Of a stretch of 64,000 bases of DNA, positions 1-64,000 are shown one piece after another. The number at the start of each line of letters is the position of its first letter. Position 1 is the stretch's first letter. The position numbers and the translations under genes were made by a program. The DNA comes from Paracoccaceae bacterium (GTDB lineage Bacteria > Pseudomonadota > Alphaproteobacteria > Rhodobacterales > Rhodobacteraceae). The notes beneath the pieces were generated by a model that saw only the letters and a list, made by a program, of their open reading frames with translations, made no database searches and was not told where the DNA came from. The DNA lies in NCBI GenBank assembly GCA_014323795.1, contig JACONK010000020.1, positions 10,033 to 74,032 of the forward strand, in the 5' to 3' direction.

Positions 1-66
1 ATAAGCGCGTACGGGGAGAGCGTTAACGTTGTCTGGGCTTGACCGCCCCCTCTACACTTGCTAAAC
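1..66 (+). CRISPR. End of a type II-C CRISPR array (one spacer, terminal repeat)
   Basis: Positions 31-66 are a 36-nt repeat that starts GTCTGGGCTTGACC and ends TTGCTAAAC. The 30 nt before it (1-30) fit a type II-C spacer; the rest of the array lies left of the window. The repeat is recognised because 25 nt of it (41-65) recur exactly at 303-327 as the complement of a tracrRNA anti-repeat, and because a degenerate inverted copy lies at 451-485. The end resembles other II-C repeats, which finish in GCTACAAT or similar. The crRNA strand is inferred to be plus, reading spacer then repeat, because the anti-repeat is on the minus strand and the terminator after the repeat faces plus. Only one full repeat is visible, so the consensus cannot be checked here. 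Confidence 0.88.
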
Positions 67-67
67 G
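39..67 (+). promoter_or_regulatory. Sigma70-like promoter embedded in the CRISPR repeat
   Basis: Inside the repeat, TTGACC (39-44) is followed by 17 nt and then TAAACG (62-67), a good -35 and a weak -10. In Neisseria II-C arrays each repeat carries such a promoter, so crRNAs start several nt inside the next spacer. The same layout here would give guides of about 22-24 nt. After this terminal copy the transcript would run straight into the hairpin at 67-97. Confidence 0.5.
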
Positions 68-101
68 ACCCCATGTAACTCCTTGTTACATGGGGTCTTT
101 T
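67..101 (+). terminator. Terminator hairpin directly after the last CRISPR repeat
   Basis: A perfect 13-bp stem (67-79 with 85-97, loop 80-84) is followed by TTTT on the plus strand. It starts at the first base after the terminal repeat. The T-run exists only in the plus direction, which supports plus-strand transcription of the array ending here. Confidence 0.7.
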
Positions 102-184
102 CCTGATTCCATCTTTGAAAATCCGACGCAAAACAGATGTGAATATGGCTGTCCGATGCAGTTTTTCCATCGATTCTCTCCGAC

Positions 185-352
185 AAGAAAAGGGAAAGGG
201 GGACAGACCGAAATCTGTCCCCCCGACAGACAGGCCGCAGCCTGCCTCAATTTTGTGGATATTAACCTGCTTTTAAAGCAGGTTTCACCTTATCAAAGGA
301 AAGACCGCCCCCTCTACACTTGCTAAATACAGAACAGCACCACGTCCCTTTC
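185..352 (-). ncRNA. tracrRNA of the type II-C system
   Basis: On the minus strand, 327 to 303 is a 25-nt perfect complement of repeat bases 41-65. It is followed by an internal loop and then CTTTGAT (299-293 region), which can pair with the repeat start GTCTGGG using G-U pairs. The motif GATAAGG follows, as in the Neisseria tracrRNA (AATAAGG). Next come a palindromic stem (AACCTGCTTT with AAAGCAGGTT, 284-264), a small GC stem near 246-231 and a 10-bp GC terminator (223-198). The gene lies between cas2 and the array, in the cas orientation. The 5' end is inferred from the promoter and the 3' end from the terminator. Confidence 0.85.
186..223 (-). terminator. tracrRNA terminator
   Basis: On the minus strand GGGGGACAGA (223-214) pairs with TCTGTCCCCC (207-198) around a 6-nt loop. 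The tail TTTCCCTTTTCTT follows. This is a classic intrinsic terminator and also the last stem of the tracrRNA. Confidence 0.8.
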
Positions 353-358
353 ATAATG

Positions 359-387
359 CCCATATAACACCCTTTTCGAACTGACAA
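359..387 (-). promoter_or_regulatory. Candidate tracrRNA promoter
   Basis: Minus-strand TTGTCA (387-382) lies 17 nt before TATGGG (364-359); ATATGG at 16-nt spacing is an alternative. A start near 352 would place about 25 nt of leader before the anti-repeat. The flanking sequence is noticeably AT-rich compared with the rest of the window. Confidence 0.45.
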
Positions 388-450
388 CCCCTAAATGCAC
401 TTTTTCAAATTTATTTCGATATATCAGGCTCACATCACAAGAAACATAAA

Positions 451-485
451 GTCCAACAAGCATAGAGGGGCGGTCAAGCCCAGAC
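451..485 (-). repeat. Degenerate, inverted CRISPR repeat next to the cas2 stop
   Basis: Reading the minus strand from 485, the first 19 nt equal the array repeat (GTCTGGGCTTGACCGCCCC). One C is then missing and the end has decayed (TTGTTGGAC against TTGCTAAAC). It is inverted relative to the array copy and begins 4 nt after the cas2 stop codon. The -35-like TTGACC remains but the -10-like end is lost. It may be an array relic, a tracrRNA-binding site in the 3' UTR of the cas mRNA, or a second anti-repeat if read on the plus strand. Confidence 0.75.
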
Positions 486-489
486 CGGT

Positions 490-837
490 TCAAAAAAGAG
501 CCAGTTGACCCGGTTTTTCTTTGGGTTGTGCGGGTCGGGACCGACCGTGAAAAACCCTGCTTTGCGCATATTGCTTGTCTGTGAAGAACAGCACCTGCAC
601 ATGACCTGAATCCGGCACAAAATTACCAACCTTGTGCGCAAAGGATTCCGCCTTTTCCCGGCTCCACGCATACCGCAGATACACTGAAAACTGAACCATC
701 TCAAAACCCAGGTCGAGAAGATCATTGCGAAACCGCGTAGCATTCTTGCGTTCAGTTTTCGTTCCAACCGGGAGATCGAATAATACCCAGACCCACATCA
801 CCTGATACCCTGACAAGATTCTGTAACGTTCAGGCAT
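490..837 (-). CDS. cas2: CRISPR-associated endonuclease Cas2
   Basis: Cas2 partners Cas1 in the spacer-integration complex. The product is 115 aa from the ATG at 837, with the N-terminal beta strand MWVWVLFDLPV whose Asp is the conserved ferredoxin-fold residue, and LGFEMVQFSVYLR as in II-C Cas2 proteins. I chose ATG 837 because it overlaps the cas1 stop (ATGCCTGA) and fits family length. An in-frame ATG at 852 and a TTG at 867 are alternatives. It is the last gene of the cas9-cas1-cas2 operon; the degenerate inverted repeat follows 4 nt after its stop. Confidence 0.93.
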   Translation of the reverse strand: MPERYRILSGYQVMWVWVLFDLPVGTKTERKNATRFRNDLLDLGFEMVQFSVYLRYAWSREKAESFAHKVGNFVPDSGHVQVLFFTDKQYAQSRVFHGRSRPAQPKEKPGQLALF

Positions 838-1738
838 CTTCGTCTTCGTCATCCGGTAGCGGTCCAAGCGGAAAATCCAGTTTCAGCTTGCGGTCAAGGA
901 AGGATCGGGCAAGGCTTTGTGCAAGGCGGACAAGAACCTGGGACAGGGGTGTGGCACCATGTCGGGTCGGGAAATCAGCCGACAGACAGGCGATGAGATC
1001 AGCACGGCTATCTTCCACACCCGCAACTCCCTGTTCCAAGAGCCGATAGACGGCAAGATCGACCGTCGGGCGGAAGGGTTCCATCAGGTCATCAGCCAGG
1101 GCCAGGGCATCACCGCCGGAATTGTGATGAACAGACAGGGACGGGTGCAGCCCGGCAGAAACAATAGCCCGCGCAGTGGCGGCACGTAACACGGCGTAGC
1201 CATAGTTGAGCATGGCGTTGGCACCATCCGCCTTCCTGTCCCGCCGGAAACTTTTCCCCATCAGAAGTGGCCAATAGGCTTGTGCTGCCTGCGCTTCCCT
1301 GTTGTCAGGATCGCCGGAGCGCACAGCCATCAACAGCCTGCGCAGACGGGTGGATGGTTTACCGGTCCGATCCAAAACATCAGCCTGGGCAGCGATCTTG
1401 TGACGCACCAGAGACGCCCATGCCTGTTTACGCAGGGGTAATGTCGCCTCTGCCTGGGCGCGGAACCGGTGTGCCTGTGCATGATGTCCTTTCAACGGCA
1501 GAACAACTGCAACGGGTGTAAAGTCGGACCCGACCATCATAACCGGAACCTGTCGAGCTGCACATTCAGAAAGGGCGTTGCTTGACCACATGACACCGGG
1601 GTTTGCGGACAGCACCACCTCAATATCATCGAGGCTGACCTTCCCGGCTTCGGTTCCGTCCTCGTCAACGGCAAGGAATCCGCGCCGCTTGTGTACAGCA
1701 AGTCCTGTGCGGGTCAGTTCCACAATGCGCCCAGTCAT
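830..1738 (-). CDS. cas1: CRISPR-associated integrase Cas1 (type II)
   Basis: Cas1 is the metal-dependent integrase that inserts new spacers. At 302 aa it has the usual length. It begins MTGRIVELTRTG and carries the helical C-terminal catalytic domain with NYGYAVLRA, GLHPSLSVHH and the DALALADDLMEPFRP region, which hold the conserved metal-binding His and Asp. The very acidic C-terminus (DDEDEDA) is encoded where cas2 starts. Its ATG overlaps the cas9 stop by 2 nt, so the genes are translationally coupled. There is no csn2 or cas4, which defines subtype II-C. Confidence 0.95.
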   Translation of the reverse strand: MTGRIVELTRTGLAVHKRRGFLAVDEDGTEAGKVSLDDIEVVLSANPGVMWSSNALSECAARQVPVMMVGSDFTPVAVVLPLKGHHAQAHRFRAQAEATLPLRKQAWASLVRHKIAAQADVLDRTGKPSTRLRRLLMAVRSGDPDNREAQAAQAYWPLLMGKSFRRDRKADGANAMLNYGYAVLRAATARAIVSAGLHPSLSVHHNSGGDALALADDLMEPFRPTVDLAVYRLLEQGVAGVEDSRADLIACLSADFPTRHGATPLSQVLVRLAQSLARSFLDRKLKLDFPLGPLPDDEDEDA

Positions 1739-4700
1739 GACGGCTTCTTTTTTGACGGAACCCGAGGCATCGTTCCGTGCGGAATGGTAAGCACCCGGCC
1801 CAGCTCATCGACCCGCACCTTATGCGCACGGCGGGCCTTCAGCTTGCCTATTTTGGCTAAATCCCAGCGAAAGGGGTCATCCGGGTCTTCATGTCGTTTT
1901 CGATATTCACCAGCATCATTCACACCGACCAGATACACACGTGAGCTACTCCGATCAAGTTGCACGATTTTCTTGATCCGGTTGCTTCCCGGAACAGGCA
2001 AGCCTGTCTTGTCCAATTCAAACAGCTGCAGCGTATCATTCTTATACAGGCGCATGATGAATTTTGCTTCAGGATGATCTTCCTTCCACGGCTCTTCCGG
2101 GGCGGTTTGTGCTGCCCAAATATCGGTCGCATGGCAAAACCATTTACCATCGGGGTTTTCCAAAACATCCATATAAGCAATTCCATCCGGTATCATCCAT
2201 TTGTAAGGTGCGCTTTTTACCGGCTTGGCTGATTTCTTAGGTTTAATTACCCGGACAGTTCTGACGTTTTTGAAGCCATAGTTTCCAAGATCTTTGTTTG
2301 CTTTGGCTCGAATACGCGCGCGCTGTCTCTTTGACCGTTGTTCGTAATCAGGATAGTACTCCGCGATCCAGTCGCGCTGTTGGGCTAAATGATCCTGCGC
2401 ACCAGTGCGGGAAGACCATTCCGACAAAGCATTCTCCCTGTTCTTGTCACCCTTCACCGCTTCTGTTACCTTGCGCAACTCTTCGCGCAACCGCTGGTCA
2501 CGCACCCGGGTGATCTCCTTTGCCGTCAGTGCCGTTACCGGTTTGCGCGCAGCAAGGTTGCCTATGTTCAATGCAGCCGCATTTTCTGGAATATCACGCA
2601 CCAAGCTATAGGCTGTGTCTTCATGCAGCCGGCCGCTGATTGCATGGTCGGGGCGATGGCTGACACAAAGGTTTCTAACCCGGTCCATCACTTGGTCGCG
2701 AAATCCATCATAGGGTTCCGGCGGTTCCGGAAGAACCCGGTCAAGCTGCTGTGCCCCGATCCTGCGCGCATGGGTTTGCAACATCCGGACCGTGGCCCGG
2801 TCGATCACGCCAACCACCACCGCATCAAGCGCGTGATGGCGATGATCGTTTCGGTCTTTCGCGTTGTGATCCGGCAGGTGCAACCCCCACCGCCGTCGCA
2901 TCAGTGCTGTCATCCGTCCGTTCGGCATCCAGATGTGCGCTGTGCCGTCCTTCGGGAACAGGGCTTCGGCATAGGCCCGCACGACCTTGGCCAGATAACC
3001 GGTAGCGTGCAGCTGGCGTTCCTCAAAACCCTTGTCCTCCTGCCATTTTTCAAGTGCGCCGGGCAGAAACCGCCAAAGTTTCCTTTTCATTCCCGGCGCA
3101 TCTTTTACGCGGTCAATGATGGCACCGAGCGTTGTATCACCCCATGCGTCACCGGGGGACCGCCCGGCCTTTTCCCGGTTCGCGGCCCGAAAGCAGACCG
3201 TCTTGTTGGCCGGGCTGTCATCGAACGTATCACTGAACGGCAGGATATGGTCGATCTCCACCCTGTCGGAATGAAGATCGGTCAGGCCGATGGGCCTGCC
3301 TGAATACGGGCAAAGACGATCAGCACATGTCTTGCCCAGTTCTTCCCAAAGGCGCATCCGTAAAAACCGGTCGCCCGCACGCCCCCCGGGGGGCAGCAGG
3401 CCGCACTCCTCCAGTTCTTCACGCCACCTGTCGTTTCGATTCGTGTTTTTTCTGATCTCGGTTTCTATCTCGTTCAATTCGCGGGCGGATTTGGCCATGT
3501 CGCGTGTGGTTTCGATCACAACCTGGTCAGGTTTCCCGTGGCGGTCGATCAGGGCGTTCATAACCCGCCGAAACTGGCCAAGCCCGATGTGAACCGTGGG
3601 GTTTGAGATCTTTCCGAACCGGATTTCCGGCGGGTCGGCAGGAACGCCGGTACCGGTGCCGATCATGCGCCGGAGTGTCGGCACTTCGTAGTAGCGCGGC
3701 AACCGCGCAACCCCCGGATCACCCTCCGGGCGCAAATCCGAATGGTTAAGAACGACACCATCACCGAACAGACCTGATGCGCTGGCGTACCCGACAGCCG
3801 CGCTGTAGACGCGGACCTCATCCCGCATGGCCCGGACGATGGCACGGGTTGCCCGCAGGCCAAGCCTGATGTGACCGGTCGGCAGCGTGACCTTCTCAAC
3901 CCGTTCAGCAATGTCCGCCGCCAGGCCACATTCATCTTGCAGGCGTCTAATTGCCACATCCGGGGTTTCCGAATCATTAAGGATTGAAAGCAGCAGCACC
4001 TGCTTATCCGCACCCCGGCGCACCCATTCCTCCAATGGTGCCGGGTTTTTCTTCGTGCCGACCGCAAGCCGGGCCGCAACGTCATTATGCGCAGGTTTTT
4101 TCAGCCCGCCGGTTTCAAGATTAATCCCGATATCCGGTGGGATGCCCAAAGCTTTGCGCACCCCGGCCCACGTCAGTTTTTTACCCGACATCAGGTGGTT
4201 CAGCAAAAGATCGCGTTGTGTCAGATCAAGGGAGCACTCCCCCTTGTCTGCGATAATCCGCAACCTGTTGAGTTCCTGAAGAATCAAAAATTCCTGGGCC
4301 AAAGGATGCCATTTCGGAAGGCGATCTTCATCCGGAAAAAAGGTGCAACGCCCCGGTTTCACCGGTTTAAGCGGGCGTTGAAAGAACAATACGCTTTTAA
4401 TTTCGTCCCTTGCCTTGTCGGTCAAATAGTTCGGATGATACTGCGCCTGCATCCGCCAGATGTGATCAAATTCTTCCTCCAGCACGGCGCGGTTCGGATA
4501 AAAGTCATAACCCTTTTCATTATTGAGCCGGATGCGCACGGGCGCACCCTGCGCGTGGCGTCCGGCCAGCCAGGCCCCATAGGTCGGCGCACCCTCCTGT
4601 ACCAACATCTCACGCAGATTCCTTGTAGCATCTGCAATTTTACCCGTATCATCTTTATTCGTCCGATCAGCCTTGCGATTGCTTTTGAACCCCCTGTGCC

Positions 4701-5082
4701 CGGATATATGCCAGATAGCCCGCCCGAGGTCATACAACAACGCCGCCTCATCTCGTGCAGCCCGGGCGCGGGCTTCGTAAGGGTCGGTTGAAAAGAAGTC
4801 TTGGCGGCCCTCATCATCCCCGGCCGGCGGCATCAGCCCATGGGCCGCAAGCACCCCCTCGAGTGCGCCCCGGCGCTTCTTTCGGCGATCACCCTGCCGC
4901 CGCTGCTGGCGCGGCCCCCGCCGCCCCAAGGCGTTGGATTCGCGCGATTTCGGATCGCGCCCCGTAGGGAAGATGCGCGCACCCATGTCAACCAGTTCTA
5001 CCGGTTTGCGTCCGTCACCCTCCAGGCGGAAGACGGACCACCCAAGGGAACCGGAACCAATGTCAAACGCAAAACGTTTCAT
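1735..5082 (-). CDS. cas9: CRISPR-associated endonuclease Cas9 (type II-C)
   Basis: RNA-guided DNA endonuclease of 1115 aa, a compact II-C size. All nuclease motifs are present: RuvC-I FDIGSGSLGW with Asp7, RuvC-II VVIETTRDMA with Glu524, HNH VEIDHILPFSD with Asp611/His612 followed by NKT and NREK, and RuvC-III HHALDAVVVG with Asp753. An arginine-rich bridge helix (LGRRGPRQQRRQGDRRKKRR) follows RuvC-I. The start is ATG 5082, because RuvC-I of II-C enzymes begins within the first ten residues; the in-frame TTG at 5145 adds 21 unlikely residues. AGGTG lies 4-5 nt upstream. It heads the operon. Base composition looks less GC-rich than the flanks, consistent with horizontal transfer (an impression, not a calculation). 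The PAM cannot be read from sequence. Confidence 0.97.
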   Translation of the reverse strand: MKRFAFDIGSGSLGWSVFRLEGDGRKPVELVDMGARIFPTGRDPKSRESNALGRRGPRQQRRQGDRRKKRRGALEGVLAAHGLMPPAGDDEGRQDFFSTDPYEARARAARDEAALLYDLGRAIWHISGHRGFKSNRKADRTNKDDTGKIADATRNLREMLVQEGAPTYGAWLAGRHAQGAPVRIRLNNEKGYDFYPNRAVLEEEFDHIWRMQAQYHPNYLTDKARDEIKSVLFFQRPLKPVKPGRCTFFPDEDRLPKWHPLAQEFLILQELNRLRIIADKGECSLDLTQRDLLLNHLMSGKKLTWAGVRKALGIPPDIGINLETGGLKKPAHNDVAARLAVGTKKNPAPLEEWVRRGADKQVLLLSILNDSETPDVAIRRLQDECGLAADIAERVEKVTLPTGHIRLGLRATRAIVRAMRDEVRVYSAAVGYASASGLFGDGVVLNHSDLRPEGDPGVARLPRYYEVPTLRRMIGTGTGVPADPPEIRFGKISNPTVHIGLGQFRRVMNALIDRHGKPDQVVIETTRDMAKSARELNEIETEIRKNTNRNDRWREELEECGLLPPGGRAGDRFLRMRLWEELGKTCADRLCPYSGRPIGLTDLHSDRVEIDHILPFSDTFDDSPANKTVCFRAANREKAGRSPGDAWGDTTLGAIIDRVKDAPGMKRKLWRFLPGALEKWQEDKGFEERQLHATGYLAKVVRAYAEALFPKDGTAHIWMPNGRMTALMRRRWGLHLPDHNAKDRNDHRHHALDAVVVGVIDRATVRMLQTHARRIGAQQLDRVLPEPPEPYDGFRDQVMDRVRNLCVSHRPDHAISGRLHEDTAYSLVRDIPENAAALNIGNLAARKPVTALTAKEITRVRDQRLREELRKVTEAVKGDKNRENALSEWSSRTGAQDHLAQQRDWIAEYYPDYEQRSKRQRARIRAKANKDLGNYGFKNVRTVRVIKPKKSAKPVKSAPYKWMIPDGIAYMDVLENPDGKWFCHATDIWAAQTAPEEPWKEDHPEAKFIMRLYKNDTLQLFELDKTGLPVPGSNRIKKIVQLDRSSSRVYLVGVNDAGEYRKRHEDPDDPFRWDLAKIGKLKARRAHKVRVDELGRVLTIPHGTMPRVPSKKKPS

Positions 5083-5373
5083 GGCACACCTGATGTCTGT
5101 CAGATAACAAAAGTCAGCCTTAACACAAAAATTCTGTTGACGCAAGAAAATCCCGTAATACCTTGGGTGTTCTTGGCAGAAGAAGCGGCGTGGTGTTTCC
5201 CGCGACAGGGTTCACAACACAGCATAGGGGCAGGCTGCGGCCTGTCCCCGTCCCTTGGGCCGGGTGTGCCGCCTCCGTCCATTCGGGGCTTGCCAAGGCC
5301 AGGCCACCCAGGCGAACATCCCGGTTTATGACCCGCTGGCCGAAATCCCGATAAACAGCCGAAAGGCCCCGCC
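5083..5373. promoter_or_regulatory. Divergent spacer between cas9 and ilvD
   Basis: No gene is supported here. On the minus strand TTGCGT (5145-5140) stands 17 nt before TAAGGC (5122-5117), a weak candidate promoter for the cas operon. The half nearer ilvD is GC-rich with no recognisable promoter. AAAGG lies shortly before the ilvD ATG. Confidence 0.3.
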
Positions 5374-7221
5374 ATGATACCCTACCGATCCAGAACCACG
5401 ACCCATGGCCGCAATATGGCGGGTGCCCGCGGCCTTTGGCGGGCGACCGGGATGACGGACGCGGATTTCGGCAAGCCGATCATCGCGGTGGTCAACAGTT
5501 TCACCCAGTTCGTGCCGGGCCATGTGCACCTCAAGGATCTGGGCCAGCTTGTCGCGCGGGAAATTGAGGCGGCAGGCGGTGTCGCGAAAGAGTTCAACAC
5601 CATAGCCGTGGATGACGGTATCGCCATGGGGCATGACGGGATGCTCTATTCCCTGCCATCGCGAGAGGTGATCGCCGACGCGGCGGAATACATGATCAAC
5701 GCCCATTGCGCCGATGCCATGGTCTGTATTTCCAACTGCGACAAGATTACCCCCGGCATGCTGATGGCCGCCCTGCGGCTCGATATTCCCGCCATCTTCG
5801 TGTCCGGCGGCCCGATGGAGGCAGGCAAGGTGGATATAGACGGCGCGGTGCGGGCGGTGGACCTGGTGGATGCCATGGTGGAGGCGGCAAACCCGGACCG
5901 CACCGATGCGGACGTAAGGGCGTTTGAGGAAAACGCCTGCCCGACATGCGGTTCCTGTTCCGGCATGTTTACCGCCAATTCCATGAACTGCCTGGCAGAG
6001 GCCCTGGGGCTCGCCCTGCCGGGCAACGGGTCCACCCTGGCAACCCACGCGGACCGGGAACAGCTGTTCCGCCGTGCAGGCCGCCGGATCGTGGACCTGA
6101 CGCGCGCCTTCTATGAGCAGGGCAAAACCCGGTATTCCTCCCGCGGGATCGCCACCAGGGCGGCGTTCGAAAATGCCATGCGGCTTGATATCGCCATGGG
6201 CGGGTCAACAAACACCATCCTGCACCTTCTGGCGAGTGCCCGGGAAGGCGAGGTGGATTTTACCATTGCCGACATCGACCGCCTGTCGCGGTCCACGCCC
6301 TGCCTGTGCAAGGTCGCACCCGCAGTGCAGAACGTGCATATGGAGGACGTGCACCGGGCCGGCGGTATTTTCGGCATCCTGGGGGAGCTGGACCGGGCCG
6401 GCCTGCTGGATACCTCTGTCACCACGGTGCACAGCGATACCCTGGCGGCGGCCATCCGGCAGTGGGACGTGACACAAACCAGTGACCCGGCGGTGCATGA
6501 ATTGTTTAGTGCCGCCCCCGGCGGGGTGCGCACAACCCGGGCCTTTAGCCAGAACCGGCGGTATAAGACGCTGGACACCGACCGGGAAAAAGGGGTGATC
6601 CGGTCCGCCGAACACGCGTTTTCCAGGGATGGCGGGCTCGCGGTTCTGTTCGGCAACATCGCCCGGGAAGGCTGCGTGGTAAAAACCGCCGGCGTGGATG
6701 AAAGCCTGCTGCGGTTTTCCGGCCCCGCCATCGTTTGCGAAAGCCAGGAAGAGGCGGTGAACCGCATCCTTGGCAGGCAGGTGGCCGCGGGGGACGTGGT
6801 GGTTATCACCCACGAAGGGCCGCGCGGCGGACCGGGCATGCAGGAAATGCTGTATCCGACCAGCTACCTGAAATCCATGAAACTGGGCACCGCCTGCGCA
6901 CTGATCACCGACGGGCGTTTTTCCGGCGGAACCAGCGGCCTGTCCATCGGCCACATCAGCCCGGAGGCCGGGGAAGGCGGGGCCATCGGCCTGATCCGCG
7001 AAGGCGACATGATCGATATCGACATCCCCGACCGCACCATTAACGTACGCCTGACAGACGCGGAACTGGCCACCCGCCGGGCCGGGATGGAAGCCCGCGC
7101 AAACCCGTGGAAACCCACAAGGCCGCGCAAACGGCGGGTCAGCCGGGCCCTGCGGGTGTATGCCGCCAACGTGTCCAACGCCAGCCAGGGGGCCGTCCGG
7201 CTTGCCCCCGAAGAAGGATAA
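5374..7221 (+). CDS. ilvD: Dihydroxy-acid dehydratase
   Basis: IlvD converts 2,3-dihydroxy-isovalerate and its homologue to the 2-keto acids, the third common step of valine, leucine and isoleucine synthesis, in the cytosol. At 615 aa it matches the E. coli-type enzyme. The Fe-S cysteines appear in NCDKITPG (about residue 125) and [16 protein letters not shown] (about 195). The motifs GGSTNT and DGRFSGG are also present, the latter in the C-terminal active-site region. The C-terminal tail (about 20 residues after NPWKP) is basic and slightly unusual. No other branched-chain genes are adjacent. A long minus-strand open frame (6205-7500) is an antisense shadow. Confidence 0.97.
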
Positions 7222-7411
7222 GGCCAAACACCCGGGGCATCCGCCAATGTGCGGGCCCGGATACGCGCCCGCCCGCCGCATTATGCCCCGTAACCCCCGC
7301 CCCTCGTGCCCTTGACGAACCGGTGGCGGATGCCTTGCCTTTGCCCTGTCGCCGGGGCGTGGGCGGGGATGGGCCGCGCCCCAGGGGCCGAAGTCATAAA
7401 TGGAGGATGCC

Positions 7412-7759
7412 ATGCCCGCCATTGATACCCCTTCTGCAGCCCGGCAACTGGCGGATGCGGGCATTGACCGCAAACATGCCGAGGCCATCGCCACCCACAC
7501 CGCTCAGGTGTTGCAAATCAGGCAGGATGACCTCGCCACCAGGGCTGACCTGAACGGCGTGAAAACAGAACTGGCCGCCGTCAAAGCCGACCTCGGCGGC
7601 GTGAAAACAGAACTGGCCGGGGTAGACAGGCGACTGACCGGGATCGAATCAGACCTGCGCTGGATCATGCGCATCGGTGGCTGCGCTGTGGCCGTGCTGC
7701 TCATCCTTGCCGGGATTGCCGCCCGCTACGCCGCCCTCGCCGCCCTCGCCGCCGGGTAA
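7412..7759 (+). CDS. Small coiled-coil membrane protein, DUF1640-like
   Basis: A 115-aa protein starting at ATG 7412, with GGAGG 5 nt upstream (7402-7406), so this start is preferred over ATG 7400. The N-terminus (SAARQLADAGIDRKHAEAIA) matches the opening of DUF1640/CCDC90-like proteins. A heptad-like segment follows with near-repeats LNGVKTEL, LGGVKTEL and LAGVDRRL (about residues 47-75), then one transmembrane helix (IGGCAVAVLLILAGIAARYA) at the C-terminus. The family is of uncertain role in bacteria; relatives in mitochondria assist calcium uptake. Such genes are often mobile. Family assignment is by eye. Confidence 0.7.
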   Translation: MPAIDTPSAARQLADAGIDRKHAEAIATHTAQVLQIRQDDLATRADLNGVKTELAAVKADLGGVKTELAGVDRRLTGIESDLRWIMRIGGCAVAVLLILAGIAARYAALAALAAG

Positions 7760-7941
7760 GTTTCAGCCCCCGCCCTGCACCCAGGCCCCCTTCCCCCTGC
7801 CTGACCCTGACCGATGCCTTTCAGGTGTATGAACAGGATCGGGATCGGGTTCCGGCCACCCTGTTCCGCGCCAACGCCACCCGCCGCGCCGCCGCCAAGG
7901 GGGGTGTTTACAGGCCCCCGCCCGAAAATTATAAACCAGCC

Positions 7942-8415
7942 ATGATCACCCTGTTCACCATCGGCTATGAGCGCGGCACGCCCGACCGGTTTATTGCCGC
8001 CCTGCGCGGCGCGGGTGTGCGGCATCTGATTGATGTGCGGGCCGTCGCCCTTTCGCGCAAGCCGGGGTTTTCAAAGTCCAGACTGGCCAGCCGGTGCATC
8101 GATGCGGGGCTGGAATACAGCCATCTGCCTGCTCTCGGCAACCCCAGGGAAGGACGTGCCGCGGCGCGGGCCGGCCGTATGGATGAATTCCGCGCCATCT
8201 TTGCCGCCTGGCTGCAAACGGCCACGGCCCAGGCCGGGCTGCACGAACTCGCCAAAGCCGCCCGCACAAGCCCCGCCTGCCTGATGTGTTTTGAACGTGC
8301 CCCGAATACCTGCCACCGCTCCATGGTCGCCGATGCCCTGGCCGAACAGACGGGCTGCGAAATCCGCCATCTGTTTGCCGCCGGGCCCGCCAAATATGTC
8401 CGTAACGCTGCGTGA
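7942..8415 (+). CDS. DUF488 family protein
   Basis: A 157-aa protein starting MITLFTIGYERGTPDRF, the standard opening of DUF488. It shows DVRAVALSRKPGFS (about residue 33) and CFERAPNTCHRSMVADAL (about 120), the family's Cys and His-Arg motif. The function is not established; the fold resembles small nucleotide- or DNA-processing proteins. The frame extends upstream to 7825 but that part is not DUF488, so ATG 7942 is used. Its stop overlaps the next gene by 20 nt, a coupled pair. Decayed pieces of the same gene lie at 9420-9460 and 11439-11562. Confidence 0.85.
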   Translation: MITLFTIGYERGTPDRFIAALRGAGVRHLIDVRAVALSRKPGFSKSRLASRCIDAGLEYSHLPALGNPREGRAAARAGRMDEFRAIFAAWLQTATAQAGLHELAKAARTSPACLMCFERAPNTCHRSMVADALAEQTGCEIRHLFAAGPAKYVRNAA

Positions 8416-9208
8416 GTGCCGCGTGGCCATCCTGGTGAAGGCATTGCCGCAAAGAAGCAGTGCCCACGGGGAAACGGTCTGCTGTGCCGGGGTAACCGAC
8501 GGCGGCGCGTTGAAGCGGCTGTATCCTGTACGATTTCGCCATCTGTCCGGGAAATCTTCCTTCAACAGGTGGGATTGGGTCAATTTCAAATACCGCCCGC
8601 CAACGCGCGACCGCCGACAGGAAAGCTGCCACGTCATGGAGGAAACGATCCGCGTTTCGGGCAAAATGCCTGCCAGGGATCGCGCCAGTTTCCTCAACCC
8701 GCTCGTTTCGGCGTCAATCAAGGACGCCGAGGATGCCGGAAAATCCCTGGCCCTGATCCGCCCTCGCAACACGCGATTCTACTACAAGGCAAAGACATCC
8801 GAACAGGTGGAGGCTGAACGCGAAACCTGTCGGAAGGCCGCACGCCAGGGTGAGTTCTTCGACGAAGAACTGAAGGCACTGGAACCAGGCCCCTACACGT
8901 TCAGGTTCAAATTTGAGGATGGCACGGGACCGCATGATTACGCGAACGGCGACCGGGAAGCCCACGCCATGTTCTTTAACGGAAAGCGTCGGGAGGGCTC
9001 AGATGAGGCCGCGCTCAAATGGATGTGCAAAACATTCAACGAAGAACACCCGCAGAAGGGCATGCTCTTCTGCGTTGGGAACATGGCAAAACGCCCGCAG
9101 ACCTGGCAGCTGTTGGGCATTCTGCGGGTGGATGACACGGGCCAGGGCGCATTATTCCCCCCGAACCCTGCGGAAGGGGCTCAAGCCACTGCCTCACGCG
9201 ATCAGTGA
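8396..9208 (+). CDS. Conserved hypothetical partner of DUF488
   Basis: A 270-aa soluble protein with no domain I can name. It begins MSVTLRECRVAILVKA inside the DUF488 gene, so the two are probably co-translated. Features seen: a basic segment (residues 40-85), ETIRVSGKMPARDRASFLNPL, a possible DNA-binding or nuclease-like PYTFRFKFEDGTGPHDY, and QLLGILRVDD near the C-terminus. I recall similar proteins next to DUF488 in alphaproteobacteria but cannot verify this. A degraded copy of its central part (GEF...FDKDLKAL) is at 10300-10412, showing the pair has duplicated and died nearby. Confidence 0.65.
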   Translation: MSVTLRECRVAILVKALPQRSSAHGETVCCAGVTDGGALKRLYPVRFRHLSGKSSFNRWDWVNFKYRPPTRDRRQESCHVMEETIRVSGKMPARDRASFLNPLVSASIKDAEDAGKSLALIRPRNTRFYYKAKTSEQVEAERETCRKAARQGEFFDEELKALEPGPYTFRFKFEDGTGPHDYANGDREAHAMFFNGKRREGSDEAALKWMCKTFNEEHPQKGMLFCVGNMAKRPQTWQLLGILRVDDTGQGALFPPNPAEGAQATASRDQ

Positions 9209-9835
9209 AAGATAAAGCCCCGGCCCGAATGCGAATCCCCCGGGGCAGCCGACCCGCGCCTGTAGGGACAGGGTGCGGGAAAAAGAGCGATTTGCCTGGC
9301 CCTGGCGCACACCGCCATGTTGGTGGCATCGCGGAAGCAGGCTGTCAGGGCGCACCCCTTGTGCCCCCGATGAACCGGGGGCGGGCACCCTGCCTTTGCC
9401 CTGTCGCCAGGGCGGGGCCTGGCCGATGTGTGCGCCATCGCCCTGTCGCGCAAGGGACAGATACGGCCGGATTAACGCCTCATTTATCGGGCACTGGCCG
9501 CCGATTACCCGGTCGGTCTTTCATGGCACACGGGCCCGCAGGGGATTCAGGGCGCAGGAACCGCCCGCCAATGGCAAACGATGCCGGCCGCACCCTGTTT
9601 CACAGTGCTAACCGCGCCTTCCTGCGGGCGATAAACTTCGCATCGGCGGACCTGATTGCCACCGCCCCGGGGGCGGGAAGGCCAGGGGCAGGTTAAAATA
9701 CAAGGCGCGTACACCGCGCCGGCACTGCGTCCGACAACATCCGAAAATATGGCCGCGGGGTATTGACCGCCCCGCCCGGACCCTGTACACACGCCCCTGC
9801 ATCGGCCCGACCGGGCTAGAGAACCGCCAACAGAA
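9209..9835. other. Non-coding, decayed accessory DNA
   Basis: No intact gene. Positions 9420-9460 echo the DUF488 motif (DVCAIALSRKG-like) and 9465-9573 are one arm of a dispersed inverted repeat. Positions 9361-9420 resemble 7310-7380 (both contain TTTGCCCTGTCGCC), another short duplication. Confidence 0.5.
9465..9573 (-). repeat. Dispersed inverted repeat, left copy
   Basis: The reverse complement of this 109-bp stretch matches 17592-17743 almost base for base in its first 70 nt (CATTGGCGGGC, TTCCTGCGCCCTGAAT, GAAAGACCGACCGG) and again at the end (GCCCGATAAATGAGGCG). This copy lacks about 43 bp that are tandemly duplicated in the right copy. It encodes nothing recognisable. Confidence 0.8.
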
Positions 9836-10306
9836 ATGTATGAATCCATGTCTGCTCTCCCCACCGTGATACATCAGGGCATAACGTATATAATGGCCGA
9901 AACCGACAACGGCGAGGAATTGAATCGGAACCATGTCCACCCGGATATCAGCTACACTGTCGTCGGCAGGGCGGGAAATGACACGCTAAACGGCGGGGCC
10001 AAGGCCGATATGCTGGACGGCGGGGAAGGTATTGACACCGCCGTTTACAGTGATTCGAACGCCGGGGTGACGGTGAACCTGGCCACCGGCCGCGGCAGTG
10101 GCGGGGATGCGCACGGCGATGTGCTGACCAGTATCGAAAACCTGATCGGGTCCGGCCATAACGACAGGCTGACCGGGGATGGTGGCAACAACGTGCTGAA
10201 AGGCGGGGGCGGCAACGACAGGCTGAAAGGCGGGGGCGGCGACGACACGCTGGAGGATATGGCGGCCGCACACCTTGCCGAAGACGATTTCGCATTCCAG
10301 GGCTAA
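9836..10306 (+). CDS. Small RTX (calcium-binding repeat) protein, probably a fragment
   Basis: A 156-aa frame with hemolysin-type nonapeptides: GRAGNDTLNGGAKADMLDG, then a spacer of the VTVNLATGRGSG type, then GGNNVLKGGGGNDRLKGGG and GGDDTLEDM. Such beta-roll repeats bind calcium outside the cell and usually sit in large type I-secreted proteins. Here no catalytic or large passenger domain remains, and the end (EDDFAFQG) is short, so this is probably a leftover C-terminal piece. The start is uncertain; the first ATG is used, and others at 9848 and 9893 are possible. A frameshifted RTX fragment also occurs at 36336-36544. Confidence 0.65.
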   Translation: MYESMSALPTVIHQGITYIMAETDNGEELNRNHVHPDISYTVVGRAGNDTLNGGAKADMLDGGEGIDTAVYSDSNAGVTVNLATGRGSGGDAHGDVLTSIENLIGSGHNDRLTGDGGNNVLKGGGGNDRLKGGGGDDTLEDMAAAHLAEDDFAFQG

Positions 10307-10412
10307 AGCAGGCCGAACAGGGGAATTCCGCACCATCTGCGCCGCCCCGTTCGACAAAGACCTGAAAGCATTGACGCTGGCCCCCTGCACATTCGGGTTC
10401 GGTATCATCCCG
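10300..10412 (+). pseudogene. Decayed copy of the DUF488 partner gene
   Basis: Translation gives RTGEFRT, then FDKDLKALTLAPCTFGFG, matching RQGEFFDEELKALEPGPYTFRF in the gene at 8396-9208. Flanking parts are lost and there is an insertion in the middle. Confidence 0.6.
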
Positions 10413-10477
10413 CACCTGCCCCGGCTGAGATGCCGATGTGGCAGGGTGCGGATGCAGACGTGGCAGGAGGCCAGGCG

Positions 10478-11251
10478 ATGAAACCGAAGCGCATTATCGT
10501 CCAGGCATGCCAGGAAAACGGCGGTAATCCTGTGATACCTGATGCGCTGCAGCAGGTTGCCGGCTATTTTGACCTGCTGACAGATGAGGGCCGGCCTGAT
10601 ATTTCCTGGCAGCTTGTGTCCGCCAGCACCAATTCCCCTTTGACTGTCGATGCCCGGCCCTTCGATCAGCGCACAAAAGCCCCTGCCTTTGGCCAGGTGC
10701 GGGGCCATGTGGTGCGTATGGAACTCAACCTTCTGCGCCTTTTGGAAGGGCAGCCGCCGGATAATGACTTCCCGGCCGAAAAGCGCGACGTTGCAAAACG
10801 GATGTTTCGGCGCAACCTGAACGGCATCGGCTGTACCATCATCACCCTGGAAGGTGACCGCCCCTGTGAAATCCGCCCCCCGGCAGCAAAACGCGCCCTG
10901 GACATGCTTACCGGGAATGAAGACGCGGAACACGCATGCCTCTTTCGCACATGCGCCCGGGCAGAGGCGGGCTCCGTTGAAGGCAGGGTTGTGGCACTGG
11001 ATACCGACCGTAAGCAACCATCCTTCACAATCAGGCAGCATGGGGACGGGCGTAAAATCAGGTGCCGGATTTCCGCAGCGGGGCGGGATGCGATTGCCGC
11101 CCGGCTGACCGCGCACAGGCTGATGCCTGTTTTGGTAAAAACAGACCCTTCAGGAACCGGGGCTTGCACCGGTTCTGATACCCCGGCCAGTCTTGGATGG
11201 TGTTCGGGTGTCGCCAGGTTTCCATCCTGGCCTTCGTTGAGCGGGCGGTGA
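10478..11251 (+). CDS. Hypothetical protein, C-terminus probably disrupted
   Basis: A 257-aa frame from ATG 10478, preceded by AGGAGG about 9 nt upstream. It begins MKPKRIIVQACQENGG. No domain is recognised. The middle (MELNLLRLLEG, LEGDRPCEIRPP) and the later SVEGRVVALDTDRKQPSFTIR-like part look like a real folded protein. After about residue 205 the sequence turns into low-information translation of a palindromic repeat cluster (from 11207), so the original C-terminus was probably lost by frameshift or insertion. It stands alone between the RTX fragment and the repeats. Confidence 0.55.
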   Translation: MKPKRIIVQACQENGGNPVIPDALQQVAGYFDLLTDEGRPDISWQLVSASTNSPLTVDARPFDQRTKAPAFGQVRGHVVRMELNLLRLLEGQPPDNDFPAEKRDVAKRMFRRNLNGIGCTIITLEGDRPCEIRPPAAKRALDMLTGNEDAEHACLFRTCARAEAGSVEGRVVALDTDRKQPSFTIRQHGDGRKIRCRISAAGRDAIAARLTAHRLMPVLVKTDPSGTGACTGSDTPASLGWCSGVARFPSWPSLSGR

Positions 11252-11447
11252 GGGAAACGATCCGATCTGTAACTCTCTGCTATGTCGCCGGGGTTAACTT
11301 CCCGGCCTTCGTTAGGCGTAAAGGTGTATGTCCGGTCATCCCTGAACGGCGTTCGGGTGTCGCCGGGGTTAACTCCCCGGCCTTCGTTGGGAGACATAAT
11401 CGCCCGTCGGCAGATCGCATCCGACCACGTGTCGCCGGGTGCGCCGC
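11210..11447. repeat. Regularly spaced palindromic repeats, 75-bp period
   Basis: Three copies (11210-11238, 11284-11313, 11359-11388) of a unit with consensus GTCGCCGGGG, TTAACT, CCCCGGCCTTCGTT, and a partial fourth at 11431. The CCTTCGTT ends are exactly 75 nt apart. Each unit can fold into a stem, and copy 1 keeps its stem with compensating changes (CCAGG with CCTGG). The 44-45 nt between copies are unrelated to each other. This resembles a tiny CRISPR-like or REP-like array, but no cas genes belong to it. Confidence 0.8.
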
Positions 11448-11562
11448 CTGGCCGATGTGCGCACCGTCGCCCTGTCGTGCAAGCCGGGCTTTTCAAAAAC
11501 CAAACCGGCCCCTGTGCACCGATGCGGGGCCGGATTACAGCCATTTCCGCGCCGGGAGTTAC
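11439..11562 (+). pseudogene. DUF488 gene fragment
   Basis: Translation reads LADVRTVALSCKPGFSK and then, after frame breaks, a DAGPDYSH-like stretch, matching DVRAVALSRKPGFSKSRL and DAGLEYSHL in the intact gene at 7942-8415. At DNA level about 100 nt align with 8020-8125. Start and end are missing. Confidence 0.8.
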
Positions 11563-11619
11563 CCCTGATCAGTGATTTGCCTAAACTTGACCCTGATCAG
11601 CGATTCGGAGAGCTTATAA

Positions 11620-12030
11620 ATGACCTGTATTTTCCTGCTGTCCTGCGTCGGGCAAAAGCAGCCGAAGGCCGCACCGGCGGCAGACCTTTACACGTCTGCC
11701 TGGTTCCTGAAGGCACGGCGGCGGGTGAAGGAAACCGGGGAACCCTGGTTCATCCTGTCGGCAGAACACGGGCTGCTGCCCCCCGCACAGGTCAGCGCAC
11801 CCTGTAACCGCACCCTGAACACCATGCAAACCGCAGAAAGGCGACCCTGGGCCCGGCGGGTGCAGGCCCGGATGGAGGCAACCCTTCCCGCCGGTGCCGG
11901 CGAAATCGTCGTTCTGGCCGGTGCCCGCTATCGCGAAAACCTTATGCCATACCTGCGCCAGGCGTTTTCCGAAGGTGACAGTGCCGATGGAAGACATGCG
12001 TATCGGCGCACAATTGCATTGGCCGGATAA
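11620..12030 (+). CDS. DUF6884 family protein with a C-terminal frameshift
   Basis: The 136-aa frame opens MTCIFLLSCVGQKQP and has DLYTSAWFLKARR, ILSAEHGLLPP and VVLAGARYRENLMPYLR, all typical of DUF6884, a small family of unknown function. The expected ending (VPM..MRIG.QL.W) is present but in another frame, from about 11961 to the TGA at 12043-12045. A 1-nt indel near 11961-11975 therefore seems to have shifted the last 25 residues. In the restored frame the gene would overlap the next one by 16 nt, a coupled pair. It could be a dead gene, a sequencing error or a frameshift site. Confidence 0.75.
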   Translation: MTCIFLLSCVGQKQPKAAPAADLYTSAWFLKARRRVKETGEPWFILSAEHGLLPPAQVSAPCNRTLNTMQTAERRPWARRVQARMEATLPAGAGEIVVLAGARYRENLMPYLRQAFSEGDSADGRHAYRRTIALAG

Positions 12031-12803
12031 TGGCCCTGCGTTCTGATCTTGACAGGTTCTATGCCGTGCTGGATGCGCTTGAAACCAGGGTCGGCGGCCG
12101 GCACCGGCTGGGCGATTGTCACGGGCGGATGCCCTGGCCCCGGCGCGGGGTGTATTTCTTTTTTGAACCGGGCGAACACCGCACTGCCCCTTCCGCCCCC
12201 GGGCGGGTGGTGCGGGTCGGCACACACGCCCTGGCCGCAAGATCCCGCACAACGCTTTGGAACCGGCTGTGCCAGCATCGCGGCACCAAAAATCCGCCGG
12301 GGGGAAACCATCGCGGCTCCATCTTCCGGCTGCTGGCCGGGGAGGCATTGATCAATGGGCACCCTTGTCGTTAGCAGGGTTCCGCTGCATCCATCTTCCG
12401 GCTGCTGGCCGGGGAGGCATTGATCAACGCTGACCCGGCACTGAACATTGAAAGCTGGGGCCGGGGGGCCAACGCGCCCCGGGATGTGCGGGCGCGGGAG
12501 CGGCCGCACGAGCTCCGGGTAAGCCGATACCTCGGGGATATGACGCTGCTGGTGCTGGATATCCCGGATGCCCCCGGCCCGGACAGCGCGCGCGGGATTA
12601 TCGAACGCAACAGCATTGCCCTGCTCAGCAGCTATCTGGCCCCCCGCCCGGATGTCCCCGGCCCCGGCTGGCCGGGCCGTCACAGCGGGCGGGAAAGGGT
12701 GCGCCGGTCCGGCCTTTGGAACAACAACCATGTGGATGCGCCGTATGACCCGGAATTCCTGAACCTTTTTGCCGACCTGGCCGGGCGGATGCCCGCCCCC
12801 TGA
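12030..12803 (+). pseudogene. Conserved hypothetical gene split by a 72-bp insertion with one stop
   Basis: The N-terminal part (12030-12371) starts MALRSDLDRFYAVLDALE and contains GRMPWPRRGVYFFFEPGE and LWNRLCQHRGT, reminiscent of GIY-YIG-like small nucleases. A TAG at 12372-12374 stops it. The C-terminal part continues in the same frame (SIFRLLAGEALINADPAL to GLWNNNHVDAPYDPEFLNLF) until 12803. The interruption is a 72-bp in-frame insertion: a 37-bp segment is repeated (12319-12355 and 12391-12427) with 35 unrelated bp between. Without it the protein would be about 233 aa. It follows DUF6884 directly; the two look like a gene pair. Confidence 0.75.
12319..12427. repeat. 37-bp direct repeat flanking a 35-bp insertion
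   Basis: CCATCTTCCGGCTGCTGGCC and the 17 nt after it occur twice, starting at 12319 and 12391. The spacing of 72 nt keeps the reading frame but the intervening 35 nt bring a TAG. It resembles a target duplication around a small insert. Confidence 0.9.
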
Positions 12804-12918
12804 ACGCCCGTCCGAAAGCGGCGCCTTTCGGGGCGGGCAAAGGGAACCCTGCGCGCTGTGCCGCAAAGATCCCGCACAGGTGATCCCGGCCCCCGTTCCC
12901 CGACCGGGGATGCCCGGG

Positions 12919-12943
12919 CCCTGTCGGCACCATCCCGACAGGG
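12919..12943. terminator. Hairpin between convergent genes
   Basis: CCCTGTCGG (12919-12927) pairs with CCGACAGGG (12935-12943) around a 7-nt loop. No T-run. It lies between the split gene (+) and the nuclease gene (-) and could serve either direction. Confidence 0.4.
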
Positions 12944-13027
12944 GATGGGGCGGGCACACCCGCCGGCCCCCTGAAAGACCGGGCCGATGATACCGTCAGC
13001 CGGGGGTGGCGCGGTTTTATCACACGG

Positions 13028-13858
13028 TCAGATTGTGACCAGATACCGCCGTTTCAGGGCATCAACGTGCTGATGCAGCCATGGCGGTGCTGACGGGTTA
13101 CCCTGCCAGAAATGCCAGAGCTCCGGGTAGCTCATCGCCTCAAACGCCGGGGTTGATCCGGCAACGCGCCCCCTGAACTCCTCTACCTCCTTGCGATGGG
13201 CCGCGCACACGGAACAGGCCCCCGGGTTGGCCGGTTCCCAAAACAGATACAGCAGCGTCACCGGACGCCGGGGAAAGCTGCGGGCCAGCCCGAAAGCGTG
13301 TTTGATCAGCTGTGCGGCGTGAAGGTGCCTGTAATGGTCCGGGCATTCCCGAAGGTGCAGCAGTGCGGCAAAATATCCCTGGTTGCGCCGCCAGTCCGTG
13401 ATGCCCTTTTCGTAAGACGCGAGCGTATCCAGGGCCCTGGCGTTTTCCCGCGCCAGGTATTCGGTCAGTTTGGATTCGATACCGACCACGCCGTGGATGC
13501 CCGAAAGCACGACGTCAAGGTTGGGCGGTGTGCCGCGCAGGCCGGTGGGACATTTGTGTTCAAACCGGAGCGTATCAAATGCGGGCTGTGCCGGTATCAC
13601 CATGTCAGACATCCGCCGCCGGAACGGCGCAAGGCAGTTTACCGCCAGCCCTGATGATGAATGTATCGCCCGAAATTTGGTGGCCAGTTCATTGCCGTCC
13701 CCCGCCAGCAGATCCTGCTCAAAATCCCTTGGCAAAACCTGCGGCAGAAGGGTGTGGCGAAAATCCCCGACATATCCCTTCGTATCAAACGGGATACCGG
13801 GATGCTGCCGGCGAAACCCGCCGTGCAACGCCGCCTTCACTTTTTCAATATCGGCCAT
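13028..13858 (-). CDS. Putative restriction-endonuclease-like protein (PGN_0703 type)
   Basis: A 276-aa protein from ATG 13858 (MADIEKVKAALHGGFRRQ); the longer frame to 13924 is less likely. The segment LDVVLSGIHGVVGIESKLTEYL carries the D...E-x-K pattern of PD-(D/E)XK nucleases, and PDHYRHLHAAQLIKHAFGLA plus VTLLYLFWEP follow, as I recall for PGN_0703-family putative restriction endonucleases. No methyltransferase is nearby, so it is not part of an obvious restriction-modification system. Assignment is from memory of the family. Confidence 0.6.
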   Translation of the reverse strand: MADIEKVKAALHGGFRRQHPGIPFDTKGYVGDFRHTLLPQVLPRDFEQDLLAGDGNELATKFRAIHSSSGLAVNCLAPFRRRMSDMVIPAQPAFDTLRFEHKCPTGLRGTPPNLDVVLSGIHGVVGIESKLTEYLARENARALDTLASYEKGITDWRRNQGYFAALLHLRECPDHYRHLHAAQLIKHAFGLARSFPRRPVTLLYLFWEPANPGACSVCAAHRKEVEEFRGRVAGSTPAFEAMSYPELWHFWQGNPSAPPWLHQHVDALKRRYLVTI

Positions 13859-13992
13859 ATTGCGTTTCCCGCGTTGTTTCAGGGGGGCACCCCGCCCATG
13901 GAATGTATTACAGCCGGGCGGCACTTTCCCGCCCGGCAGCGCGGGTAAAACCGCCGAACCGGTTTGACCCGGGGCAGGGCGGGGGGAAGGGT

Positions 13993-14370
13993 TCAGGGAT
14001 GTGCCGTTTCCCGGTCCTGGTTCCGGGCGGCGGCACGAAAGTCATCCCCCGGCGGTGCCGGCACACCCAATTCTTCCAGCCCTTCCAACATGACCGGTAC
14101 GTTGTCAGGGAATTCAACCTGCAATTTGAGTTCCCCACCCATCCTGCGCACACAGTCTTTCAGCGTTGAAAGCAGAAGGTCAAGCTGCCGTTCATACCTT
14201 GTGTATGTGGCCTGGCTTATGCCCCGCGTTTCCGCCAGGCGCACATGTGCCTGCGCCCTGGCCTTTTGGAATTCTTGCAGCGTTTGATATTCCGCATACA
14301 GCCGGTCCGCTCCCGCCTCAATCGCCGCACGGCGGGCCGATTTATTCCCGCTGGCAAGCAGGATCGCCTG
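13993..14370 (-). pseudogene. XRE-family HTH regulator (antitoxin-like), no in-frame start
   Basis: The minus-strand frame reads ARRAAIEAGADRLYAEYQ, LQEFQKARAQAHVRLAETRG, ISQATYTRYERQLDLLLSTL and MGGELKLQVEFPD. This is the layout of HigA-like XRE antitoxins, with the HTH in the middle. The only standard start is a GTG at 14244, which would cut off the first HTH helices. Upstream the frame stays open past the end of the thermonuclease gene without ATG, GTG or TTG. It may be decayed at the 5' end or use a rare start. No toxin gene is adjacent. Confidence 0.6.
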
Positions 14371-14378
14371 CCCACCCG

Positions 14379-14825
14379 TCAGTTCCCGCCGCAGGTGCCG
14401 TAGAAGTTGTGCGAAAAATAGCAGTATTCCCGCGCCACCCCGGCGGCGATCATCCGGGCGGTCACATCACCCCCGTCGGGCAGGAAGCATTGCCCGACAA
14501 TCCGCTCATATTTGTCTATGGCGCGCACGCGACAGGTCAGGTTTTGCCCGTCAATCAGCCGCCGCAGGGCCGCCGTTGCCGCCTCGCCCCCGCGCCTGTC
14601 CCATTCCGGGGCGTCCAGCCCCCAGATGCGGATCGGCGGCCCGACACCCCGTATAAAAAACGTGTCGCCATCGGCCACATGGCGGACCGTGCCACCGACG
14701 CTGCCGGCCTGCCCGGCGGCGGGGATAAGCGGAACAGAACCGGGCCGCAGAACGAAAACCGCCGCCCCGGTCACAACGGCCAGGCCAAGGATGCGGAACA
14801 GAATTTTGGGGCGCAGGATGGGCAC
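14379..14825 (-). CDS. Thermonuclease (SNase-like) family protein
   Basis: A 148-aa protein with an N-terminal hydrophobic segment (ILFRILGLAVVTGAAVFVL) that is a signal or anchor, then the staphylococcal nuclease fold: VRHVADGDTFFIRG with metal Asp, IRIWGLDAPEWDRRG with the family Glu, and DKYERIVGQCFLPDG with the second Arg. The last part (AAGVAREYCYFSHNFYGTC) is typical of alphaproteobacterial members. It probably degrades nucleic acid outside the cytoplasm. The XRE-like frame follows directly on the same strand. Confidence 0.88.
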   Translation of the reverse strand: MPILRPKILFRILGLAVVTGAAVFVLRPGSVPLIPAAGQAGSVGGTVRHVADGDTFFIRGVGPPIRIWGLDAPEWDRRGGEAATAALRRLIDGQNLTCRVRAIDKYERIVGQCFLPDGGDVTARMIAAGVAREYCYFSHNFYGTCGGN

Positions 14826-14957
14826 ACCCCCCTGTGCCGCAAAACCGGGCCGGGTGCAACCGCCCCCGTGCAGGATTTTTTGCAGGCCCTGTTGACAGGC
14901 CGGGCCGGATATGATTTACGGCGGGAAACATGCCGGAAGCCCAAAAGGAATACTGTT

Positions 14958-15968
14958 ATGAACAAACATGCCACAACCCTGTCCGCCCTCGCCCTTGTGT
15001 GCGGCCTGTCCGCCTGCAACAGCAGTTCAGACGGGTTGAGTGAGGCCGAAAGGGACCGCAACCTGACAAGCAGCATGGCCCCGGGGGAAACGGCGGCCCA
15101 ACAGGCCACCCGGGCGGAAGGGATTAACATCAGTGAGGGCGGCACTTTCTTTACAGGGGTTCACGGCACAACGACCGACGAAAACGCCTCCGACTACCCG
15201 AATTTTATAGCAGAAGCAGATGGCGGCACCGCCGAAATCGAGAATATCGTTGCCGGTGTCGAAGAAGTTTCCTTCCCTGTCAATCTTGATGAAATCATGG
15301 GAAAACTTGACGCAAGCACAACCGAGGCACGTCTGGCAAGGAATGGCATCACCCTGCTGAACAGCCGTGATATTACCGGGAGAATTGACAGAGAAGAGGT
15401 AGATCTTGGTGCGGGTTCCCGCATCTACGGTGCCTGGATGGACCACGCCGGGTTCGCCGTGCTGACCGGTGGGCGGGTAACGGAAGAGAATGACAGGGAG
15501 GAAACCATCACCATCACGGGCAGCGTCGCCGGGGCCTTTGGCGACCTGACCGGCAGCATGCCCCCCCGCCCCAAGAGATGCGGGTCAACAGGCACATGCA
15601 ACATCAATTGGCGCGGCGTGATGGTCGGCACCCCGGCGCATGGTCCGCACCGCCACAATCAGTTGCAGGGGGATGCGGTGCTGACTTACGACGTGACTGA
15701 GAATCATATAGACGCCACCTTCAACAATATCAAGGATATTGATCGCAACGCGAACCACAGCGTGACACAGGTTGTTTTCCGTAATGTGCCGGTTAATAAT
15801 GATAATGGCACGTATGGATCACCCGTATCAGCCGACAGGATTGAAGGGGCCTTTTACGGCAAAGACGACCCGCAAACCACTTCAAACGAAGACCACGCGG
15901 AAACTGCAGGCACCTTTGAAAGTGACGGGATCATCGGGGCCTTCGGGGCGAAGAGGACGAGGCAGTAA
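14958..15968 (+). CDS. TbpB-like surface lipoprotein
   Basis: A 336-aa lipoprotein: signal peptide with lipobox LSAC (lipidated Cys20), then a Ser-rich linker. The C-terminal half has the eight-stranded barrel signature of transferrin-binding-protein-B-like proteins: WRGVMVGTP, QGDAVLTYDVTENHIDATF, RIEGAFYGKD and the ending ESDGIIGAFGAKR. Start ATG 14958 has AGGA upstream and gives a complete signal peptide; the frame upstream is open but meaningless. It is followed by a Slam gene, so it is probably the Slam client flipped to the cell surface. Ligand unknown; iron protein or heme binding would be guesses. Confidence 0.82.
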   Translation: MNKHATTLSALALVCGLSACNSSSDGLSEAERDRNLTSSMAPGETAAQQATRAEGINISEGGTFFTGVHGTTTDENASDYPNFIAEADGGTAEIENIVAGVEEVSFPVNLDEIMGKLDASTTEARLARNGITLLNSRDITGRIDREEVDLGAGSRIYGAWMDHAGFAVLTGGRVTEENDREETITITGSVAGAFGDLTGSMPPRPKRCGSTGTCNINWRGVMVGTPAHGPHRHNQLQGDAVLTYDVTENHIDATFNNIKDIDRNANHSVTQVVFRNVPVNNDNGTYGSPVSADRIEGAFYGKDDPQTTSNEDHAETAGTFESDGIIGAFGAKRTRQ

Positions 15969-15985
15969 GTAATCCTGCCAAAAAC

Positions 15986-16015
15986 ACCGGGCCGGGCACA
16001 TCCGGCCCGGTTTTT
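15986..16015 (+). terminator. Intrinsic terminator after the TbpB-like gene
   Basis: ACCGGGCCGG (15986-15995) pairs with CCGGCCCGGT (16002-16011), followed by TTTTT. It lies before the Slam gene, so the lipoprotein may be expressed more strongly, with readthrough to Slam. Confidence 0.85.
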
Positions 16016-16059
16016 CCGGCCCGTCGGGATTTTCGGCAGTGCTGCCTTCAAACCCTGCC

Positions 16060-17346
16060 ATGATACCCGCTGTCTGCGCACCCATCCGGCGTTTTCCGCC
16101 CACCCTGTTCCCGCACGTGGGCCGAGTGCTCTGCCTGGTTCTGGCCCTGCTGTGTGTCGGCCCCGGCGTATCGGCCGCCCCCGCCACGCCCGCCGCCCCG
16201 GGGACAGGGGCAGCCCAACACCCCGATGCCGCGGAGGACCGCCGCTTCGCCCTTGGCCTGGCCCTGATGGAGGCAGGGCAGCCGCGTGCCGCCGCCGCGG
16301 TGTTTACAGATATTCTGGCCCGCCGGCCCGGCCTGGTGCGCGTACGGCTGGAACTGGCCCGGGCCTTCTTCCTTTCTGGGAACGATGCGCGGGCGCGGCG
16401 CGAATTCCTGTCCGTCCTGTCCGGCGACCTGCCCGCCCCGGTCCGGGCCAATGTGCTGCGCTTTCTGCGGGCCATCGATGCCCGCCGCGGCGTCGATTGG
16501 GATGCGAACCTTTCCCTGGTCCGGCTGGGCCATACCCGCAGCTATGACAGTGACACGATACAGTTCCTCGGGGTGGAAGGGCGCGATGGCAAAACCGCCC
16601 CCGGCCTGCGCTATGCGCTGGGCGTCACCGTGACGGAAAGCATCCCGGCCCTGTCAACGGCGCGCACCCGGGTGCTGGGCTTTGGCCGTCTTGCAGCCTA
16701 TGGCGATGAAGGCCCGAATACCCGGTTTGATGACATGACCCTGCGCGGCGAGGCGGGCCTGCGCCTTGTGGCCCCCCGTGCCACCCTGGTGCTTGCCCCG
16801 CACCTGTCGCGCCGGGTTGTGGCCAACCAGGGCTTTGAACATCGCCGGGGGCTTGGGGCCCGGCTGACCACCCGCACCCCCGCGGGTGCCACCATGGGGC
16901 TGACCGCGGGCTGGCAAAAGATAGACCATCTGCGCAGCGACGCGCGTGACGGCACCGAGGCCACATTCGGCCTGACCGGCACCCGGGCGCTCAGCCCCCG
17001 CAGCACGCTCGGCGCCGCCCTGCACCTGACAGACAGGCAGGCCGATTCCCCCATCGATGATTACCGCCGCATGCGGCTGACCCTGTTCGGGGCCTTTGAT
17101 GTTGGCCAGGGCATCACCCTGCGCCCGCAAATCCGGCTGGACCGGCGGCGGGTATACCAGCCCTCCCCGGCATCGGCGGATGAAACCGGGGTGCAGGCGT
17201 CCCTGACGGTGGAATCCGGCCGGATCATCCTCGGCAACGGCTTCACCCCCTATGTCACCCTGCTGGCCGGCCGGGTGAAATCCGATATCGCGGCGTTTTC
17301 CTGGCGGGAAAAATCCGTCGCCATCGGGGTGGAACGGCGGTTCTGA
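16060..17346 (+). CDS. Surface lipoprotein assembly modifier (Slam, type XI secretion)
   Basis: Slam is an outer-membrane translocon that moves lipoproteins to the cell surface. The product (428 aa from ATG 16060; GTG 16039 is an alternative start) has a signal peptide (LCLVLALLCVGPGVSA), a TPR-like periplasmic domain (FALGLALMEAGQPRAAAAVF, about residues 55-140) and a DUF560 beta-barrel (about 155-428) rich in alternating strands. It ends in Phe (GVERRF), the usual signal for BAM insertion. The directly preceding TbpB-like lipoprotein is the obvious client. Slam was defined in Neisseria; the two-gene arrangement here matches the common pattern. Confidence 0.85.
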   Translation: MIPAVCAPIRRFPPTLFPHVGRVLCLVLALLCVGPGVSAAPATPAAPGTGAAQHPDAAEDRRFALGLALMEAGQPRAAAAVFTDILARRPGLVRVRLELARAFFLSGNDARARREFLSVLSGDLPAPVRANVLRFLRAIDARRGVDWDANLSLVRLGHTRSYDSDTIQFLGVEGRDGKTAPGLRYALGVTVTESIPALSTARTRVLGFGRLAAYGDEGPNTRFDDMTLRGEAGLRLVAPRATLVLAPHLSRRVVANQGFEHRRGLGARLTTRTPAGATMGLTAGWQKIDHLRSDARDGTEATFGLTGTRALSPRSTLGAALHLTDRQADSPIDDYRRMRLTLFGAFDVGQGITLRPQIRLDRRRVYQPSPASADETGVQASLTVESGRIILGNGFTPYVTLLAGRVKSDIAAFSWREKSVAIGVERRF

Positions 17347-18339
17347 CCCCCCGCCGCCGCCCGCGGCGTATCCCGCGGCACCTGCCGCCTCCCCGATCAG
17401 CCGGGCGTAGTCGGCCACGGCCTGCGCACTGCCACCCGCGGCATGTCCCGCGCCACCTGCCTCCCTGGCGGGATCATCCCTTGCAATGCCGGCCGGGCTG
17501 GCACATGCGCATACATTCGCACCCGGTTGTGGCCTCCCGGCCCGGTCCCGCGCTGTTTAACGCGCAGGGCCGGGCGTATACGCTTCCCCGTCATTGGCGG
17601 GCAGGTTCCTGCGCCCTGAATCCCTGCAGGCCCGTATGGCGTGAAAGACCGACCGGTTAATCAGCATTTAAAGCGCGATAAATGACCGGTTAATCGGCAT
17701 TTAAATCCCGATTAACGCCCGATAAATGAGGCGTTTATCCGCCATATATAACGCTTGCACCTGGCCCTGGAGACATTAAGGCGAAAACCGGGAAAGCCCT
17801 TCTGCCCGGGGCGGGAAAACCGCACAGCCAGGCCCTGTAATCCCCCCGCACCAAAATCTGCGTGTGGCCCGTCAACGGCACGGATGCGGGGCGTGGGCGG
17901 CGCCCTGGCCCGCCGCACCCCGAACCTGATTGAATCAAAGCCCCGGGGCGCATGGCCCGGGATGCTCATGCCGGCAGATCACCCATAATGATCGCAGGTT
18001 CGGGCGTTCCGGCCTGTTGTTCACCGCACCCGGCCCCGGGCTGCCAGGTTCCGGGTGTGGCCCTGGCGGTTCAATCAGGCAGGGGATGGCCGCACCGGCA
18101 TCCCGCACACGGCCCCCGGGGGTGGCGCGGCAAACGACCGATCAGAACAGGCCCCTTCCGCACACCCCGACCGGGACGCGCACACCGCACCCCCCGGCAG
18201 CTGTGGCGCGCCACACCCGCGCATGTTCACCAGGGCTTGCCCGGTGCCGGACCGTTTGTGGCACAGAACAGCCCCCGACAGGCCGGATGCCGATGTGGTG
18301 CGGCAGCCCGGCCTGCAACCGGTGATCTTTATTTCCCGG
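17347..18339. other. Long non-coding GC-rich stretch
   Basis: About 1 kb without a supported gene between convergent Slam (+) and permease (-) genes. It holds the right copy of the dispersed inverted repeat (17592-17743). A minus-strand low-complexity Ala/Gly reading around 17360-17480 may be a decayed C-terminus. Nothing else is recognised. Confidence 0.5.
17592..17743 (+). repeat. Dispersed inverted repeat, right copy with internal tandem unit
   Basis: Matches the reverse complement of 9465-9573. It also contains an internal AT-rich tandem unit: GACCGGTTAATCAGCATTTAA at 17651 recurs at 17684 with one change. The AT-rich part (TTAATC, ATTTAAA, GATTAAC) stands out from the GC-rich background. 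Confidence 0.8.
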
Positions 18340-19746
18340 TCAGGCCGGGCCCTTGCGCTGCCCGGACATGCCGCCGGAAACCTCTTCCGTGGCTTCATCC
18401 GACAGGTTTTCAGGCAAAACCAGGTTCAGGATAATGGCCAGCAGGGCCGCGGGCAAAAGGCCGGAGGTCAGCAGAACCTTCAGCGTACCGCCCACATATT
18501 GCAGGGCACCCGGTTCCTGCTGCAGGCCAAGCCCCACAGACAGGGAGATCGCGAAAATCACCATATTGCGGCGATTCCAGTTCACATCCGACAGAATCGA
18601 AATACCGGCAGCCACAACCATACCGAACATCACAATCACGGCACCGCCCAAAACCTCAATCGGGACCGATGAAATCACGGCACCGACTTTCGGGATCAGG
18701 CCGGCCACGACCAGGAAAAGTGCCCCGATGGACACCACATGGCGGCTCATGACGCCGGTCATGGCGATCAGGCCGACATTCTGGCTGAACGACGTGTTCG
18801 GTAACGCCCCAAAAAGCCCGGACACAGCGGTGCCGGCACCGTCGGCAAAGGTTGCACCCCGGATTTCCCGGTCGCTGGCCGCACGGCCCGCACCCCCCTT
18901 GGTAATGCCGGAAACATCCCCCACGGTTTCAACCGCGGATACGAAAGCCATCAGGCAGAATCCGACGATCGCCGCAACAGTGAATTCCACACCAAAGTGG
19001 AACGGGTCCGGCAGGGCAAACAGTTTCGCACTGCCCACGGGCGCGAAATTCACCTGACCCAGCACGAAGGCAACCGCGTAGCCGGCCAGAAGCCCGATCA
19101 GCACCGCAGATACCGACAGCATGCCACGGGCAAAGAATTTCAGGCCCAGGGTCACGACGATCACGACAAGGGCCATAAGCCAGTTGAGCGGCGCACCATA
19201 TTCTTCTGTTCCAATGGCAGGCACACCACCGGCTGCGTATTGGATACCCACCTTCACCAGTGCCAGCCCGATCATGGTAACGACCAGGCCGGTCACCAAG
19301 GGCGGCAGGGCAAAGCGGATTTTGCCAATGAAAAGCCCCAGCACGGTATGAAACAGGCCACCGGCGATCACACCGCCCATCAGGACGGCGATGGCGTCAA
19401 CCCCCTTGCCCGCAACCAGCGGGATCATGATCGGGATAAAGGCAAAAGATGTGCCCTGCACAATCGGCAGGCCGGCACCCACGGGGCCCAGCGTGACCGT
19501 TTGCAACAGCGTGGCCACCCCCGCAAAAAACATGCACATCTGCATCATATAGATCATCTGCGGAAAATCAGGGGAGTTTGAGCCGAAACCGAAACCCGCC
19601 GCACCGCAGATGATGATGGCCGGGGTCACGTTCGATACGAACATGGCCAGCACGTGCTGAATGCCAAGCGGAACAGCCCTGGCAAGGGGTGGCGTATAAT
19701 CCGGGTCGCGCAGCTGTTCCGGCGTCCCAAGTGAAGTGTCGGCCAT
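18340..19746 (-). CDS. NCS2-family xanthine/urate permease
   Basis: A purine:proton symporter of the inner membrane. At 468 aa with about 12-14 hydrophobic segments it has family size. The NCS2 signature SFSQNVGLIAMTG and the TM8 motif region (GFCLMAFVSAVETVGDVSG) with the Glu used for substrate binding are clear. ATG 19746 is preceded by GGGAGA; longer starts are rejected. It is the last gene of an allantoinase-ureidoglycolate lyase-permease unit, 1 nt after allA. Context favours urate or xanthine as substrate over uracil. Confidence 0.9.
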   Translation of the reverse strand: MADTSLGTPEQLRDPDYTPPLARAVPLGIQHVLAMFVSNVTPAIIICGAAGFGFGSNSPDFPQMIYMMQMCMFFAGVATLLQTVTLGPVGAGLPIVQGTSFAFIPIMIPLVAGKGVDAIAVLMGGVIAGGLFHTVLGLFIGKIRFALPPLVTGLVVTMIGLALVKVGIQYAAGGVPAIGTEEYGAPLNWLMALVVIVVTLGLKFFARGMLSVSAVLIGLLAGYAVAFVLGQVNFAPVGSAKLFALPDPFHFGVEFTVAAIVGFCLMAFVSAVETVGDVSGITKGGAGRAASDREIRGATFADGAGTAVSGLFGALPNTSFSQNVGLIAMTGVMSRHVVSIGALFLVVAGLIPKVGAVISSVPIEVLGGAVIVMFGMVVAAGISILSDVNWNRRNMVIFAISLSVGLGLQQEPGALQYVGGTLKVLLTSGLLPAALLAIILNLVLPENLSDEATEEVSGGMSGQRKGPA

Positions 19747-19747
19747 T

Positions 19748-20284
19748 TTAGGTTCTCCCTGTGTTAGCCCGCACCGGCCCCGTTCCGGCATGATCCTTGA
19801 CCGGTTCAACCGAATACGGGGTGTCAAACCAGTGTTCTTCAAGGTTCGGGCCGGTTCCGACCCGGTCCACTACCGCGAAAAGCCCGGGGCTCTCCAGGGG
19901 CGTTAAAACGCCGTGCCAGATGCCCCGGTGAATGTTAATTGCCTGCCCGGGCCCTGTGCGAAAGGCAACAGGTCTGCCCGGTTTGCCGGCGTCATCCCCG
20001 GCAACAATCACCAGAAACGCGGCCATGCCCATCGGAATAAAGGTCTGGCTGCCATCCGGATGCCGTTCCATCATATCCAGCCTGAGCGGCAGTGTGCGCG
20101 GATGTGACCGGAACAGGCTGATACCCGCGCGCCCGTCTGAAAAATCCAGCCGCGCCCTGTCGTGGTAGCGTGCGCATTGCCCCTGATTGATGATCATGTC
20201 AGGTGCACCTGCGGCCTCCATAGCATCGCCGAAAGCCGCGAAGGCCACCTGCGTCAGCGGTTCTATGGGAATCACCGGGATCAT
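19748..20284 (-). CDS. allA: Ureidoglycolate lyase
   Basis: Splits ureidoglycolate into glyoxylate and urea at the end of purine breakdown. The product is 178 aa from ATG 20284 (MIPVIPIEPLTQVAFAAFG), the normal AllA length and opening. Conserved parts are NQGQCARYHDRARLDF, LFRSHPRTLPL, MERHPDGSQTFIPMG and the cupin-like NIHRGIWHGVLTPL. Its start overlaps the stop of the PuuE-UraD gene (ATGA), so the two are coupled. Confidence 0.92.
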   Translation of the reverse strand: MIPVIPIEPLTQVAFAAFGDAMEAAGAPDMIINQGQCARYHDRARLDFSDGRAGISLFRSHPRTLPLRLDMMERHPDGSQTFIPMGMAAFLVIVAGDDAGKPGRPVAFRTGPGQAINIHRGIWHGVLTPLESPGLFAVVDRVGTGPNLEEHWFDTPYSVEPVKDHAGTGPVRANTGRT

Positions 20285-21693
20285 GGCCCGAATTTCTCTT
20301 CCAAACGAAGTTCCGCAATCCGTTCCACCTGGCGGCAGGCCTCCGCAAACTCCGTGGCCCAATCATGGCCGATGCGCCTGCGAAAAGCTTCCAGGATCAT
20401 GGCCCTGGTGTTATCCCTGACGGCAATAATGAACGGAAAGCCGAATTTCGCGCTGTAGGCCGCGTTGAATTCGGTAAAGGCCGTACGCTCTGCATCCGTC
20501 AGCATGTCCAGCCCTGCCCCGGCCTGTTCGGCGGTGCTTTCCGCGGTCAACCGGCCGGCGGCGGCCAATTTGCCCGCCAGATCCGGGTGCGCTTTCAGCA
20601 CACCCAGACGCTTTTCCCTGTCTGCGGACCGGAACACCCGCGCCAGGGCGGAATGTACGCCGGCGGCATTATCATGGGTCGGCCCCAGTTCCAGCCCGAA
20701 TGCGGCCTCCGCAATCCAGGGGCTGTTTTCAAAGATACCGCCGAATTCCGCCACGAAGGTCGCACGATCCATCCCGGACGGAAGGTTGCGGGCCACCGGC
20801 GGATGCCGTTGCGCCCAATGTTCGGCAATGGCCAGGCGGGTGGCGAACCAGACACCGTCATGGCCCTGAAAATATTCGATGGCGCGTTGCAGCGCGGCGG
20901 CACGGCCGGGACGGCCAATCAGGCGACAATGCAGACCGACAGACATCATTTTGGGCGCACCTGCCTGCCCTTCTGCATAAAGCATGTCAAATGCGTCTTT
21001 CAGCATCCGTTCGAACTGTGCGCCATCGGTGAACCCGGCCCGAATCGCAAACCGCATATCGTTGCAATCCATCGTGTAGGGGATGATCAGCTGGTTCCTG
21101 CCCCCGTAGCGCACCCAATACGGCAGGTCGTCAGCGTAACTGTCGGCGATATAGGCGAATTGTCCGGTTTCGGCGGCCAGCCGGGCGGTGTTCATGGAAC
21201 AGCGGCCTGTGTACCAGCCGCACGGTGCCGCCCCGGTGACTTCCGCATGCAGCCGTATCGCCTCTGCAATATGGGCCCGCTCCTCCGCTTCGGGCATGTC
21301 CTTGTATTCAATCCATTTCAGGCCGTGGCTCGCGATTTCCCAGCCGGCGGCCTGCATGGCCCTGACCTGCAGGGGGGCCCGTGCCAGGGCCGTGGCCACG
21401 CCGTAAACCGTTACCGGCAAATCCCTGAGCAGGCGATGCACCCGCCAGAACCCGGCCCGGGCACCGTATTCATAGATCGATTCCATGGCCCGGTGCCGCT
21501 GCCCGGGCCAAGGCAGGGCCCCCGTGATTTCTGACAGGAACGCCTCTGACGCGGCATCCCCGTGCAGGATGCAGTTTTCCCCGCCTTCTTCGTAATTCAG
21601 CACGATCTGCACAGCGATCCGGGCACCGCCCGGCCAATCGGCAGCGGGCGGCACCGGGCCGTAGCCTGTCATGTCGCGCGGGTATCGGTGCAC
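20281..21693 (-). CDS. Allantoinase (PuuE) fused to OHCU decarboxylase (UraD)
   Basis: A 470-aa fusion. Residues 1 to about 300 are the polysaccharide-deacetylase-type allantoinase PuuE (LNYEEGGENCILHGD, GWEIASHGLKWIEY, PYTMDCNDMRF, SVGLHCRLIGRPGR). Residues about 305-470 are UraD (FVAEFGGIFENSPWIAE, LGVLKAHPDLAGKLA, FNAAYSAKFGFPFIIAV). UraD makes S-allantoin from OHCU and PuuE hydrolyses it to allantoate, so consecutive steps sit in one chain. The start is GTG 21693 with a GAGAG-type site; ATG 21672 is possible. The gene is divergent from uraH, the preceding step. Confidence 0.94.
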   Translation of the reverse strand: MHRYPRDMTGYGPVPPAADWPGGARIAVQIVLNYEEGGENCILHGDAASEAFLSEITGALPWPGQRHRAMESIYEYGARAGFWRVHRLLRDLPVTVYGVATALARAPLQVRAMQAAGWEIASHGLKWIEYKDMPEAEERAHIAEAIRLHAEVTGAAPCGWYTGRCSMNTARLAAETGQFAYIADSYADDLPYWVRYGGRNQLIIPYTMDCNDMRFAIRAGFTDGAQFERMLKDAFDMLYAEGQAGAPKMMSVGLHCRLIGRPGRAAALQRAIEYFQGHDGVWFATRLAIAEHWAQRHPPVARNLPSGMDRATFVAEFGGIFENSPWIAEAAFGLELGPTHDNAAGVHSALARVFRSADREKRLGVLKAHPDLAGKLAAAGRLTAESTAEQAGAGLDMLTDAERTAFTEFNAAYSAKFGFPFIIAVRDNTRAMILEAFRRRIGHDWATEFAEACRQVERIAELRLEEKFGP

Positions 21694-21749
21694 GGGATTC
21701 TCTCTTTATCTTCGCCCTCCGGTTGTATTGCAGAAAAAAGATGCCGTTT

Positions 21750-21766
21750 TTCAATATATTTTTGAA
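21750..21766. promoter_or_regulatory. AT-rich inverted motif in the puuE/uraH divergent promoter
   Basis: TTCAATATATTTTTGAA is an inverted repeat (TTCAA...TTGAA) in the 151-bp gap between the divergent genes. A near-copy, TTCAGATATTTTTGAT, lies at 24474-24489 in the lysR/puuD gap. This suggests one shared regulator, probably the LysR protein at 23566. Confidence 0.5.
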
Positions 21767-21844
21767 GGACTCTTTGGCACCTGTGTTATTTGAACATGCA
21801 CAGATAAAATATACCTTCCCCCGGGAACGGCATGGAGGGCAGGA

Positions 21845-22198
21845 ATGGCCGGATATCTGACCACACATGTGCTCAACACCGCCTGCGGGGTGCCGGCCCG
21901 GGGTCTCCGAATTGAGCTGTTTCGTATCGATGGCGCAGCCCGTACGCATATCAAAACCCTGGTGACCAACGCGGACGGACGGACGGACGAACAGTTCCTG
22001 CCACCGGACAGGTTTGCAACCGGAACGTATGAACTGGTATTTCACGCCGGGGCCTATCTGGATACCATGGCCGCAGTGCCCCAGGCCCCGCGCTTTCTTG
22101 ACGTAGTCCCCATCCGCTTTGCCATGTCAGAGGCAGCACCCTATCATGTGCCGCTGCTGCTGTCACCGTTCGGATACTCGACGTATCGGGGAAGCTGA
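21845..22198 (+). CDS. uraH: 5-hydroxyisourate hydrolase (transthyretin-like)
   Basis: Hydrolyses 5-hydroxyisourate, the product of urate oxidation, to OHCU. The 117-aa protein has the family landmarks: THVLNTACGVPARG with the catalytic His near the N-terminus, VTNADGRTD, and the C-terminal YRGS tetrapeptide. A strong GGAGG lies upstream of ATG 21845. It is divergent from puuE-uraD, which encodes the next steps. No oxidase is adjacent; PuuD at 24570 supplies the substrate. Confidence 0.96.
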   Translation: MAGYLTTHVLNTACGVPARGLRIELFRIDGAARTHIKTLVTNADGRTDEQFLPPDRFATGTYELVFHAGAYLDTMAAVPQAPRFLDVVPIRFAMSEAAPYHVPLLLSPFGYSTYRGS

Positions 22199-22222
22199 AA
22201 TCCCGGAGTCATCCCCGAAATA

Positions 22223-22255
22223 TCTGCCGGACAGGTGGCCGGCCTGTCCGGCAGA
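22223..22255. terminator. Hairpin between uraH and the YeeE gene
   Basis: A perfect 13-bp stem (22223-22235 with 22243-22255, 7-nt loop) lies between the convergent genes. It lacks a long T-run, but its position suggests a two-way terminator. Confidence 0.6.
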
Positions 22256-22279
22256 TCAGGGGCGCGGCCACGGGCCGGT

Positions 22280-23326
22280 TCAGGCCGTGGCGGGAACGCC
22301 TGATTTTTGCCGGGGTGCATCCGGGGTAACCCATCCGCCCAAAGCGATGCCCGCCAGCGCGAGGATTGCCGCAACGCTGCCGGTTGCCAGACCGGACAGG
22401 CCTGCGCCTATGGTGCATCCGCCCGCAAGAACGCCGCCGACCCCCATCAGGATACCACCCGCACCATAACGCAGGGTCTGGGCCGGGCCGTCAAAGCTCT
22501 GCAGTTTCCATTCGCCACGAAATGCCGCGCTCAGAAAACTGCCGCCAAGCACCCCGCCGATAAATCCTTCGCCAAAGCCCGCCGGGATTGCGGAAGATGC
22601 AATTATCCAGAACAGCGTATCGCTCCAGGGGGCGATAAAGGCAGCCGACCGGGTCGGAAGCGGCTCAAACTCATCAAAAAGCAATACGCTCGTCAGTGCC
22701 CAGCCGGCCACGCAAACCAGGCCGATGACAGCACCAAGGACAAGGTGCAGGACAGGGGTATGTGCCCGCCGGATAACCGCCACGGCACCGGCAGTGAGCA
22801 GGGCGACAAGAAACCATGTTGCAAAAGCCGATTCGCCAAGGCTGGTGAAAGGCATATCCAGGGTGACTGATCCGATCGCGACTCTGGCCGGCGCAAGCAC
22901 CCCCTTAATCGTCCCGTGCGCCGCGACAGCCAGAACCAAAAGGACAAAGACAGCCCGCAGGTTGCCCGTGGCCGACAGAACAGTCAGGCGAGAGACACAT
23001 CCACGGGCCATCACCATGCCGGCACCAAAGGCGCACCCGCCAGAAACAATGGCCAAAACCGGTATTTCCGGCGACAGAAGGTGATGCCCGCCCGCATCGA
23101 CCAGGCGAAAGCCCGACAGCACGGCAAATCCGGCAATGGCCGAAACCAGCGCCACCAGCCAGGCCGAAGCCGCGGGTGCCCGCCCTTCCAAAGGGCCGGC
23201 CACAACCCGCCTGAAGCAGAACCGGGAGATCTGCGCAGATACGCCAAAGACAAGCCCCAGCACCAGGCCGGCGACCAGGTGCAGGGTTCGGGTTTCAAAA
23301 CCGAAATCATAAAGTTCTGGCAGCAT
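22280..23326 (-). CDS. YeeE/YedE-family membrane transporter
   Basis: A polytopic membrane protein of 348 aa. YeeE/TsuA relatives import thiosulfate through a channel lined by Cys. Cys-containing motifs are present in the expected places: ISRFCFRR, MARGCVSR and GGCTIGAGLSG, the last near the second pseudo-repeat. The start ATG 23326 has AGGAG upstream. It lies within the purine cluster but on its own strand unit between uraH and lysR. Its role there is unclear; sulfur uptake is known for the family, and a link with purines would be new. Confidence 0.85.
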   Translation of the reverse strand: MLPELYDFGFETRTLHLVAGLVLGLVFGVSAQISRFCFRRVVAGPLEGRAPAASAWLVALVSAIAGFAVLSGFRLVDAGGHHLLSPEIPVLAIVSGGCAFGAGMVMARGCVSRLTVLSATGNLRAVFVLLVLAVAAHGTIKGVLAPARVAIGSVTLDMPFTSLGESAFATWFLVALLTAGAVAVIRRAHTPVLHLVLGAVIGLVCVAGWALTSVLLFDEFEPLPTRSAAFIAPWSDTLFWIIASSAIPAGFGEGFIGGVLGGSFLSAAFRGEWKLQSFDGPAQTLRYGAGGILMGVGGVLAGGCTIGAGLSGLATGSVAAILALAGIALGGWVTPDAPRQKSGVPATA

Positions 23327-23565
23327 CGGTTGCTCCTGCAAACAGTTGCTTCTGGGAATATGGCCTGAAAAAATCGATGTCAAATCATGTAAAAAGAACA
23401 AAATCCTATATATGCGGCTTTAAAAAGAAAATTATTCCGTTACAGCCAGAATATCGTATGAGAATTGCAGCCGGACCGGGCCGGACAAGCCATGCGTTCC
23501 TTAATTTCGGAAATATGCCTGCCGTACACCCGTCCGGGGGTATGCGGCCCGGCGGAAAGGGGATA

Positions 23566-24471
23566 TCAAACGGAAACGGCCCGTTTGACCCGCGCAACCA
23601 TAAACTCCATGAACAGCCGCGCTTTGGGGTCCTGCCCCCGCCTGTGCGTATACAGACAGGCCATCTGGACAGGCTCAGGCGGGGTTTCTTCGCCAACCAC
23701 CACCAGGCGCCCGGCCTTCAGGTGGCCTGCGACCTCAAACATCGGTTTCATGACGATGCCGTTCCCGGCCAGGGCCCAGTCCGTCAGGACATCGCCGTCA
23801 TCTGATTCATACCGGCCGGATACCCGAAACCGTTTCGGCCCGTCGGCGGTTATCAACGGCCATTGAAACTCCGCCGCCCCGGGAAACCGCAGGCTCAGGC
23901 ATTCGTGGCCCTGGTCCACGATCTCCTGGCCCGATTTCGGCTTGCCGCGCCTGTCAATGTAGGCAGGGGCCGCACAGAGCGTCCGCTCAACATCGGCGAT
24001 TTTGCGGATACGCAACGTGCTATTCTCCGGCTGGCCGAGGAAAAACGACAGATCCAGCCCCTCGGTCGTAAGGTCAACTTTCCGGTCGGTCAGGCGCAGC
24101 CGGACCGATACCTGCGGATACTTCCCGATGAATTCGGGAACATGGGGCGCAATCAGGCGGCGCCCCGCCCCAAGGGGTGCCGCCACAAAGATGCTGCCCC
24201 TGGGATTGTCGGTCAGTCTGGCAACATTGGCTTCTGCGGTCTCGACGGCTTCCAGCACCTCGCAGGCCCCGCCGTAGAAGGCCTTGCCCTGCCCGGTTGG
24301 CGTCAGGTTCCGGGTCGTCCGCCGGAACAGCCGAACGCCAAGCCGATGTTCCAACTGCGATATCCGGGCCGAGGTGACAGCCGGCGAAATGCGCAGATCA
24401 CGGCCCGCCGCGGACATGTTGCCCAGCTCATAGACACGAACGAAGGTGCGGATATTGTCGAGATAAGACAT
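23566..24471 (-). CDS. LysR-family transcriptional regulator
   Basis: A 301-aa LysR protein: winged HTH in residues 1-60 (FVRVYELGNMSAAGRDL, SPAVTSARISQLEHRLG, LFRRTTRNLTPT), then an effector-binding domain from about 90 (GSIFVAAPLGAGRRLIAP, VDLTTEGLDLSFFLG). It is divergent from puuD with a 98-bp gap, the usual arrangement for a regulator and its target. An AT-rich T-N11-A-type motif overlaps its own start region and resembles one near uraH. Probable regulator of the urate genes; effector unknown. Confidence 0.88.
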   Translation of the reverse strand: MSYLDNIRTFVRVYELGNMSAAGRDLRISPAVTSARISQLEHRLGVRLFRRTTRNLTPTGQGKAFYGGACEVLEAVETAEANVARLTDNPRGSIFVAAPLGAGRRLIAPHVPEFIGKYPQVSVRLRLTDRKVDLTTEGLDLSFFLGQPENSTLRIRKIADVERTLCAAPAYIDRRGKPKSGQEIVDQGHECLSLRFPGAAEFQWPLITADGPKRFRVSGRYESDDGDVLTDWALAGNGIVMKPMFEVAGHLKAGRLVVVGEETPPEPVQMACLYTHRRGQDPKARLFMEFMVARVKRAVSV

Positions 24472-24473
24472 TA

Positions 24474-24489
24474 TTCAGATATTTTTGAT
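24474..24489. promoter_or_regulatory. Candidate LysR box in the lysR/puuD gap
   Basis: TTCAGATATTTTTGAT lies 3 nt upstream of the lysR ATG. It shares TTCA and ATATTTTTGA with the inverted motif at 21750-21766, with one base less between the halves. Autoregulation would fit. Confidence 0.45.
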
Positions 24490-24569
24490 GCTGTTTGGCT
24501 TTACCGTCTGATACCGGAATAATCAGGGCTGAACCAGTGTTATGGCACACGCGCACCGGGAGGCATGGC

Positions 24570-25811
24570 ATGTATGATCTGCTGGCAATATGGGACTGGG
24601 TCGCCTTCTCTGTCCGGTGGCTGCATGTGATCACCGCCATGGCCTGGATCGGGGCGAGCTTCTATTTCATCGCGCTCGACCTGATGCTGAAGCCTGCCGG
24701 CGATATGCCCGAAGGCGCCTGCGGAGAGGAATGGGAGATCCACGGCGGCGGATTTTACCATACGACGAAGTACCTTGTGGCCCCGGCCCGGTTGCCCGCG
24801 CATCTGACCTGGCACAAGTGGCAAAGCTACATGACCTGGATTTCCGGGGCCGCGCTGCTGATAATTATCTACTGGGTCGGGGGCGAAATTTACCTGCTGG
24901 ACCCCGCCAGGGCCAACCTGGACCTTTGGCAGGGTATCCTGATTTCCGGCGGGTCGCTTGCCATCGGCTGGCTCGCCTATGATCAGCTGTGCAAATCGCG
25001 GCTAAGCGAAAGCCCGACCCTGCTGATGCTGATACTTTTTGCGATTCTGGTCGCAATGTCATGGGGGTACAACCAGGTTTTCACCGGCCGGGCGGCCCTG
25101 CTGCACCTGGGCGCGTTCACCGCCACGATCATGACAGCCAACGTCTTTTTTCAGATCATGCCAAACCAGCGAATCGTGGTCAGGGATCTGATGGCCGGAC
25201 GCACACCGGACGCAAAATACGGCAGAATCGCCAAAGTACGGTCAACCCACAACAATTATCTGACGCTGCCGGTTGTTTTCCTGATGCTGTCCAACCACTA
25301 TCCGCTGGCTTTCGCCACCGAATATGCCTGGATCATCGCCGGCCTGATCTTCCTGACCGGGGTGACCATACGGCACTTCTTCAACACCATGCACGCAACC
25401 GGAAAAGGCCCGTATTGGACCTGGGCGGTGACAATACTGCTGATGTTCATCATCGCATGGCTGTCAGTTGCGCCGATGCACGATAAAATCGAGGATGCGG
25501 AAACACGGGAATTGAGCGCATCTGAACAGAAATTCGTTTCCGCCCCGGGGTTTGAGGACGTCTATCAGGCGGTGTTGGGCAATTGTTCCATGTGCCACGC
25601 ACGGGAACCGTTCTACCACGACACCATGCGCTGGCCACCGAAGGGCGTTGTGCTGGAAACAAAATCGGACGTGGCACGCCATGCCCGGGACATATACCTG
25701 CAGGCCGGGCGCAGCCACGCCATGCCGCCGCCTTATGCCATCAGGACGATGACAAAGGAAAATCGCCTTTCAATCATCGCCTGGTATCGCAACGCGACGC
25801 ACCCCCGATAG
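24570..25811 (+). CDS. puuD: Membrane urate hydroxylase with cytochrome c domain
   Basis: PuuD oxidises urate to 5-hydroxyisourate, passing electrons to the respiratory chain. The 413-aa product has about eight transmembrane helices (residues about 10-310; LHVITAMAWIGASFYFIALD near the start), then a soluble cytochrome c domain with haem motif CSMCH (about 350). Met in the later SHAMPPP could be the axial ligand. GGGAGG precedes ATG 24570; the frame upstream is not meaningful. It completes urate to allantoate together with uraH and puuE-uraD. Confidence 0.93.
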   Translation: MYDLLAIWDWVAFSVRWLHVITAMAWIGASFYFIALDLMLKPAGDMPEGACGEEWEIHGGGFYHTTKYLVAPARLPAHLTWHKWQSYMTWISGAALLIIIYWVGGEIYLLDPARANLDLWQGILISGGSLAIGWLAYDQLCKSRLSESPTLLMLILFAILVAMSWGYNQVFTGRAALLHLGAFTATIMTANVFFQIMPNQRIVVRDLMAGRTPDAKYGRIAKVRSTHNNYLTLPVVFLMLSNHYPLAFATEYAWIIAGLIFLTGVTIRHFFNTMHATGKGPYWTWAVTILLMFIIAWLSVAPMHDKIEDAETRELSASEQKFVSAPGFEDVYQAVLGNCSMCHAREPFYHDTMRWPPKGVVLETKSDVARHARDIYLQAGRSHAMPPPYAIRTMTKENRLSIIAWYRNATHPR

Positions 25812-25834
25812 GGCGGCGGTTCCGGCCCGAAAAT

Positions 25835-25921
25835 TGGTGCGGCCGAGAAGATTCGAACTTCCACTCCGGTTAAGGAACAGCGACCTCAACGCTGCGCGTC
25901 TGCCAATTCCGCCACGGCCGC
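25835..25921 (-). tRNA. tRNA-Leu (anticodon GAG)
   Basis: On the minus strand an 87-nt tRNA with 7-bp acceptor stem GCGGCCG/CGGCCGC, encoded CCA, D-arm GGCGGAATTGGCAGAC, anticodon stem CAGCG/CGCTG with loop TTGAGGT (GAG), long variable arm typical of class II tRNAs, and GTTCGAATC T-loop. Confidence 0.97.
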
Positions 25922-26227
25922 ACTGCCAAGGCTGGTCAACGTCGCCATGATTTAGGGGAATGCTGCTGTTCGTGCAAGAGAAATCCGTGGCCCGGTGTGG
26001 CTGCACGGGTCGCGGCGGTTGGGCGCATCAGGCTGTGGCCACATATGCGGATTTATGAGCAAAGCCGTGCTTTTCCTGCCCGCCCGGGTGTGGCGGTGGC
26101 CCGTAACGTTCCCGGTTCCGATATCTTTGCCATTGTCACCCGGTCCTTGCCGGGGTATGCCGGGCGATAAGCAATACACCATTCCTATCCCGGATTCGGT
26201 GTGTGCCAGTATCGGGGAGAATAACCT

Positions 26228-27916
26228 ATGGCAGATGCAGCCGCCCATCATCGCCACGACCACGCCCGCCCGGGCTTTTTTGTGCGCTGGTTTATGTCCA
26301 CGAATCACAAGGACATCGGGATCTTATACCTGTTTGTATCGGGATTTCTTGGTTTGGTTTCGGTCGCGTTTACGATCTATATGCGCATGGAGCTGATGGA
26401 GCCCGGCGTTCAGTACATGTGCCTTGACGAAACCGGGCAGGCCGCCGCACGCCTTGTCAGTGCCGGGGCGGAATGTGCCGCGCCAAACGGGCACATGTGG
26501 AACGTGATGATCACCGGCCACGGCATCCTGATGATGTTCTTTGTGGTAATACCCGCGCTTTTCGGCGGGTTCGGGAATTATTTCATGCCGCTGATGATCG
26601 GGGCACCGGATATGGCGTTCCCGCGGATGAACAACCTGTCTTTTTGGCTGTTCTGCGCCGGTTCCACGCTGGCGATATTCTCCGTCATCATGCCTGGCGG
26701 CAACGATCAGCCGGGCTCCGGCGTTGGCTGGGTGCTGTACGCGCCGCTCAGTACGCGGGAAGCCGGGGTTTCCATGGACTTCGCGATCTTTGCAGTCCAC
26801 GTCTCCGGGGCGTCGTCTATCCTGGGCGCGATCAACATGATCACGACCTTCCTGAATATGCGCGCACCGGGCATGACGCTCCATAAGGCACCCCTGTTTG
26901 CCTGGTCGATCTTCGTGACTGCCTTCCTGATCCTGCTGTCCCTGCCGGTGCTGGCCGGTGCCATCACCATGCTGCTGACGGATCGGAATTTCGGCACCAC
27001 CTTCTTTGATCCGGCAGGCGGCGGGGATCCGATCCTGTATCAGCACCTGCTTTGGTTTTTCGGTCATCCGGAAGTTTACATGATTATCGTGCCCGGCTTC
27101 GGTATAATCAGCCACGTGATCGCAACCTTCAGCCGAAAGCCGATCTTCGGATACCTGCCTATGGTTTACGCTATGGTCGCCATCGGTGCGCTCGGCTTCG
27201 TCGTATGGGCACACCACATGTATACGGTGGGCATGTCGCTGACCCAGCAGTCCTACTTTATGCTGGCAACCATGGTCATTGCCGTGCCGACAGGGGTTAA
27301 GATCTTCTCATGGATTGCCACGATGTGGGGCGGGTCGATCGAATTCAAAACGCCCATGCTCTGGGCGCTGGGGTTCATCTTCCTGTTCACCGTCGGCGGT
27401 GTGACGGGCATCGTTCTGGCCCAGGCAGGCGTTGACCGGGCCTACCACGACACCTATTACGTGGTGGCCCATTTCCACTACGTTATGTCCCTGGGTGCCG
27501 TCTTCTGCATCTTTGCCGGGGTCTACTACTGGATTGGCAAGATGTCGGGCCGACAGTATCCGGAATGGGCGGGCAAACTGCACTTCTGGTCCATGTTCAT
27601 CGGTGCCAACATCACTTTCTTCCCGCAGCACTTCCTGGGCCGTCAGGGCATGCCGCGCCGCTATATTGATTATCCGGAGCAATTCGCGCTTTGGAACTAC
27701 GTATCTTCCATCGGCGCGTTTATCAGTTTTGCCAGTTTTCTCTTCTTCATCGGCGTGGTATTTTACACCATCATGTTCGGCAGGAGGATTTCGGAAGAAA
27801 ACTACTGGGGCGCAGGCGCGGATACGCTGGAATGGACCCTGCCGACCCCGCCGCCGGAGCACACGTTTGAAACCCTGCCCACGCAGGATATGTGGGATCA
27901 CGCGCCCAGGCACTAG
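26228..27916 (+). CDS. ctaD: Cytochrome c oxidase subunit I (aa3 type)
   Basis: Catalytic subunit of the terminal oxidase in the inner membrane, binding haem a, haem a3 and CuB. The 562 aa hold twelve membrane helices. His ligands are in [22 protein letters not shown] (the CuB His-Tyr pair), WAHHMYTVG and the [12 protein letters not shown] region. N-terminal extension [16 protein letters not shown] and the STNHKDIG motif are typical of Rhodobacterales. GGGGAG precedes ATG 26228. Subunits II and III are not nearby, as usual in this group. Confidence 0.97.
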
Positions 27917-27954
27917 GGCCGCGCCACGCAAAACGTCAAAAGGCCGGGGTGTGT

Positions 27955-29046
27955 TCAGAAACTGTTCATGAATCCCCGGTCTATCCGGTTCTTCATCTTC
28001 CAGGCCCAGGTGCCACTGGCCGAAATCCCGAATTTTTCCGCCACGGCCCGTTGCCCGCCCAGCGTGATCAGCTTCAAAAAATCGCTTTGGGGCCTGAATT
28101 CCCGCAATCTTTCCCCGCGCACCCGCGAAAGCAGATTGCGCCGCAGAACCGGTGCCTTGCGCACGGCATAGACCCCGGCTTTGGGCAAGGGGGCGGGCGC
28201 GAAATGGGCGCAATCGCCCGCCGCGAAGACATCAGCGTCGCTTGACTGCAACGTGGTGCCGACGGTGATATACCCGCCCGTTGTGTTCAGTCCGGTCTCT
28301 GCCAGCCAGGGGTGCGGTGTGGCACCTGCCGCCCCGGCCACGAAATTGGCGGGCAAAAGGATGTTGTCTGCCAGTTCCACCCCTTTGGCAGTGATCCGGG
28401 CGATGTCGGTATTTTCATGCACCGCCACGCCGAAACCATCCAGTGCGGCGCGGATCCTGCGGGCTGCCCCATGGCTGACCCCGCCCGGAATTGTGCCGCG
28501 ATCAATCAGTGCTATCCGGCAGGCCCGGCGGCGGGCCTGCAGCCCGTAAGCCATGGCCATGGCAAGTTCGGCACCGGCGATACCGCCGCCGATTACCGCG
28601 ATGGCGGCAGGTTCCGCGCTGTCCCGGAAGGATTCCCACGACGCAACAAAGGCGGGCAGCGGTTTTGCGGGCACCCCGTGATCGGTAAACCCCGGCAATT
28701 GTGGCATCCCGCAGGTGATGCCGACATCGAAAGATGCCACGTCGTAGGGCACGGTATCGCCGCCCTTCAGGATCACCTGCCTTGTCCCGGGATCAAGTGC
28801 CACCACCGCGGTGTTCACGAATTTCGCGCCGGTGCCCCGCGCCAGAGCCGCCACGTCGATATTCGGCTGATCCCGGCTATAGTGGCCGGCCACACACCCG
28901 GGCAGCATGCCGGAATAGACAGCACACGCCTGCGGGTCGATCACCGTCAGGCACACGTCCGCAGGCACCTGGCCGCGCAGATCGCGCAACACCAGGGCGT
29001 GGGTGTGCCCTGCACCCACCAGAACCAGAGATTTCAGGGATGCCAT
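27955..29046 (-). CDS. FAD-dependent oxidoreductase, SelD-associated type
   Basis: A 363-aa NDH-2-like flavoprotein. It has the FAD-binding LVLVGAGHTHALVLRDL at the N-terminus, SGMLPGCVAGHYS, the second dinucleotide fold AVIGGGIAGAELAMAMAY (about 155-172) and DVFAAGDCAHF near the end. The HTHALVLR and MLPGCVAG motifs are those of oxidoreductase domains often fused in front of selenide,water dikinase SelD; here the protein ends after the flavin part and no selD follows. It is convergent with ctaD and divergent from the DUF2244 gene. Confidence 0.8.
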   Translation of the reverse strand: MASLKSLVLVGAGHTHALVLRDLRGQVPADVCLTVIDPQACAVYSGMLPGCVAGHYSRDQPNIDVAALARGTGAKFVNTAVVALDPGTRQVILKGGDTVPYDVASFDVGITCGMPQLPGFTDHGVPAKPLPAFVASWESFRDSAEPAAIAVIGGGIAGAELAMAMAYGLQARRRACRIALIDRGTIPGGVSHGAARRIRAALDGFGVAVHENTDIARITAKGVELADNILLPANFVAGAAGATPHPWLAETGLNTTGGYITVGTTLQSSDADVFAAGDCAHFAPAPLPKAGVYAVRKAPVLRRNLLSRVRGERLREFRPQSDFLKLITLGGQRAVAEKFGISASGTWAWKMKNRIDRGFMNSF

Positions 29047-29355
29047 GAACCGCGCCCCTCCCGCCGCTTTTCATGCCTGACCGAAAGTGCAGGGAAAATC
29101 AAAAATGGCAAAACCGGCCGGCGCACAGGCCACCGAGCATTCTGGTGCAGCCGCACACCTGTACGCCCACCCATACCGGCAGCGTTGGGAACGCCGATAT
29201 TGCGTTGGGCCCGCCGGTATTTGTCCCGGCCTGCCGTTTGCACACGCCCCGCCGGGCATGCCTTTTTCACCCGAGCGGCGTTGGCCCGGTTTATTGCCGC
29301 CCCGGGGCCAATAAACAATTGGCATGACGCAAAATGCAGGCGTAACATCGCCTCC
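29047..29355. promoter_or_regulatory. Divergent promoter region with small inverted repeat
   Basis: A 309-bp gap between the flavoprotein (-) and DUF2244 (+) genes. GCCAAT-AAACA-ATTGGC (29307-29323) is a perfect inverted repeat about 32 nt before the DUF2244 start and could be an operator. No other feature is recognised. Confidence 0.35.
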
Positions 29356-29880
29356 ATGATTCCGGCGCCACAATCCCACGAAACAGGCTTTCCGGCGACC
29401 ACCCCGGACCGTGGCCCCCCGGTGTGGGAGGTTACGCTGCGCCCCCACAGATCCCTGTCAAACCGGGGGTTTGTCCTTGTCATACTCCTGGCCGCTGCCG
29501 CACTGATGTTCCCGCTCCTTGCCTTTATCGGGACCGCGGTGCTGTGGGGGATTTTGCCCTTCTCCGCTGGCACACTCTGGCTCCTTTGGGCGGCAATCCG
29601 GGCAAGCGACCGGGACGGTACACTGACAGAACACCTGATGCTCTGGCCGGATCTGATTGCCGTGCACCGATCTAACCCGTGCACCCCGGACCAGTATTGG
29701 TACGCCAACCCGTATTGGGTCACTACGCACCTTGAGCACACACGGGAGGTGCAGGATTACCTGACGATGAAAGGTGCCGGGCGCGAAATTGAGCTCGGCC
29801 GGTTTCTGATGCCGGAGGCCCGCAAGGCACTGTTTTACGACCTGAACCTCTGGCTGGCGAAACTGGCCCTGCCCCGGTGA
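29356..29880 (+). CDS. DUF2244 membrane protein
   Basis: A 174-aa integral membrane protein. It has two adjacent transmembrane helices (GFVLVILLAAAALMFPLLAF and VLWGILPFSAGTLWLLWAAI) flanked by VWEVTLRPHRSLS before and a soluble part after with LTEHLMLWPDLIAVHR and YWANPYWV-type residues (YANPYWVTTHLE). These are landmarks of DUF2244, a family of unknown function often found close to cytochrome oxidase or nth genes in alphaproteobacteria. ATG 29356 is chosen because homology begins there. Confidence 0.85.
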   Translation: MIPAPQSHETGFPATTPDRGPPVWEVTLRPHRSLSNRGFVLVILLAAAALMFPLLAFIGTAVLWGILPFSAGTLWLLWAAIRASDRDGTLTEHLMLWPDLIAVHRSNPCTPDQYWYANPYWVTTHLEHTREVQDYLTMKGAGREIELGRFLMPEARKALFYDLNLWLAKLALPR

Positions 29881-29916
29881 TCTGATGCGGGGCGGACGGT
29901 GGCCCGATGCGCACCC

Positions 29917-30372
29917 CTAAGGTGCCAGCGCGGCTTTTACCGCACTGTTCGCCCTGGCAAAATCCATCTGCCCGGCATAGCGGTTCTTCAGCGCACCCAT
30001 GACCCTGCCCATATCGTGCAGGCCCCTGGCCCCGAGATCGGCGATTGTGGCCCGCACGGCGGCGACCATTTCCGCCTCGGACATCTGTACGGGCATAAAA
30101 CCCCTGATCACGCCGATCTCTGCCAGTTCCTTATCTGCCAGTTCCTGACGACCGGCGGAGGCAAAGGCCCGGGCACTGTCCTGCCGCTGTTTGATCATCT
30201 TTCCCAGCAGCCCGAGGATGTCCGCATCCGGGATGCCATCGGGGTTGCCTGCCCCGCGGGCGGCGATGTCGCGATCCTTGATGGCCGCGGTGATCATGCG
30301 CAGCGTGGATAATTCATCGGTACGCCTTTCGCGTAACGCATTTTTCATAGCGGCAGCGATTTCATCACGCAT
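29917..30372 (-). CDS. YqeY/GatB-tail family protein
   Basis: A 151-aa helical protein related to the C-terminal domain of the amidotransferase subunit GatB. Family motifs: MKNALRERRTDELSTLRMIT, ADKELAEIGVIRGFMPVQMSE and MGRVMGALKNRYAGQMDFA. The domain may bind tRNA, but the free-standing protein has no firm function. Start ATG 30372 matches family length; ATG 30384 is close and possible. It is divergent from carA, a common arrangement in alphaproteobacteria. Confidence 0.9.
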   Translation of the reverse strand: MRDEIAAAMKNALRERRTDELSTLRMITAAIKDRDIAARGAGNPDGIPDADILGLLGKMIKQRQDSARAFASAGRQELADKELAEIGVIRGFMPVQMSEAEMVAAVRATIADLGARGLHDMGRVMGALKNRYAGQMDFARANSAVKAALAP

Positions 30373-30528
30373 GGAACGCCTCATCGGGTTTCGGTTGATT
30401 TTCAGACCTGCCAGATAGGTCATGCGACAGGCAAAGACAACCATCCGCAAGGCCACCCGGGACATGGCCTTGACCCTGCCCCCGCGGCCCTGTAGCCTGC
30501 GCCAAGTTTCGCGCCCCAGGATTGCCCC

Positions 30529-31671
30529 ATGACCGCCTCAGATACGCCAACCGCCTGCATTATGCTTGCGGACGGAACTGTTTTTTATGGCCGGGGCTTC
30601 GGCGCAACGGGTCTGAAGGTGGCGGAACTCTGCTTCAACACCGCCATGACCGGATACCAGGAGATCATGACAGACCCGTCCTACGCGCGTCAGGCGATCA
30701 CCTTCACGTTCCCGCATATCGGCAACACCGGTGTCAACGACGAAGACAACGAAACCGCGCACCCGGTGGCGGAAGCGATGGTCGTCAAATGGGATCCGAC
30801 CGAGCCATCAAACTGGCGGTCACAGTCCCGCCTGTCGGACTGGCTGGCCCGGGGCGGGCGCATCGGTGTGGGCGGGATCGATACCCGCCGCCTGACCCGC
30901 ATGATCCGCCTGCAGGGTGCGCCCCATGTGGCAATTGCGCACAGCCCGGACGGAATTTTTGACCTGTGGGCCCTGGTGGAAAAGGCCCGGGCCTTTCCGG
31001 GGCTTGAAGGGCGTGACCTTGCCAGGGGCGTGACCTGTGCGCAGGCTTTCAAATGGGACCGGATGCGCTGGGCCTGGCCCGATGGCTATCCCCGCCGCAC
31101 CGGCCCTGGCAAGCGGATTGTGGCTGTCGACTACGGTGCCAAGCGCAATATCCTGCGCTGTTTGTCCGGTGCCGGGTGCGAGGTCACCGTGGTGCCTGCC
31201 ACCGCCACAGTCGCCGATATTCTGGCCCACGACCCGCAAGGCCTCTTTCTTTCAAACGGCCCTGGCGACCCGGCGGCCACCGGTGAATATGCCGTGCCCG
31301 TTATCCGGGATATTCTGAACCGGACCGACCTGCCGGTCTTTGGCATCTGCCTCGGTCACCAGATGCTGGCACTCGCGCTGGGCGGCAGGACGCTGAAGAT
31401 GAACCACGGCCATCACGGCGCAAACCACCCGGTCAGGGAACACAGCACCGGCAAAGTTGAAATCACCTCTATGAACCACGGTTTTGCGGTGGACACCGAC
31501 AGCCTGCCCGAGGGCGTGGCCGAAACCCATGTATCTCTCTTTGACGGGTCAAATTGCGGCATCGCCCTGACCGGCCGACCGGTCTTTTCCGTCCAGCATC
31601 ACCCGGAGGCAAGCCCGGGGCCGAAGGACAGTTTCCACCTTTTTGAACGTTTCGCGGCATCCATCCCCTGA
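30529..31671 (+). CDS. carA: Carbamoyl-phosphate synthase small subunit
   Basis: Supplies ammonia from glutamine to CarB for carbamoyl phosphate, used in arginine and pyrimidine synthesis. The 380 aa comprise the N-terminal CPSase domain (LADGTVFYGRGFGATG, FTFPHIGNTGVN) and a class I glutamine amidotransferase domain with nucleophile Cys in FGICLGHQMLAL and the His-Glu pair in QHHPEASPGP. carB is not in the window. Confidence 0.97.
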   Translation: MTASDTPTACIMLADGTVFYGRGFGATGLKVAELCFNTAMTGYQEIMTDPSYARQAITFTFPHIGNTGVNDEDNETAHPVAEAMVVKWDPTEPSNWRSQSRLSDWLARGGRIGVGGIDTRRLTRMIRLQGAPHVAIAHSPDGIFDLWALVEKARAFPGLEGRDLARGVTCAQAFKWDRMRWAWPDGYPRRTGPGKRIVAVDYGAKRNILRCLSGAGCEVTVVPATATVADILAHDPQGLFLSNGPGDPAATGEYAVPVIRDILNRTDLPVFGICLGHQMLALALGGRTLKMNHGHHGANHPVREHSTGKVEITSMNHGFAVDTDSLPEGVAETHVSLFDGSNCGIALTGRPVFSVQHHPEASPGPKDSFHLFERFAASIP

Positions 31672-31826
31672 ACTTTCAAAGCCGGGCATGTGTGCTGAAT
31701 TGTCTGTTCCTGTGTGGCACTAACGAATCGGCCGCGCTGTTGCGGCCATCTGCTGCCTGGCCGGGAATGGCGTTCTGATGAACAGCAGGCAGGTCTTGTG
31801 CCGGATTTTCTGCGCCTTTCCGCATC

Positions 31827-32228
31827 TTACAGGGACAAGTGCCGGCGTTCCATCAAACCGCAGAGTCTGAACAGCCGCGCAATCTCCGGGATGGCACGGT
31901 GTTTCTCGTCGCGCCTGCGACGCACCTCGCCTTTCTGTGCCGCTGACAGGGCAGGGGAGCTATCCCCGACACTGCGCTCGCGGAAACGACTCGATGAACT
32001 CCAACAGGTCTTTCAAGGATCGCGCCAGGCGGTCGTGTTTGGTGACAATCACAACATCGCCGCCACATACTGCTCCGGCATCTTGTCCGGTTCCGGCCAC
32101 CCGCGCCTTGATCCGCTGATCGTTTCCGCGAAAACCCTATCAGCACCAGCCACCGTGAAGGCGACCGTCCGCGAATCCAGGCCCCGGTCGTCAGTGCTGA
32201 CGCAGGCATATTCGAGATCATGCCTCAC
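31827..32228 (-). pseudogene. Broken serine recombinase (resolvase/invertase)
   Basis: Minus-strand pieces in different frames rebuild a resolvase: LEYACVSTDDRGLDS and AGADRVFAETISGSRRG (N-terminal, including the catalytic-Ser motif VST), then DVVIVTKHDRLARSLKDLLEF in another frame after a gap, and LSAAQKGEVRRRRDEK, AIPEIARLFRLCG at the end (HTH). The block between the catalytic domain and HTH is deleted. A relic of a Tn3-like element or integrated plasmid between carA and a hydrolase gene. Confidence 0.85.
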
Positions 32229-32278
32229 TGCGGCAAAAAGGGTATTGGCCACCCGCCATTTCAGGCGAGCGATCCTTT

Positions 32279-33289
32279 TCAGAGACCGAGTTCTTCGGCA
32301 AACAAGTCAATGATTTTGGCGTGTATCGCAGCACGGTCCGAGCCTGCCGGGTCTGTGCACACAGGATCATCCCTTTCTTCCGCAAGGATGGCTGCGCCGG
32401 AGGGCGTACAGATCGGCATAGCGCTGAAGTGATAAGCAGGGTCGAACCGCTCGATTCTCCGGTCAGCCAGAAACGCGGCAAGCCCGCTACGATCAAAGTT
32501 TGTTGCAAGACTCCTGTCATCTTCACCGCCAAAGCCGATCAAAAGGGTTGATGGCACAAGTTCAGCCGTATCCGATTGCTCCAAACCCCAGACTAACCCT
32601 GGATCAATGGCTGCAACATGCGTCACACGCGCGTCTGCGTAGCTGGCATTCCATGTCGCAGAATCGATCCCCTGCATGTTGACCTCTTCAGACATGAAGA
32701 TCCCGCATGCATCCATCTGCGCGTATGTCGTGCAGGCGTCCACAATTCCCGCATGATTTCCCCTCACACCACCCAGGGACAAAGCCGTCCATCCTCCATA
32801 GGAGAACCCGGCACCCATAACACGGTTTGTATCAAGGCTGTCCGAGAATGCCTGCATATCGAGCACGGCGTCCAGCGCGGCACTCATGTCCTGCGCACGC
32901 GTCCAGTGCCTTATCCCTTCAGTCATATCGAAATCGCCCCAGGTTGAGTTGGGATGATTGACCATAACAGTGATTGCACCGCGTTCCGCGAGCGCGGCCC
33001 CAAGCCAGGCCTGAGCACGATCTGTCCCGCCCATGCCGTGGCTAAAAAGAACCACCGGATACTGCCCCGGCGAGACAGGTACATCCATATGTGCCTTGAC
33101 GCCCTCAAACACCGGATTTTTTGCATAGAGCGATGGGGCACCCTGCGATGTGCCGGGGTACCATATCGCAACGCGCGTCGGGGTCTCGTGATGCGGCATA
33201 AATACCTCGGCAACCTGAAGCCCCGCGACATCGGCATGCGCATCCGAGACGCAGAGAAACAGGGCTGCTGCAGGAAGGATTTTTCTCAT
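32279..33289 (-). CDS. Secreted alpha/beta hydrolase (dienelactone-hydrolase-like)
   Basis: A 336-aa protein with a signal peptide (MRKILPAAALFLCVSDAHA). The hydrolase fold shows VVLFSHGMGGTDRAQA (oxyanion HG), the nucleophile elbow GAGFSYGGWTAL (Ser near 160) and a late His region (RFDPAYHFSAMP). GGAGA lies before ATG 33289. It resembles lipase/PAF-acetylhydrolase-like exported esterases; substrate unknown. It stands alone next to the broken resolvase, so transfer with that element is possible. Confidence 0.8.
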   Translation of the reverse strand: MRKILPAAALFLCVSDAHADVAGLQVAEVFMPHHETPTRVAIWYPGTSQGAPSLYAKNPVFEGVKAHMDVPVSPGQYPVVLFSHGMGGTDRAQAWLGAALAERGAITVMVNHPNSTWGDFDMTEGIRHWTRAQDMSAALDAVLDMQAFSDSLDTNRVMGAGFSYGGWTALSLGGVRGNHAGIVDACTTYAQMDACGIFMSEEVNMQGIDSATWNASYADARVTHVAAIDPGLVWGLEQSDTAELVPSTLLIGFGGEDDRSLATNFDRSGLAAFLADRRIERFDPAYHFSAMPICTPSGAAILAEERDDPVCTDPAGSDRAAIHAKIIDLFAEELGL

Positions 33290-33882
33290 CTTGTTTTCTC
33301 CGTTAATGAGTGAAATTATGTCCCTTCGATGCCTGTAAGCCTTTCTGTGCGCAACCGGCATCCGGATTTGGGTCGTCATGATCCGGTTCCGGGACTATCA
33401 ACGTTACAGGTTCCCCGGAGAAGACGGCATGCCTGCCTTTCCGATACCGATTTTTGTGATCGTCGTGTTCGGTTTTGCCAGATTCCGGCGATGGCGGCCG
33501 GGGCCGGTTGGCACCTGAAATCCGTGCCTCCAGGCCGGGCAAACCGGCAGGCCCCGCAAGGATGTGATCGCGTGGGTGATGTCTTCGTGGAAAAACGCCG
33601 ATACGCAGGCCGTAAAGAAAAGGCCGGCGTCTTGCTCATCTTCGGGTGGTGCCTCCCATGCGTCCCGGAACATCGTGAACAGAATCTTGCGCAGAAACTT
33701 TTCTCGGTATCAACCCAAAGGCTGATCCGCCAATCCATGCTGTGGTGATCAGTTCCGGTCCGGTCAGGTCGAAGTGACGGGCAATCACCGTGCCGGCCCG
33801 CAACAGAAAGGGAACGGCTATCCGGCAAAAAACATCCCTGCGCTGCTTTTCATTGCGGTTTTTCCTGGCTGGTCTGCCCGAT
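33290..33882. other. Intergenic stretch, possibly decayed gene
   Basis: About 590 bp without a supported gene. Several short minus-strand frames overlap around 33404-33828 (one reads FTACVSAFFHEDITHAI), suggesting a frameshifted gene, but I recognise no family. Confidence 0.35.
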
Positions 33883-34443
33883 TTACGGGTCGGGAAGAAT
33901 GGGTTCAGATCCGGCTTTTGTTTGCCGGGGATGTTCCCGGCCGCCTCCCTCGTTGGCCATCTTCTGCAAAAGTGCCGCGGCCACCGCCTTTGGCACGAAC
34001 TCGGTTATATCGCCGCCAAGGCGGGCGATTTCTTTCACCAGTTTTGAGGCAATCGCCTGGCAGTGCGCGTCCGCCATCAGAAAGACTGTCTCGATTTTGT
34101 CGTTCATGGCCCGGTTCATACCAACCATCTGGAATTCATACTCAAAATCGCTGACCGCACGCAGGCCACGGATAATAACGCCTGCACCCACATCCTGTGC
34201 GCATTGGATAAGCAGGTTCCCGAAGGGGTGAACCACAATTTCCACCCCGCAGTCGCGGGCGATCCGGTCGCTGTTTTCCTTTACCATCGCCACCCGTTCC
34301 TCCAGGGTGAACAGCGGGCTCTTGTCCCGATTGATTGCCACGCCGATCACCAGGCGGTCCACCAGCGAACATGCGCGGCGGAAGATGTCCATATGGCCCA
34401 TCGTGACAGGGTCAAAGGTGCCGGGGTAAAGGCCGATACGCAC
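33883..34443 (-). CDS. coaD: Phosphopantetheine adenylyltransferase
   Basis: Transfers AMP to 4'-phosphopantetheine in coenzyme A synthesis. The product is 186 aa, with the nucleotidyltransferase motif YPGTFDPVTMGH at residues 5-16 and the family regions VVHPFGNLLI and GLRAVSDFEYEFQM, then LMADAHCQAIASKLVKEIA. It is about 20 aa longer than most CoaD because of a polar C-terminal tail (GGGREHPRQTKAG). Monocistronic by position, divergent from mmsA. Confidence 0.96.
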   Translation of the reverse strand: MRIGLYPGTFDPVTMGHMDIFRRACSLVDRLVIGVAINRDKSPLFTLEERVAMVKENSDRIARDCGVEIVVHPFGNLLIQCAQDVGAGVIIRGLRAVSDFEYEFQMVGMNRAMNDKIETVFLMADAHCQAIASKLVKEIARLGGDITEFVPKAVAAALLQKMANEGGGREHPRQTKAGSEPILPDP

Positions 34444-34597
34444 GGGGCAGTTCCTTTGTGTGCCGGGTCAGAAGACCCTTGCCCCCCTGCCCCGGAAATG
34501 CAAGGGGAAAGGTGGCCTGTCCGGGCGGTCACCTGGCAGTTTCCCTTGCCCGGAGGTGGCATTAGATTTGGGTAGTGATTCAGGGAGCGGAGTCCCA

Positions 34598-36097
34598 ATG
34601 GAACAGATCGGACATTACATTGATGGTGCAGAGGCAGCGGGCGGCAGCGGGCGCACCGCGGATGTGTTCAACCCGGCCACCGGTGAAGTGCAGGCCCGGG
34701 TCGCGCTCGCCGGGACGGAAGAGGTGAACAGGGCCGTTGAAATCGCCGCGGCAGCCCAGCCCGAATGGGGTGCCGCCACCCCGCAGGCCCGCGCCCGGGT
34801 GATGATGAGGATGGTCGATCTTCTGCATCGGGACATGGACAGGCTGGCCGAGGTGCTGAGCCGCGAACATGGCAAGACATTCCCCGACGCAAGGGGCGAC
34901 GTGCAGCGGGGGCTGGAGGTTGTTGAATTCTGCATCGGCGCGCCGCACCTGCTGAAGGGCGAATATACCGACAGCGCGGGACCGGGGATTGATATGTATT
35001 CCATGCGGCAGCCGCTCGGTGTCGCTGCCGGAATCACCCCCTTCAATTTTCCCGCCATGATCCCGATGTGGATGTTCGCGCCCGCCCTTGTGTGCGGCAA
35101 CGCCTTTATCCTGAAACCGTCGGAACGGGATCCGGGCGTCCCTGTGATGCTCGCCGCCCTGATGGAAGAGGCGGGCCTGCCCAGGGGGGTTCTGCAGGTT
35201 GTGAACGGAGACAGGGAAGCAGTGGATGCGCTGCTTGATCACCCGACTGTCCAGGCGATCGGCTTTGTCGGCTCCACCCCGATTGCAGAATATATCTACG
35301 GGCGCGGGTGTTCCGCAGGCAAGCGCATGCAGTGCTTCGGCGGTGCCAAGAACCACATGATCATCATGCCGGACGCGGACATGGATCAGGCGGCGGATGC
35401 GCTGATCGGTGCCGGCTACGGTGCTGCGGGTGAACGCTGCATGGCAATCTCTGTCGCCGTGCCCGTGGGGGATGAAACCGCTGACCGGCTGATCGGGAAA
35501 CTGGCACCGAAGGTGGAGGCACTGAAGATCGGCCCCTGCACGGCGGGCGATGATGTGGACTTTGGTCCGGTGATCACTGCGGCGGCGAAACAGGGCATAC
35601 TGGAACTTGTGAATTCCGGCGTGGAACAGGGGGCGAAACTTGTCGTGGACGGGCGCGACTTTTCCCTGCAGGGGTATGAGCACGGGTTCTTTGTGGGTGC
35701 ACATCTTTTTGACCGGGTGACGCCGGACATGGATATCTATCAGAAAGAGATTTTCGGGCCGGTCCTGTCAACCGTACGCGCACAGTCCTATGAACAGGCC
35801 ATCAGCCTTGCCATGGATCACGAATACGGCAATGGCGCGGCGATCTTCACCCGCGACGGGGACACGGCGCGGGACTTTGCCAACCGGATCAACATCGGGA
35901 TGGTCGGGGTGAACGTGCCGATCCCGGTGCCGCTCGCCTATCATAGTTTCGGCGGCTGGAAGAAATCCGCTTTCGGGGATCTGAACCAGCATGGGCCGGA
36001 TTCGATCCGATTCTATACGCGGACAAAAACCGTAACCACCCGCTGGCCATCGGGTATCAGGGAAGGCGCGGATTTTTCCATTCCAACCATGGATTAG
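34598..36097 (+). CDS. mmsA: Methylmalonate-semialdehyde dehydrogenase (CoA-acylating)
   Basis: Oxidises methylmalonate or malonate semialdehyde to propionyl- or acetyl-CoA with NAD, in valine and inositol degradation. The 499 aa match family length. ALDH motifs are present: ITPFNFPAMIPMWM, FVGSTPIAEYIY, and the catalytic Cys in GAAGERCMAIS (about 286). FGPVLSTVRA and SFGGWKKSAFGD follow. GGAGCGGAG precedes ATG 34598. No other valine-degradation genes are adjacent, which is a little unusual. Confidence 0.95.
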   Translation: MEQIGHYIDGAEAAGGSGRTADVFNPATGEVQARVALAGTEEVNRAVEIAAAAQPEWGAATPQARARVMMRMVDLLHRDMDRLAEVLSREHGKTFPDARGDVQRGLEVVEFCIGAPHLLKGEYTDSAGPGIDMYSMRQPLGVAAGITPFNFPAMIPMWMFAPALVCGNAFILKPSERDPGVPVMLAALMEEAGLPRGVLQVVNGDREAVDALLDHPTVQAIGFVGSTPIAEYIYGRGCSAGKRMQCFGGAKNHMIIMPDADMDQAADALIGAGYGAAGERCMAISVAVPVGDETADRLIGKLAPKVEALKIGPCTAGDDVDFGPVITAAAKQGILELVNSGVEQGAKLVVDGRDFSLQGYEHGFFVGAHLFDRVTPDMDIYQKEIFGPVLSTVRAQSYEQAISLAMDHEYGNGAAIFTRDGDTARDFANRINIGMVGVNVPIPVPLAYHSFGGWKKSAFGDLNQHGPDSIRFYTRTKTVTTRWPSGIREGADFSIPTMD

Positions 36098-36755
36098 GCG
36101 GGCGGGCGTCCCCGGTGTGGCACGAAAGATGCGCTTTTGGGTGAAAAGCGGGATTTGGCGGGTTTGGTGGTTGGCAGGCTTTCCCAAGATACGCAGGCAT
36201 GAAATCAGAAAGAGGCGGGCGATACCGTCACCCGCCGTTGAAAGGCAGGGTAAAGGGATGGGCCGGTTTGGCGGCTGTTTCAGAGTCTGAAGCGAAAACC
36301 GGGGGCTGTCGGAAGGAACCGGCCGGACAGACATTATGGAAGACCGTGACGGAAATGACATGCTCCGGGGCAGTGGCGGGGATGACCGGCTTTACGGACA
36401 GGAAAGTGATGACACGCTCAATGGCCGCTCCGGGAAGTCCGGGCGGCCAGGGACGTGTTGATCTTTCGGGACTGCGACAGGAACGACAGCATCACGCCGG
36501 AAGGGATCAGCCCGAAACTGGTGGAATCAGACGATTTCGCCTGACCGGGCGGGACAGGTGCAGCCCGGCATGGAAGGGCGGCCTTGTGCCTGTGTCGGAC
36601 TGATGCGTCCGGGGCGAAGGATCGCGGCTAATGAAGGTCTGGCCGAAGTCAAAAAAAACCCTGGCCGAAACAGAACCGTGCAAACGAACGGACATCTTGC
36701 CAAAACCGGTAAAAGTGCAACAATGCCGGCATGGGCATTTGGGGGAAAGAAAGTC
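36098..36755. other. Intergenic stretch with RTX fossil
   Basis: About 660 bp between mmsA and the formaldehyde dehydrogenase gene. Apart from the RTX remnant at 36336-36544 nothing is recognised. GGGGGAAAG just before 36756 is the ribosome-binding site of the next gene. Confidence 0.5.
36336..36544 (+). pseudogene. Frameshifted RTX protein fragment
   Basis: From ATG 36336 the frame reads EDRDGNDMLRGSGGDDRLYG and DDTLNGRSG, clear RTX nonapeptides, then stops. From 36452 another frame continues with [18 protein letters not shown] and ends ESDDFA at 36544, the usual RTX exit sequence. One frameshift joins them. Confidence 0.8.
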
Positions 36756-37868
36756 ATGAAAACACGTGCCGCAGTCGCAATGGAAGCTGGCAAGCCGCTG
36801 GAGATTATGGAGGTCAACCTTGACGAACCCAAAGAAGGGGAAGCCCTGGTAGAACTGAAGGCCACCGGCATTTGCCATACCGATGCATTCACCCTGTCGG
36901 GCGCCGACCCGGAAGGACGTTTCCCTGCCATCCTGGGCCACGAAGGGGCCGGTGTGGTGGCAGCTGTCGGCCCTGGCGTAAAATCCCTGAAACCGGGTGA
37001 TCATGTCATACCGCTTTACACCCCGGAATGTCGGGAATGTGATTATTGTCTCAACCCCAGGACAAACCTCTGCCAGGCGATCCGGTCTACCCAGGGGCAG
37101 GGCCTTATGCCTGACGGCACGTCGCGGTTCAGCATGCCTGATGGCACACAGATACTGCATTACATGGGCTGTTCCACGTTTTCCAACCATACGGTCCTGC
37201 CGGAAATCGCGCTGGCAAAGGTTCGTAAAGATGCGCCGTTCGACAAGATCTGCTATATCGGCTGCGGCGTGACGACAGGTATCGGTGCCGTGATCAACAC
37301 CGCAAAGGTAGAACAAGGTGCTGTCGGTATTGTTTTTGGCCTGGGCGGAATCGGTCTGAACGTGATCCAGGGCCTGCGGCTTGCCGGGGCGGACCGGATT
37401 GTCGGCGTGGACCTGAACCCTGCCAGGGCAGAGATGGCCGGCAGGTTCGGGATGACCGACTTTGTCAACCCTTCGGCGGTTGACGGCGATCTGGTATCTT
37501 ACCTTGTCGGGCTGACAGGCGGCGGCGGCGACTACACGTTCGATGCGACCGGCAACGTATCGGTGATGCGTACCGCCCTGGAAAGTGCGCACAAAGGATG
37601 GGGCGAATCCGTGATCATCGGTGTCGCGCCTGCCGGTGCCGAGATCTCTACCCGACCGTTCCAGCTGGTGACCGGCCGTGTCTGGCGCGGCACGGCCTTC
37701 GGTGGTGCACGCGGACGGACAGATGTGCCCAGGATTGTTGATTGGTACATGGATGGCAAGATCGAGATAGACCCGATGATCACGCATACCCTGCCGCTTG
37801 AAAACATCAACGACGGGTTCGATCTGATGCACACCGGGAAATCTGTCCGCACGGTTGTGACGTTCTGA
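36756..37868 (+). CDS. frmA: S-(hydroxymethyl)glutathione dehydrogenase (class III ADH)
   Basis: Glutathione-dependent formaldehyde detoxification: oxidises S-hydroxymethylglutathione with NAD. The 370-aa product has catalytic Zn ligands in [13 protein letters not shown] and GHEGAGVV, the structural Zn cluster [17 protein letters not shown], and NAD fold [32 protein letters not shown] is characteristic of class III. GGGGGAAAG lies upstream of ATG 36756. The esterase FrmB/FghA is not adjacent. Confidence 0.96.
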
Positions 37869-37941
37869 TATAATCATCCGAATGAAACCGATTAACTGCA
37901 TCTTCGGGTGGTGTGTCTTCTTTTAAAGGCCCGTTTCGCCA

Positions 37942-38883
37942 GTGCTGGGAATATTGCTGGAAATTCTGCCTTTCTTTGTGCTGATCGGCTTGGGGTTCGG
38001 TGCTGTCACGGTCGGAATATTCAATGATGAGGCAACAAATTATCTGACAAGGTTCGTCTTCTATTTCGCCTTGTCGGCCATGCTCTTCCGCTTTTCTGCC
38101 ACCCTGCCCATAAAGACACTTTTTGATCTGCCTTTCGGGCTCGCCTACCTTGGCGGTTCTGCGCTGATTTATGCTGTGGTGACTGTCATATCCCGGTTGC
38201 GGGGCAATGGCTGGGCCGTGTCGGCGGTGGAGGCGCAATGCGGCGTCATCGGCAACGTAGGGTTTCTGGGTATCCCGCTGATCGTGTCGCTTTTGGGTGA
38301 GGTCGCCGCCGGACCGGTTCTGTTTGTTCTGGCCATCGACTTAATCGTTTTTGGATCGCTTCTGGTTCTTGTCATCACGGCTTCCCGCGAAGGGGCGGTG
38401 TCGGGTGCGGCAGTCAAACGCCTGGGCCTTTCGATTCTGCAGAACCCGATGCTGATGAGCATGGCCGCCGGATTGATCTGGTCGTCTTTATCGTTTCCCG
38501 TCGCAGGCGCATTTGACCGCTTTCTGACCGTGCTCGGATCGGCTGCCACGCCCTGTGCGCTTTTTGCCATCGGAGCTTCGTTGGCAGGAAAATCCGCGGA
38601 AAGACCGGGTACCGCCGCCTGGCTGGGGTTTGCCAAACTGTTCCTTCACCCGATGGCTGTTGCAGGTTTCGCGCTTTTTGTCTTTGAGGTTGACCCCTTC
38701 GCCGCCGGTGTCATGGTTGCGGCGGCGGCCATGCCCACGGCGGGCAACGTTTTCATTGTCGCACTCCATTATGGTATTGCACCGGCACGGGTCTCTTCAA
38801 CTATACTCGTGTCCACAATTGGGTCCGTTGTGACACTGACAATTGTCATTGCCTGGGTTCTTGCGCGTTCAGGCACCACTTGA
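37942..38883 (+). CDS. AEC-family transporter
   Basis: A 313-aa inner-membrane carrier of the auxin-efflux-carrier family with about ten helices (LLEILPFFVLIGLGFGAVTV at the N-terminus; VTLTIVIAWVLARSGTT at the end). The segments CGVIGNVGFLGIPL and MPTAGNVFIVALHYG are the paired family motifs with Asn and Pro in the broken helices. Start is GTG 37942. Bacterial relatives export or import carboxylates such as malonate; the substrate cannot be told here. Confidence 0.88.
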   Translation: MLGILLEILPFFVLIGLGFGAVTVGIFNDEATNYLTRFVFYFALSAMLFRFSATLPIKTLFDLPFGLAYLGGSALIYAVVTVISRLRGNGWAVSAVEAQCGVIGNVGFLGIPLIVSLLGEVAAGPVLFVLAIDLIVFGSLLVLVITASREGAVSGAAVKRLGLSILQNPMLMSMAAGLIWSSLSFPVAGAFDRFLTVLGSAATPCALFAIGASLAGKSAERPGTAAWLGFAKLFLHPMAVAGFALFVFEVDPFAAGVMVAAAAMPTAGNVFIVALHYGIAPARVSSTILVSTIGSVVTLTIVIAWVLARSGTT

Positions 38884-39044
38884 ACCGGTAAGCCGAAACC
38901 GGTAAAGCGGGGAGCACAGCGCACGGAAAAATTATGCGGACAGTATCAGAAAACCGGTTTTTGAACGGATGCGGGGCGTCCTTCGTGATCTATCACGGGC
39001 CATTCCATGCGGACTGGCCTTACCGGGACTGAAGCCACAGACCC

Positions 39045-39707
39045 ATGACGCCGCAAGCGGTCATTTTTGATATCGGAAATGTGCTGATCGAATGGCAGCC
39101 GGAACGATTTTATGACCGTAAAATCGGTAGCCGGGCCCGTGACCGGCTGTTTGCCGAGGTCGACCTGCACGCAATGAACGACCGAATTGATTGCGGCGGA
39201 AACTGGCAGAAAACCGTGGCAGACCAGGCAGAGGCCTGCCCCCGCCACCGCGATGCCATCATGATGTGGCACAGCCATTGGCTGGAAATGGCCGGCCCCC
39301 GAATCGACTTGTCTGTCTGTCTTTTGCGTACGCTGCGGGCCGGCGGCGTCCCTGTTTTTGCCTTGTCCAACTTTGGGGTGGAAACCTTTGCCTTTGCCGA
39401 AGCCAAATATGATTTTTTGGCAGAGTTTGATCGACGCTATATCTCCGGCCATTTGCGTATGATCAAGCCGTGGCCGGAGATCTATGCCCATGTGGAGGCA
39501 GACAGCGGGATAGTGCCGCAGGGCCTTTTGTTCGTTGATGACCGGGCCAAGAACATCTCTGCGGCGGCAGGGCGCGGCTGGCAGACCCACCTGTTCCGGG
39601 ACGCCCGCGAATTTTCAAAATGTCTTGTCAAATCCGGGCTTTTGACGGCGGATAAAGTACGCCAGGCCACGCGGGACGCCGGAAATGCCGATGCCTATTG
39701 CCTTTGA
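39045..39707 (+). CDS. HAD-superfamily hydrolase (subfamily IA)
   Basis: A 220-aa phosphatase-like enzyme. Motif I AVIFDIGNVLIEW (Asp nucleophile at 9; the second Asp is replaced by Asn, as in YihX-type members), motif II FALSNFG, motif III Lys in IKPWPEIY, and motif IV FVDDRAKNI. Similar to YihX/glucose-1-phosphatase-like proteins. The end overlaps the selO start by 23 nt, so the two are probably co-translated. Confidence 0.9.
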   Translation: MTPQAVIFDIGNVLIEWQPERFYDRKIGSRARDRLFAEVDLHAMNDRIDCGGNWQKTVADQAEACPRHRDAIMMWHSHWLEMAGPRIDLSVCLLRTLRAGGVPVFALSNFGVETFAFAEAKYDFLAEFDRRYISGHLRMIKPWPEIYAHVEADSGIVPQGLLFVDDRAKNISAAAGRGWQTHLFRDAREFSKCLVKSGLLTADKVRQATRDAGNADAYCL

Positions 39708-41127
39708 CAACAGCTACGCCAGATTGCCCGGCCGGTTCTATGCAAAGTTGAACCCGGATCCGGCCCCGAGGCCCGGGCTTATTCGCCTGAACCATGCGTT
39801 GGCATTAAAAATCGGCCTTGATGTGGATTGGCTGGCAAGCGCGGACGGTATCGCCATGCTGTCAGGGGCTGCGGTGGCAGAAGGATCGGAACCCCTGGCG
39901 ATGGCATACGCCGGGCACCAGTTTGGCGGCTGGTCCCACCAGCTGGGCGACGGCCGTGCGCATCTGCTGGGGGAGGTCATGGGCCCGGACGGCATCCGCC
40001 GGGACATCCAGCTGAAAGGCTCCGGCAGGACGCCGTTTTCCCGCATGGGTGACGGTAAATCCGCGCTTGGACCTGTCCTGAGAGAGTATCTGATCAGCGA
40101 ATTCATGGCAGCCGCCGGTGTGCCGACAACCCGGGCGCTTGCCGCCACGTTAACGGGCGTACGGGTGCAACGCGAAACCAGTCAACCCGGTGCCGTTCTG
40201 GTACGCGTAGCGGAAAGCCACGTGCGGGTCGGAACCTTCCAGTACTTCCACGCCCGCGAGGATGCAGATGGTGTCAGGACGCTCGCCGATTACGTGATTG
40301 ATCGCCACGACCCGGATATCCGGCAGGTGGAAGGCCGCTACAGGATCCTGCTGGATACAATCGTGGAACGCCAGGCGCAGCTGGTCGCGCAGTGGATGGG
40401 GCTCGGCTTCATCCACGGGGTGATGAATACCGATAACATGCAAATCGCGGGGGAAACGATCGACTACGGACCTTGCGCCTTTATGGATGCCTTTCACCCC
40501 GGGGCTGTATTTTCATCTATTGATCACGGCGGACGCTATGCCTGGTCCAACCAGCCCGGCATCGCGGCCTGGAACCTGTCACGCCTCGCGGAAACCTTCC
40601 TGCCCCTGCTGCACGAAGATGCGGATAAGGCGGTGAAAATCGCCAGGGACAGTGTTGGAAGATTTTCGCATGTCTTCAACGCCGCGCTCAATGATCTCTA
40701 TCGGCGCAAGTTCGGTATCGCGGAAGACCCGCAGTTCGTGCAGGCCACCTTCAGGGCAATGACGGATTGTGGCGTGGATTACACGTTGCTGTTCAGCGGG
40801 CTTACGCGCATCGCCCTAGGCGGCGATGATGCGCTGGTCGTTGACCTGTTCCACGATGCCGACAGGGGCAAAAACTGGCTTGCGGCCTGGCGGGAAAAAC
40901 ATGACCGGGAAAAAGCGCACACCATGATCACCGTAAACCCGATATTCATTCCGCGCAACCACCGGGTTGATCATGCGCTCAAATCTGCAAATGACGGCAA
41001 TTACAAGGCCTTCGAGGAGCTTCTTGAGGTTCTTGCCAATCCATACGATGCCCGGGAACAGTTCGAAAAATATGAAGCACCGCCAAAACCGGAAGAGATT
41101 GTGCACCAGACGTTCTGTGGCACCTGA
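39685..41127 (+). CDS. selO: Protein adenylyltransferase SelO (YdiU family)
   Basis: SelO is a pseudokinase that transfers AMP to protein Ser/Thr/Tyr residues, linked to redox stress. The 480-aa product shows AYAGHQFGGWSHQLGDGRA, LKGSGRTPFSRMGDGKSAL, the flipped ATP-binding Lys and Asp regions, FIHGVMNTDNMQI and DYGPCAFMDAFHP (metal-binding Asn and Asp). The C-terminus TFCGT is usual for bacterial members. ATG 39685 and ATG 39691 are both possible. Overlap with the HAD gene suggests an operon. Confidence 0.96.
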   Translation: MPMPIAFDNSYARLPGRFYAKLNPDPAPRPGLIRLNHALALKIGLDVDWLASADGIAMLSGAAVAEGSEPLAMAYAGHQFGGWSHQLGDGRAHLLGEVMGPDGIRRDIQLKGSGRTPFSRMGDGKSALGPVLREYLISEFMAAAGVPTTRALAATLTGVRVQRETSQPGAVLVRVAESHVRVGTFQYFHAREDADGVRTLADYVIDRHDPDIRQVEGRYRILLDTIVERQAQLVAQWMGLGFIHGVMNTDNMQIAGETIDYGPCAFMDAFHPGAVFSSIDHGGRYAWSNQPGIAAWNLSRLAETFLPLLHEDADKAVKIARDSVGRFSHVFNAALNDLYRRKFGIAEDPQFVQATFRAMTDCGVDYTLLFSGLTRIALGGDDALVVDLFHDADRGKNWLAAWREKHDREKAHTMITVNPIFIPRNHRVDHALKSANDGNYKAFEELLEVLANPYDAREQFEKYEAPPKPEEIVHQTFCGT

Positions 41128-41237
41128 ACAACGCTGACGGCAACCAACATTCCCGGGGCGCGGGCTACTGGCCTGATGCTGGTCTGCCCGTTTCGGCGCA
41201 CCCCTGTTTAAAACGACAGCGCGGGTTTCCGCCAGGA

Positions 41238-41273
41238 CCTTCTGCTGCCCCCTGAACGGGGTCCGGCAGAAGG
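41238..41273. terminator. Hairpin between selO and hemY
   Basis: CCTTCTGC (41238-41245) pairs with GCAGAAGG (41266-41273), with an inner CCCC/GGGG stem. It lies between convergent genes; no strong T-run. Confidence 0.55.
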
Positions 41274-41362
41274 CCCGTTTCCTGCTGTGCCGGGCCACGG
41301 CATAACTATACCCGGTTTCGCTCTGCGCGCCACAGGCACTGTGCCTGGTGTGCACTGGCGAA

Positions 41363-42832
41363 TTACCTTATCATGGTGTGCGTCTTTTGGTATTCTTGCC
41401 GGGGTGCCGCACTTTCCGGCACTTTTCCAGGCGTTGCAGCATCTGTGGCGTCTGCCGCGACTACGCCCGCCATGATTGGCAAGGCTGCCGGTCCGTCATC
41501 CGATTCTGCGCCTGCGGGCGGGTTGCGCCATTCCAGGGCGTCAAAAGCCGCGCAGTTCCCGCATTTTGCCGTCCACACACCTTGCAGACCTGAACATTTT
41601 TCACATATCCATCGCGGGCCGCGCGATGCATTCAGTGCTTTTGCCAGCCACGTGCGCACCACGGCATCATCCGCGCCTTCGCCTTTTTCGATAGCCGCCA
41701 TAATCGCGAGAGACCGCGAAGTCGGCGTTTCTTCAGCCATTTTGCCCAATGCACGTCGTGCCGCCGGAAAATCCTCTGCCGTCAGCATAAGTTTCGCATT
41801 CAAAAGGCGCGATTCCATGTGTTCGGGATTTTGGCGGATCAACCGGCTGAAGCGGCTGACGCGGGCTTGTGGCGTTTCTTCCGGTTCAATTTCGGCAAAG
41901 GTTGCCGCAAGATCCGGATGAGGCCTGGATGCCCACGTCTTTTTCAGGATCTTTGCGGCAGCCTTTTTTTTGCCGTCCAGAATCTGCATTTCCGCAGCTA
42001 ACCGCGCCGCAGGGATCAAGTCCGGCGACGTTCTGTTTGCATACAAGGCAGCCTCTTTCCCGGCGGGAAAATCACCGCCATCCAACAGGGCGCGTGCGTC
42101 TTCCAGCGCGAGAACAGCTTCCCGCCTCTTGCCCACGTCGCGGGGCAGGATATTCGCCCGCACCTTCGCGGCGACAGTCTGCCGGGCATTTGTCCAGTCA
42201 CCCTTGTCCGTTTGCAATCGGAACAGGGTTTCAAGTGTCGATCCATGCCGAGGCCTGAGCGCAAACGCCTTTTCAGCGAGCTTCAGGGCCGTGTCCGCGT
42301 CCCCTTCCGTCAGTTTTTGCCTCATTAATCCCTGCACTCCCACAAACCGGGTACGGTCGCTTTCAAGCAGGCTTTTGTAGTATTTCTGCGCACGTTTGGT
42401 ATCGTCTGCAATCTCCGCCGCCTGGGCATTGATCAGGTTGGTCAGTTCCGGATTTTCCAGGTACCGCTCCGCCCGGGCCGCTTTGGTCAAGGCCAGCCGA
42501 CCCTCACCCGCGGCCAGGGCCACCATGCCGTCGCCGAGTGCCTCATACCCCTTCCGTTCCCGGTTCCGGGTGAAATATCGCGAAAAGGCCGTTTCGTCGC
42601 CGTTGAAAAAACGAAAGACGGCGAAAAGCAGGGTCAACAGGCAAAAGAACAGCCAGATCGCGGCGAACAAAATGACACAGAAGATCAGCGCGGGCAGCGG
42701 TTCAAAAATATACTCTTGTCCGCCAAATGACAGGCGCACCTCATCGCCGGTGTCGAGCAGAAATGTGACGCCGAAGACGACAGCCGCGATACAGGCCAGA
42801 AAGAACAGAATGCGAAAAAGAGACGTCAGCAT
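41363..42832 (-). CDS. hemY: HemY-type TPR membrane protein
   Basis: A 489-aa protein with two N-terminal helices (residues about 5-25 and 45-70) and TPR-like repeats to about residue 390 (HemY_N family). Despite the name it is not protoporphyrinogen oxidase; in proteobacteria it sits with hem genes and its function is unclear. Near the C-terminus is a Cys-x2-Cys, 10 residues, Cys-x2-Cys pair (about residues 410-427; CEKCSG and CGNC), a rubredoxin-like zinc or iron site reminiscent of LapB. It follows mic60 by 12 nt, in the same operon order as in other alphaproteobacteria. Confidence 0.92.
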   Translation of the reverse strand: MLTSLFRILFFLACIAAVVFGVTFLLDTGDEVRLSFGGQEYIFEPLPALIFCVILFAAIWLFFCLLTLLFAVFRFFNGDETAFSRYFTRNRERKGYEALGDGMVALAAGEGRLALTKAARAERYLENPELTNLINAQAAEIADDTKRAQKYYKSLLESDRTRFVGVQGLMRQKLTEGDADTALKLAEKAFALRPRHGSTLETLFRLQTDKGDWTNARQTVAAKVRANILPRDVGKRREAVLALEDARALLDGGDFPAGKEAALYANRTSPDLIPAARLAAEMQILDGKKKAAAKILKKTWASRPHPDLAATFAEIEPEETPQARVSRFSRLIRQNPEHMESRLLNAKLMLTAEDFPAARRALGKMAEETPTSRSLAIMAAIEKGEGADDAVVRTWLAKALNASRGPRWICEKCSGLQGVWTAKCGNCAAFDALEWRNPPAGAESDDGPAALPIMAGVVAADATDAATPGKVPESAAPRQEYQKTHTMIR

Positions 42833-42844
42833 AAGCAGCCTGTA

Positions 42845-44185
42845 CTATTCTGTCGGGCTTTGCCATCCGGCCAGCACATTCAGCGCATTTTGCGCCCCGT
42901 TCAGTGCCTTCAGGGCTGCAATCCAATCCTGCATCGGGGTCTTTGCGGCCTCCGGCAAGGCCGCAATTTCCGATAACGCGGCATCAAGGCGGCGGTTGGC
43001 CAGATCATCTTCAACGCGGCTGAGTATGGCATCCACATCATTCCCATCGCGCCGTTCCAGTGATCGGGTGCTGATCTGGCTGCGCAGAAATGCGTTGAGT
43101 TTTCCGCCCATCCCATCGCCGGCATTTGCGTTGGCATCGGCACGCAACGCCGCGTGTGCCTGATCCGCATACTGATTGCGCAGCGTTTCCCAGCTCGGCG
43201 TACCGGTTTCGGCAACTGCTGCCAATGCGGCCGGGGCACTTGTGCCGGTCATCTCTTCCAGGCCGGCGAGTGCTGCCTGAAACGGTGTGCCGTCGGAAAG
43301 GGCGTTACCGATTTCTGTCAGCAGCTTTCTGATTTCTATCATAACCATGAAATTCGCTGCTTTAATTTCTGCTTCTTCCATCCGGTGCCTGGTGGTTATG
43401 GCAATATCTTCCGCCTGCCGGGAAAGCGCGTCGTTTTTGGCGGCAAGCTCTGCGACTTCGGTGCGCAGATCTTCCAGTGCGGCCTGATAACCTGACAGCC
43501 GTGCACCCGCTTTTTCAGACAGCGCACCCCCGTTTTCGGTGCTCTGCCTTGACAGACGGTCAGATACCGCGGCAAGTTCGGCCGACACCCCTTCCATTCG
43601 GGTTTCCAGCCCTGCAATACGCGCCTCAATGTCATGGCTGTAGGGTGCGGCCAGTTGATCGCGAATCTCTGCAAGCTGTTTCGACAGATTCGCATCATAG
43701 ATGCCAATGGCGCGGTCAATGGCAGCCTGATCGACGCCAGCCGGCTGCTGTTGCGGAAGTGCGGCCAGTTTTTCACCCATTTCTGCGCGCAGGGCCTCCA
43801 CCTCTGCCTTGGCTTCGGTCTGGCCGGGCATCAAAAACCGGGCGACCTGGGAAAGTCCTGCCGGCAGAAGCGGCGCGATCTTGGGGGCACCCCACAAGGC
43901 AAGGCTGATACCGACCACAATCATGGCAAGGGCCTGCAGTACGCGGGCGGCAAGTGATGTGGCGGGCACCTGTTCAATAACCTCTGGTACCTCTTGTGGC
44001 ACATCTGCGGTCAGATCTGCAAACTCGTAGTCGTCTGTGCCGGAAGAACCGGCATTTTTTGCCGAATTTTTCGCCGGCGACGTATGCCCTGCATGGTTTT
44101 CCGGGCTGGCGGGTGCCAGCCTGGCCGTGTCCGCCACGACCGCAGCGTCTTCCGCTGTTTCTTCGATGTCTTTTTTCTTTTCCAA
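42845..44185 (-). CDS. Mitofilin/Mic60-like membrane protein
   Basis: The alphaproteobacterial Mic60 homologue shapes intracytoplasmic membranes and contacts outer-membrane proteins. The 446 aa contain an acidic cytoplasmic N-terminus (about 1-75), one helix (VLQALAMIVVGISLALWGA, about 84-102), a long coiled coil (about 125-285; QLAEIRDQLAAPYSHDIEAR) and a mitofilin domain at the end (MVMIEIRKLLTEIGNALSDG, then LRSQISTRSLERRDG). Position between hemD and hemY is the conserved synteny of this family. Confidence 0.9.
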   Translation of the reverse strand: MEKKKDIEETAEDAAVVADTARLAPASPENHAGHTSPAKNSAKNAGSSGTDDYEFADLTADVPQEVPEVIEQVPATSLAARVLQALAMIVVGISLALWGAPKIAPLLPAGLSQVARFLMPGQTEAKAEVEALRAEMGEKLAALPQQQPAGVDQAAIDRAIGIYDANLSKQLAEIRDQLAAPYSHDIEARIAGLETRMEGVSAELAAVSDRLSRQSTENGGALSEKAGARLSGYQAALEDLRTEVAELAAKNDALSRQAEDIAITTRHRMEEAEIKAANFMVMIEIRKLLTEIGNALSDGTPFQAALAGLEEMTGTSAPAALAAVAETGTPSWETLRNQYADQAHAALRADANANAGDGMGGKLNAFLRSQISTRSLERRDGNDVDAILSRVEDDLANRRLDAALSEIAALPEAAKTPMQDWIAALKALNGAQNALNVLAGWQSPTE

Positions 44186-44260
44186 GGAATCAACTGCTCC
44201 TTATCAGTCGCCCGAAAAGGGCAAGAGTTTGGTGCCAGCCCCTCAAGAGGGTGCGGCGCA

Positions 44261-44950
44261 TTATAGAAGATCCCGCAAGGCTTTGATCATTGCGGCACGG
44301 GTTGGCCGGGCGACCACACTGGCCCTTCCCCGCAGTGGCGTGGCGGCAGATTCAGAGATTGCAACACATGTGAGTTCTGCCGGTTTGATGTCATCAATAG
44401 CTTCCGCCAGTAATTGCCCGCTGCGGGAGGAAAAAACAGGCACAACGACAGGAATGTCAACCAGGGTGACCCTGGCTTCGGCAGAAAGTTCCACGGGCCT
44501 GGCCTCATATCCGATAGCACGTTGACAGGAAAAGCCCGCTTTAGACAAAATTCCCCCCAGATCGCCCGCATGATGCCTGCCCGCGATGTGAATCAGGGAA
44601 CCCGCCTCCGGGTTCAGGTGCTGTATCGCCAGTGCGGCCAGATCTGTTATGTCACCGTTCGCGCTGGTCGCATCAAAGCCCGCTGCCTTGGCTGCATTCG
44701 CGGTTGTCTGCCCCACACACAGGGCGGTCTGCCCGCACCCGGAACCAGCGGCACGCACCCCGTTTGCCGACGTAAACAATACCGCCTGTACACCTTCCGG
44801 AATGGTCACCGGCGTGTAGCATATGTGCAGCAGGGGGCTAATCACATGGTCGGGTTCGCGGCCGGTTCCGGACGTCAGCGCCGCCAGAAAATCTATCGAC
44901 TGAGGCCTTGGCCGTGTCAGCAAAAGGGTATGGCACATATTTGTGGGCAT
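44261..44950 (-). CDS. hemD: Uroporphyrinogen-III synthase
   Basis: Cyclises hydroxymethylbilane to uroporphyrinogen III in haem and cobalamin synthesis. The 229-aa protein opens [18 protein letters not shown] and has the loosely conserved family features [31 protein letters not shown], and [15 protein letters not shown] near the C-terminus. ATG 44950 is preferred, ATG 44938 possible. It is upstream of mic60 and hemY on the same strand and divergent from tsaD, with only 66 bp between. hemC is not present in the window. Confidence 0.9.
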
Positions 44951-45016
44951 TTCTTGTTTGTAACCGGGGCAGATGGTATCAGACCGCCGGACCTTGTAAC
45001 ATGGCGGCAAGGCGCA

Positions 45017-46117
45017 GTGAAATACAACCTTACTGTTTTGGGGATTGAAAGCAGCTGCGATGAAACAGCCGCTGCGGTTGTGTCCGGCCAGGCGTCCGGC
45101 CCGGGCACGGTGGTTTCGTCCATCATATGGGGTCAGGAACAACTGCATTCCGGTTTCGGCGGGGTTGTGCCGGAAATCGCCGCCCGCGCCCATGCAGAGC
45201 GATTGGATACCTGCGTTGGGCAGGCCCTGGACAAGGCGGGCATGACACTTTCCTGTATTGATGCAATCGCGGTTACCGCCGGTCCTGGTCTGATCGGCGG
45301 CGTGCTCAGCGGAATCATGTGCGCAAAAGGCCTTGCGTTTGGGTCCGGCAAACCGATTGTCGCTGTAAATCATCTGGCTGGCCACGCCCTGACCCCACGC
45401 ATGACGGACGGGCTGAAATACCCGTATCTGATGCTGCTGGTCAGCGGCGGACATTGCCAATTTCTATCTGTTCTGGGCCCTGATACCTTTAAACGTCTGG
45501 GCGGTACGATTGACGATGCCCCGGGAGAGGCTTTTGACAAAACCGCGAAGCTGCTCGGTCTCGGCTATCCTGGTGGCCCCGCCGTCGAGGCGGCAGCAGC
45601 GGGTGGTGATCCCGTCCGGTTCCATTTCCCCAGACCGCTTCTGGATCGCCCGGATACTGATATGTCGTTTTCCGGTCTGAAGACTGCCTTGCGCCGTGCA
45701 CGCGACACGCTGGTTTCTGAAAAAGGCGGGCTGGCCGCGTCAGATCAGGCAGACTTGTGCGCTTCCTTCCAGGCGGCAGTTGCTGACACACTGGCAGAAA
45801 AGGCGTGGCGTGCCTGCGCCCTGTTCGTGCAGCAGACGGGTTTCAGCAGCCCGGCCATTGCCGTGGCAGGCGGCGTAGCTGCAAATGCCCGGATTCGTCA
45901 TGCCTTGCAGACTGTCGCAGATGACGCGGGATTTTCCTACGTTGCCCCGCCCCTGAAATACTGCACGGACAACGCGGCGATAATTGCCTGGGCGGGGCTG
46001 GAACAATATGCCGCCGGATACCAGAGTGACCTGGGTTTGCCCGCCCGCCCCCGCTGGCCGCTGGACAGCACTGCCAGACCCATGCTGGGATCCGGAAAAC
46101 GCGGGGCAAAAGCATGA
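45017..46117 (+). CDS. tsaD: tRNA threonylcarbamoyladenosine transferase
   Basis: TsaD transfers the threonylcarbamoyl group to A37 of ANN-decoding tRNAs together with TsaB and TsaE. The 366-aa product has [14 protein letters not shown] at the start, metal ligands in NHLAGHAL, and the family regions [27 protein letters not shown] and [12 protein letters not shown]. The start is GTG 45017. Its stop overlaps the gpsA start by 4 nt (ATGA), so the genes are coupled. Confidence 0.96.
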
Positions 46118-47058
46118 CCGGGGTAACCGTTTACGGGGCAGGTGCTTTTGGGACGGCTCTGGCCGCGGTTTGGACAAAAGCCGGGCGGGATGTGATCCTG
46201 TGGGGCCGTGATGCGGGTGTGATCGAGGCTGTGAAGACGACAGGCCGAAACACAAAATACCTGCCGGGGATTGAACTGCCAAGGGGCCTGAACGTTACTG
46301 CATCGCTGGAAAGGGCCGCTGGTGCTGACATCAGCATTATCGCCGTCCCTGCCCAGCACACCCGCCATTTTTGCAAAATCATGCCATCCGGCGGAACCCG
46401 TGTGGTGGTGTCCAAGGGTATTGAGACAGCATCCGGTCAATTGCCGCACGATATTGCAGGTGCGGCAGCGGTGATCTCCGGCCCCGGATTCGCGCAAGAG
46501 CTTGCCAAAGGCAAACCGACAGCCCTGTCACTTGGCTGCGCAGACGAATCCAGGGGTGCGGAACTTCAACAGATTTTATCTACCGGGTCACTGCGCCTCT
46601 ATCTGAATCCCGATATCATGGGGGTCGCGCTGGGCGGTGCCTTAAAAAATGTTTACGCTATCGCCTGCGGTCTGGTCGCGGGAACCGGTTTGGGGGAAAG
46701 TGCGCGTGCGGCGTTGATGACCCGCGGTTTTGCCGAAATGTCTCGCCTTTGCCACCAGTTGGGTGTACACCCCGAAACGCTGACGGGGCTGTCCGGATTT
46801 GGCGATCTGGCGTTGAGCTCTGCATCCCGCCGGTCACGAAACTTTAATTATGGGTACGAGCTGGGCGCGAACGATGTTCAAAATACCGGCAAAATCGTGG
46901 AAGGCATCGCAACGGCAGAGGCAGTTCTGCTGCTTGGCCGGAAGCACGGTGCTGCCTTGCCTGTTGCCTCCGTCGTTGCGCGGGTTCTCAGCCGGGAGCT
47001 ATCCGTCCCGGACGCCGTAACCGCCCTGATGTCGCGCCCGCTCAAACAGGAGGTTTGA
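46114..47058 (+). CDS. gpsA: Glycerol-3-phosphate dehydrogenase (NAD(P)+)
   Basis: Makes sn-glycerol-3-phosphate from DHAP for phospholipids. The 314 aa have the nucleotide-binding [13 protein letters not shown] at residues 6-18, the family motif [17 protein letters not shown], the catalytic Lys in [12 protein letters not shown], and [15 protein letters not shown]-type gene often follows gpsA in related species; here a TRAP transporter follows after 200 bp. Confidence 0.96.
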
Positions 47059-47260
47059 ACGGGTTGCCGACTTTTCAAACCGGAACCCGGCACGTGGTTT
47101 CGGGATAATCAGGTTTCCAAAGGTGATGAAGGCAGACCATGGGACAGTTTGGCGCAAATACCAGGTGCACAATATGTTCTTTTTCATGTCATTGTCATGT
47201 CAGGGAATCTTCGGTAAAGGGAGCGTATAGTCCAAAAGAGCCTGAGCGCGGGAGTACACT

Positions 47261-48250
47261 ATGAAATTTCATCTGAAATCTGCGCTGGCCGCAGCCGCTA
47301 TCGTTGTGTCACCCGTGATGACGCAAGCCGACACGGTTATTCGCGTTACACTGCAATTGCCGGAAACCCATTCGCTCGGGCAAAACTGGGTGGCGTTCAA
47401 CGAAATTATTCAGGAAAAATCCGGCGGCGAATTGTCGGTCCAACTGTTCCCGTCAGCACAGCTTTTCACTGACAAGGAAGTGCCCGAAGCAGTCGGCACA
47501 GGTGCAGTTGAAGCCGGATCGGCATTTCTTGGTCGTTTCACGGGTGCTGTTCCGGCCGTTGACGTTGTAAATCTGCCCTTCTTCTTTCGCGACGAAAATC
47601 ACCTCCGGTCTGCCGTCGCCACAGGGTCGCCGATGCGCAATATTCTGGACACTGCTGTTCTGCGGGAAACCGGTGCCCGGGTATTGTGGTGGCAGGCCTT
47701 TGGGCGCAATGTTTATCTGTCCAACGGTGAGGCTATCCGCACCCCTGCCGACATTCGGGACCAAAAGGTTCGCACCTACGGCAAGGTGCTCGGCTGGACG
47801 GTCGAGGCACTGGGTGGTGCTCCGACCCTTATGTCGGGGTCGAAGCAGTTTCTGGCCTACCAGCAGGGCGCAGTCGATGTCGGTATGACCGGTGCATCCG
47901 CCGTGAAGTCGCGCAACCTGTTCGAGGTCATGGATCACATGACGCTTTCCTATGACAGTGCCATCGAGTTCGTGGCGGTTATCAACAATGATTTCTTTGA
48001 GAGCCTGTCCGCAGAGCACCGACAGATCATTCTGGACGCAGCGGTAACAGTCGAGCAGCAATTGCGTGATGCCATCTATGCTGAAGAAGACGCCATTGTT
48101 GATGAGATGCGTAGCCGGATGACTGTGGTCGAACTCACGGACGATGAGCGTCGGCAATGGGTCGAGGCCACCTCCGGCGTTGCGCAGCGTTTCGTCGATG
48201 ATGCCGGAGAAACTGCTGCCAAAGTGATCTCCGCAGTATCCGGCATGTAG
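47261..48250 (+). CDS. dctP: TRAP transporter substrate-binding protein
   Basis: The periplasmic component of a DctPQM transporter. It is 329 aa with a signal peptide (LKSALAAAAIVVSPVMTQA) and the DctP fold: HSLGQNWVAFNEIIQEKSGG, FPSAQLFTDKEVPEAVGTGA, and the helix-turn around GGAPTLMSGSKQFLAYQQGAV. The conserved Arg that salt-bridges a carboxylate is likely in QKVRTYGKVLG. Substrates of the family are mainly organic acids; this one is not assigned. First gene of the dctPQM unit. Confidence 0.94.
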   Translation: MKFHLKSALAAAAIVVSPVMTQADTVIRVTLQLPETHSLGQNWVAFNEIIQEKSGGELSVQLFPSAQLFTDKEVPEAVGTGAVEAGSAFLGRFTGAVPAVDVVNLPFFFRDENHLRSAVATGSPMRNILDTAVLRETGARVLWWQAFGRNVYLSNGEAIRTPADIRDQKVRTYGKVLGWTVEALGGAPTLMSGSKQFLAYQQGAVDVGMTGASAVKSRNLFEVMDHMTLSYDSAIEFVAVINNDFFESLSAEHRQIILDAAVTVEQQLRDAIYAEEDAIVDEMRSRMTVVELTDDERRQWVEATSGVAQRFVDDAGETAAKVISAVSGM

Positions 48251-48318
48251 CCCCAGGCCGAAGGCCAATACCGCAACCGGGCCAGGATGCGCCCGATTGC
48301 GGTATTGTTCTGGTCAGG

Positions 48319-48846
48319 ATGAACGTTATGCCAAAGGTCGTCGCCGCGACAGTAGACGGGGTATCAGAACTGTTCGGCATCATTGCCGGATGGATGTTTT
48401 TCGCCGTTGGTATCTTCGTGGCCTACGAGGTTTTCATGCGCTACGTTCTCATCAGTCCCACAGTATGGGTGGACGAGATCGCCCGGATATTCCAGGTCTG
48501 GGGAACTTTCGCGGCAACGGCATATGTCCTCAGGCACCGCCAACATATCATCATTGACCTGATGTTTCGTTATCCGGACACATTGGGCCGAAGGCTGACG
48601 GAGACTTTTTCGCTCCTGGTGGTCGTGTTTTTTAGTTGCGTTGCTGCGAAGTATGGCTGGAATCTCTGGCTGAAATCCACGCTGGCCGGACATACGACCG
48701 ATAGTTATCTGGCCGTTCCCAAGGCCTTCACCCAGTCTGCGATCTGGGTCGGGTTCGGCCTGTTGGTCATGCAAGCCCTGGTGGAAATTTACAAGGTGTG
48801 GACGGGTCAGGCCAGGCTGCACAGTTCTGAGCCCGGGAATCGCTGA
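48319..48846 (+). CDS. dctQ: TRAP transporter small membrane subunit
   Basis: A 175-aa protein with four membrane helices, the DctQ layout. Seen are IIAGWMFFAVGIFVAYEVFM, WVDEIARIFQVWGTFAAT with the conserved Trp and Glu, and IWVGFGLLVMQALVEIY. It is 3 nt before dctM and 68 nt after dctP. Confidence 0.93.
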   Translation: MNVMPKVVAATVDGVSELFGIIAGWMFFAVGIFVAYEVFMRYVLISPTVWVDEIARIFQVWGTFAATAYVLRHRQHIIIDLMFRYPDTLGRRLTETFSLLVVVFFSCVAAKYGWNLWLKSTLAGHTTDSYLAVPKAFTQSAIWVGFGLLVMQALVEIYKVWTGQARLHSSEPGNR

Positions 48847-48849
48847 CTC

Positions 48850-50121
48850 ATGGAATCTATCCTGATCATCGGTTCCCTGTTGGGCCTGTTGCTCCTGCGG
48901 GTTCCCGTTGCTTTCGCAATGGGGGCACTGGGTGTTATGCTGCTCTGGCTGAAAGGCTTCCCGCTCATCGCCGTTCCTCAACGGCTCTTTGGGACCATGG
49001 ACAGTTTTGAGCTACTGGCTGTTCCCCTGTTTCTGCTGATGTCCAATGTGTTGTTGAAAGGCGGCGTCGGAAGAGACCTCTTTGCCAGCGTTCAGGCATG
49101 GGTGGGACACTGGACCGGTGGTCTGGGTGTCGCGACCATCAAAAGCTGCACCCTGTTTTCCGCTATCTCCGGGTCATCTGTGGCGACAGCGGCAACCATT
49201 GGCACAGTTGCTATCCCGGAGATGGAAAAGCGCGGCTATGATCGCCCGTTCATCATGGGGCAACTCGCGGCCGGCGGAACGCTGGGCATCCTTATACCCC
49301 CGTCAATCCCGCTCATCATTTATGGTGTCACCACCGAGACATCGATCCCGACACTGTTTCTGGCCGGGATCGGGCCCGGACTGTTCCTTGCCACGCTCTT
49401 CATCATCTACGCGATGCTCTACTCTCGCGGGAAGGAGAGTTTGAAAATTGACCGGCTTCCGATAAGCCGGCGTTTGCGGGTTACGCTCTATGCCTTGCCC
49501 ACGGTGCTGCTGGCCGTCGCGATTATCGGGTCGATCTATGCCGGTATTGCAACACCGTCCGAAAGTGCCGGGGTCGGTTTTGTCGTCGCCATGATTATGA
49601 CCTGTGCTATGGGACGCATGACATTTGGGAAACTGCGGGAGGCCGTAAATGATTCCCTTAAAACGACGGCGATGATTTTCATTATCGTTGCGGGTGCCAA
49701 GGTCTTTTCCTACGCGATCACGCTCTACCTGATCCCGCAATCGATAAGTCTCTTCCTGACAGAGAACATCTCCAATCCAACGGTCTTCATCTTTGCAGTT
49801 GGCCTTGTTCTGCTGATCATCGGTTTCTTCCTGGAAGCGCTTTCCATGATGCTGATCATGGTTCCGGTGCTGTTTCCTGCCCTGGGGGTTATGGGCATCG
49901 ACCCGATCTGGTTCGGCATCTTCTTCGTGGTGCTCATTGAAACCGCACTCATCACGCCGCCGGTTGGGCTGAACCTGTTCGTCATTCAGGCTGTCGGAAA
50001 GGCGCATCTGGAAGATGTTGTTCAGGGGGCCATACCGTTTGCGCTGATCATGCTGTCAACGGCAGTCTTGCTTTGGTTCTGGCAGGATTTGGCACTGTAC
50101 ATACCTTATAAACTGCTTTGA
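48850..50121 (+). CDS. dctM: TRAP transporter large membrane subunit
   Basis: The sodium-coupled permease of the TRAP system, 423 aa with about 12 helices. Family motifs: MDSFELLAVPLFLLMSNVLL, AISGSSVATAATIGTVAIPE and GGTLGILIPPSIPLIIYGV near the first discontinuous helix, then GIATPSESAGVG and ITPPVGLNLFVIQ. Works with the two upstream genes. No regulator is nearby. Confidence 0.95.
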   Translation: MESILIIGSLLGLLLLRVPVAFAMGALGVMLLWLKGFPLIAVPQRLFGTMDSFELLAVPLFLLMSNVLLKGGVGRDLFASVQAWVGHWTGGLGVATIKSCTLFSAISGSSVATAATIGTVAIPEMEKRGYDRPFIMGQLAAGGTLGILIPPSIPLIIYGVTTETSIPTLFLAGIGPGLFLATLFIIYAMLYSRGKESLKIDRLPISRRLRVTLYALPTVLLAVAIIGSIYAGIATPSESAGVGFVVAMIMTCAMGRMTFGKLREAVNDSLKTTAMIFIIVAGAKVFSYAITLYLIPQSISLFLTENISNPTVFIFAVGLVLLIIGFFLEALSMMLIMVPVLFPALGVMGIDPIWFGIFFVVLIETALITPPVGLNLFVIQAVGKAHLEDVVQGAIPFALIMLSTAVLLWFWQDLALYIPYKLL

Positions 50122-50346
50122 CCGGCCGGAAATTGACCGGGTATCAACCGGTGCTCTTGTCTTGGCCTTCCGCACTCCCGACACTGCCGTTGGGGTGCCA
50201 GGCGCAGCTGCGGTGACACGCTCGTTTCCCGCGCCACACTTTCGATGATGCGGCCCGAACAGATGCAGAACAGGCGATTAGGGAATTTCCCCGTGCCTTT
50301 TGTTCTGCCGGCTTGTAGCCCGGTACATTCCCGCATCAGTTGCCGG

Positions 50347-51735
50347 CTAGTAACGGTAATGCTCCGGCTTGAACGGGCCTTCGGCGGACACACCGATATA
50401 GTCCGCCTGTTCCTTGTTGAGCCCGGTCAGCTTTACCCCGATCCTGGCCAGGTGCAGGCGTGCGACCTTTTCATCCAGATGCCTGGGCAGGATGTGGACG
50501 TCGTTCTTATACCTGTCGCCCTTGTTCCATAATTCCATCTGCGCCAGAACCTGGTTGGTAAAGGACGCAGACATTACGAAAGACGGGTGGCCTGTTGCAT
50601 TGCCCAGGTTTAGCAGGCGGCCTTCGGACAGGAGTATCATCCGGTTGCCGTTCGGCATCTCGATCATGTCAACCTGATCCTTGATGCTGGTCCACTTGTG
50701 GTTTCTCAGCGCGGCGACCTGGATTTCATTGTCGAAGTGGCCGATGTTGCCGACAATCGCCATGTCTTTCATTTCGCGCATGTGCTCGATCCGGATCACG
50801 TCCTTGTTGCCGGTTGCGGTGATGAAGATGTCCGCGGTCTTGACCGCGTCTTCGAGCGTGACAACTTCAAACCCGTCCATGGCGGCCTGCAGGGCGCATA
50901 TCGGATCGATTTCTGTCACTTTCACGCGGGCCCCGGCCCCGCGCAGGGAAGCGGCAGAGCCCTTGCCGACGTCGCCGTAGCCACAGACCACAGCCGTTTT
51001 ACCGGCCATCATGGTGTCGGTGGCGCGGCGTATGCCGTCAACGAGCGATTCTTTACAGCCGTATTTATTGTCGAACTTCGACTTGGTGACCGAATCATTT
51101 ACGTTGATCGCCGGGAACGGCAGCCGGCCGTCGCGAACCAGTTGATAGAGCCGGTTGACACCGGTCGTGGTCTCTTCTGACACTCCCCTGATCCGGTCAC
51201 GGGTTTTGGTGAACCAGCCTGTGCTTTCGGCCATGCGCCTGGCAATCCGGGCCTTGATGACCTCTTCCTCTTCCGAGTCCGGCACCGGTATGATGTCCTC
51301 GCCCGCTTCGGCACGGGCACCCAGCAGAACGTAGAGCGTCGCATCGCCCCCGTCATCAAGGATCAGGTTCGGGCCGTCGTCGAACATGAAGGATTTATCG
51401 AGGTAATCCCAATGCTCTTCCAGGGTCTGGCCCTTCACGGCAAACACGGGAACCCCCGCTGCCGCAATCGCCGCCGCCGCATGGTCCTGGGTTGAGAAAA
51501 TATTGCAGGATGCCCAGCGCACGTCGGCACCCAGTGCAACCAGGGTTTCGATCAGCACACCCGTCTGGATTGTCATGTGAAGCGAGCCGACAATCCGCGC
51601 ACCGCTGAGGGGTTGTTCCTTGCCGTATTCCTTGCGCAGGGCCATCAGGCCCGGCATTTCGGTTTCGGCGATGTCAATCTCTTTGCGTCCAAAATCCGCC
51701 AGCGATATGTCTTTGACGATGTAGTCAGTGCGCAT
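50347..51735 (-). CDS. ahcY: Adenosylhomocysteinase
   Basis: Reversibly hydrolyses S-adenosylhomocysteine to adenosine and homocysteine, restoring methylation capacity. The 462 aa fit the bacterial form with the extra internal loop. NAD-binding [15 protein letters not shown], catalytic region [20 protein letters not shown], and the C-terminal KPEHYRY that closes the active site of the neighbouring subunit are all present. ATG 51735 is preferred over longer starts. I looked for an SAH riboswitch upstream and saw none. Confidence 0.97.
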
Positions 51736-51961
51736 GGGAGTGCCTTTATGTTCCACAATCGGAGCAGGCCATATCAATAGTGCCTTGGCGGGGCAACCAT
51801 GGCCAAAACGAATGTGCCCCTGCCCCCACGATACGCGCAGGGTTGCGGCGTGCTGTTTCCGGCAGTGCGGCAGGCACGGCTTCGCTGGTTGCGCAGCCAA
51901 TGCCTTTTCCTTTCCTGTCGGGCGTGGCATCCCCCAATCTGACCTGTAAGGGAGTGCCCTC

Positions 51962-52549
51962 ATGCCGCCGCCCCGTGCCTGGCAAAGGATGCTGTCAGGA
52001 CGCAGGCTTGACCTGTTGGATCCAAGCCCGCTTGATATTGAAATCGAGGATATCGCCCACGGTCTGTCTTTCGTGGCCCGCTGGAACGGGCAGACATTCG
52101 GGGATTTCCCTTATTCTGTGGCAGAGCATTCTGTGCTGGTTCTGGATATTTTCCAATGCCTCCGGCCGAAGGCGCCGCCGCGCTGGCAACTGGCCGCCTT
52201 GCTGCATGATGCGCCCGAATACGTCATCGGCGATATGATCAGCCCGGTAAAAGCCGCGGTGGGCCCCGGATACAGGGCCATGGATGACCGGCTGACGGCG
52301 GCCATCCACCTGCGTTTCGGGTTGCCGGCGACGATCCCCGCCGCAACGAAGCGGCAAATCAAACAGGCGGACCGCAGCAGTGCCTGGCTTGAGGCCACAG
52401 GGCTTGCCGGATTTTCAACAACAGAAGCAGACAGGCTTTTCGGTAAACCGGTGTGCGCTGACATACCCAAAAGAAAGCTCTGCCCCCGCCCGCCGAAGGA
52501 GGTGAAGGCCGTATTCCTTGATCGTTTTGCGGAATTGTCTGGCCGTTGA
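51962..52549 (+). CDS. HD-domain phosphohydrolase
   Basis: A 195-aa cytosolic protein with the HD metal site: His in [11 protein letters not shown], the HD pair in [19 protein letters not shown], and the later Asp in [13 protein letters not shown]. The pattern resembles YfbR-type 5'-nucleotidases and related HD hydrolases, which act on nucleotides. Its start (ATG 51962) is 226 bp from the ahcY start, divergent from it. Substrate not known. Confidence 0.85.
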
Positions 52550-52772
52550 TCAGCAGGCCGCCCCCACAGGGCCACATCCATATCCCTTTGCCTATGGCAC
52601 TTGCCCGGCCAAGGGCTATAGGGCAGCCGCCGCCCGTCCTTTTCGGTAGCCGCATCAACGGCCTTTGCAATAGCCTTTCAAAAATTTTTGCGTTTTGCGA
52701 AATATATCGTAAAGGGTTGCACTGCACATAACAATGTATGTGGCGGGTGCCACCGAACAGGGGGAAGACCGG

Positions 52773-53555
52773 ATGGAACAGACGATATCGGCCAAAGCGA
52801 AGGACTGCAACTGGGAAGAGGAGAAGTTCTGGGAACAGGAGGATCCGGCCGGGCGTGTGGCAGCCTGCATCGAGGCGGGCGCGGATATGGAGGCACGGGA
52901 CAAACTCGGCCTGACGCCGCTGCACAATGCCTCGTCCCCGGAGATCGTCCGCACACTTGTTGACGCTGGCGCGGATATCGAGGTGCGGAACGAAACCGGC
53001 GGCACACCGCTTCAATGGGCGGCGTTGGGGGGCAGCCCGGAGGCCGTCCGCACCCTTATTGCCGCGGGCGCAGACATCAATGCGCGGGACAAAGACGGCG
53101 TGACACCGCTGCACAATGCCTCGTCCCCGGAGGTCGTCCGCACCCTCATCGAAGGGGGCGCGGATATCAATGCGCGGGACAAAGCCGGCCTGACACCGCT
53201 TCATAATGCCTCGTCCCCGGAGGTCGTCCGCACACTTATTGACGCGGGTGCTGATATCGAGGCGCGGGACAAAGACGGCGGGACACCGCTTCACTGGGCT
53301 GGCACCTCGGATGTCGTCCGCGCCCTGATTGCCGAAGGTGCGGATATTGAGGCGCGGGACAAAGACGGCGGGACACCGCTTCACTTGGCGGCGTTTGGCA
53401 CCCCTGAGGTTGTCCGCGCCCTGATTGACGCGGGCGCAAACGTCAGGGCGCGAACCAAAGACGGGCAGTTGCCAGTGGACATTGCCGAAGAGGAAAACGA
53501 GGCCGTGCGCAACGATCCGGTGTTTTGGGATTTGCACAAGGCCCGGTTTGACTGA
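52773..53555 (+). CDS. Ankyrin-repeat protein
   Basis: A 260-aa protein with about seven ankyrin repeats from residue 25 on, with the consensus TPLHNASSPEVVRTLI, GADINARDK and GGTPLHWA. No signal peptide, so it is probably cytosolic and acts as a binding scaffold. The repeats are also near-identical in DNA (around 53101-53260), pointing to recent expansion. GGGGGAAG before ATG 52773 decides the start; the ATG at 52734 is less likely. Partner unknown. Confidence 0.9.
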   Translation: MEQTISAKAKDCNWEEEKFWEQEDPAGRVAACIEAGADMEARDKLGLTPLHNASSPEIVRTLVDAGADIEVRNETGGTPLQWAALGGSPEAVRTLIAAGADINARDKDGVTPLHNASSPEVVRTLIEGGADINARDKAGLTPLHNASSPEVVRTLIDAGADIEARDKDGGTPLHWAGTSDVVRALIAEGADIEARDKDGGTPLHLAAFGTPEVVRALIDAGANVRARTKDGQLPVDIAEEENEAVRNDPVFWDLHKARFD

Positions 53556-53869
53556 TCGCCCAAGGGGCGTGATTCCGGGTGCGCCTGCCTGTGGTCACAT
53601 ATAGAATCCCAATGAAATCAGGTCCGACAGGTTCACGGCAGCCGTTCGGGCCTTGATCAGTGCCTCGCCCTTGGCGGGGCTGGCGAATCTTCCGGATACG
53701 CTGGTGTGCCGCGACCGCCGGCCTTCGGGCCCTGCCGGAAGAGCCAGCGCACCCCCGGATGACGGCGCATTTGGTTTCTGGCAGCTCTGACATGGGGCCG
53801 GCCCCTTGCAGAACCGGGTCGTGCCGCCCTAAGACACCCGTGAAAACGCAACGTTCATCTGAGACGGAA
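53556..53869. other. Intergenic stretch before the SDR gene
   Basis: 314 bp without a supported gene. The SDR frame is open back to 53660 but that part has no SDR features; GTG 53840 is an alternative SDR start. A weakly coding-like stretch around 53750-53830 is not assignable. Confidence 0.4.
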
Positions 53870-54688
53870 ATGCTGGCGGAACTTTTTGGATTGGATGGGA
53901 AAGTGGCACTGATCACCGGGGGCGGGTCAGGCATCGGGGCGATGATGGCCGAAGGCTTTGCGGCGGCAGGGGCCCGGGTGATCATCTGCTCGCGCAATGT
54001 GCACCGGGTCAACGGCATGGCTGAAGAGATTAACGCCAGGGCCACCCCGGGCAAGGTTGAGGCGTTCCCGGGCGACGTTGGCACGGAAGACGGTATTGAA
54101 GCCATCGTGGCAGCGGTTAAATCCCGCACTGGTACGCTGAACATTCTGGTCAACAACGCCGGCATCAGCCGGGGTGCGCCGCTGGGCGCATTCCCGTATT
54201 CCGCGTTTGAAAAAGTCATGGGTGTGAACGTGGCAGGGCTGTTTCACCTGACGCAGAAACTGCTGCCGCTTCTGGCTGCCACCGCAACGCAGGATGATCC
54301 GGCCCGGGTGCTGAACCTCGGCTCGGTTATGGGCAAACACCCGCTGGGGGATGGTGCCTACAGCTACTCTGCCTCCAAGGCTGCCGTGCATCATCTGACA
54401 GCGATCCTGGCCAAAGAGCTCGCGGCACAACGGGTCACTGTGAATGCACTGGCACCGGGCCCCTTCCGATCAAGGATGACAGCATTCGCCACCGGCACGG
54501 AAGAACAGGCAGCGGCGGTCGGCGGTGATGTCCCGCTCGGCCGTATCGGTGCCCCGTCGGATATCCAGGGTGCCGCGCTCTTTCTGTGTTCCAGGGCCGG
54601 GCGGTATGTGACCGGGGCAATCCTGCCGCTTGACGGCGGAGTGCATGTGATGACCGGCGGCAACCTGTTTGCCGCGGCGATGAGGTAG
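53870..54688 (+). CDS. Short-chain dehydrogenase/reductase
   Basis: An NAD(P)-dependent oxidoreductase of 272 aa. Classical SDR motifs: cofactor-binding LITGGGSGIGAMMAEGF (about 16-32), NNAGISRG, catalytic Ser in LGSVMGK and Tyr-Lys in YSYSASKAAVHH, and NALAPGPFRSRM. An Arg in ICSRNVHRV suggests NADP preference. The substrate cannot be given; related proteins are often annotated as gluconate dehydrogenases or 3-oxoacyl reductases. Confidence 0.92.
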   Translation: MLAELFGLDGKVALITGGGSGIGAMMAEGFAAAGARVIICSRNVHRVNGMAEEINARATPGKVEAFPGDVGTEDGIEAIVAAVKSRTGTLNILVNNAGISRGAPLGAFPYSAFEKVMGVNVAGLFHLTQKLLPLLAATATQDDPARVLNLGSVMGKHPLGDGAYSYSASKAAVHHLTAILAKELAAQRVTVNALAPGPFRSRMTAFATGTEEQAAAVGGDVPLGRIGAPSDIQGAALFLCSRAGRYVTGAILPLDGGVHVMTGGNLFAAAMR

Positions 54689-54811
54689 GGGGGTCCGTGC
54701 CGGAATTTTGGCAGTATTGCGTATCGTGGCTGAACGTGGCAAAGATACACCGCGAATCATGAATTCGCCGACTTTTGCACCAGCCTTCAACATGAATAGG
54801 GGGAATCGAGT

Positions 54812-55156
54812 ATGTTCCAACTGAATCACAAAAAGATGCTTATTTTTTTAACTTGCCTTTTAGCCTTGGGCGCCTGTGCGAACAGGCCAACGTCCCCTGC
54901 GCAAATTACGGGTTCTTATAGTTCCGGGCTTGTCTACGAGAGTTTCAGCTGCCGTAAGCTTGCTGCGGAACAGGAATCCCTTGCCCGCCGCGAAAGCCGA
55001 CTCGTCATTGCACAGGAACAGCGCATAAAATCCAGCAACATGCAGGCCTGGTGGCTTGGATACGGTCAGGGTGACGGAATGGAGGCCTCGGAGCTTGCCA
55101 CTGTACGCGGCCAGAAAGAGGCGGTGCGCACGGCACTGGCTGCAAAGGGCTGCTGA
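54812..55156 (+). CDS. Small lipoprotein
   Basis: A 114-aa protein with a lipoprotein signal (MLIFLTCLLALGAC, lipidated Cys about 22) and a short helical domain: YESFSCRKLAAEQESLARRE, then a second part QAWWLGYGQGDGMEA and GQKEAVRTALAAKGC. The pattern YxSxSCxxLxxE recurs in small alphaproteobacterial lipoproteins of unknown function. Two Cys outside the lipobox might form a disulfide. Confidence 0.75.
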   Translation: MFQLNHKKMLIFLTCLLALGACANRPTSPAQITGSYSSGLVYESFSCRKLAAEQESLARRESRLVIAQEQRIKSSNMQAWWLGYGQGDGMEASELATVRGQKEAVRTALAAKGC

Positions 55157-55306
55157 CGGACGCCGGGGCCTGACCCGCCGCGACAGTTAATCAGGCAGAC
55201 AGACCCTGGCAGCATGAACCGGGTAATCCCGGTGCCGTTGCCGGGCGAACGGGTCAGCATGTCACGCCGGCCTTGCGGCCAGGCTGGCAACACCGCCCGA
55301 ACCGGT

Positions 55307-55783
55307 TTATGCGGTGTAAAAATAATAGCGTGCGGGCGCGATGTGCTCCGGACCCTGAACCGCCGCAAACCCAACGAGCGGCTGGCCGGATACGATCATA
55401 CCGCCGGGGGCCATGAGCCTGGCGATCAGCGGGGAAAGGCGTGCCGCCTCCGCCATGTCTTCCGCCTTGATTCCGCAGCCGAAATCGTAGTGGGCCAGCG
55501 CGATCCGGGCACCCGTTTCAGCCAGGTGAACCAGCGTGTCTTCCGCCTCACCCTGCAGGAAATCCTTTTCCGGCGGCACACAGGACGGGTGACATTGCAG
55601 AACCCGGTCCATCACCCATATCCGCCGGTCAGAAACGGCTGTGCGCAGGTGGTCATAGGTGCGCCCGTTGCCGAGCCCCATATCAAGCACATCGCCGGCC
55701 ATCCCCGCCGTTCTGGCCACGGCCCAGTTGAGCCCGTCCCGCTGTGCGGTCAGGCGGCGTAACATGCTGTCGAGCCTGCTCAT
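55307..55783 (-). CDS. Class I SAM-dependent methyltransferase
   Basis: A 158-aa compact methyltransferase. Motif I is DVLDMGLGNGRTYDHLR (SAM-binding GxGxG, residues about 31-47); IWVMDRV follows with the acidic residue for ribose. ATG 55783 overlaps the upstream deacetylase stop (ATGA). It is the last gene of the seven-gene glycan cluster. Small size and lack of a clear substrate domain leave the target unknown. Confidence 0.82.
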   Translation of the reverse strand: MSRLDSMLRRLTAQRDGLNWAVARTAGMAGDVLDMGLGNGRTYDHLRTAVSDRRIWVMDRVLQCHPSCVPPEKDFLQGEAEDTLVHLAETGARIALAHYDFGCGIKAEDMAEAARLSPLIARLMAPGGMIVSGQPLVGFAAVQGPEHIAPARYYFYTA

Positions 55784-56532
55784 CCCGGTTCTCTTTTTCT
55801 GGCGGCTGTCCAAAGGGATATGGGGGCGGTCAGGAAAACCTCCAGGAACCTGTCGGTAAAATCCCGGATTGCCGCATCGTGGATAAGGTGGTGTGTCAAA
55901 AGCCCGAAAGGCTCTGTCGGGTCCTGGATTCCGTCAAGGCGGGCGGCCAGGGAAAAGCTGATCCGGGCCAGCAGCCGGTCCTGCGGCACCAGTGACCTGC
56001 TGCCCCGCCATTCGATCGGGTCGACATGCGTGTTCACCTGTTCCACCCCCGATGTCGCCCATACCGCAGACCTCGCGTTATAGGTGGAAAGATAGCGAAA
56101 CCCGAAATCGGGCAGCAGCGCGGTTGCGTACGGGCCGATCCGGTTCCACGGCGGCACAAACACAGGCGCGTAATTGACCTGAAGGTCAGCCATCAATGTG
56201 ACGGCCAGTTGCAGATCCGCGCAGATGGCATCCTTGCCCCGATCATCGCTGAACTCGGTATTTTTTTCGCCTGCCGCGGCATGGCTTTGGTGGGCGAAAC
56301 CGTGCACAACCGGGATTACCGAAGGTGCCAGGGCTTCCCGCAGTGTCGGTGTGGCATGTGCCGGGATCACGGCCAGATGAATGGCCATATCATAACGTGC
56401 GGCCAACGCCTGTAGCCTGTCCAGCTCAGGCGTTGGGGCAGCGGCATCATCATCGCGCCACCACAGGCCGAGCGGGGTTCCGGCATCGGCCAGGCGGTGC
56501 AGACCGGACGATATGGTTTGCCAATCGCTCAA
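55780..56532 (-). CDS. Polysaccharide-deacetylase-like protein
   Basis: A 250-aa protein with features of NodB-fold deacetylases: LGLWWRDDDAAAPTPELDRL (metal-binding Asp pair) and VIPVVHGFAHQSHA (His pair, with the usual H-x3-H spacing), then PPWNRIG. No signal peptide, so it is likely cytosolic, acting on nucleotide sugars or lipid-linked sugars. It overlaps both neighbours by 4 nt. Confidence 0.82.
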   Translation of the reverse strand: MSDWQTISSGLHRLADAGTPLGLWWRDDDAAAPTPELDRLQALAARYDMAIHLAVIPAHATPTLREALAPSVIPVVHGFAHQSHAAAGEKNTEFSDDRGKDAICADLQLAVTLMADLQVNYAPVFVPPWNRIGPYATALLPDFGFRYLSTYNARSAVWATSGVEQVNTHVDPIEWRGSRSLVPQDRLLARISFSLAARLDGIQDPTEPFGLLTHHLIHDAAIRDFTDRFLEVFLTAPISLWTAARKREPG

Positions 56533-57650
56533 AATACGCTCTCAACGTGTTCAACCATGCGTGCGGCACCGTTGAAGGATATTTCCGGTATGAATCTGCG
56601 CCCCCCCGCGATTTTTCGAACGCGGTCCGCCAGGGTTTTCGGCGACAATTGCGCCGACTTCAGCACCTGAAATTGTGCGCTGTGCGACAGGCGTTCCGCA
56701 CGCAGTGTTTGTTCAACCTCTCCGCCGTCATCGAACGCAATCAGAACCGACGGACACCCGGTTTGCAGCAGGTCGATGGCGGTGTTGTAGCCGCACATCG
56801 ATACGCTGGCGGCGGCATGGTGCAGCATTGCCCTGAAATCCCTGCGCGGCGGTTCTACAATCACATGGCCGGGTGCTGCCTTTTGCAGCCGTGCCACCTC
56901 CGCTGTTGTGTCGGACCCGGCGACCAGCAGTCGCCAGGTCAAATCAGACCCGGCCGCCGCAGCAATCGCGGTTTCATAAAGCGTCCGCCCGACACGGCCA
57001 CCGCCGGCAGAAACCAGAACCTCCCCCGTCCCCAGACCGGCCGGATGGGGTTCGGGCGGGGCCGGGGCCACGTAGCCCGTGTAAATCAGCCTGGCCTCCA
57101 GCGTCGGCGTCACCGGCCAGCTTGTTGCCAGGGGCGTGATTGCCGGATCGCTGTGCACGAAAACCCCGTCATAGAATTCCGCCAGAATGGATTCTGTTTG
57201 CATTGCTTTTTCAGGCCCTGACGGGGGGGCAGGAATATCGCGGACAGAGGCAAAGATCCCCGGCCGTGGCCGGGCACCCTGCACAGCGTTGAGTACGGCC
57301 AGGAATTCTTCCATCAGGACGCGGCGCCCGAAAGGGAAAAGCTCTGTTACAAGGATATCAGGCCTGCAATTCGCGACAGATTCAACGATCAGATTTTTGC
57401 GATGGCGCAGATATTCCGCGCTGGCCAACGTATCATCTTCCCGCAGCAGCGTTGTGAAATTAATCCCGTCGGAAGCGACAGACGGCACTTGGACCAGATC
57501 AATTCCGTCGCGCTGCAAATGCGGTGCAGGTCGCCCGCCGGACACCACGCGCACATCGTGGCCGCGTTCATGAAAGGCAGCGGACAGGGTCATTATGCGC
57601 GACAGGTGGCCCGTGCCCAAAAGGTGCGTGACAAGAAAGGCAATACGCAT
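56529..57650 (-). CDS. Glycosyltransferase (MurG/MGT fold)
   Basis: A 373-aa GT-B enzyme starting MRIAFLVTHLLGTGHLSR. The GTGH loop and the C-terminal SMCGYNTAIDLLQTGCPSVLIA segment are those of MurG-like transferases that bind UDP-sugars. The GGGRVGRTLY part is the second-domain loop. ATG 57650 overlaps the upstream phosphatase stop by one base (TGATG type). Acceptor unknown. Confidence 0.85.
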   Translation of the reverse strand: MRIAFLVTHLLGTGHLSRIMTLSAAFHERGHDVRVVSGGRPAPHLQRDGIDLVQVPSVASDGINFTTLLREDDTLASAEYLRHRKNLIVESVANCRPDILVTELFPFGRRVLMEEFLAVLNAVQGARPRPGIFASVRDIPAPPSGPEKAMQTESILAEFYDGVFVHSDPAITPLATSWPVTPTLEARLIYTGYVAPAPPEPHPAGLGTGEVLVSAGGGRVGRTLYETAIAAAAGSDLTWRLLVAGSDTTAEVARLQKAAPGHVIVEPPRRDFRAMLHHAAASVSMCGYNTAIDLLQTGCPSVLIAFDDGGEVEQTLRAERLSHSAQFQVLKSAQLSPKTLADRVRKIAGGRRFIPEISFNGAARMVEHVESVF

Positions 57651-58231
57651 CAGCAAGCTGCTTCCAATGGCACGATCTTTCCGCCCCGGGTAAGGCCGCC
57701 CGCCGCCGGTTCCAGCACGTAAAGGCGATTGCGTTTCACCGCAAACGGCGGTGTACCCGTAAAATCCCAATCGAATGCATGGGCCAGCAGAACCCGCATG
57801 ATCCCGATATGGCAAACGGCAATTGTGCGGCGGGTCAGTGCCATGGCCCAGGGTACAACCCGGTCGCGCACGTCCGACAGGGCCTCCCCGCCCGGCGGCT
57901 GCATCGACCATCCCCAATGCTCTATGTCGGTATATCCGCTTTTGGGGTCTTCACGCAGATCGCGGCCGGATTTACCTTCCCAGTCACCCCAGTCCATCTC
58001 GATCAGCGGCGCGACCGGCACAGGGGCACGACCTGCCACAATGGCGGCCGTTTCGCATGCCCGTTTGAGCGGGCTGGATACGAGGTCTGCATCAGCCCAG
58101 TCCGCAGGCAGTTGCAAGGCCGACAGCGCATGTCTGGCTTCATCATCAAGCGGTATGTCCCTGCGCCCCTGCAAACGGCCCTCCCGGTTCCAGCTTGTGT
58201 GCCCGTGCCGCAGCAAAGCCAATTCTGCCAT
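57650..58231 (-). CDS. Histidine phosphatase family protein
   Basis: A 193-aa enzyme of the phosphoglycerate-mutase-like fold. Motif LRHGHTSWNREGRLQG gives the catalytic His (about 9) and phosphate-binding Arg, VSSPLKRACETAAI the second Arg, EMDWGDWEGK the acid, and CHIGIMRVLLAH the second His. In this context it may dephosphorylate a sugar-phosphate used by the transferases. Confidence 0.88.
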   Translation of the reverse strand: MAELALLRHGHTSWNREGRLQGRRDIPLDDEARHALSALQLPADWADADLVSSPLKRACETAAIVAGRAPVPVAPLIEMDWGDWEGKSGRDLREDPKSGYTDIEHWGWSMQPPGGEALSDVRDRVVPWAMALTRRTIAVCHIGIMRVLLAHAFDWDFTGTPPFAVKRNRLYVLEPAAGGLTRGGKIVPLEAAC

Positions 58232-59274
58232 CAGACAAGCCCCAGGGCTTTGCCCAGCACCCTTCGTGCGGCAGGCCGCAACCGGTTTTTCATGAAGGCC
58301 CGGGCGTAGTGGATATCAGGCACCGACTCATCCTGCAGGGCGTTTATAGCCGGACCAAATGATCCGGTCGGAGTCAGGTGAGCCGCACGGCCTGCCACCT
58401 CCCGCACGCCCGGTCGATCCTCTGCCAGAACCCGAAGCCCAGGTGCCTGGGCTTCAAGGTAGATCATGCCGAACGCCTCATTCACCCCTGGCCAGAGCAT
58501 GCAGCTCGCCCGCCGAATGGCATCCTCAACCCGTGCCGCGCTGACCTGCCCATGAAAGCGCACCTTTGCGCCGAAGCCTGAAAACATGGGTTCAATGTCA
58601 TCGCGCGCCGGACCATCGCCCAGAATATCCAGTGTCCAGTCAGTATCGGATACATGTTCCAAGGCGTTTGCCAGTATCTGATAGCTTGCCATTTTGTCAC
58701 CATGCCGCAGCATTCCGACGGCCAGATAACGTGCGCCGGGGACAGGCTGTTTTGGCAAGGGCAGTTTTTCGCGGTTCAGAAACGGCGGCAAGTGCAAAAG
58801 CGTTTGTCCCTCCGGCTGCCCGGCTGCCAGGGCAGGCCTGTCCCGTTCGGTCATGTAGCAAACAACATCCGCGGCATCCGTCGCGGCTTCTGCCAGCCGG
58901 GCGAACCTGGCCCAGGGGCCAACAAGCCGTTTGGGTGCCCGGCTGGCCTCTATCTGGATGTAGGGAATACCCTTGCGCACGGCAAAACGCGGCCCAAGAA
59001 GGTCAGGGGCTTTGTAGTAGGTGTGATAGGTGACCCAGGCATCAAACGTTTCAGCCTTCAGCCGATTCAGGTGCGCATCCGCCGTTTGCAATATCCGATC
59101 CTGGGCTTCAATGTCTCCCACACCCTCACGGGTTTGAAGATCCGATGCAACTGTAACGGAAGTGACGCCGTCCAAGGATCTCAAAACATCAAGAATGGCG
59201 CGTGCGACGGTACGGTCGCCGGACGGTTTGGGATGGTGTGCGGGCTTCAGCGGGGCGTAGAATGCCACCCGCAT
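58231..59274 (-). CDS. Glycosyltransferase, GT4-like
   Basis: A 347-aa GT-B protein. N-terminal MRVAFYAPLKPAHHPKPSGD, and a C-terminal nucleotide-sugar domain with YLAVGMLRHGDKMASYQILANALE, WTLDILGDGP, and the conserved Glu region EAFGMIYLEAQAPGLRVLA (E-x7-E). Its ATG is next to the end of the following transferase gene and its stop overlaps the phosphatase ATG. Sugar specificity unknown. Confidence 0.88.
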   Translation of the reverse strand: MRVAFYAPLKPAHHPKPSGDRTVARAILDVLRSLDGVTSVTVASDLQTREGVGDIEAQDRILQTADAHLNRLKAETFDAWVTYHTYYKAPDLLGPRFAVRKGIPYIQIEASRAPKRLVGPWARFARLAEAATDAADVVCYMTERDRPALAAGQPEGQTLLHLPPFLNREKLPLPKQPVPGARYLAVGMLRHGDKMASYQILANALEHVSDTDWTLDILGDGPARDDIEPMFSGFGAKVRFHGQVSAARVEDAIRRASCMLWPGVNEAFGMIYLEAQAPGLRVLAEDRPGVREVAGRAAHLTPTGSFGPAINALQDESVPDIHYARAFMKNRLRPAARRVLGKALGLV

Positions 59275-60506
59275 CAGCGGTCACCTGTCAGGGCCAGAAG
59301 GCGATCCCGCAGCGTGGCTATACCGCTGTCCATGCCGAATTCTGACACCAGCCGGTCAAAGGCGGCACTGGCCATCTGCTCCCGTTTGCAGGGGGACATG
59401 GCAAGCCGAATGATCGCGCAGGCCAAAGGCTGCGGGCTGCATTCCACAAGTGTACCGTGGATACCGTTTTTGATAAACTCGGGAATCGCGGATACCGGCG
59501 TTGCCAGAATCGGCAGTTTCTGGCTGGCGGCTTCCATAAGCACATTGGGCAGGCCATCCCTGTCCCCGTCCCGTGCGATCCGGCTTGGCAGAACAAACAG
59601 ATGGGCACTGCGCATGGCCTTGATGACCTCCGGCTGGCGGGCCTCTCCCGCCCAGTGAATGCGGCCAGACAGGCCCAGCCGTTCGGCTTGATCAGCCAAT
59701 GTGTCTGCCAGGCCGCCCCCGCCGATATGTGTCCATTGCCACGCGAATCCCTTCGGCAGCAGGGCGAGGGCATCCAGAAGCCGGTCAAAACCCTTCTTTT
59801 CCACAAGCCGTCCGACCGAAAGCATCCGGAAAGGTTTGTCCTTCGGGCGATTGTCCGGCGGTGGCGGGAACCGGTTGAGATCAAGCCCGTGATAAACCAG
59901 AACAACATTGTCAGGGGTATCGGAATACACACGTAAGGCCTCTGCCCCGGCACTGGTGCAGGTCACACCAAACCGCGCCGGAATATCAGTGCCGGAAAGC
60001 TTCTCTGCCAACTCCCATTCCGGGGTTGTCCAGATGTCCCTGGCGTGGGCTGAAAAGGACCACGGAATATCCTGAAGTGCTGACACGTACCGCGCTACGG
60101 ACGAAGGTGTGTGCAGGAAATGTGAATAAATTCCGCGTGTTCCGGTAGCCATTTCAAAGGCCATAACACAGGCTTGCCCAAAGCGGCGCACCCGGTTTCG
60201 GCTTCGGTCGCGTTTCAGATCCCTGAACCAGATCGCCTTCGCCCTGGCATATCCTTGCATCTTTCGCGCACCCCGCCAGGCGCGCAGCACACGGACAGGT
60301 TCCCGGTGCAGATATTCCGGCAGGTATCGCACACTTGCCTTCAGTTGCGCGTGCAGGGGATGTGTTTTTTCATCGTCGGGAAAACGCAGCGACCAGAGGT
60401 CAAATGACAGGCCGGCGGCTTCCAGCGCGACAAGTTCCTGCGCGATGAAGGTTTCCGACAGGCGCGGCCAGCCCTTGACCACAACCGCAAGGGGGGGATG
60501 TGTCAT
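59274..60506 (-). CDS. Glycosyltransferase, GT4 family
   Basis: A 410-aa GT4 enzyme, opening VVVKGWPRLSETFIAQELV, typical of colanic-acid-type transferases (WcaL-like). The second domain has MLSVGRLVEKKGFDRLLDAL and RDGDRDGLPNVLMEAASQ (E-x7-E site near PNVLMEA) with LPILATPVSAIPEFI. It overlaps its neighbours at both ends. Product probably a surface polysaccharide; linkage unknown. Confidence 0.9.
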   Translation of the reverse strand: MTHPPLAVVVKGWPRLSETFIAQELVALEAAGLSFDLWSLRFPDDEKTHPLHAQLKASVRYLPEYLHREPVRVLRAWRGARKMQGYARAKAIWFRDLKRDRSRNRVRRFGQACVMAFEMATGTRGIYSHFLHTPSSVARYVSALQDIPWSFSAHARDIWTTPEWELAEKLSGTDIPARFGVTCTSAGAEALRVYSDTPDNVVLVYHGLDLNRFPPPPDNRPKDKPFRMLSVGRLVEKKGFDRLLDALALLPKGFAWQWTHIGGGGLADTLADQAERLGLSGRIHWAGEARQPEVIKAMRSAHLFVLPSRIARDGDRDGLPNVLMEAASQKLPILATPVSAIPEFIKNGIHGTLVECSPQPLACAIIRLAMSPCKREQMASAAFDRLVSEFGMDSGIATLRDRLLALTGDR

Positions 60507-61747
60507 TCCGCTGCCTGAATGCCCCGGTCAGCCAGCAGCGCATGCACCCGCTCCACGATGAAATCCAGCCCGCGCAGCAGCCCCGGATATTGCCCGGTCG
60601 ACGGTGGTTTTTGGTTCGGCAAGGTGCGAATTGCATCAATCATGACATCAGCTGATGTCCCGTCCCGGTCCGGGTCCAGCATCCGTGTCAGGTGCAGCTC
60701 TTCTGCCCGGGCGGCGCGGATGTATTGCTCCAGTCGCGGTTTCTTGCGCGGCATGATGACGGCAGGCTTGTCAAAACTCAGGATTTCGCAAAACGTGTTG
60801 TATCCGCCCATGGCAATGACACCGGCAGCACCGGCAATCAGGCTTTCCATCCTGCTGTCGAAACCGAACGACTCGACACGCCCGCCAAGGGCCTCAACGC
60901 GCCTTTCGAAGGCATTTCGGGCGTTCCCGGCCAGGAACGGGCCGTAAATGATCCGCGCCATCGGTTTCAGACCGGGATCAGCTTCATAGGCTCCAAGAAC
61001 ATGTTCTACCAGTGCCTCCCCGTCCCCGCCGCCGCCCGGGGTGACCAGAACGTAGGGTTCTTCCGCCGCAAACGGATCATCGGCCCATGTATCGCGGCGC
61101 AAGTAGCCCGTCCAGTGCATGCGGGTATTAATAGACGGCGGATAATCCAGCCCCTGCAGCGGGTTATAGATTGATTTCAAACCATAGACCCAGATGTCAT
61201 CATAGCAGGTGGCCATGGCCGAAACAGCCTCTTTGCGATCCCACTCTTTCACCAGGGCAGCGTCTTCATCCAGGACATCGCGCAGCCCCAGAACCAGTTT
61301 TGCCCCGGTGTTTTGCCGCAGCCATTTGAGCGTGGGCATAAGCTCCCCGCGAAAACCGGTCGGCTCTTTATCCACGATCAGAATATCAGGATCAAGGTTA
61401 CGGGCGGCAGCTGAAATCAGGCTGGATCGCAGGTTTGTCGTCTCATCAATGTCGAGCCCAAGCGATTCCGACACATAAGAGCCGTCCGCTTGCTTCACCA
61501 CACCAGGCAATCGGATGTGGTCAACCCGTTCCGGAAAGGTAAATCGTCCCGCCACGGGCGATCCTGTCAGGATCAGCGCGCTGAGTGCCGGGTTCGCGTC
61601 GGTCAGTGCGGCTGCTATGGTACGCGACCGCCGAAGATGGCCAAGTCCGAAAGTATCGTGACTATAGAGCAGAACCCGGGCCCCCAGGCTGCGCCGGTCG
61701 ATGTTTTTCGTAGTGTCCGACGCCATGTTCCGCCGGGCCTCTTGCAT
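60503..61747 (-). CDS. Glycosyltransferase (MurG-like), first gene of the glycan cluster
   Basis: A 414-aa protein with an N-terminal GT-B domain (VLLYSHDTFGLGHLRRSRTI), a middle section (GLRDVLDEDAALVKEW) and MurG-type end (IAGAAGVIAMGGYNTFCEIL, DKPAVIMPRKKPRLEQ). Start ATG 61747 is used; ATG 61726 is also plausible. I recall this protein in rhodobacterial exopolysaccharide clusters, but its substrate is not known. Confidence 0.85.
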   Translation of the reverse strand: MQEARRNMASDTTKNIDRRSLGARVLLYSHDTFGLGHLRRSRTIAAALTDANPALSALILTGSPVAGRFTFPERVDHIRLPGVVKQADGSYVSESLGLDIDETTNLRSSLISAAARNLDPDILIVDKEPTGFRGELMPTLKWLRQNTGAKLVLGLRDVLDEDAALVKEWDRKEAVSAMATCYDDIWVYGLKSIYNPLQGLDYPPSINTRMHWTGYLRRDTWADDPFAAEEPYVLVTPGGGGDGEALVEHVLGAYEADPGLKPMARIIYGPFLAGNARNAFERRVEALGGRVESFGFDSRMESLIAGAAGVIAMGGYNTFCEILSFDKPAVIMPRKKPRLEQYIRAARAEELHLTRMLDPDRDGTSADVMIDAIRTLPNQKPPSTGQYPGLLRGLDFIVERVHALLADRGIQAAE

Positions 61748-61953
61748 AAATGACCTGTGAGTCGGCCCGATTCAGGGCGCGGCACCATCGTGCATTAACG
61801 CCATTTTGGCTTGTGTGCCATGCCAAAGCAGGTACCTGGCCGGAACGGCACTCCTGTGCCAGGTGATGCGGGTGTGGCGGTAAACGATTCCGTCCTTGCC
61901 CGCTGTTAATCATTTACAGCACATGAATTTTTGTCACAGGATTCTCAAGGACC

Positions 61954-64000
61954 ATGACCGCTTTTTTCCGACATGTGATCCGGCTGGCCGCTATCTGTGC
62001 CTTTGCCACCGCGGCTTCAGCGCAGGACAACGCTGCGCAAATTGATGCGATTATCAAATCGGCGGAATCCGGCGGCTCGCAGGTGATTATCATCAATCCC
62101 AACGGTCCGGGTGCTGAAGAAGATGGCCCGGGCGTTCATGATCGCCTGCAAAAGAGTTTCATGCTGACAACGCAGGAAAGGCTCGCGGCCTTCCGAACCA
62201 CTCTGCGTGAACGATTGAATGCGGCACCGGCGTCCGTGGCAGAGGTTTTGTTTATCCTCAACGGACAGAGCCCGACCGGTCATTGGGGGGAGTATCTGCG
62301 CATACTTGGCTGGACGATTGTCTTTTTGGTCGGGGCAGAGATGATCGTGCGCGAAACCTGCGAAAAACGAATGGTTGGTCCATCCATCAGGCGGCTGCAG
62401 AAGGAAAACCCGATAGGGTATTCTGACAAGTTGCCGATCTTGCTGTTGCGGGTGCTTGCCGCCGTCGGCGGGCTGGTGCTGGCGACCGGCTTCGGTTACG
62501 CGTTCGGCTACATGGTTTTCGGCGAATCTGCTGACGGAACGGCCCGTCTGACGGTCGCCTATATCTACCTCAGCTACATTATGGCCCGCGGTATGGCCTT
62601 TTTGTGGCGGATGATCCTGTCACCCGACGTGGCCGGCTATCGTATTCCGCGGATCACCGATTCCGACGCCCGCAAGTTCTGTCGGTGGCTGGTGACGGTT
62701 ACGACGATTGCGGTCTTTGTCATCAGCTTCTGCAAATGGCTGGAGGAGTTGGGTATCTCCTACAACGTGCATGCTCTCTTTAACGCGGCCCTCACGCTTT
62801 TTGTCGTGATTCTGAACACGCTGATGGTTTTTGCCAACAGGCGCACCATCACCTCGGCACTCCTGAACGGACAAAAGCCCGGCCAGTTACCTGTCACAAC
62901 GCGCTTTGTGGCGCGAGCCTGGCTACCTGCGGTGCTCATCTATTTCTACGTCGCCTGGGTAGAAATGTCCTATCGCCTGATTGAGGAATTGCCACTCGGC
63001 TGGCCGCTGATTGCCGGATTTCTGATCATCGTGTTCACGGTACTCGGTGTTTACGGCAGTGTCGGCTACGTAATCGAGCATGTCTTCCGGCGCAACCGCT
63101 TTGTTCATGAAATGCAGATGCGCCTGGCGAGCGAACGGGCGGAGGTTGCAGATGAAAACACCGGACCGGGCGCACGGGAGATCACCGTCGATCCTGCACC
63201 GGAACCACATAAAATGCGCACGTTTGAAGATCTGTCGCGGCGGATTGCGGGCATCCTGGCTGTCGGTTCAGGCGTTTACGTGGCCCTGTGGATTTGGCGC
63301 GTTGATCTGGGTGTGATGGCCGGTGGCGAGACCTGGTTTCTGTCAAACGCCCACGACGTTGCCGCGATCCTCTTTATCGGTTATTTCACCTATCACGCCG
63401 TACGCATCTGGATTGACCAAAAAATCAAGGAAGAAGGGGGCGATCAGGTGGAGGTCGTCCCGGGGGATGAGGGCGGTGCAGGCGGTGCTTCCCGATTGGC
63501 AACGCTTTTGCCGCTGTTTCGCAATTTCATGCTGTTCGTGATTTTCGTGTCTTTCGCGCTGATCATGCTGACAAATATCGGCATTAACGTATCCGCGCTA
63601 TTTGCGGGGGCGGGTATCGTCGGCCTGGCTATCGGCTTTGGCGCGCAGACCCTTGTGCGCGACATCTTTTCGGGTGCATTTTTCCTGTTTGATGACGCGT
63701 TCCGAAAGGGGGAATACATTGACGTCGGCAGCGTCAAGGGCACTGTGGAGAAGATATCCGTTCGTTCCTTCCAACTGCGCCACCACCTGGGCCCGCTGCA
63801 CACGATTCCGTTCGGTGAAATCCAGCATCTGACCAACTTTTCCCGCGACTGGGTGATGATGAAACTGCCCCTGCGCGTCACCTACGACACGGATGTGGAG
63901 CATGTGCGCAAACTGATCAAGAAGCTGGGCCAAAAGCTCGCCGAAGATGCGCTGGTTGGCCACCAGTTCCTGCAACCGCTGAAATCCCAGGGTGTGATCG
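61954..64000 (+). CDS. MscS-family mechanosensitive channel (partial, runs off the edge)
   Basis: The frame from ATG 61954 is open to the window end (682 codons seen). A signal peptide (LAAICAFATAASA) precedes a periplasmic segment, then a long N-terminal membrane region with about nine helices. The MscS core follows: pore helix AGIVGLAIGFGAQTLVRDIF (about residue 555), GAFFLFDDAFRKGEYIDVG and the beta-domain TIPFGEIQHLTNFSRDW. This large form resembles MscK/YbdG-like channels that protect against osmotic shock. The C-terminus is missing. Confidence 0.94.
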   Translation, partial: MTAFFRHVIRLAAICAFATAASAQDNAAQIDAIIKSAESGGSQVIIINPNGPGAEEDGPGVHDRLQKSFMLTTQERLAAFRTTLRERLNAAPASVAEVLFILNGQSPTGHWGEYLRILGWTIVFLVGAEMIVRETCEKRMVGPSIRRLQKENPIGYSDKLPILLLRVLAAVGGLVLATGFGYAFGYMVFGESADGTARLTVAYIYLSYIMARGMAFLWRMILSPDVAGYRIPRITDSDARKFCRWLVTVTTIAVFVISFCKWLEELGISYNVHALFNAALTLFVVILNTLMVFANRRTITSALLNGQKPGQLPVTTRFVARAWLPAVLIYFYVAWVEMSYRLIEELPLGWPLIAGFLIIVFTVLGVYGSVGYVIEHVFRRNRFVHEMQMRLASERAEVADENTGPGAREITVDPAPEPHKMRTFEDLSRRIAGILAVGSGVYVALWIWRVDLGVMAGGETWFLSNAHDVAAILFIGYFTYHAVRIWIDQKIKEEGGDQVEVVPGDEGGAGGASRLATLLPLFRNFMLFVIFVSFALIMLTNIGINVSALFAGAGIVGLAIGFGAQTLVRDIFSGAFFLFDDAFRKGEYIDVGSVKGTVEKISVRSFQLRHHLGPLHTIPFGEIQHLTNFSRDWVMMKLPLRVTYDTDVEHVRKLIKKLGQKLAEDALVGHQFLQPLKSQGVI

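What the first reader, a model, noticed from the sequence alone, without database searches (positions are those of the whole stretch)
1..5082. A complete type II-C CRISPR-Cas9 locus with an identifiable tracrRNA
All parts of a minimal RNA-guided nuclease are in view: a compact 1115-aa Cas9 with intact RuvC and HNH residues, Cas1, Cas2, a repeat, and a tracrRNA (about 352-185, minus) with a 25-nt perfect anti-repeat, GATAAGG nexus, stem loops and terminator. The repeat sequence is not one I recognise from the common II-C systems. A compact GC-rich-host Cas9 with its own guide scaffold may have a distinct PAM.
Basis: partly seen in the sequence, partly recalled or inferred. Interest (0 to 1): 0.7.

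Follow-up and report, generated by a model that had tools for sequence, protein, structure and literature searches.

The report
Cas9 locus with two tracrRNA dialects
This bacterial CRISPR-Cas9 immune locus carries two different versions of the helper RNA that loads guides onto Cas9: an inherited one that no longer fits the only repeat seen, and a second one beside the array that fits it exactly and has a repeat copy in front of it, which could fold into a ready-made single guide RNA.

Summary
The type II-C locus is real: Cas9 (1735-5082, -), Cas1 and Cas2 match their families, and the tracrRNA at 352-185 (-) has a 25/25 anti-repeat. It is not complete: a 20-N scaffold gap sits just left of the window, and one repeat with one spacer is all of the array that is left in the assembly. 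Its anti-repeat fits the repeats of six close relatives (Rhodovulum adriaticum, G999 and four more) but not the window's repeat. (2) The tracrRNA that does fit lies in an insert of about 385 nt between array terminator and cas2. (3) In front of it, on its strand, is a diverged repeat copy (485-451); its five substitutions all keep pairing with the anti-repeat, and the strand folds as one single-guide-like hairpin. I read this as a locus that switched its repeat/tracrRNA dialect, leaving the old tracrRNA orphaned; the lost array makes this an inference. No target was found for the single-guide form. In passing, two relatives (L049, L059) carry compact sgRNA-like genes with nearby matching sites.

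The parts
1..30 (+). last (cas2-proximal) spacer of the array, 30 nt; what lay to its left is lost in a 20-N scaffold gap
   Evidence: repeat and spacer frame set by comparison with the 36-nt repeats, period mostly 66, of relatives
31..66 (+). CRISPR repeat (36 nt), new dialect, crRNA sense on +
   Evidence: only copy in the assembly at <=3 mismatches
67..97 (+). terminator-like hairpin at the end of the array; R. adriaticum has a similar one there
102..486 (.). insert of about 385 nt between array terminator and cas2, absent from R. adriaticum and G999
   Evidence: comparison with L104 8480-8580 and L147 5305-5376
185..352 (-). tracrRNA 2 (fits the visible repeat); 5' end not mapped
303..327 (-). 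anti-repeat of tracrRNA 2, 25/25 to the repeat
264..302 (-). GATAAGG nexus region of tracrRNA 2, with an extra 9-bp hairpin (284-264) not in the clade
197..247 (-). tail hairpin shared with the clade (247-228) and an extra terminator-like hairpin (224-197)
451..485 (-). R': diverged repeat copy upstream of tracrRNA 2 on its strand (one deletion, 5 substitutions, each keeping a G.U pair with the anti-repeat)
490..867 (-). cas2
830..1738 (-). cas1 (type II)
1735..5082 (-). cas9, 1115 aa
5174..5252 (+). tracrRNA 1: ancestral-dialect tracrRNA at the usual position; anti-repeat core 5176-5193 exact to the R. adriaticum repeat; GATAAGG changed to GACAGGG

Best explanation
A type II-C CRISPR-Cas9 locus that has switched guide-RNA dialect. 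The ancestor used a repeat of the GTCCGGGYTTGGCY...TTCTGCTAGRAY kind and a divergent tracrRNA just upstream of cas9, as its closest relatives still do. In the window lineage the array repeat is different and is served by a second tracrRNA (352-185, -) between cas2 and the array; the old tracrRNA upstream of cas9 does not fit the visible repeat and is an orphan. Inferred mechanism: a crRNA from the array (+ strand) pairs over 25 nt with the new anti-repeat and loads Cas9. A longer minus-strand transcript that begins before R' could instead pair R' with the same anti-repeat and form a single-guide-like RNA whose guide would be the 3' end of cas2 plus four bases. Shown by sequence: both tracrRNAs, their repeat specificities by pairing, R', the insert. 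Inferred: expression, processing, direction of the switch, that the lost array has the same repeat. Not shown: any target or function of the single-guide form.
For: Window repeat with tracrRNA 2: -56.8 kcal/mol, 0 of 200 shuffles as good; with tracrRNA 1: -26.9, 102 of 200 as good. Repeats of six clade members with tracrRNA 1: -50.4 to -61.2, 0 of 200 each; with tracrRNA 2: -30.7 to -35.0, 9 to 59 of 200 as good. R. adriaticum: 35 array matches to the 18-nt old-dialect core, 34 of them exact, plus its own tracrRNA, and no new-dialect match at <=3 mismatches. G999 (Cas9 64-68% identical): 9-repeat array whose core differs from the old-dialect core by one base, tracrRNA upstream of cas9, about 71 nt between cas2 and array. 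The window genome has no old-dialect core at <=2 mismatches besides tracrRNA 1 itself. Cas9 tree of 49 rows: window + R. adriaticum 100*, clade of six 100*. In 38 of 40 array-bearing relatives the best anti-repeat lies upstream of cas9, within about 70-530 nt. In 39 of 39 loci examined the cas2-proximal repeat is within one base of the array consensus, so the visible repeat should represent the lost array. R' scores 45 against a shuffle maximum of 25; the highest of 40 relatives is 26. Fold of 490-185 (-): z -5.67, 0 of 100 shuffles as good; without the tail, 490-303: z -3.13, 0 of 200.
Against: The array is missing from the assembly, so the dialect of its other repeats is inferred. TracrRNA 1 is not clearly decayed: it departs from the other eight at 7 of 57 invariant columns, but L123, whose tracrRNA fits its own array, departs from the other seven at 7 of 64, and its anti-repeat core is intact. 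TracrRNA 2 has an unusual hairpin in the nexus region, so Cas9 binding is not assured. No sigma-70-like promoter was found by consensus scan in 1-900 or 5000-5450. Part of the fold's z-score comes from the tail hairpins. The stem beyond R' is not better than chance over the whole loop (338 of 500 shuffles as good); the favourable sub-segment (2 of 500) was picked afterwards. No site with >=10 suffix matches for the R' guide in the 16-kb locus. No transcript data.
Confidence: 0.7

Rival explanations
1. Both tracrRNAs are in use: Cas9 reads two repeat dialects, and an old-dialect array exists but is missing from the assembly (37 contigs, array lost at a gap).
For: TracrRNA 1 keeps an exact anti-repeat core although Cas9 has diverged to about 64% from R. 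adriaticum; GATAAGG is kept in tracrRNA 2 and changed at two bases in tracrRNA 1; the assembly demonstrably lost array sequence.
Against: No old-dialect core at <=2 mismatches elsewhere in the 2.58-Mb assembly; completeness given as 98%; GATAAGG is changed only in tracrRNA 1 among the ten tails compared.
Confidence: 0.15
2. TracrRNA 2 plus R' is mainly a regulatory single-guide RNA (works like tracr-L of type II-A), and its fit to the array repeat follows from its origin in that repeat.
For: R' and anti-repeat lie on one strand; the fold joins them; all five substitutions in R' keep pairing on that strand. Two relatives carry compact sgRNA-like second tracrRNAs with nearby matching sites.
Against: No matching site near the cas9 promoter or elsewhere in 16 kb; the guide would be the end of cas2; six exact 12-mer sites in the genome, the R' site included, give no pattern (only the one at 12159 was looked at); tracrRNA 1 does not fit the visible repeat, so the array would then have no tracrRNA of its own.
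Confidence: 0.1
3. R' is only debris: an old array or insertion remnant left in inverted orientation, with no role. (This rival concerns R' alone and can hold together with the best explanation.)
For: It lies four bases after the cas2 stop codon and has no target found; inverted repeat copies can arise by local rearrangement (general knowledge).
Against: Five of five substitutions keep pairing with the anti-repeat on the tracr strand (on the other strand they would be A.C); about 0.4% if each change is equally likely, about 3% if only transitions occur (my arithmetic). Five changes are few.
Confidence: 0.4
4. The whole insert, or the second tracrRNA, is an assembly artefact at a contig end.
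For: It lies close to a scaffold gap preceded by a poly-C run.
Against: No gap between position 1 and cas2; repeat, R' and anti-repeat fit one scheme; the tail is homologous to clade tracrRNAs.
Confidence: 0.04

Closest known systems
   Same: Cas9 about 64-68% identical, Cas1 75-84% and Cas2 78-81%; same order of cas genes as far as the broken R. adriaticum contigs show; crRNA antisense to cas; a similar array terminator in R. adriaticum; GATAAGG in the tracrRNA tail
   Different: One tracrRNA was found, upstream of cas9, in the old dialect; no insert between array and cas2; no R' found
Long-form tracrRNA (tracr-L) of Streptococcus pyogenes type II-A
   Same: A long tracrRNA that acts as a natural single guide (PMC11417352, passages; PMC8730458, passages); that it has a repeat-like element 5' of the anti-repeat is recalled
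   Different: Type II-C here; no matching site in the cas promoter found; the guide would be the end of cas2; loop of about 125 nt
scaRNA of Neisseria meningitidis (type II-C)
   Same: A type II-C small RNA whose fold its authors liken to an sgRNA (PMC13431127, passages)
   Different: Said there to act on efeO mRNA; not compared in sequence here
[quoted passage not shown]
   Same: PMC8730458 (passages) cites this as the suggested origin of tracrRNAs
   Different: Here the tail is homologous to the clade's existing tracrRNA, so a tracrRNA was copied or imported rather than made anew from a repeat alone

Membership tests
Type II-C CRISPR-Cas | Cas9 with RuvC and HNH domains | tested here: met
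Type II-C CRISPR-Cas | cas1 and cas2 of type II kind, no csn2 or cas4 in the operon | tested here: met
   TIGR03639 and TIGR01573; cas9, cas1 and cas2 adjoin; the next gene beyond cas9 is ilvD, the ORF 39-326 in the insert has no NCBIfam match, and across the gap lies an acetate--CoA ligase
Type II-C CRISPR-Cas | array of 36-nt repeats with 30-nt spacers | tested here: inconclusive
   one repeat and one 30-nt spacer before a gap; frame from relatives
Type II-C CRISPR-Cas | tracrRNA whose anti-repeat pairs with the array repeat | tested here: met
   tracrRNA 2; not met by tracrRNA 1
Type II-C CRISPR-Cas | RNA-guided cleavage of foreign DNA | not testable with these tools
   needs experiment
tracr-L (natural single-guide RNA) | repeat-like element upstream of the anti-repeat on the same strand, folding onto it (feature recalled) | tested here: met
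tracr-L (natural single-guide RNA) | guide matching a PAM-flanked site in the cas promoter | tested here: not met
tracr-L (natural single-guide RNA) | separate promoters for long and short forms | tested here: inconclusive
   no consensus promoter on either strand in 1-900
tracr-L (natural single-guide RNA) | repression of cas genes by Cas9 bound to it | not testable with these tools
   needs experiment

The most novel reading that the evidence does not exclude
Duplicated tracrRNAs in type II-C systems can become natural single-guide RNAs. In the window, R' plus tracrRNA 2 makes a long one, and one Cas9 has tracrRNAs of two dialects beside it; in relatives L049 and L059 the second tracrRNA has become a compact sgRNA gene whose 12-13-nt guide end matches a nearby site flanked by NCAAACT, so that Cas9 may regulate its own guide-RNA locus.
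Probability: 0.3. Interest if true: 0.78.

Novelty: new variant of a known kind. Interest (0 to 1): 0.55.

Why it matters
How a repeat and its tracrRNA change together without breaking immunity is an evolutionary question that is hard to observe. This locus appears to hold the before and the after side by side: the old tracrRNA still fits the relatives' repeats, the new one fits the present repeat. It makes the intermediate testable. It also suggests that single-guide forms of tracrRNA, which I know as an established mechanism only from type II-A, may exist in type II-C, and it gives two non-cross-pairing tracrRNAs for one Cas9 lineage, which could be of practical use.

Tried and rejected
Rfam at gathering scores: 0 matches in the window. 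Guide target for R' in the tracr-L manner: none at the cas9 promoter; the exact 12-mer at 12159-12170 lies inside an ORF, and six copies exist genome-wide (R' included), so rejected. Extension of the R' stem into the loop: not better than chance as a whole. TracrRNA 1 as a clearly dead relic: weakened, since L123 departs as often; a terminator-like scan of 5000-5450 found none and three T in the 12 bases after its stem stand against four to seven in the eight relatives, but the relatives' tails were not put through that scan.

PAM from spacers: 110 of 111 clade spacers, 50 of 102 spacers of L038/L049/L059 and the window spacer were compared with the phage collection (counts). Two near-full matches: L120 spacer 16 to Paracoccus phage Shpa (1 mismatch, 3' flank CCGAACAGCC) and an L059 spacer (number 50 of my list) to Sphingomonas phage Eidolon (2 mismatches, flank ACGTAGTTGA). 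Two partial matches dropped: one L059 spacer to four E. coli phage records, of which one was fetched (3 mismatches towards the PAM side), and a poor one to a Pseudanabaena phage. No PAM can be stated; NNRAAC fits L120 and the two sgRNA-like sites but not the Eidolon flank. Cas9 relatives in IMG/VR: none by six peptide patterns; in plasmids the highest identity among the 30 of 55 records listed is 36.3%.

Rows left out: of 47 other genomes matching, 35 were fetched and 12 weak ones were not; all 13 others were fetched. Of 51 relatives' loci put into (L007 and L104 left out), 11 had no usable array in the stretch held and could not be counted for tracrRNA position. The anti-repeat assignment failed for L039 (noise; a gap upstream) and points beyond the array for L064; both count as misses in 38 of 40. 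The Cas9 tree has 49 of 50 sequences put in; L124 was dropped for length, and G999 and G870 were not among those put in. A first regex scan for tails missed known cases and was dropped for blastn. would not see a cas2-proximal repeat with more than 12 differences.

Papers: Faure et al. (by a DOI from memory, and by the PMC id cited in PMC8730458), Dooley et al. (DOI from memory), Workman et al. and Chylinski et al. are not held; what I say of them is recalled or comes from PMC8730458. Passages of PMC9067536 (a II-C tracrRNA model, mostly Bacteroidetes) were seen and not used. Searches, by their listings, showed no report of two tracrRNAs in one II-C locus; subscription papers are mostly absent there.
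Full report
What is there. The window's left end holds a type II-C locus. Cas9 (1735-5082, -; 1115 aa), Cas1 (830-1738, -) and Cas2 (490-867, -) match their families well, and the Cas9 nuclease positions line up with a solved Cas9 (identity of the catalytic residues recalled). Beyond cas9 lies ilvD, and across the gap an acetate--CoA ligase gene. Set against relatives, the repeat is 36 nt, 31-66, preceded by one 30-nt spacer, 1-30.

What is missing. The window begins directly after a 20-N scaffold gap that follows a poly-C run (L002 about 9998-10032). In the whole assembly (2.58 Mb, 37 contigs) the 35-base repeat occurs once at up to 3 mismatches. So the array is lost, and 'complete locus' does not hold. 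In 39 of 39 loci examined the cas2-proximal repeat differs by at most one base from the array consensus; at the far end only 24 of 39 do. The visible repeat is therefore a fair sample of the lost ones. This is an inference.

The relatives. Protein searches of 61, 385, 390 and 389 genomes, one of genome contigs and a DNA search of 394 genomes gave the loci compared; which were left out is told under Tried and rejected. Of 40 with a usable array, 38 have their best anti-repeat upstream of cas9, on the strand opposite to cas9; L064 has it beyond the array and L039 gave only noise. The array follows cas2, with crRNA antisense to cas. In a tree of 49 Cas9s the window joins R. adriaticum (100*) within a clade of six (100*).

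Two dialects. The clade shares a repeat GTCCGGGYTTGGCY...TTCTGCTAGRAY (R. adriaticum, L120-L123, L147) and a tracrRNA with GCAGAAGAAGC in its anti-repeat and GGTCTTTC..GATAAGG in its tail upstream of cas9 (these six and also G792 and G870, whose arrays were not seen). R. adriaticum's array gives 35 matches to the 18-nt core, 34 of them exact. The window has this same kind of tracrRNA at the same place, 5174-5252 (+), with the 18-nt anti-repeat core intact, but no array for it. Duplex energies separate the two: the window repeat pairs with tracrRNA 2 (-56.8, 0 of 200 shuffles as good) and not with tracrRNA 1 (-26.9, 102 of 200); six clade repeats pair with tracrRNA 1 (-50.4 to -61.2, 0 of 200 each) and poorly with tracrRNA 2 (-30.7 to -35.0; 9, 12, 24, 37, 59 and, for L147, 15 of 200). 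The new-dialect repeat was not found in R. adriaticum, in 364 other genomes of the order or, as an exact 21-mer, in IMG/VR.

The insert. In R. adriaticum the array ends in a terminator hairpin and the cas2 stop follows within about 50 nt (L104 8480-8580); in L147 about 71 nt separate cas2 and array. The window has the hairpin (67-97) but then about 385 nt more, holding tracrRNA 2 and R'. DNA of the insert (102-489) matched only tracrRNA tails in two clade members among 393 other genomes. The tail of tracrRNA 2 is homologous to the clade (best 85% over 41 nt, E 1.5e-6), but has an extra 9-bp hairpin in the nexus region and a second terminator-like hairpin.

R'. Four bases after the cas2 stop, on the strand of tracrRNA 2, lies a 35-nt diverged repeat: one deletion and five substitutions against 31-66. 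All five are changes that keep pairing with the anti-repeat on this strand (C to T and A to G; the pairs appear as G.U in the fold), and would be A.C on the other. The chance is about 0.4% if any base is equally likely and about 3% if only transitions occur (my arithmetic). The strand 490-185 folds with R' on the anti-repeat; z -5.67, 0 of 100 shuffles as good. Part of that comes from the tail; for 490-303 alone z is -3.13, 0 of 200. Searched against the 300 nt upstream of the anti-repeat, the repeat scores 45 in the window (maximum of 100 shuffles 25); among 40 relatives the highest score is 26, in L071 (its own shuffle maximum 24). A long tracrRNA that acts as a natural single guide is known from type II-A (tracr-L; PMC11417352 and PMC8730458, passages). 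But its defining target, a site in the cas promoter, was looked for and not found here, so I do not file this as tracr-L.

Reading. The simplest account is a dialect switch: a copy of a clade tracrRNA came to lie beside the array, its anti-repeat and the repeat are now matched, and the tracrRNA upstream of cas9 is left over. Whether the new pair drifted in place or was imported with an array from a cousin system cannot be told; the 5' fourteen bases of the repeat stay close to the clade's. TracrRNA 1 may be decaying: its GATAAGG is GACAGGG, and it departs at 7 of 57 columns invariant in the eight others. But L123, which fits its own array, departs at 7 of 64 invariant in its seven others, so decay is not proven.

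A wider pattern. A blastn of 40 tracrRNA tails over 52 loci (the window's included) found two tails in four: the window, L049, L059 and L071; one (L073) had none. In L049 and L059 the second copy does not fit the array. It reads guide, GTTGC-stem, short loop, stem, nexus, terminator, that is, a compact single guide RNA (MFE -53.0 and -53.6 kcal/mol). For each, one non-self site with at least 10 suffix matches and at most one mismatch exists in the locus of 14 kb: 12 of 12 (L049 5192-5203, flank GCAAACTTTA) and 12 of 13 (L059 5221-5233, flank ACAAACTGGA). The guides differ apart from their last five bases while the flanks agree. The two loci are related and the sites lie upstream of the sgRNA-like genes rather than at cas9, so this is a lead and not a proof.

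PAM. Only two near-full protospacers were found, with flanks CCGAACAGCC (L120) and ACGTAGTTGA (L059). No PAM can be stated for the window's Cas9.

Literature. Within the open library the listings of five searches showed no report of two tracrRNA dialects at one II-C locus. The key papers on tracrRNA evolution and tracr-L are not held. A 2026 paper likens a type II-C scaRNA of N. meningitidis to an sgRNA (PMC13431127, passages), so single-guide-like RNAs in II-C have a precedent in outline.

Noticed in passing
L049 (G078) about 5020-5142, minus strand: A second tracrRNA copy that looks like a compact sgRNA gene; its 12-nt guide end matches L049 5192-5203 (+), flank GCAAACTTTA.
   Followed up: partly
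L059 (G302) about 4892-5017, minus strand: Another compact sgRNA-like copy with a different guide; 12 of 13 match at L059 5221-5233 (+), flank ACAAACTGGA, so guide and site differ from L049 together while the flank is alike.
   Followed up: partly
L071 (G363), reversed coordinates 5047-5129: A second tracrRNA tail with a duplicated nexus-like segment whose upstream part does not match the array repeat as its main tracrRNA does; looks like a relic.
   Followed up: partly
L064 (G070), reversed coordinates 9602-9680: The tracrRNA lies beyond a two-repeat array downstream of cas2 instead of upstream of cas9.
   Followed up: partly
L006 1-4604 (Rhodovulum adriaticum): Transposition genes (three of four ORFs with Mu-transpos_C, TniB or TniQ domains) lie about 1.4 kb upstream of cas9, divergent from it; kinship to Tn7-like elements is recalled.
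   Followed up: partly
L104 about 4935-6330 and the ends of L104 and L006 (R. adriaticum): An insert of about 1.4 kb separates the first two repeats from the rest of the array, and both contigs break inside cas1 with similar flanking sequence, as if an insertion element had split cas1.
   Followed up: no
L002 about 9998-10032, just left of the window: A run of C followed by 20 N: the scaffold join at the array may be artificial, so the acetate--CoA ligase gene to its left may not be the true neighbour.
   Followed up: no
L002 1927-4826: Two ORFs with many GGxGxDxLxGG-like repeats (RTX type by eye, not tested).
   Followed up: no
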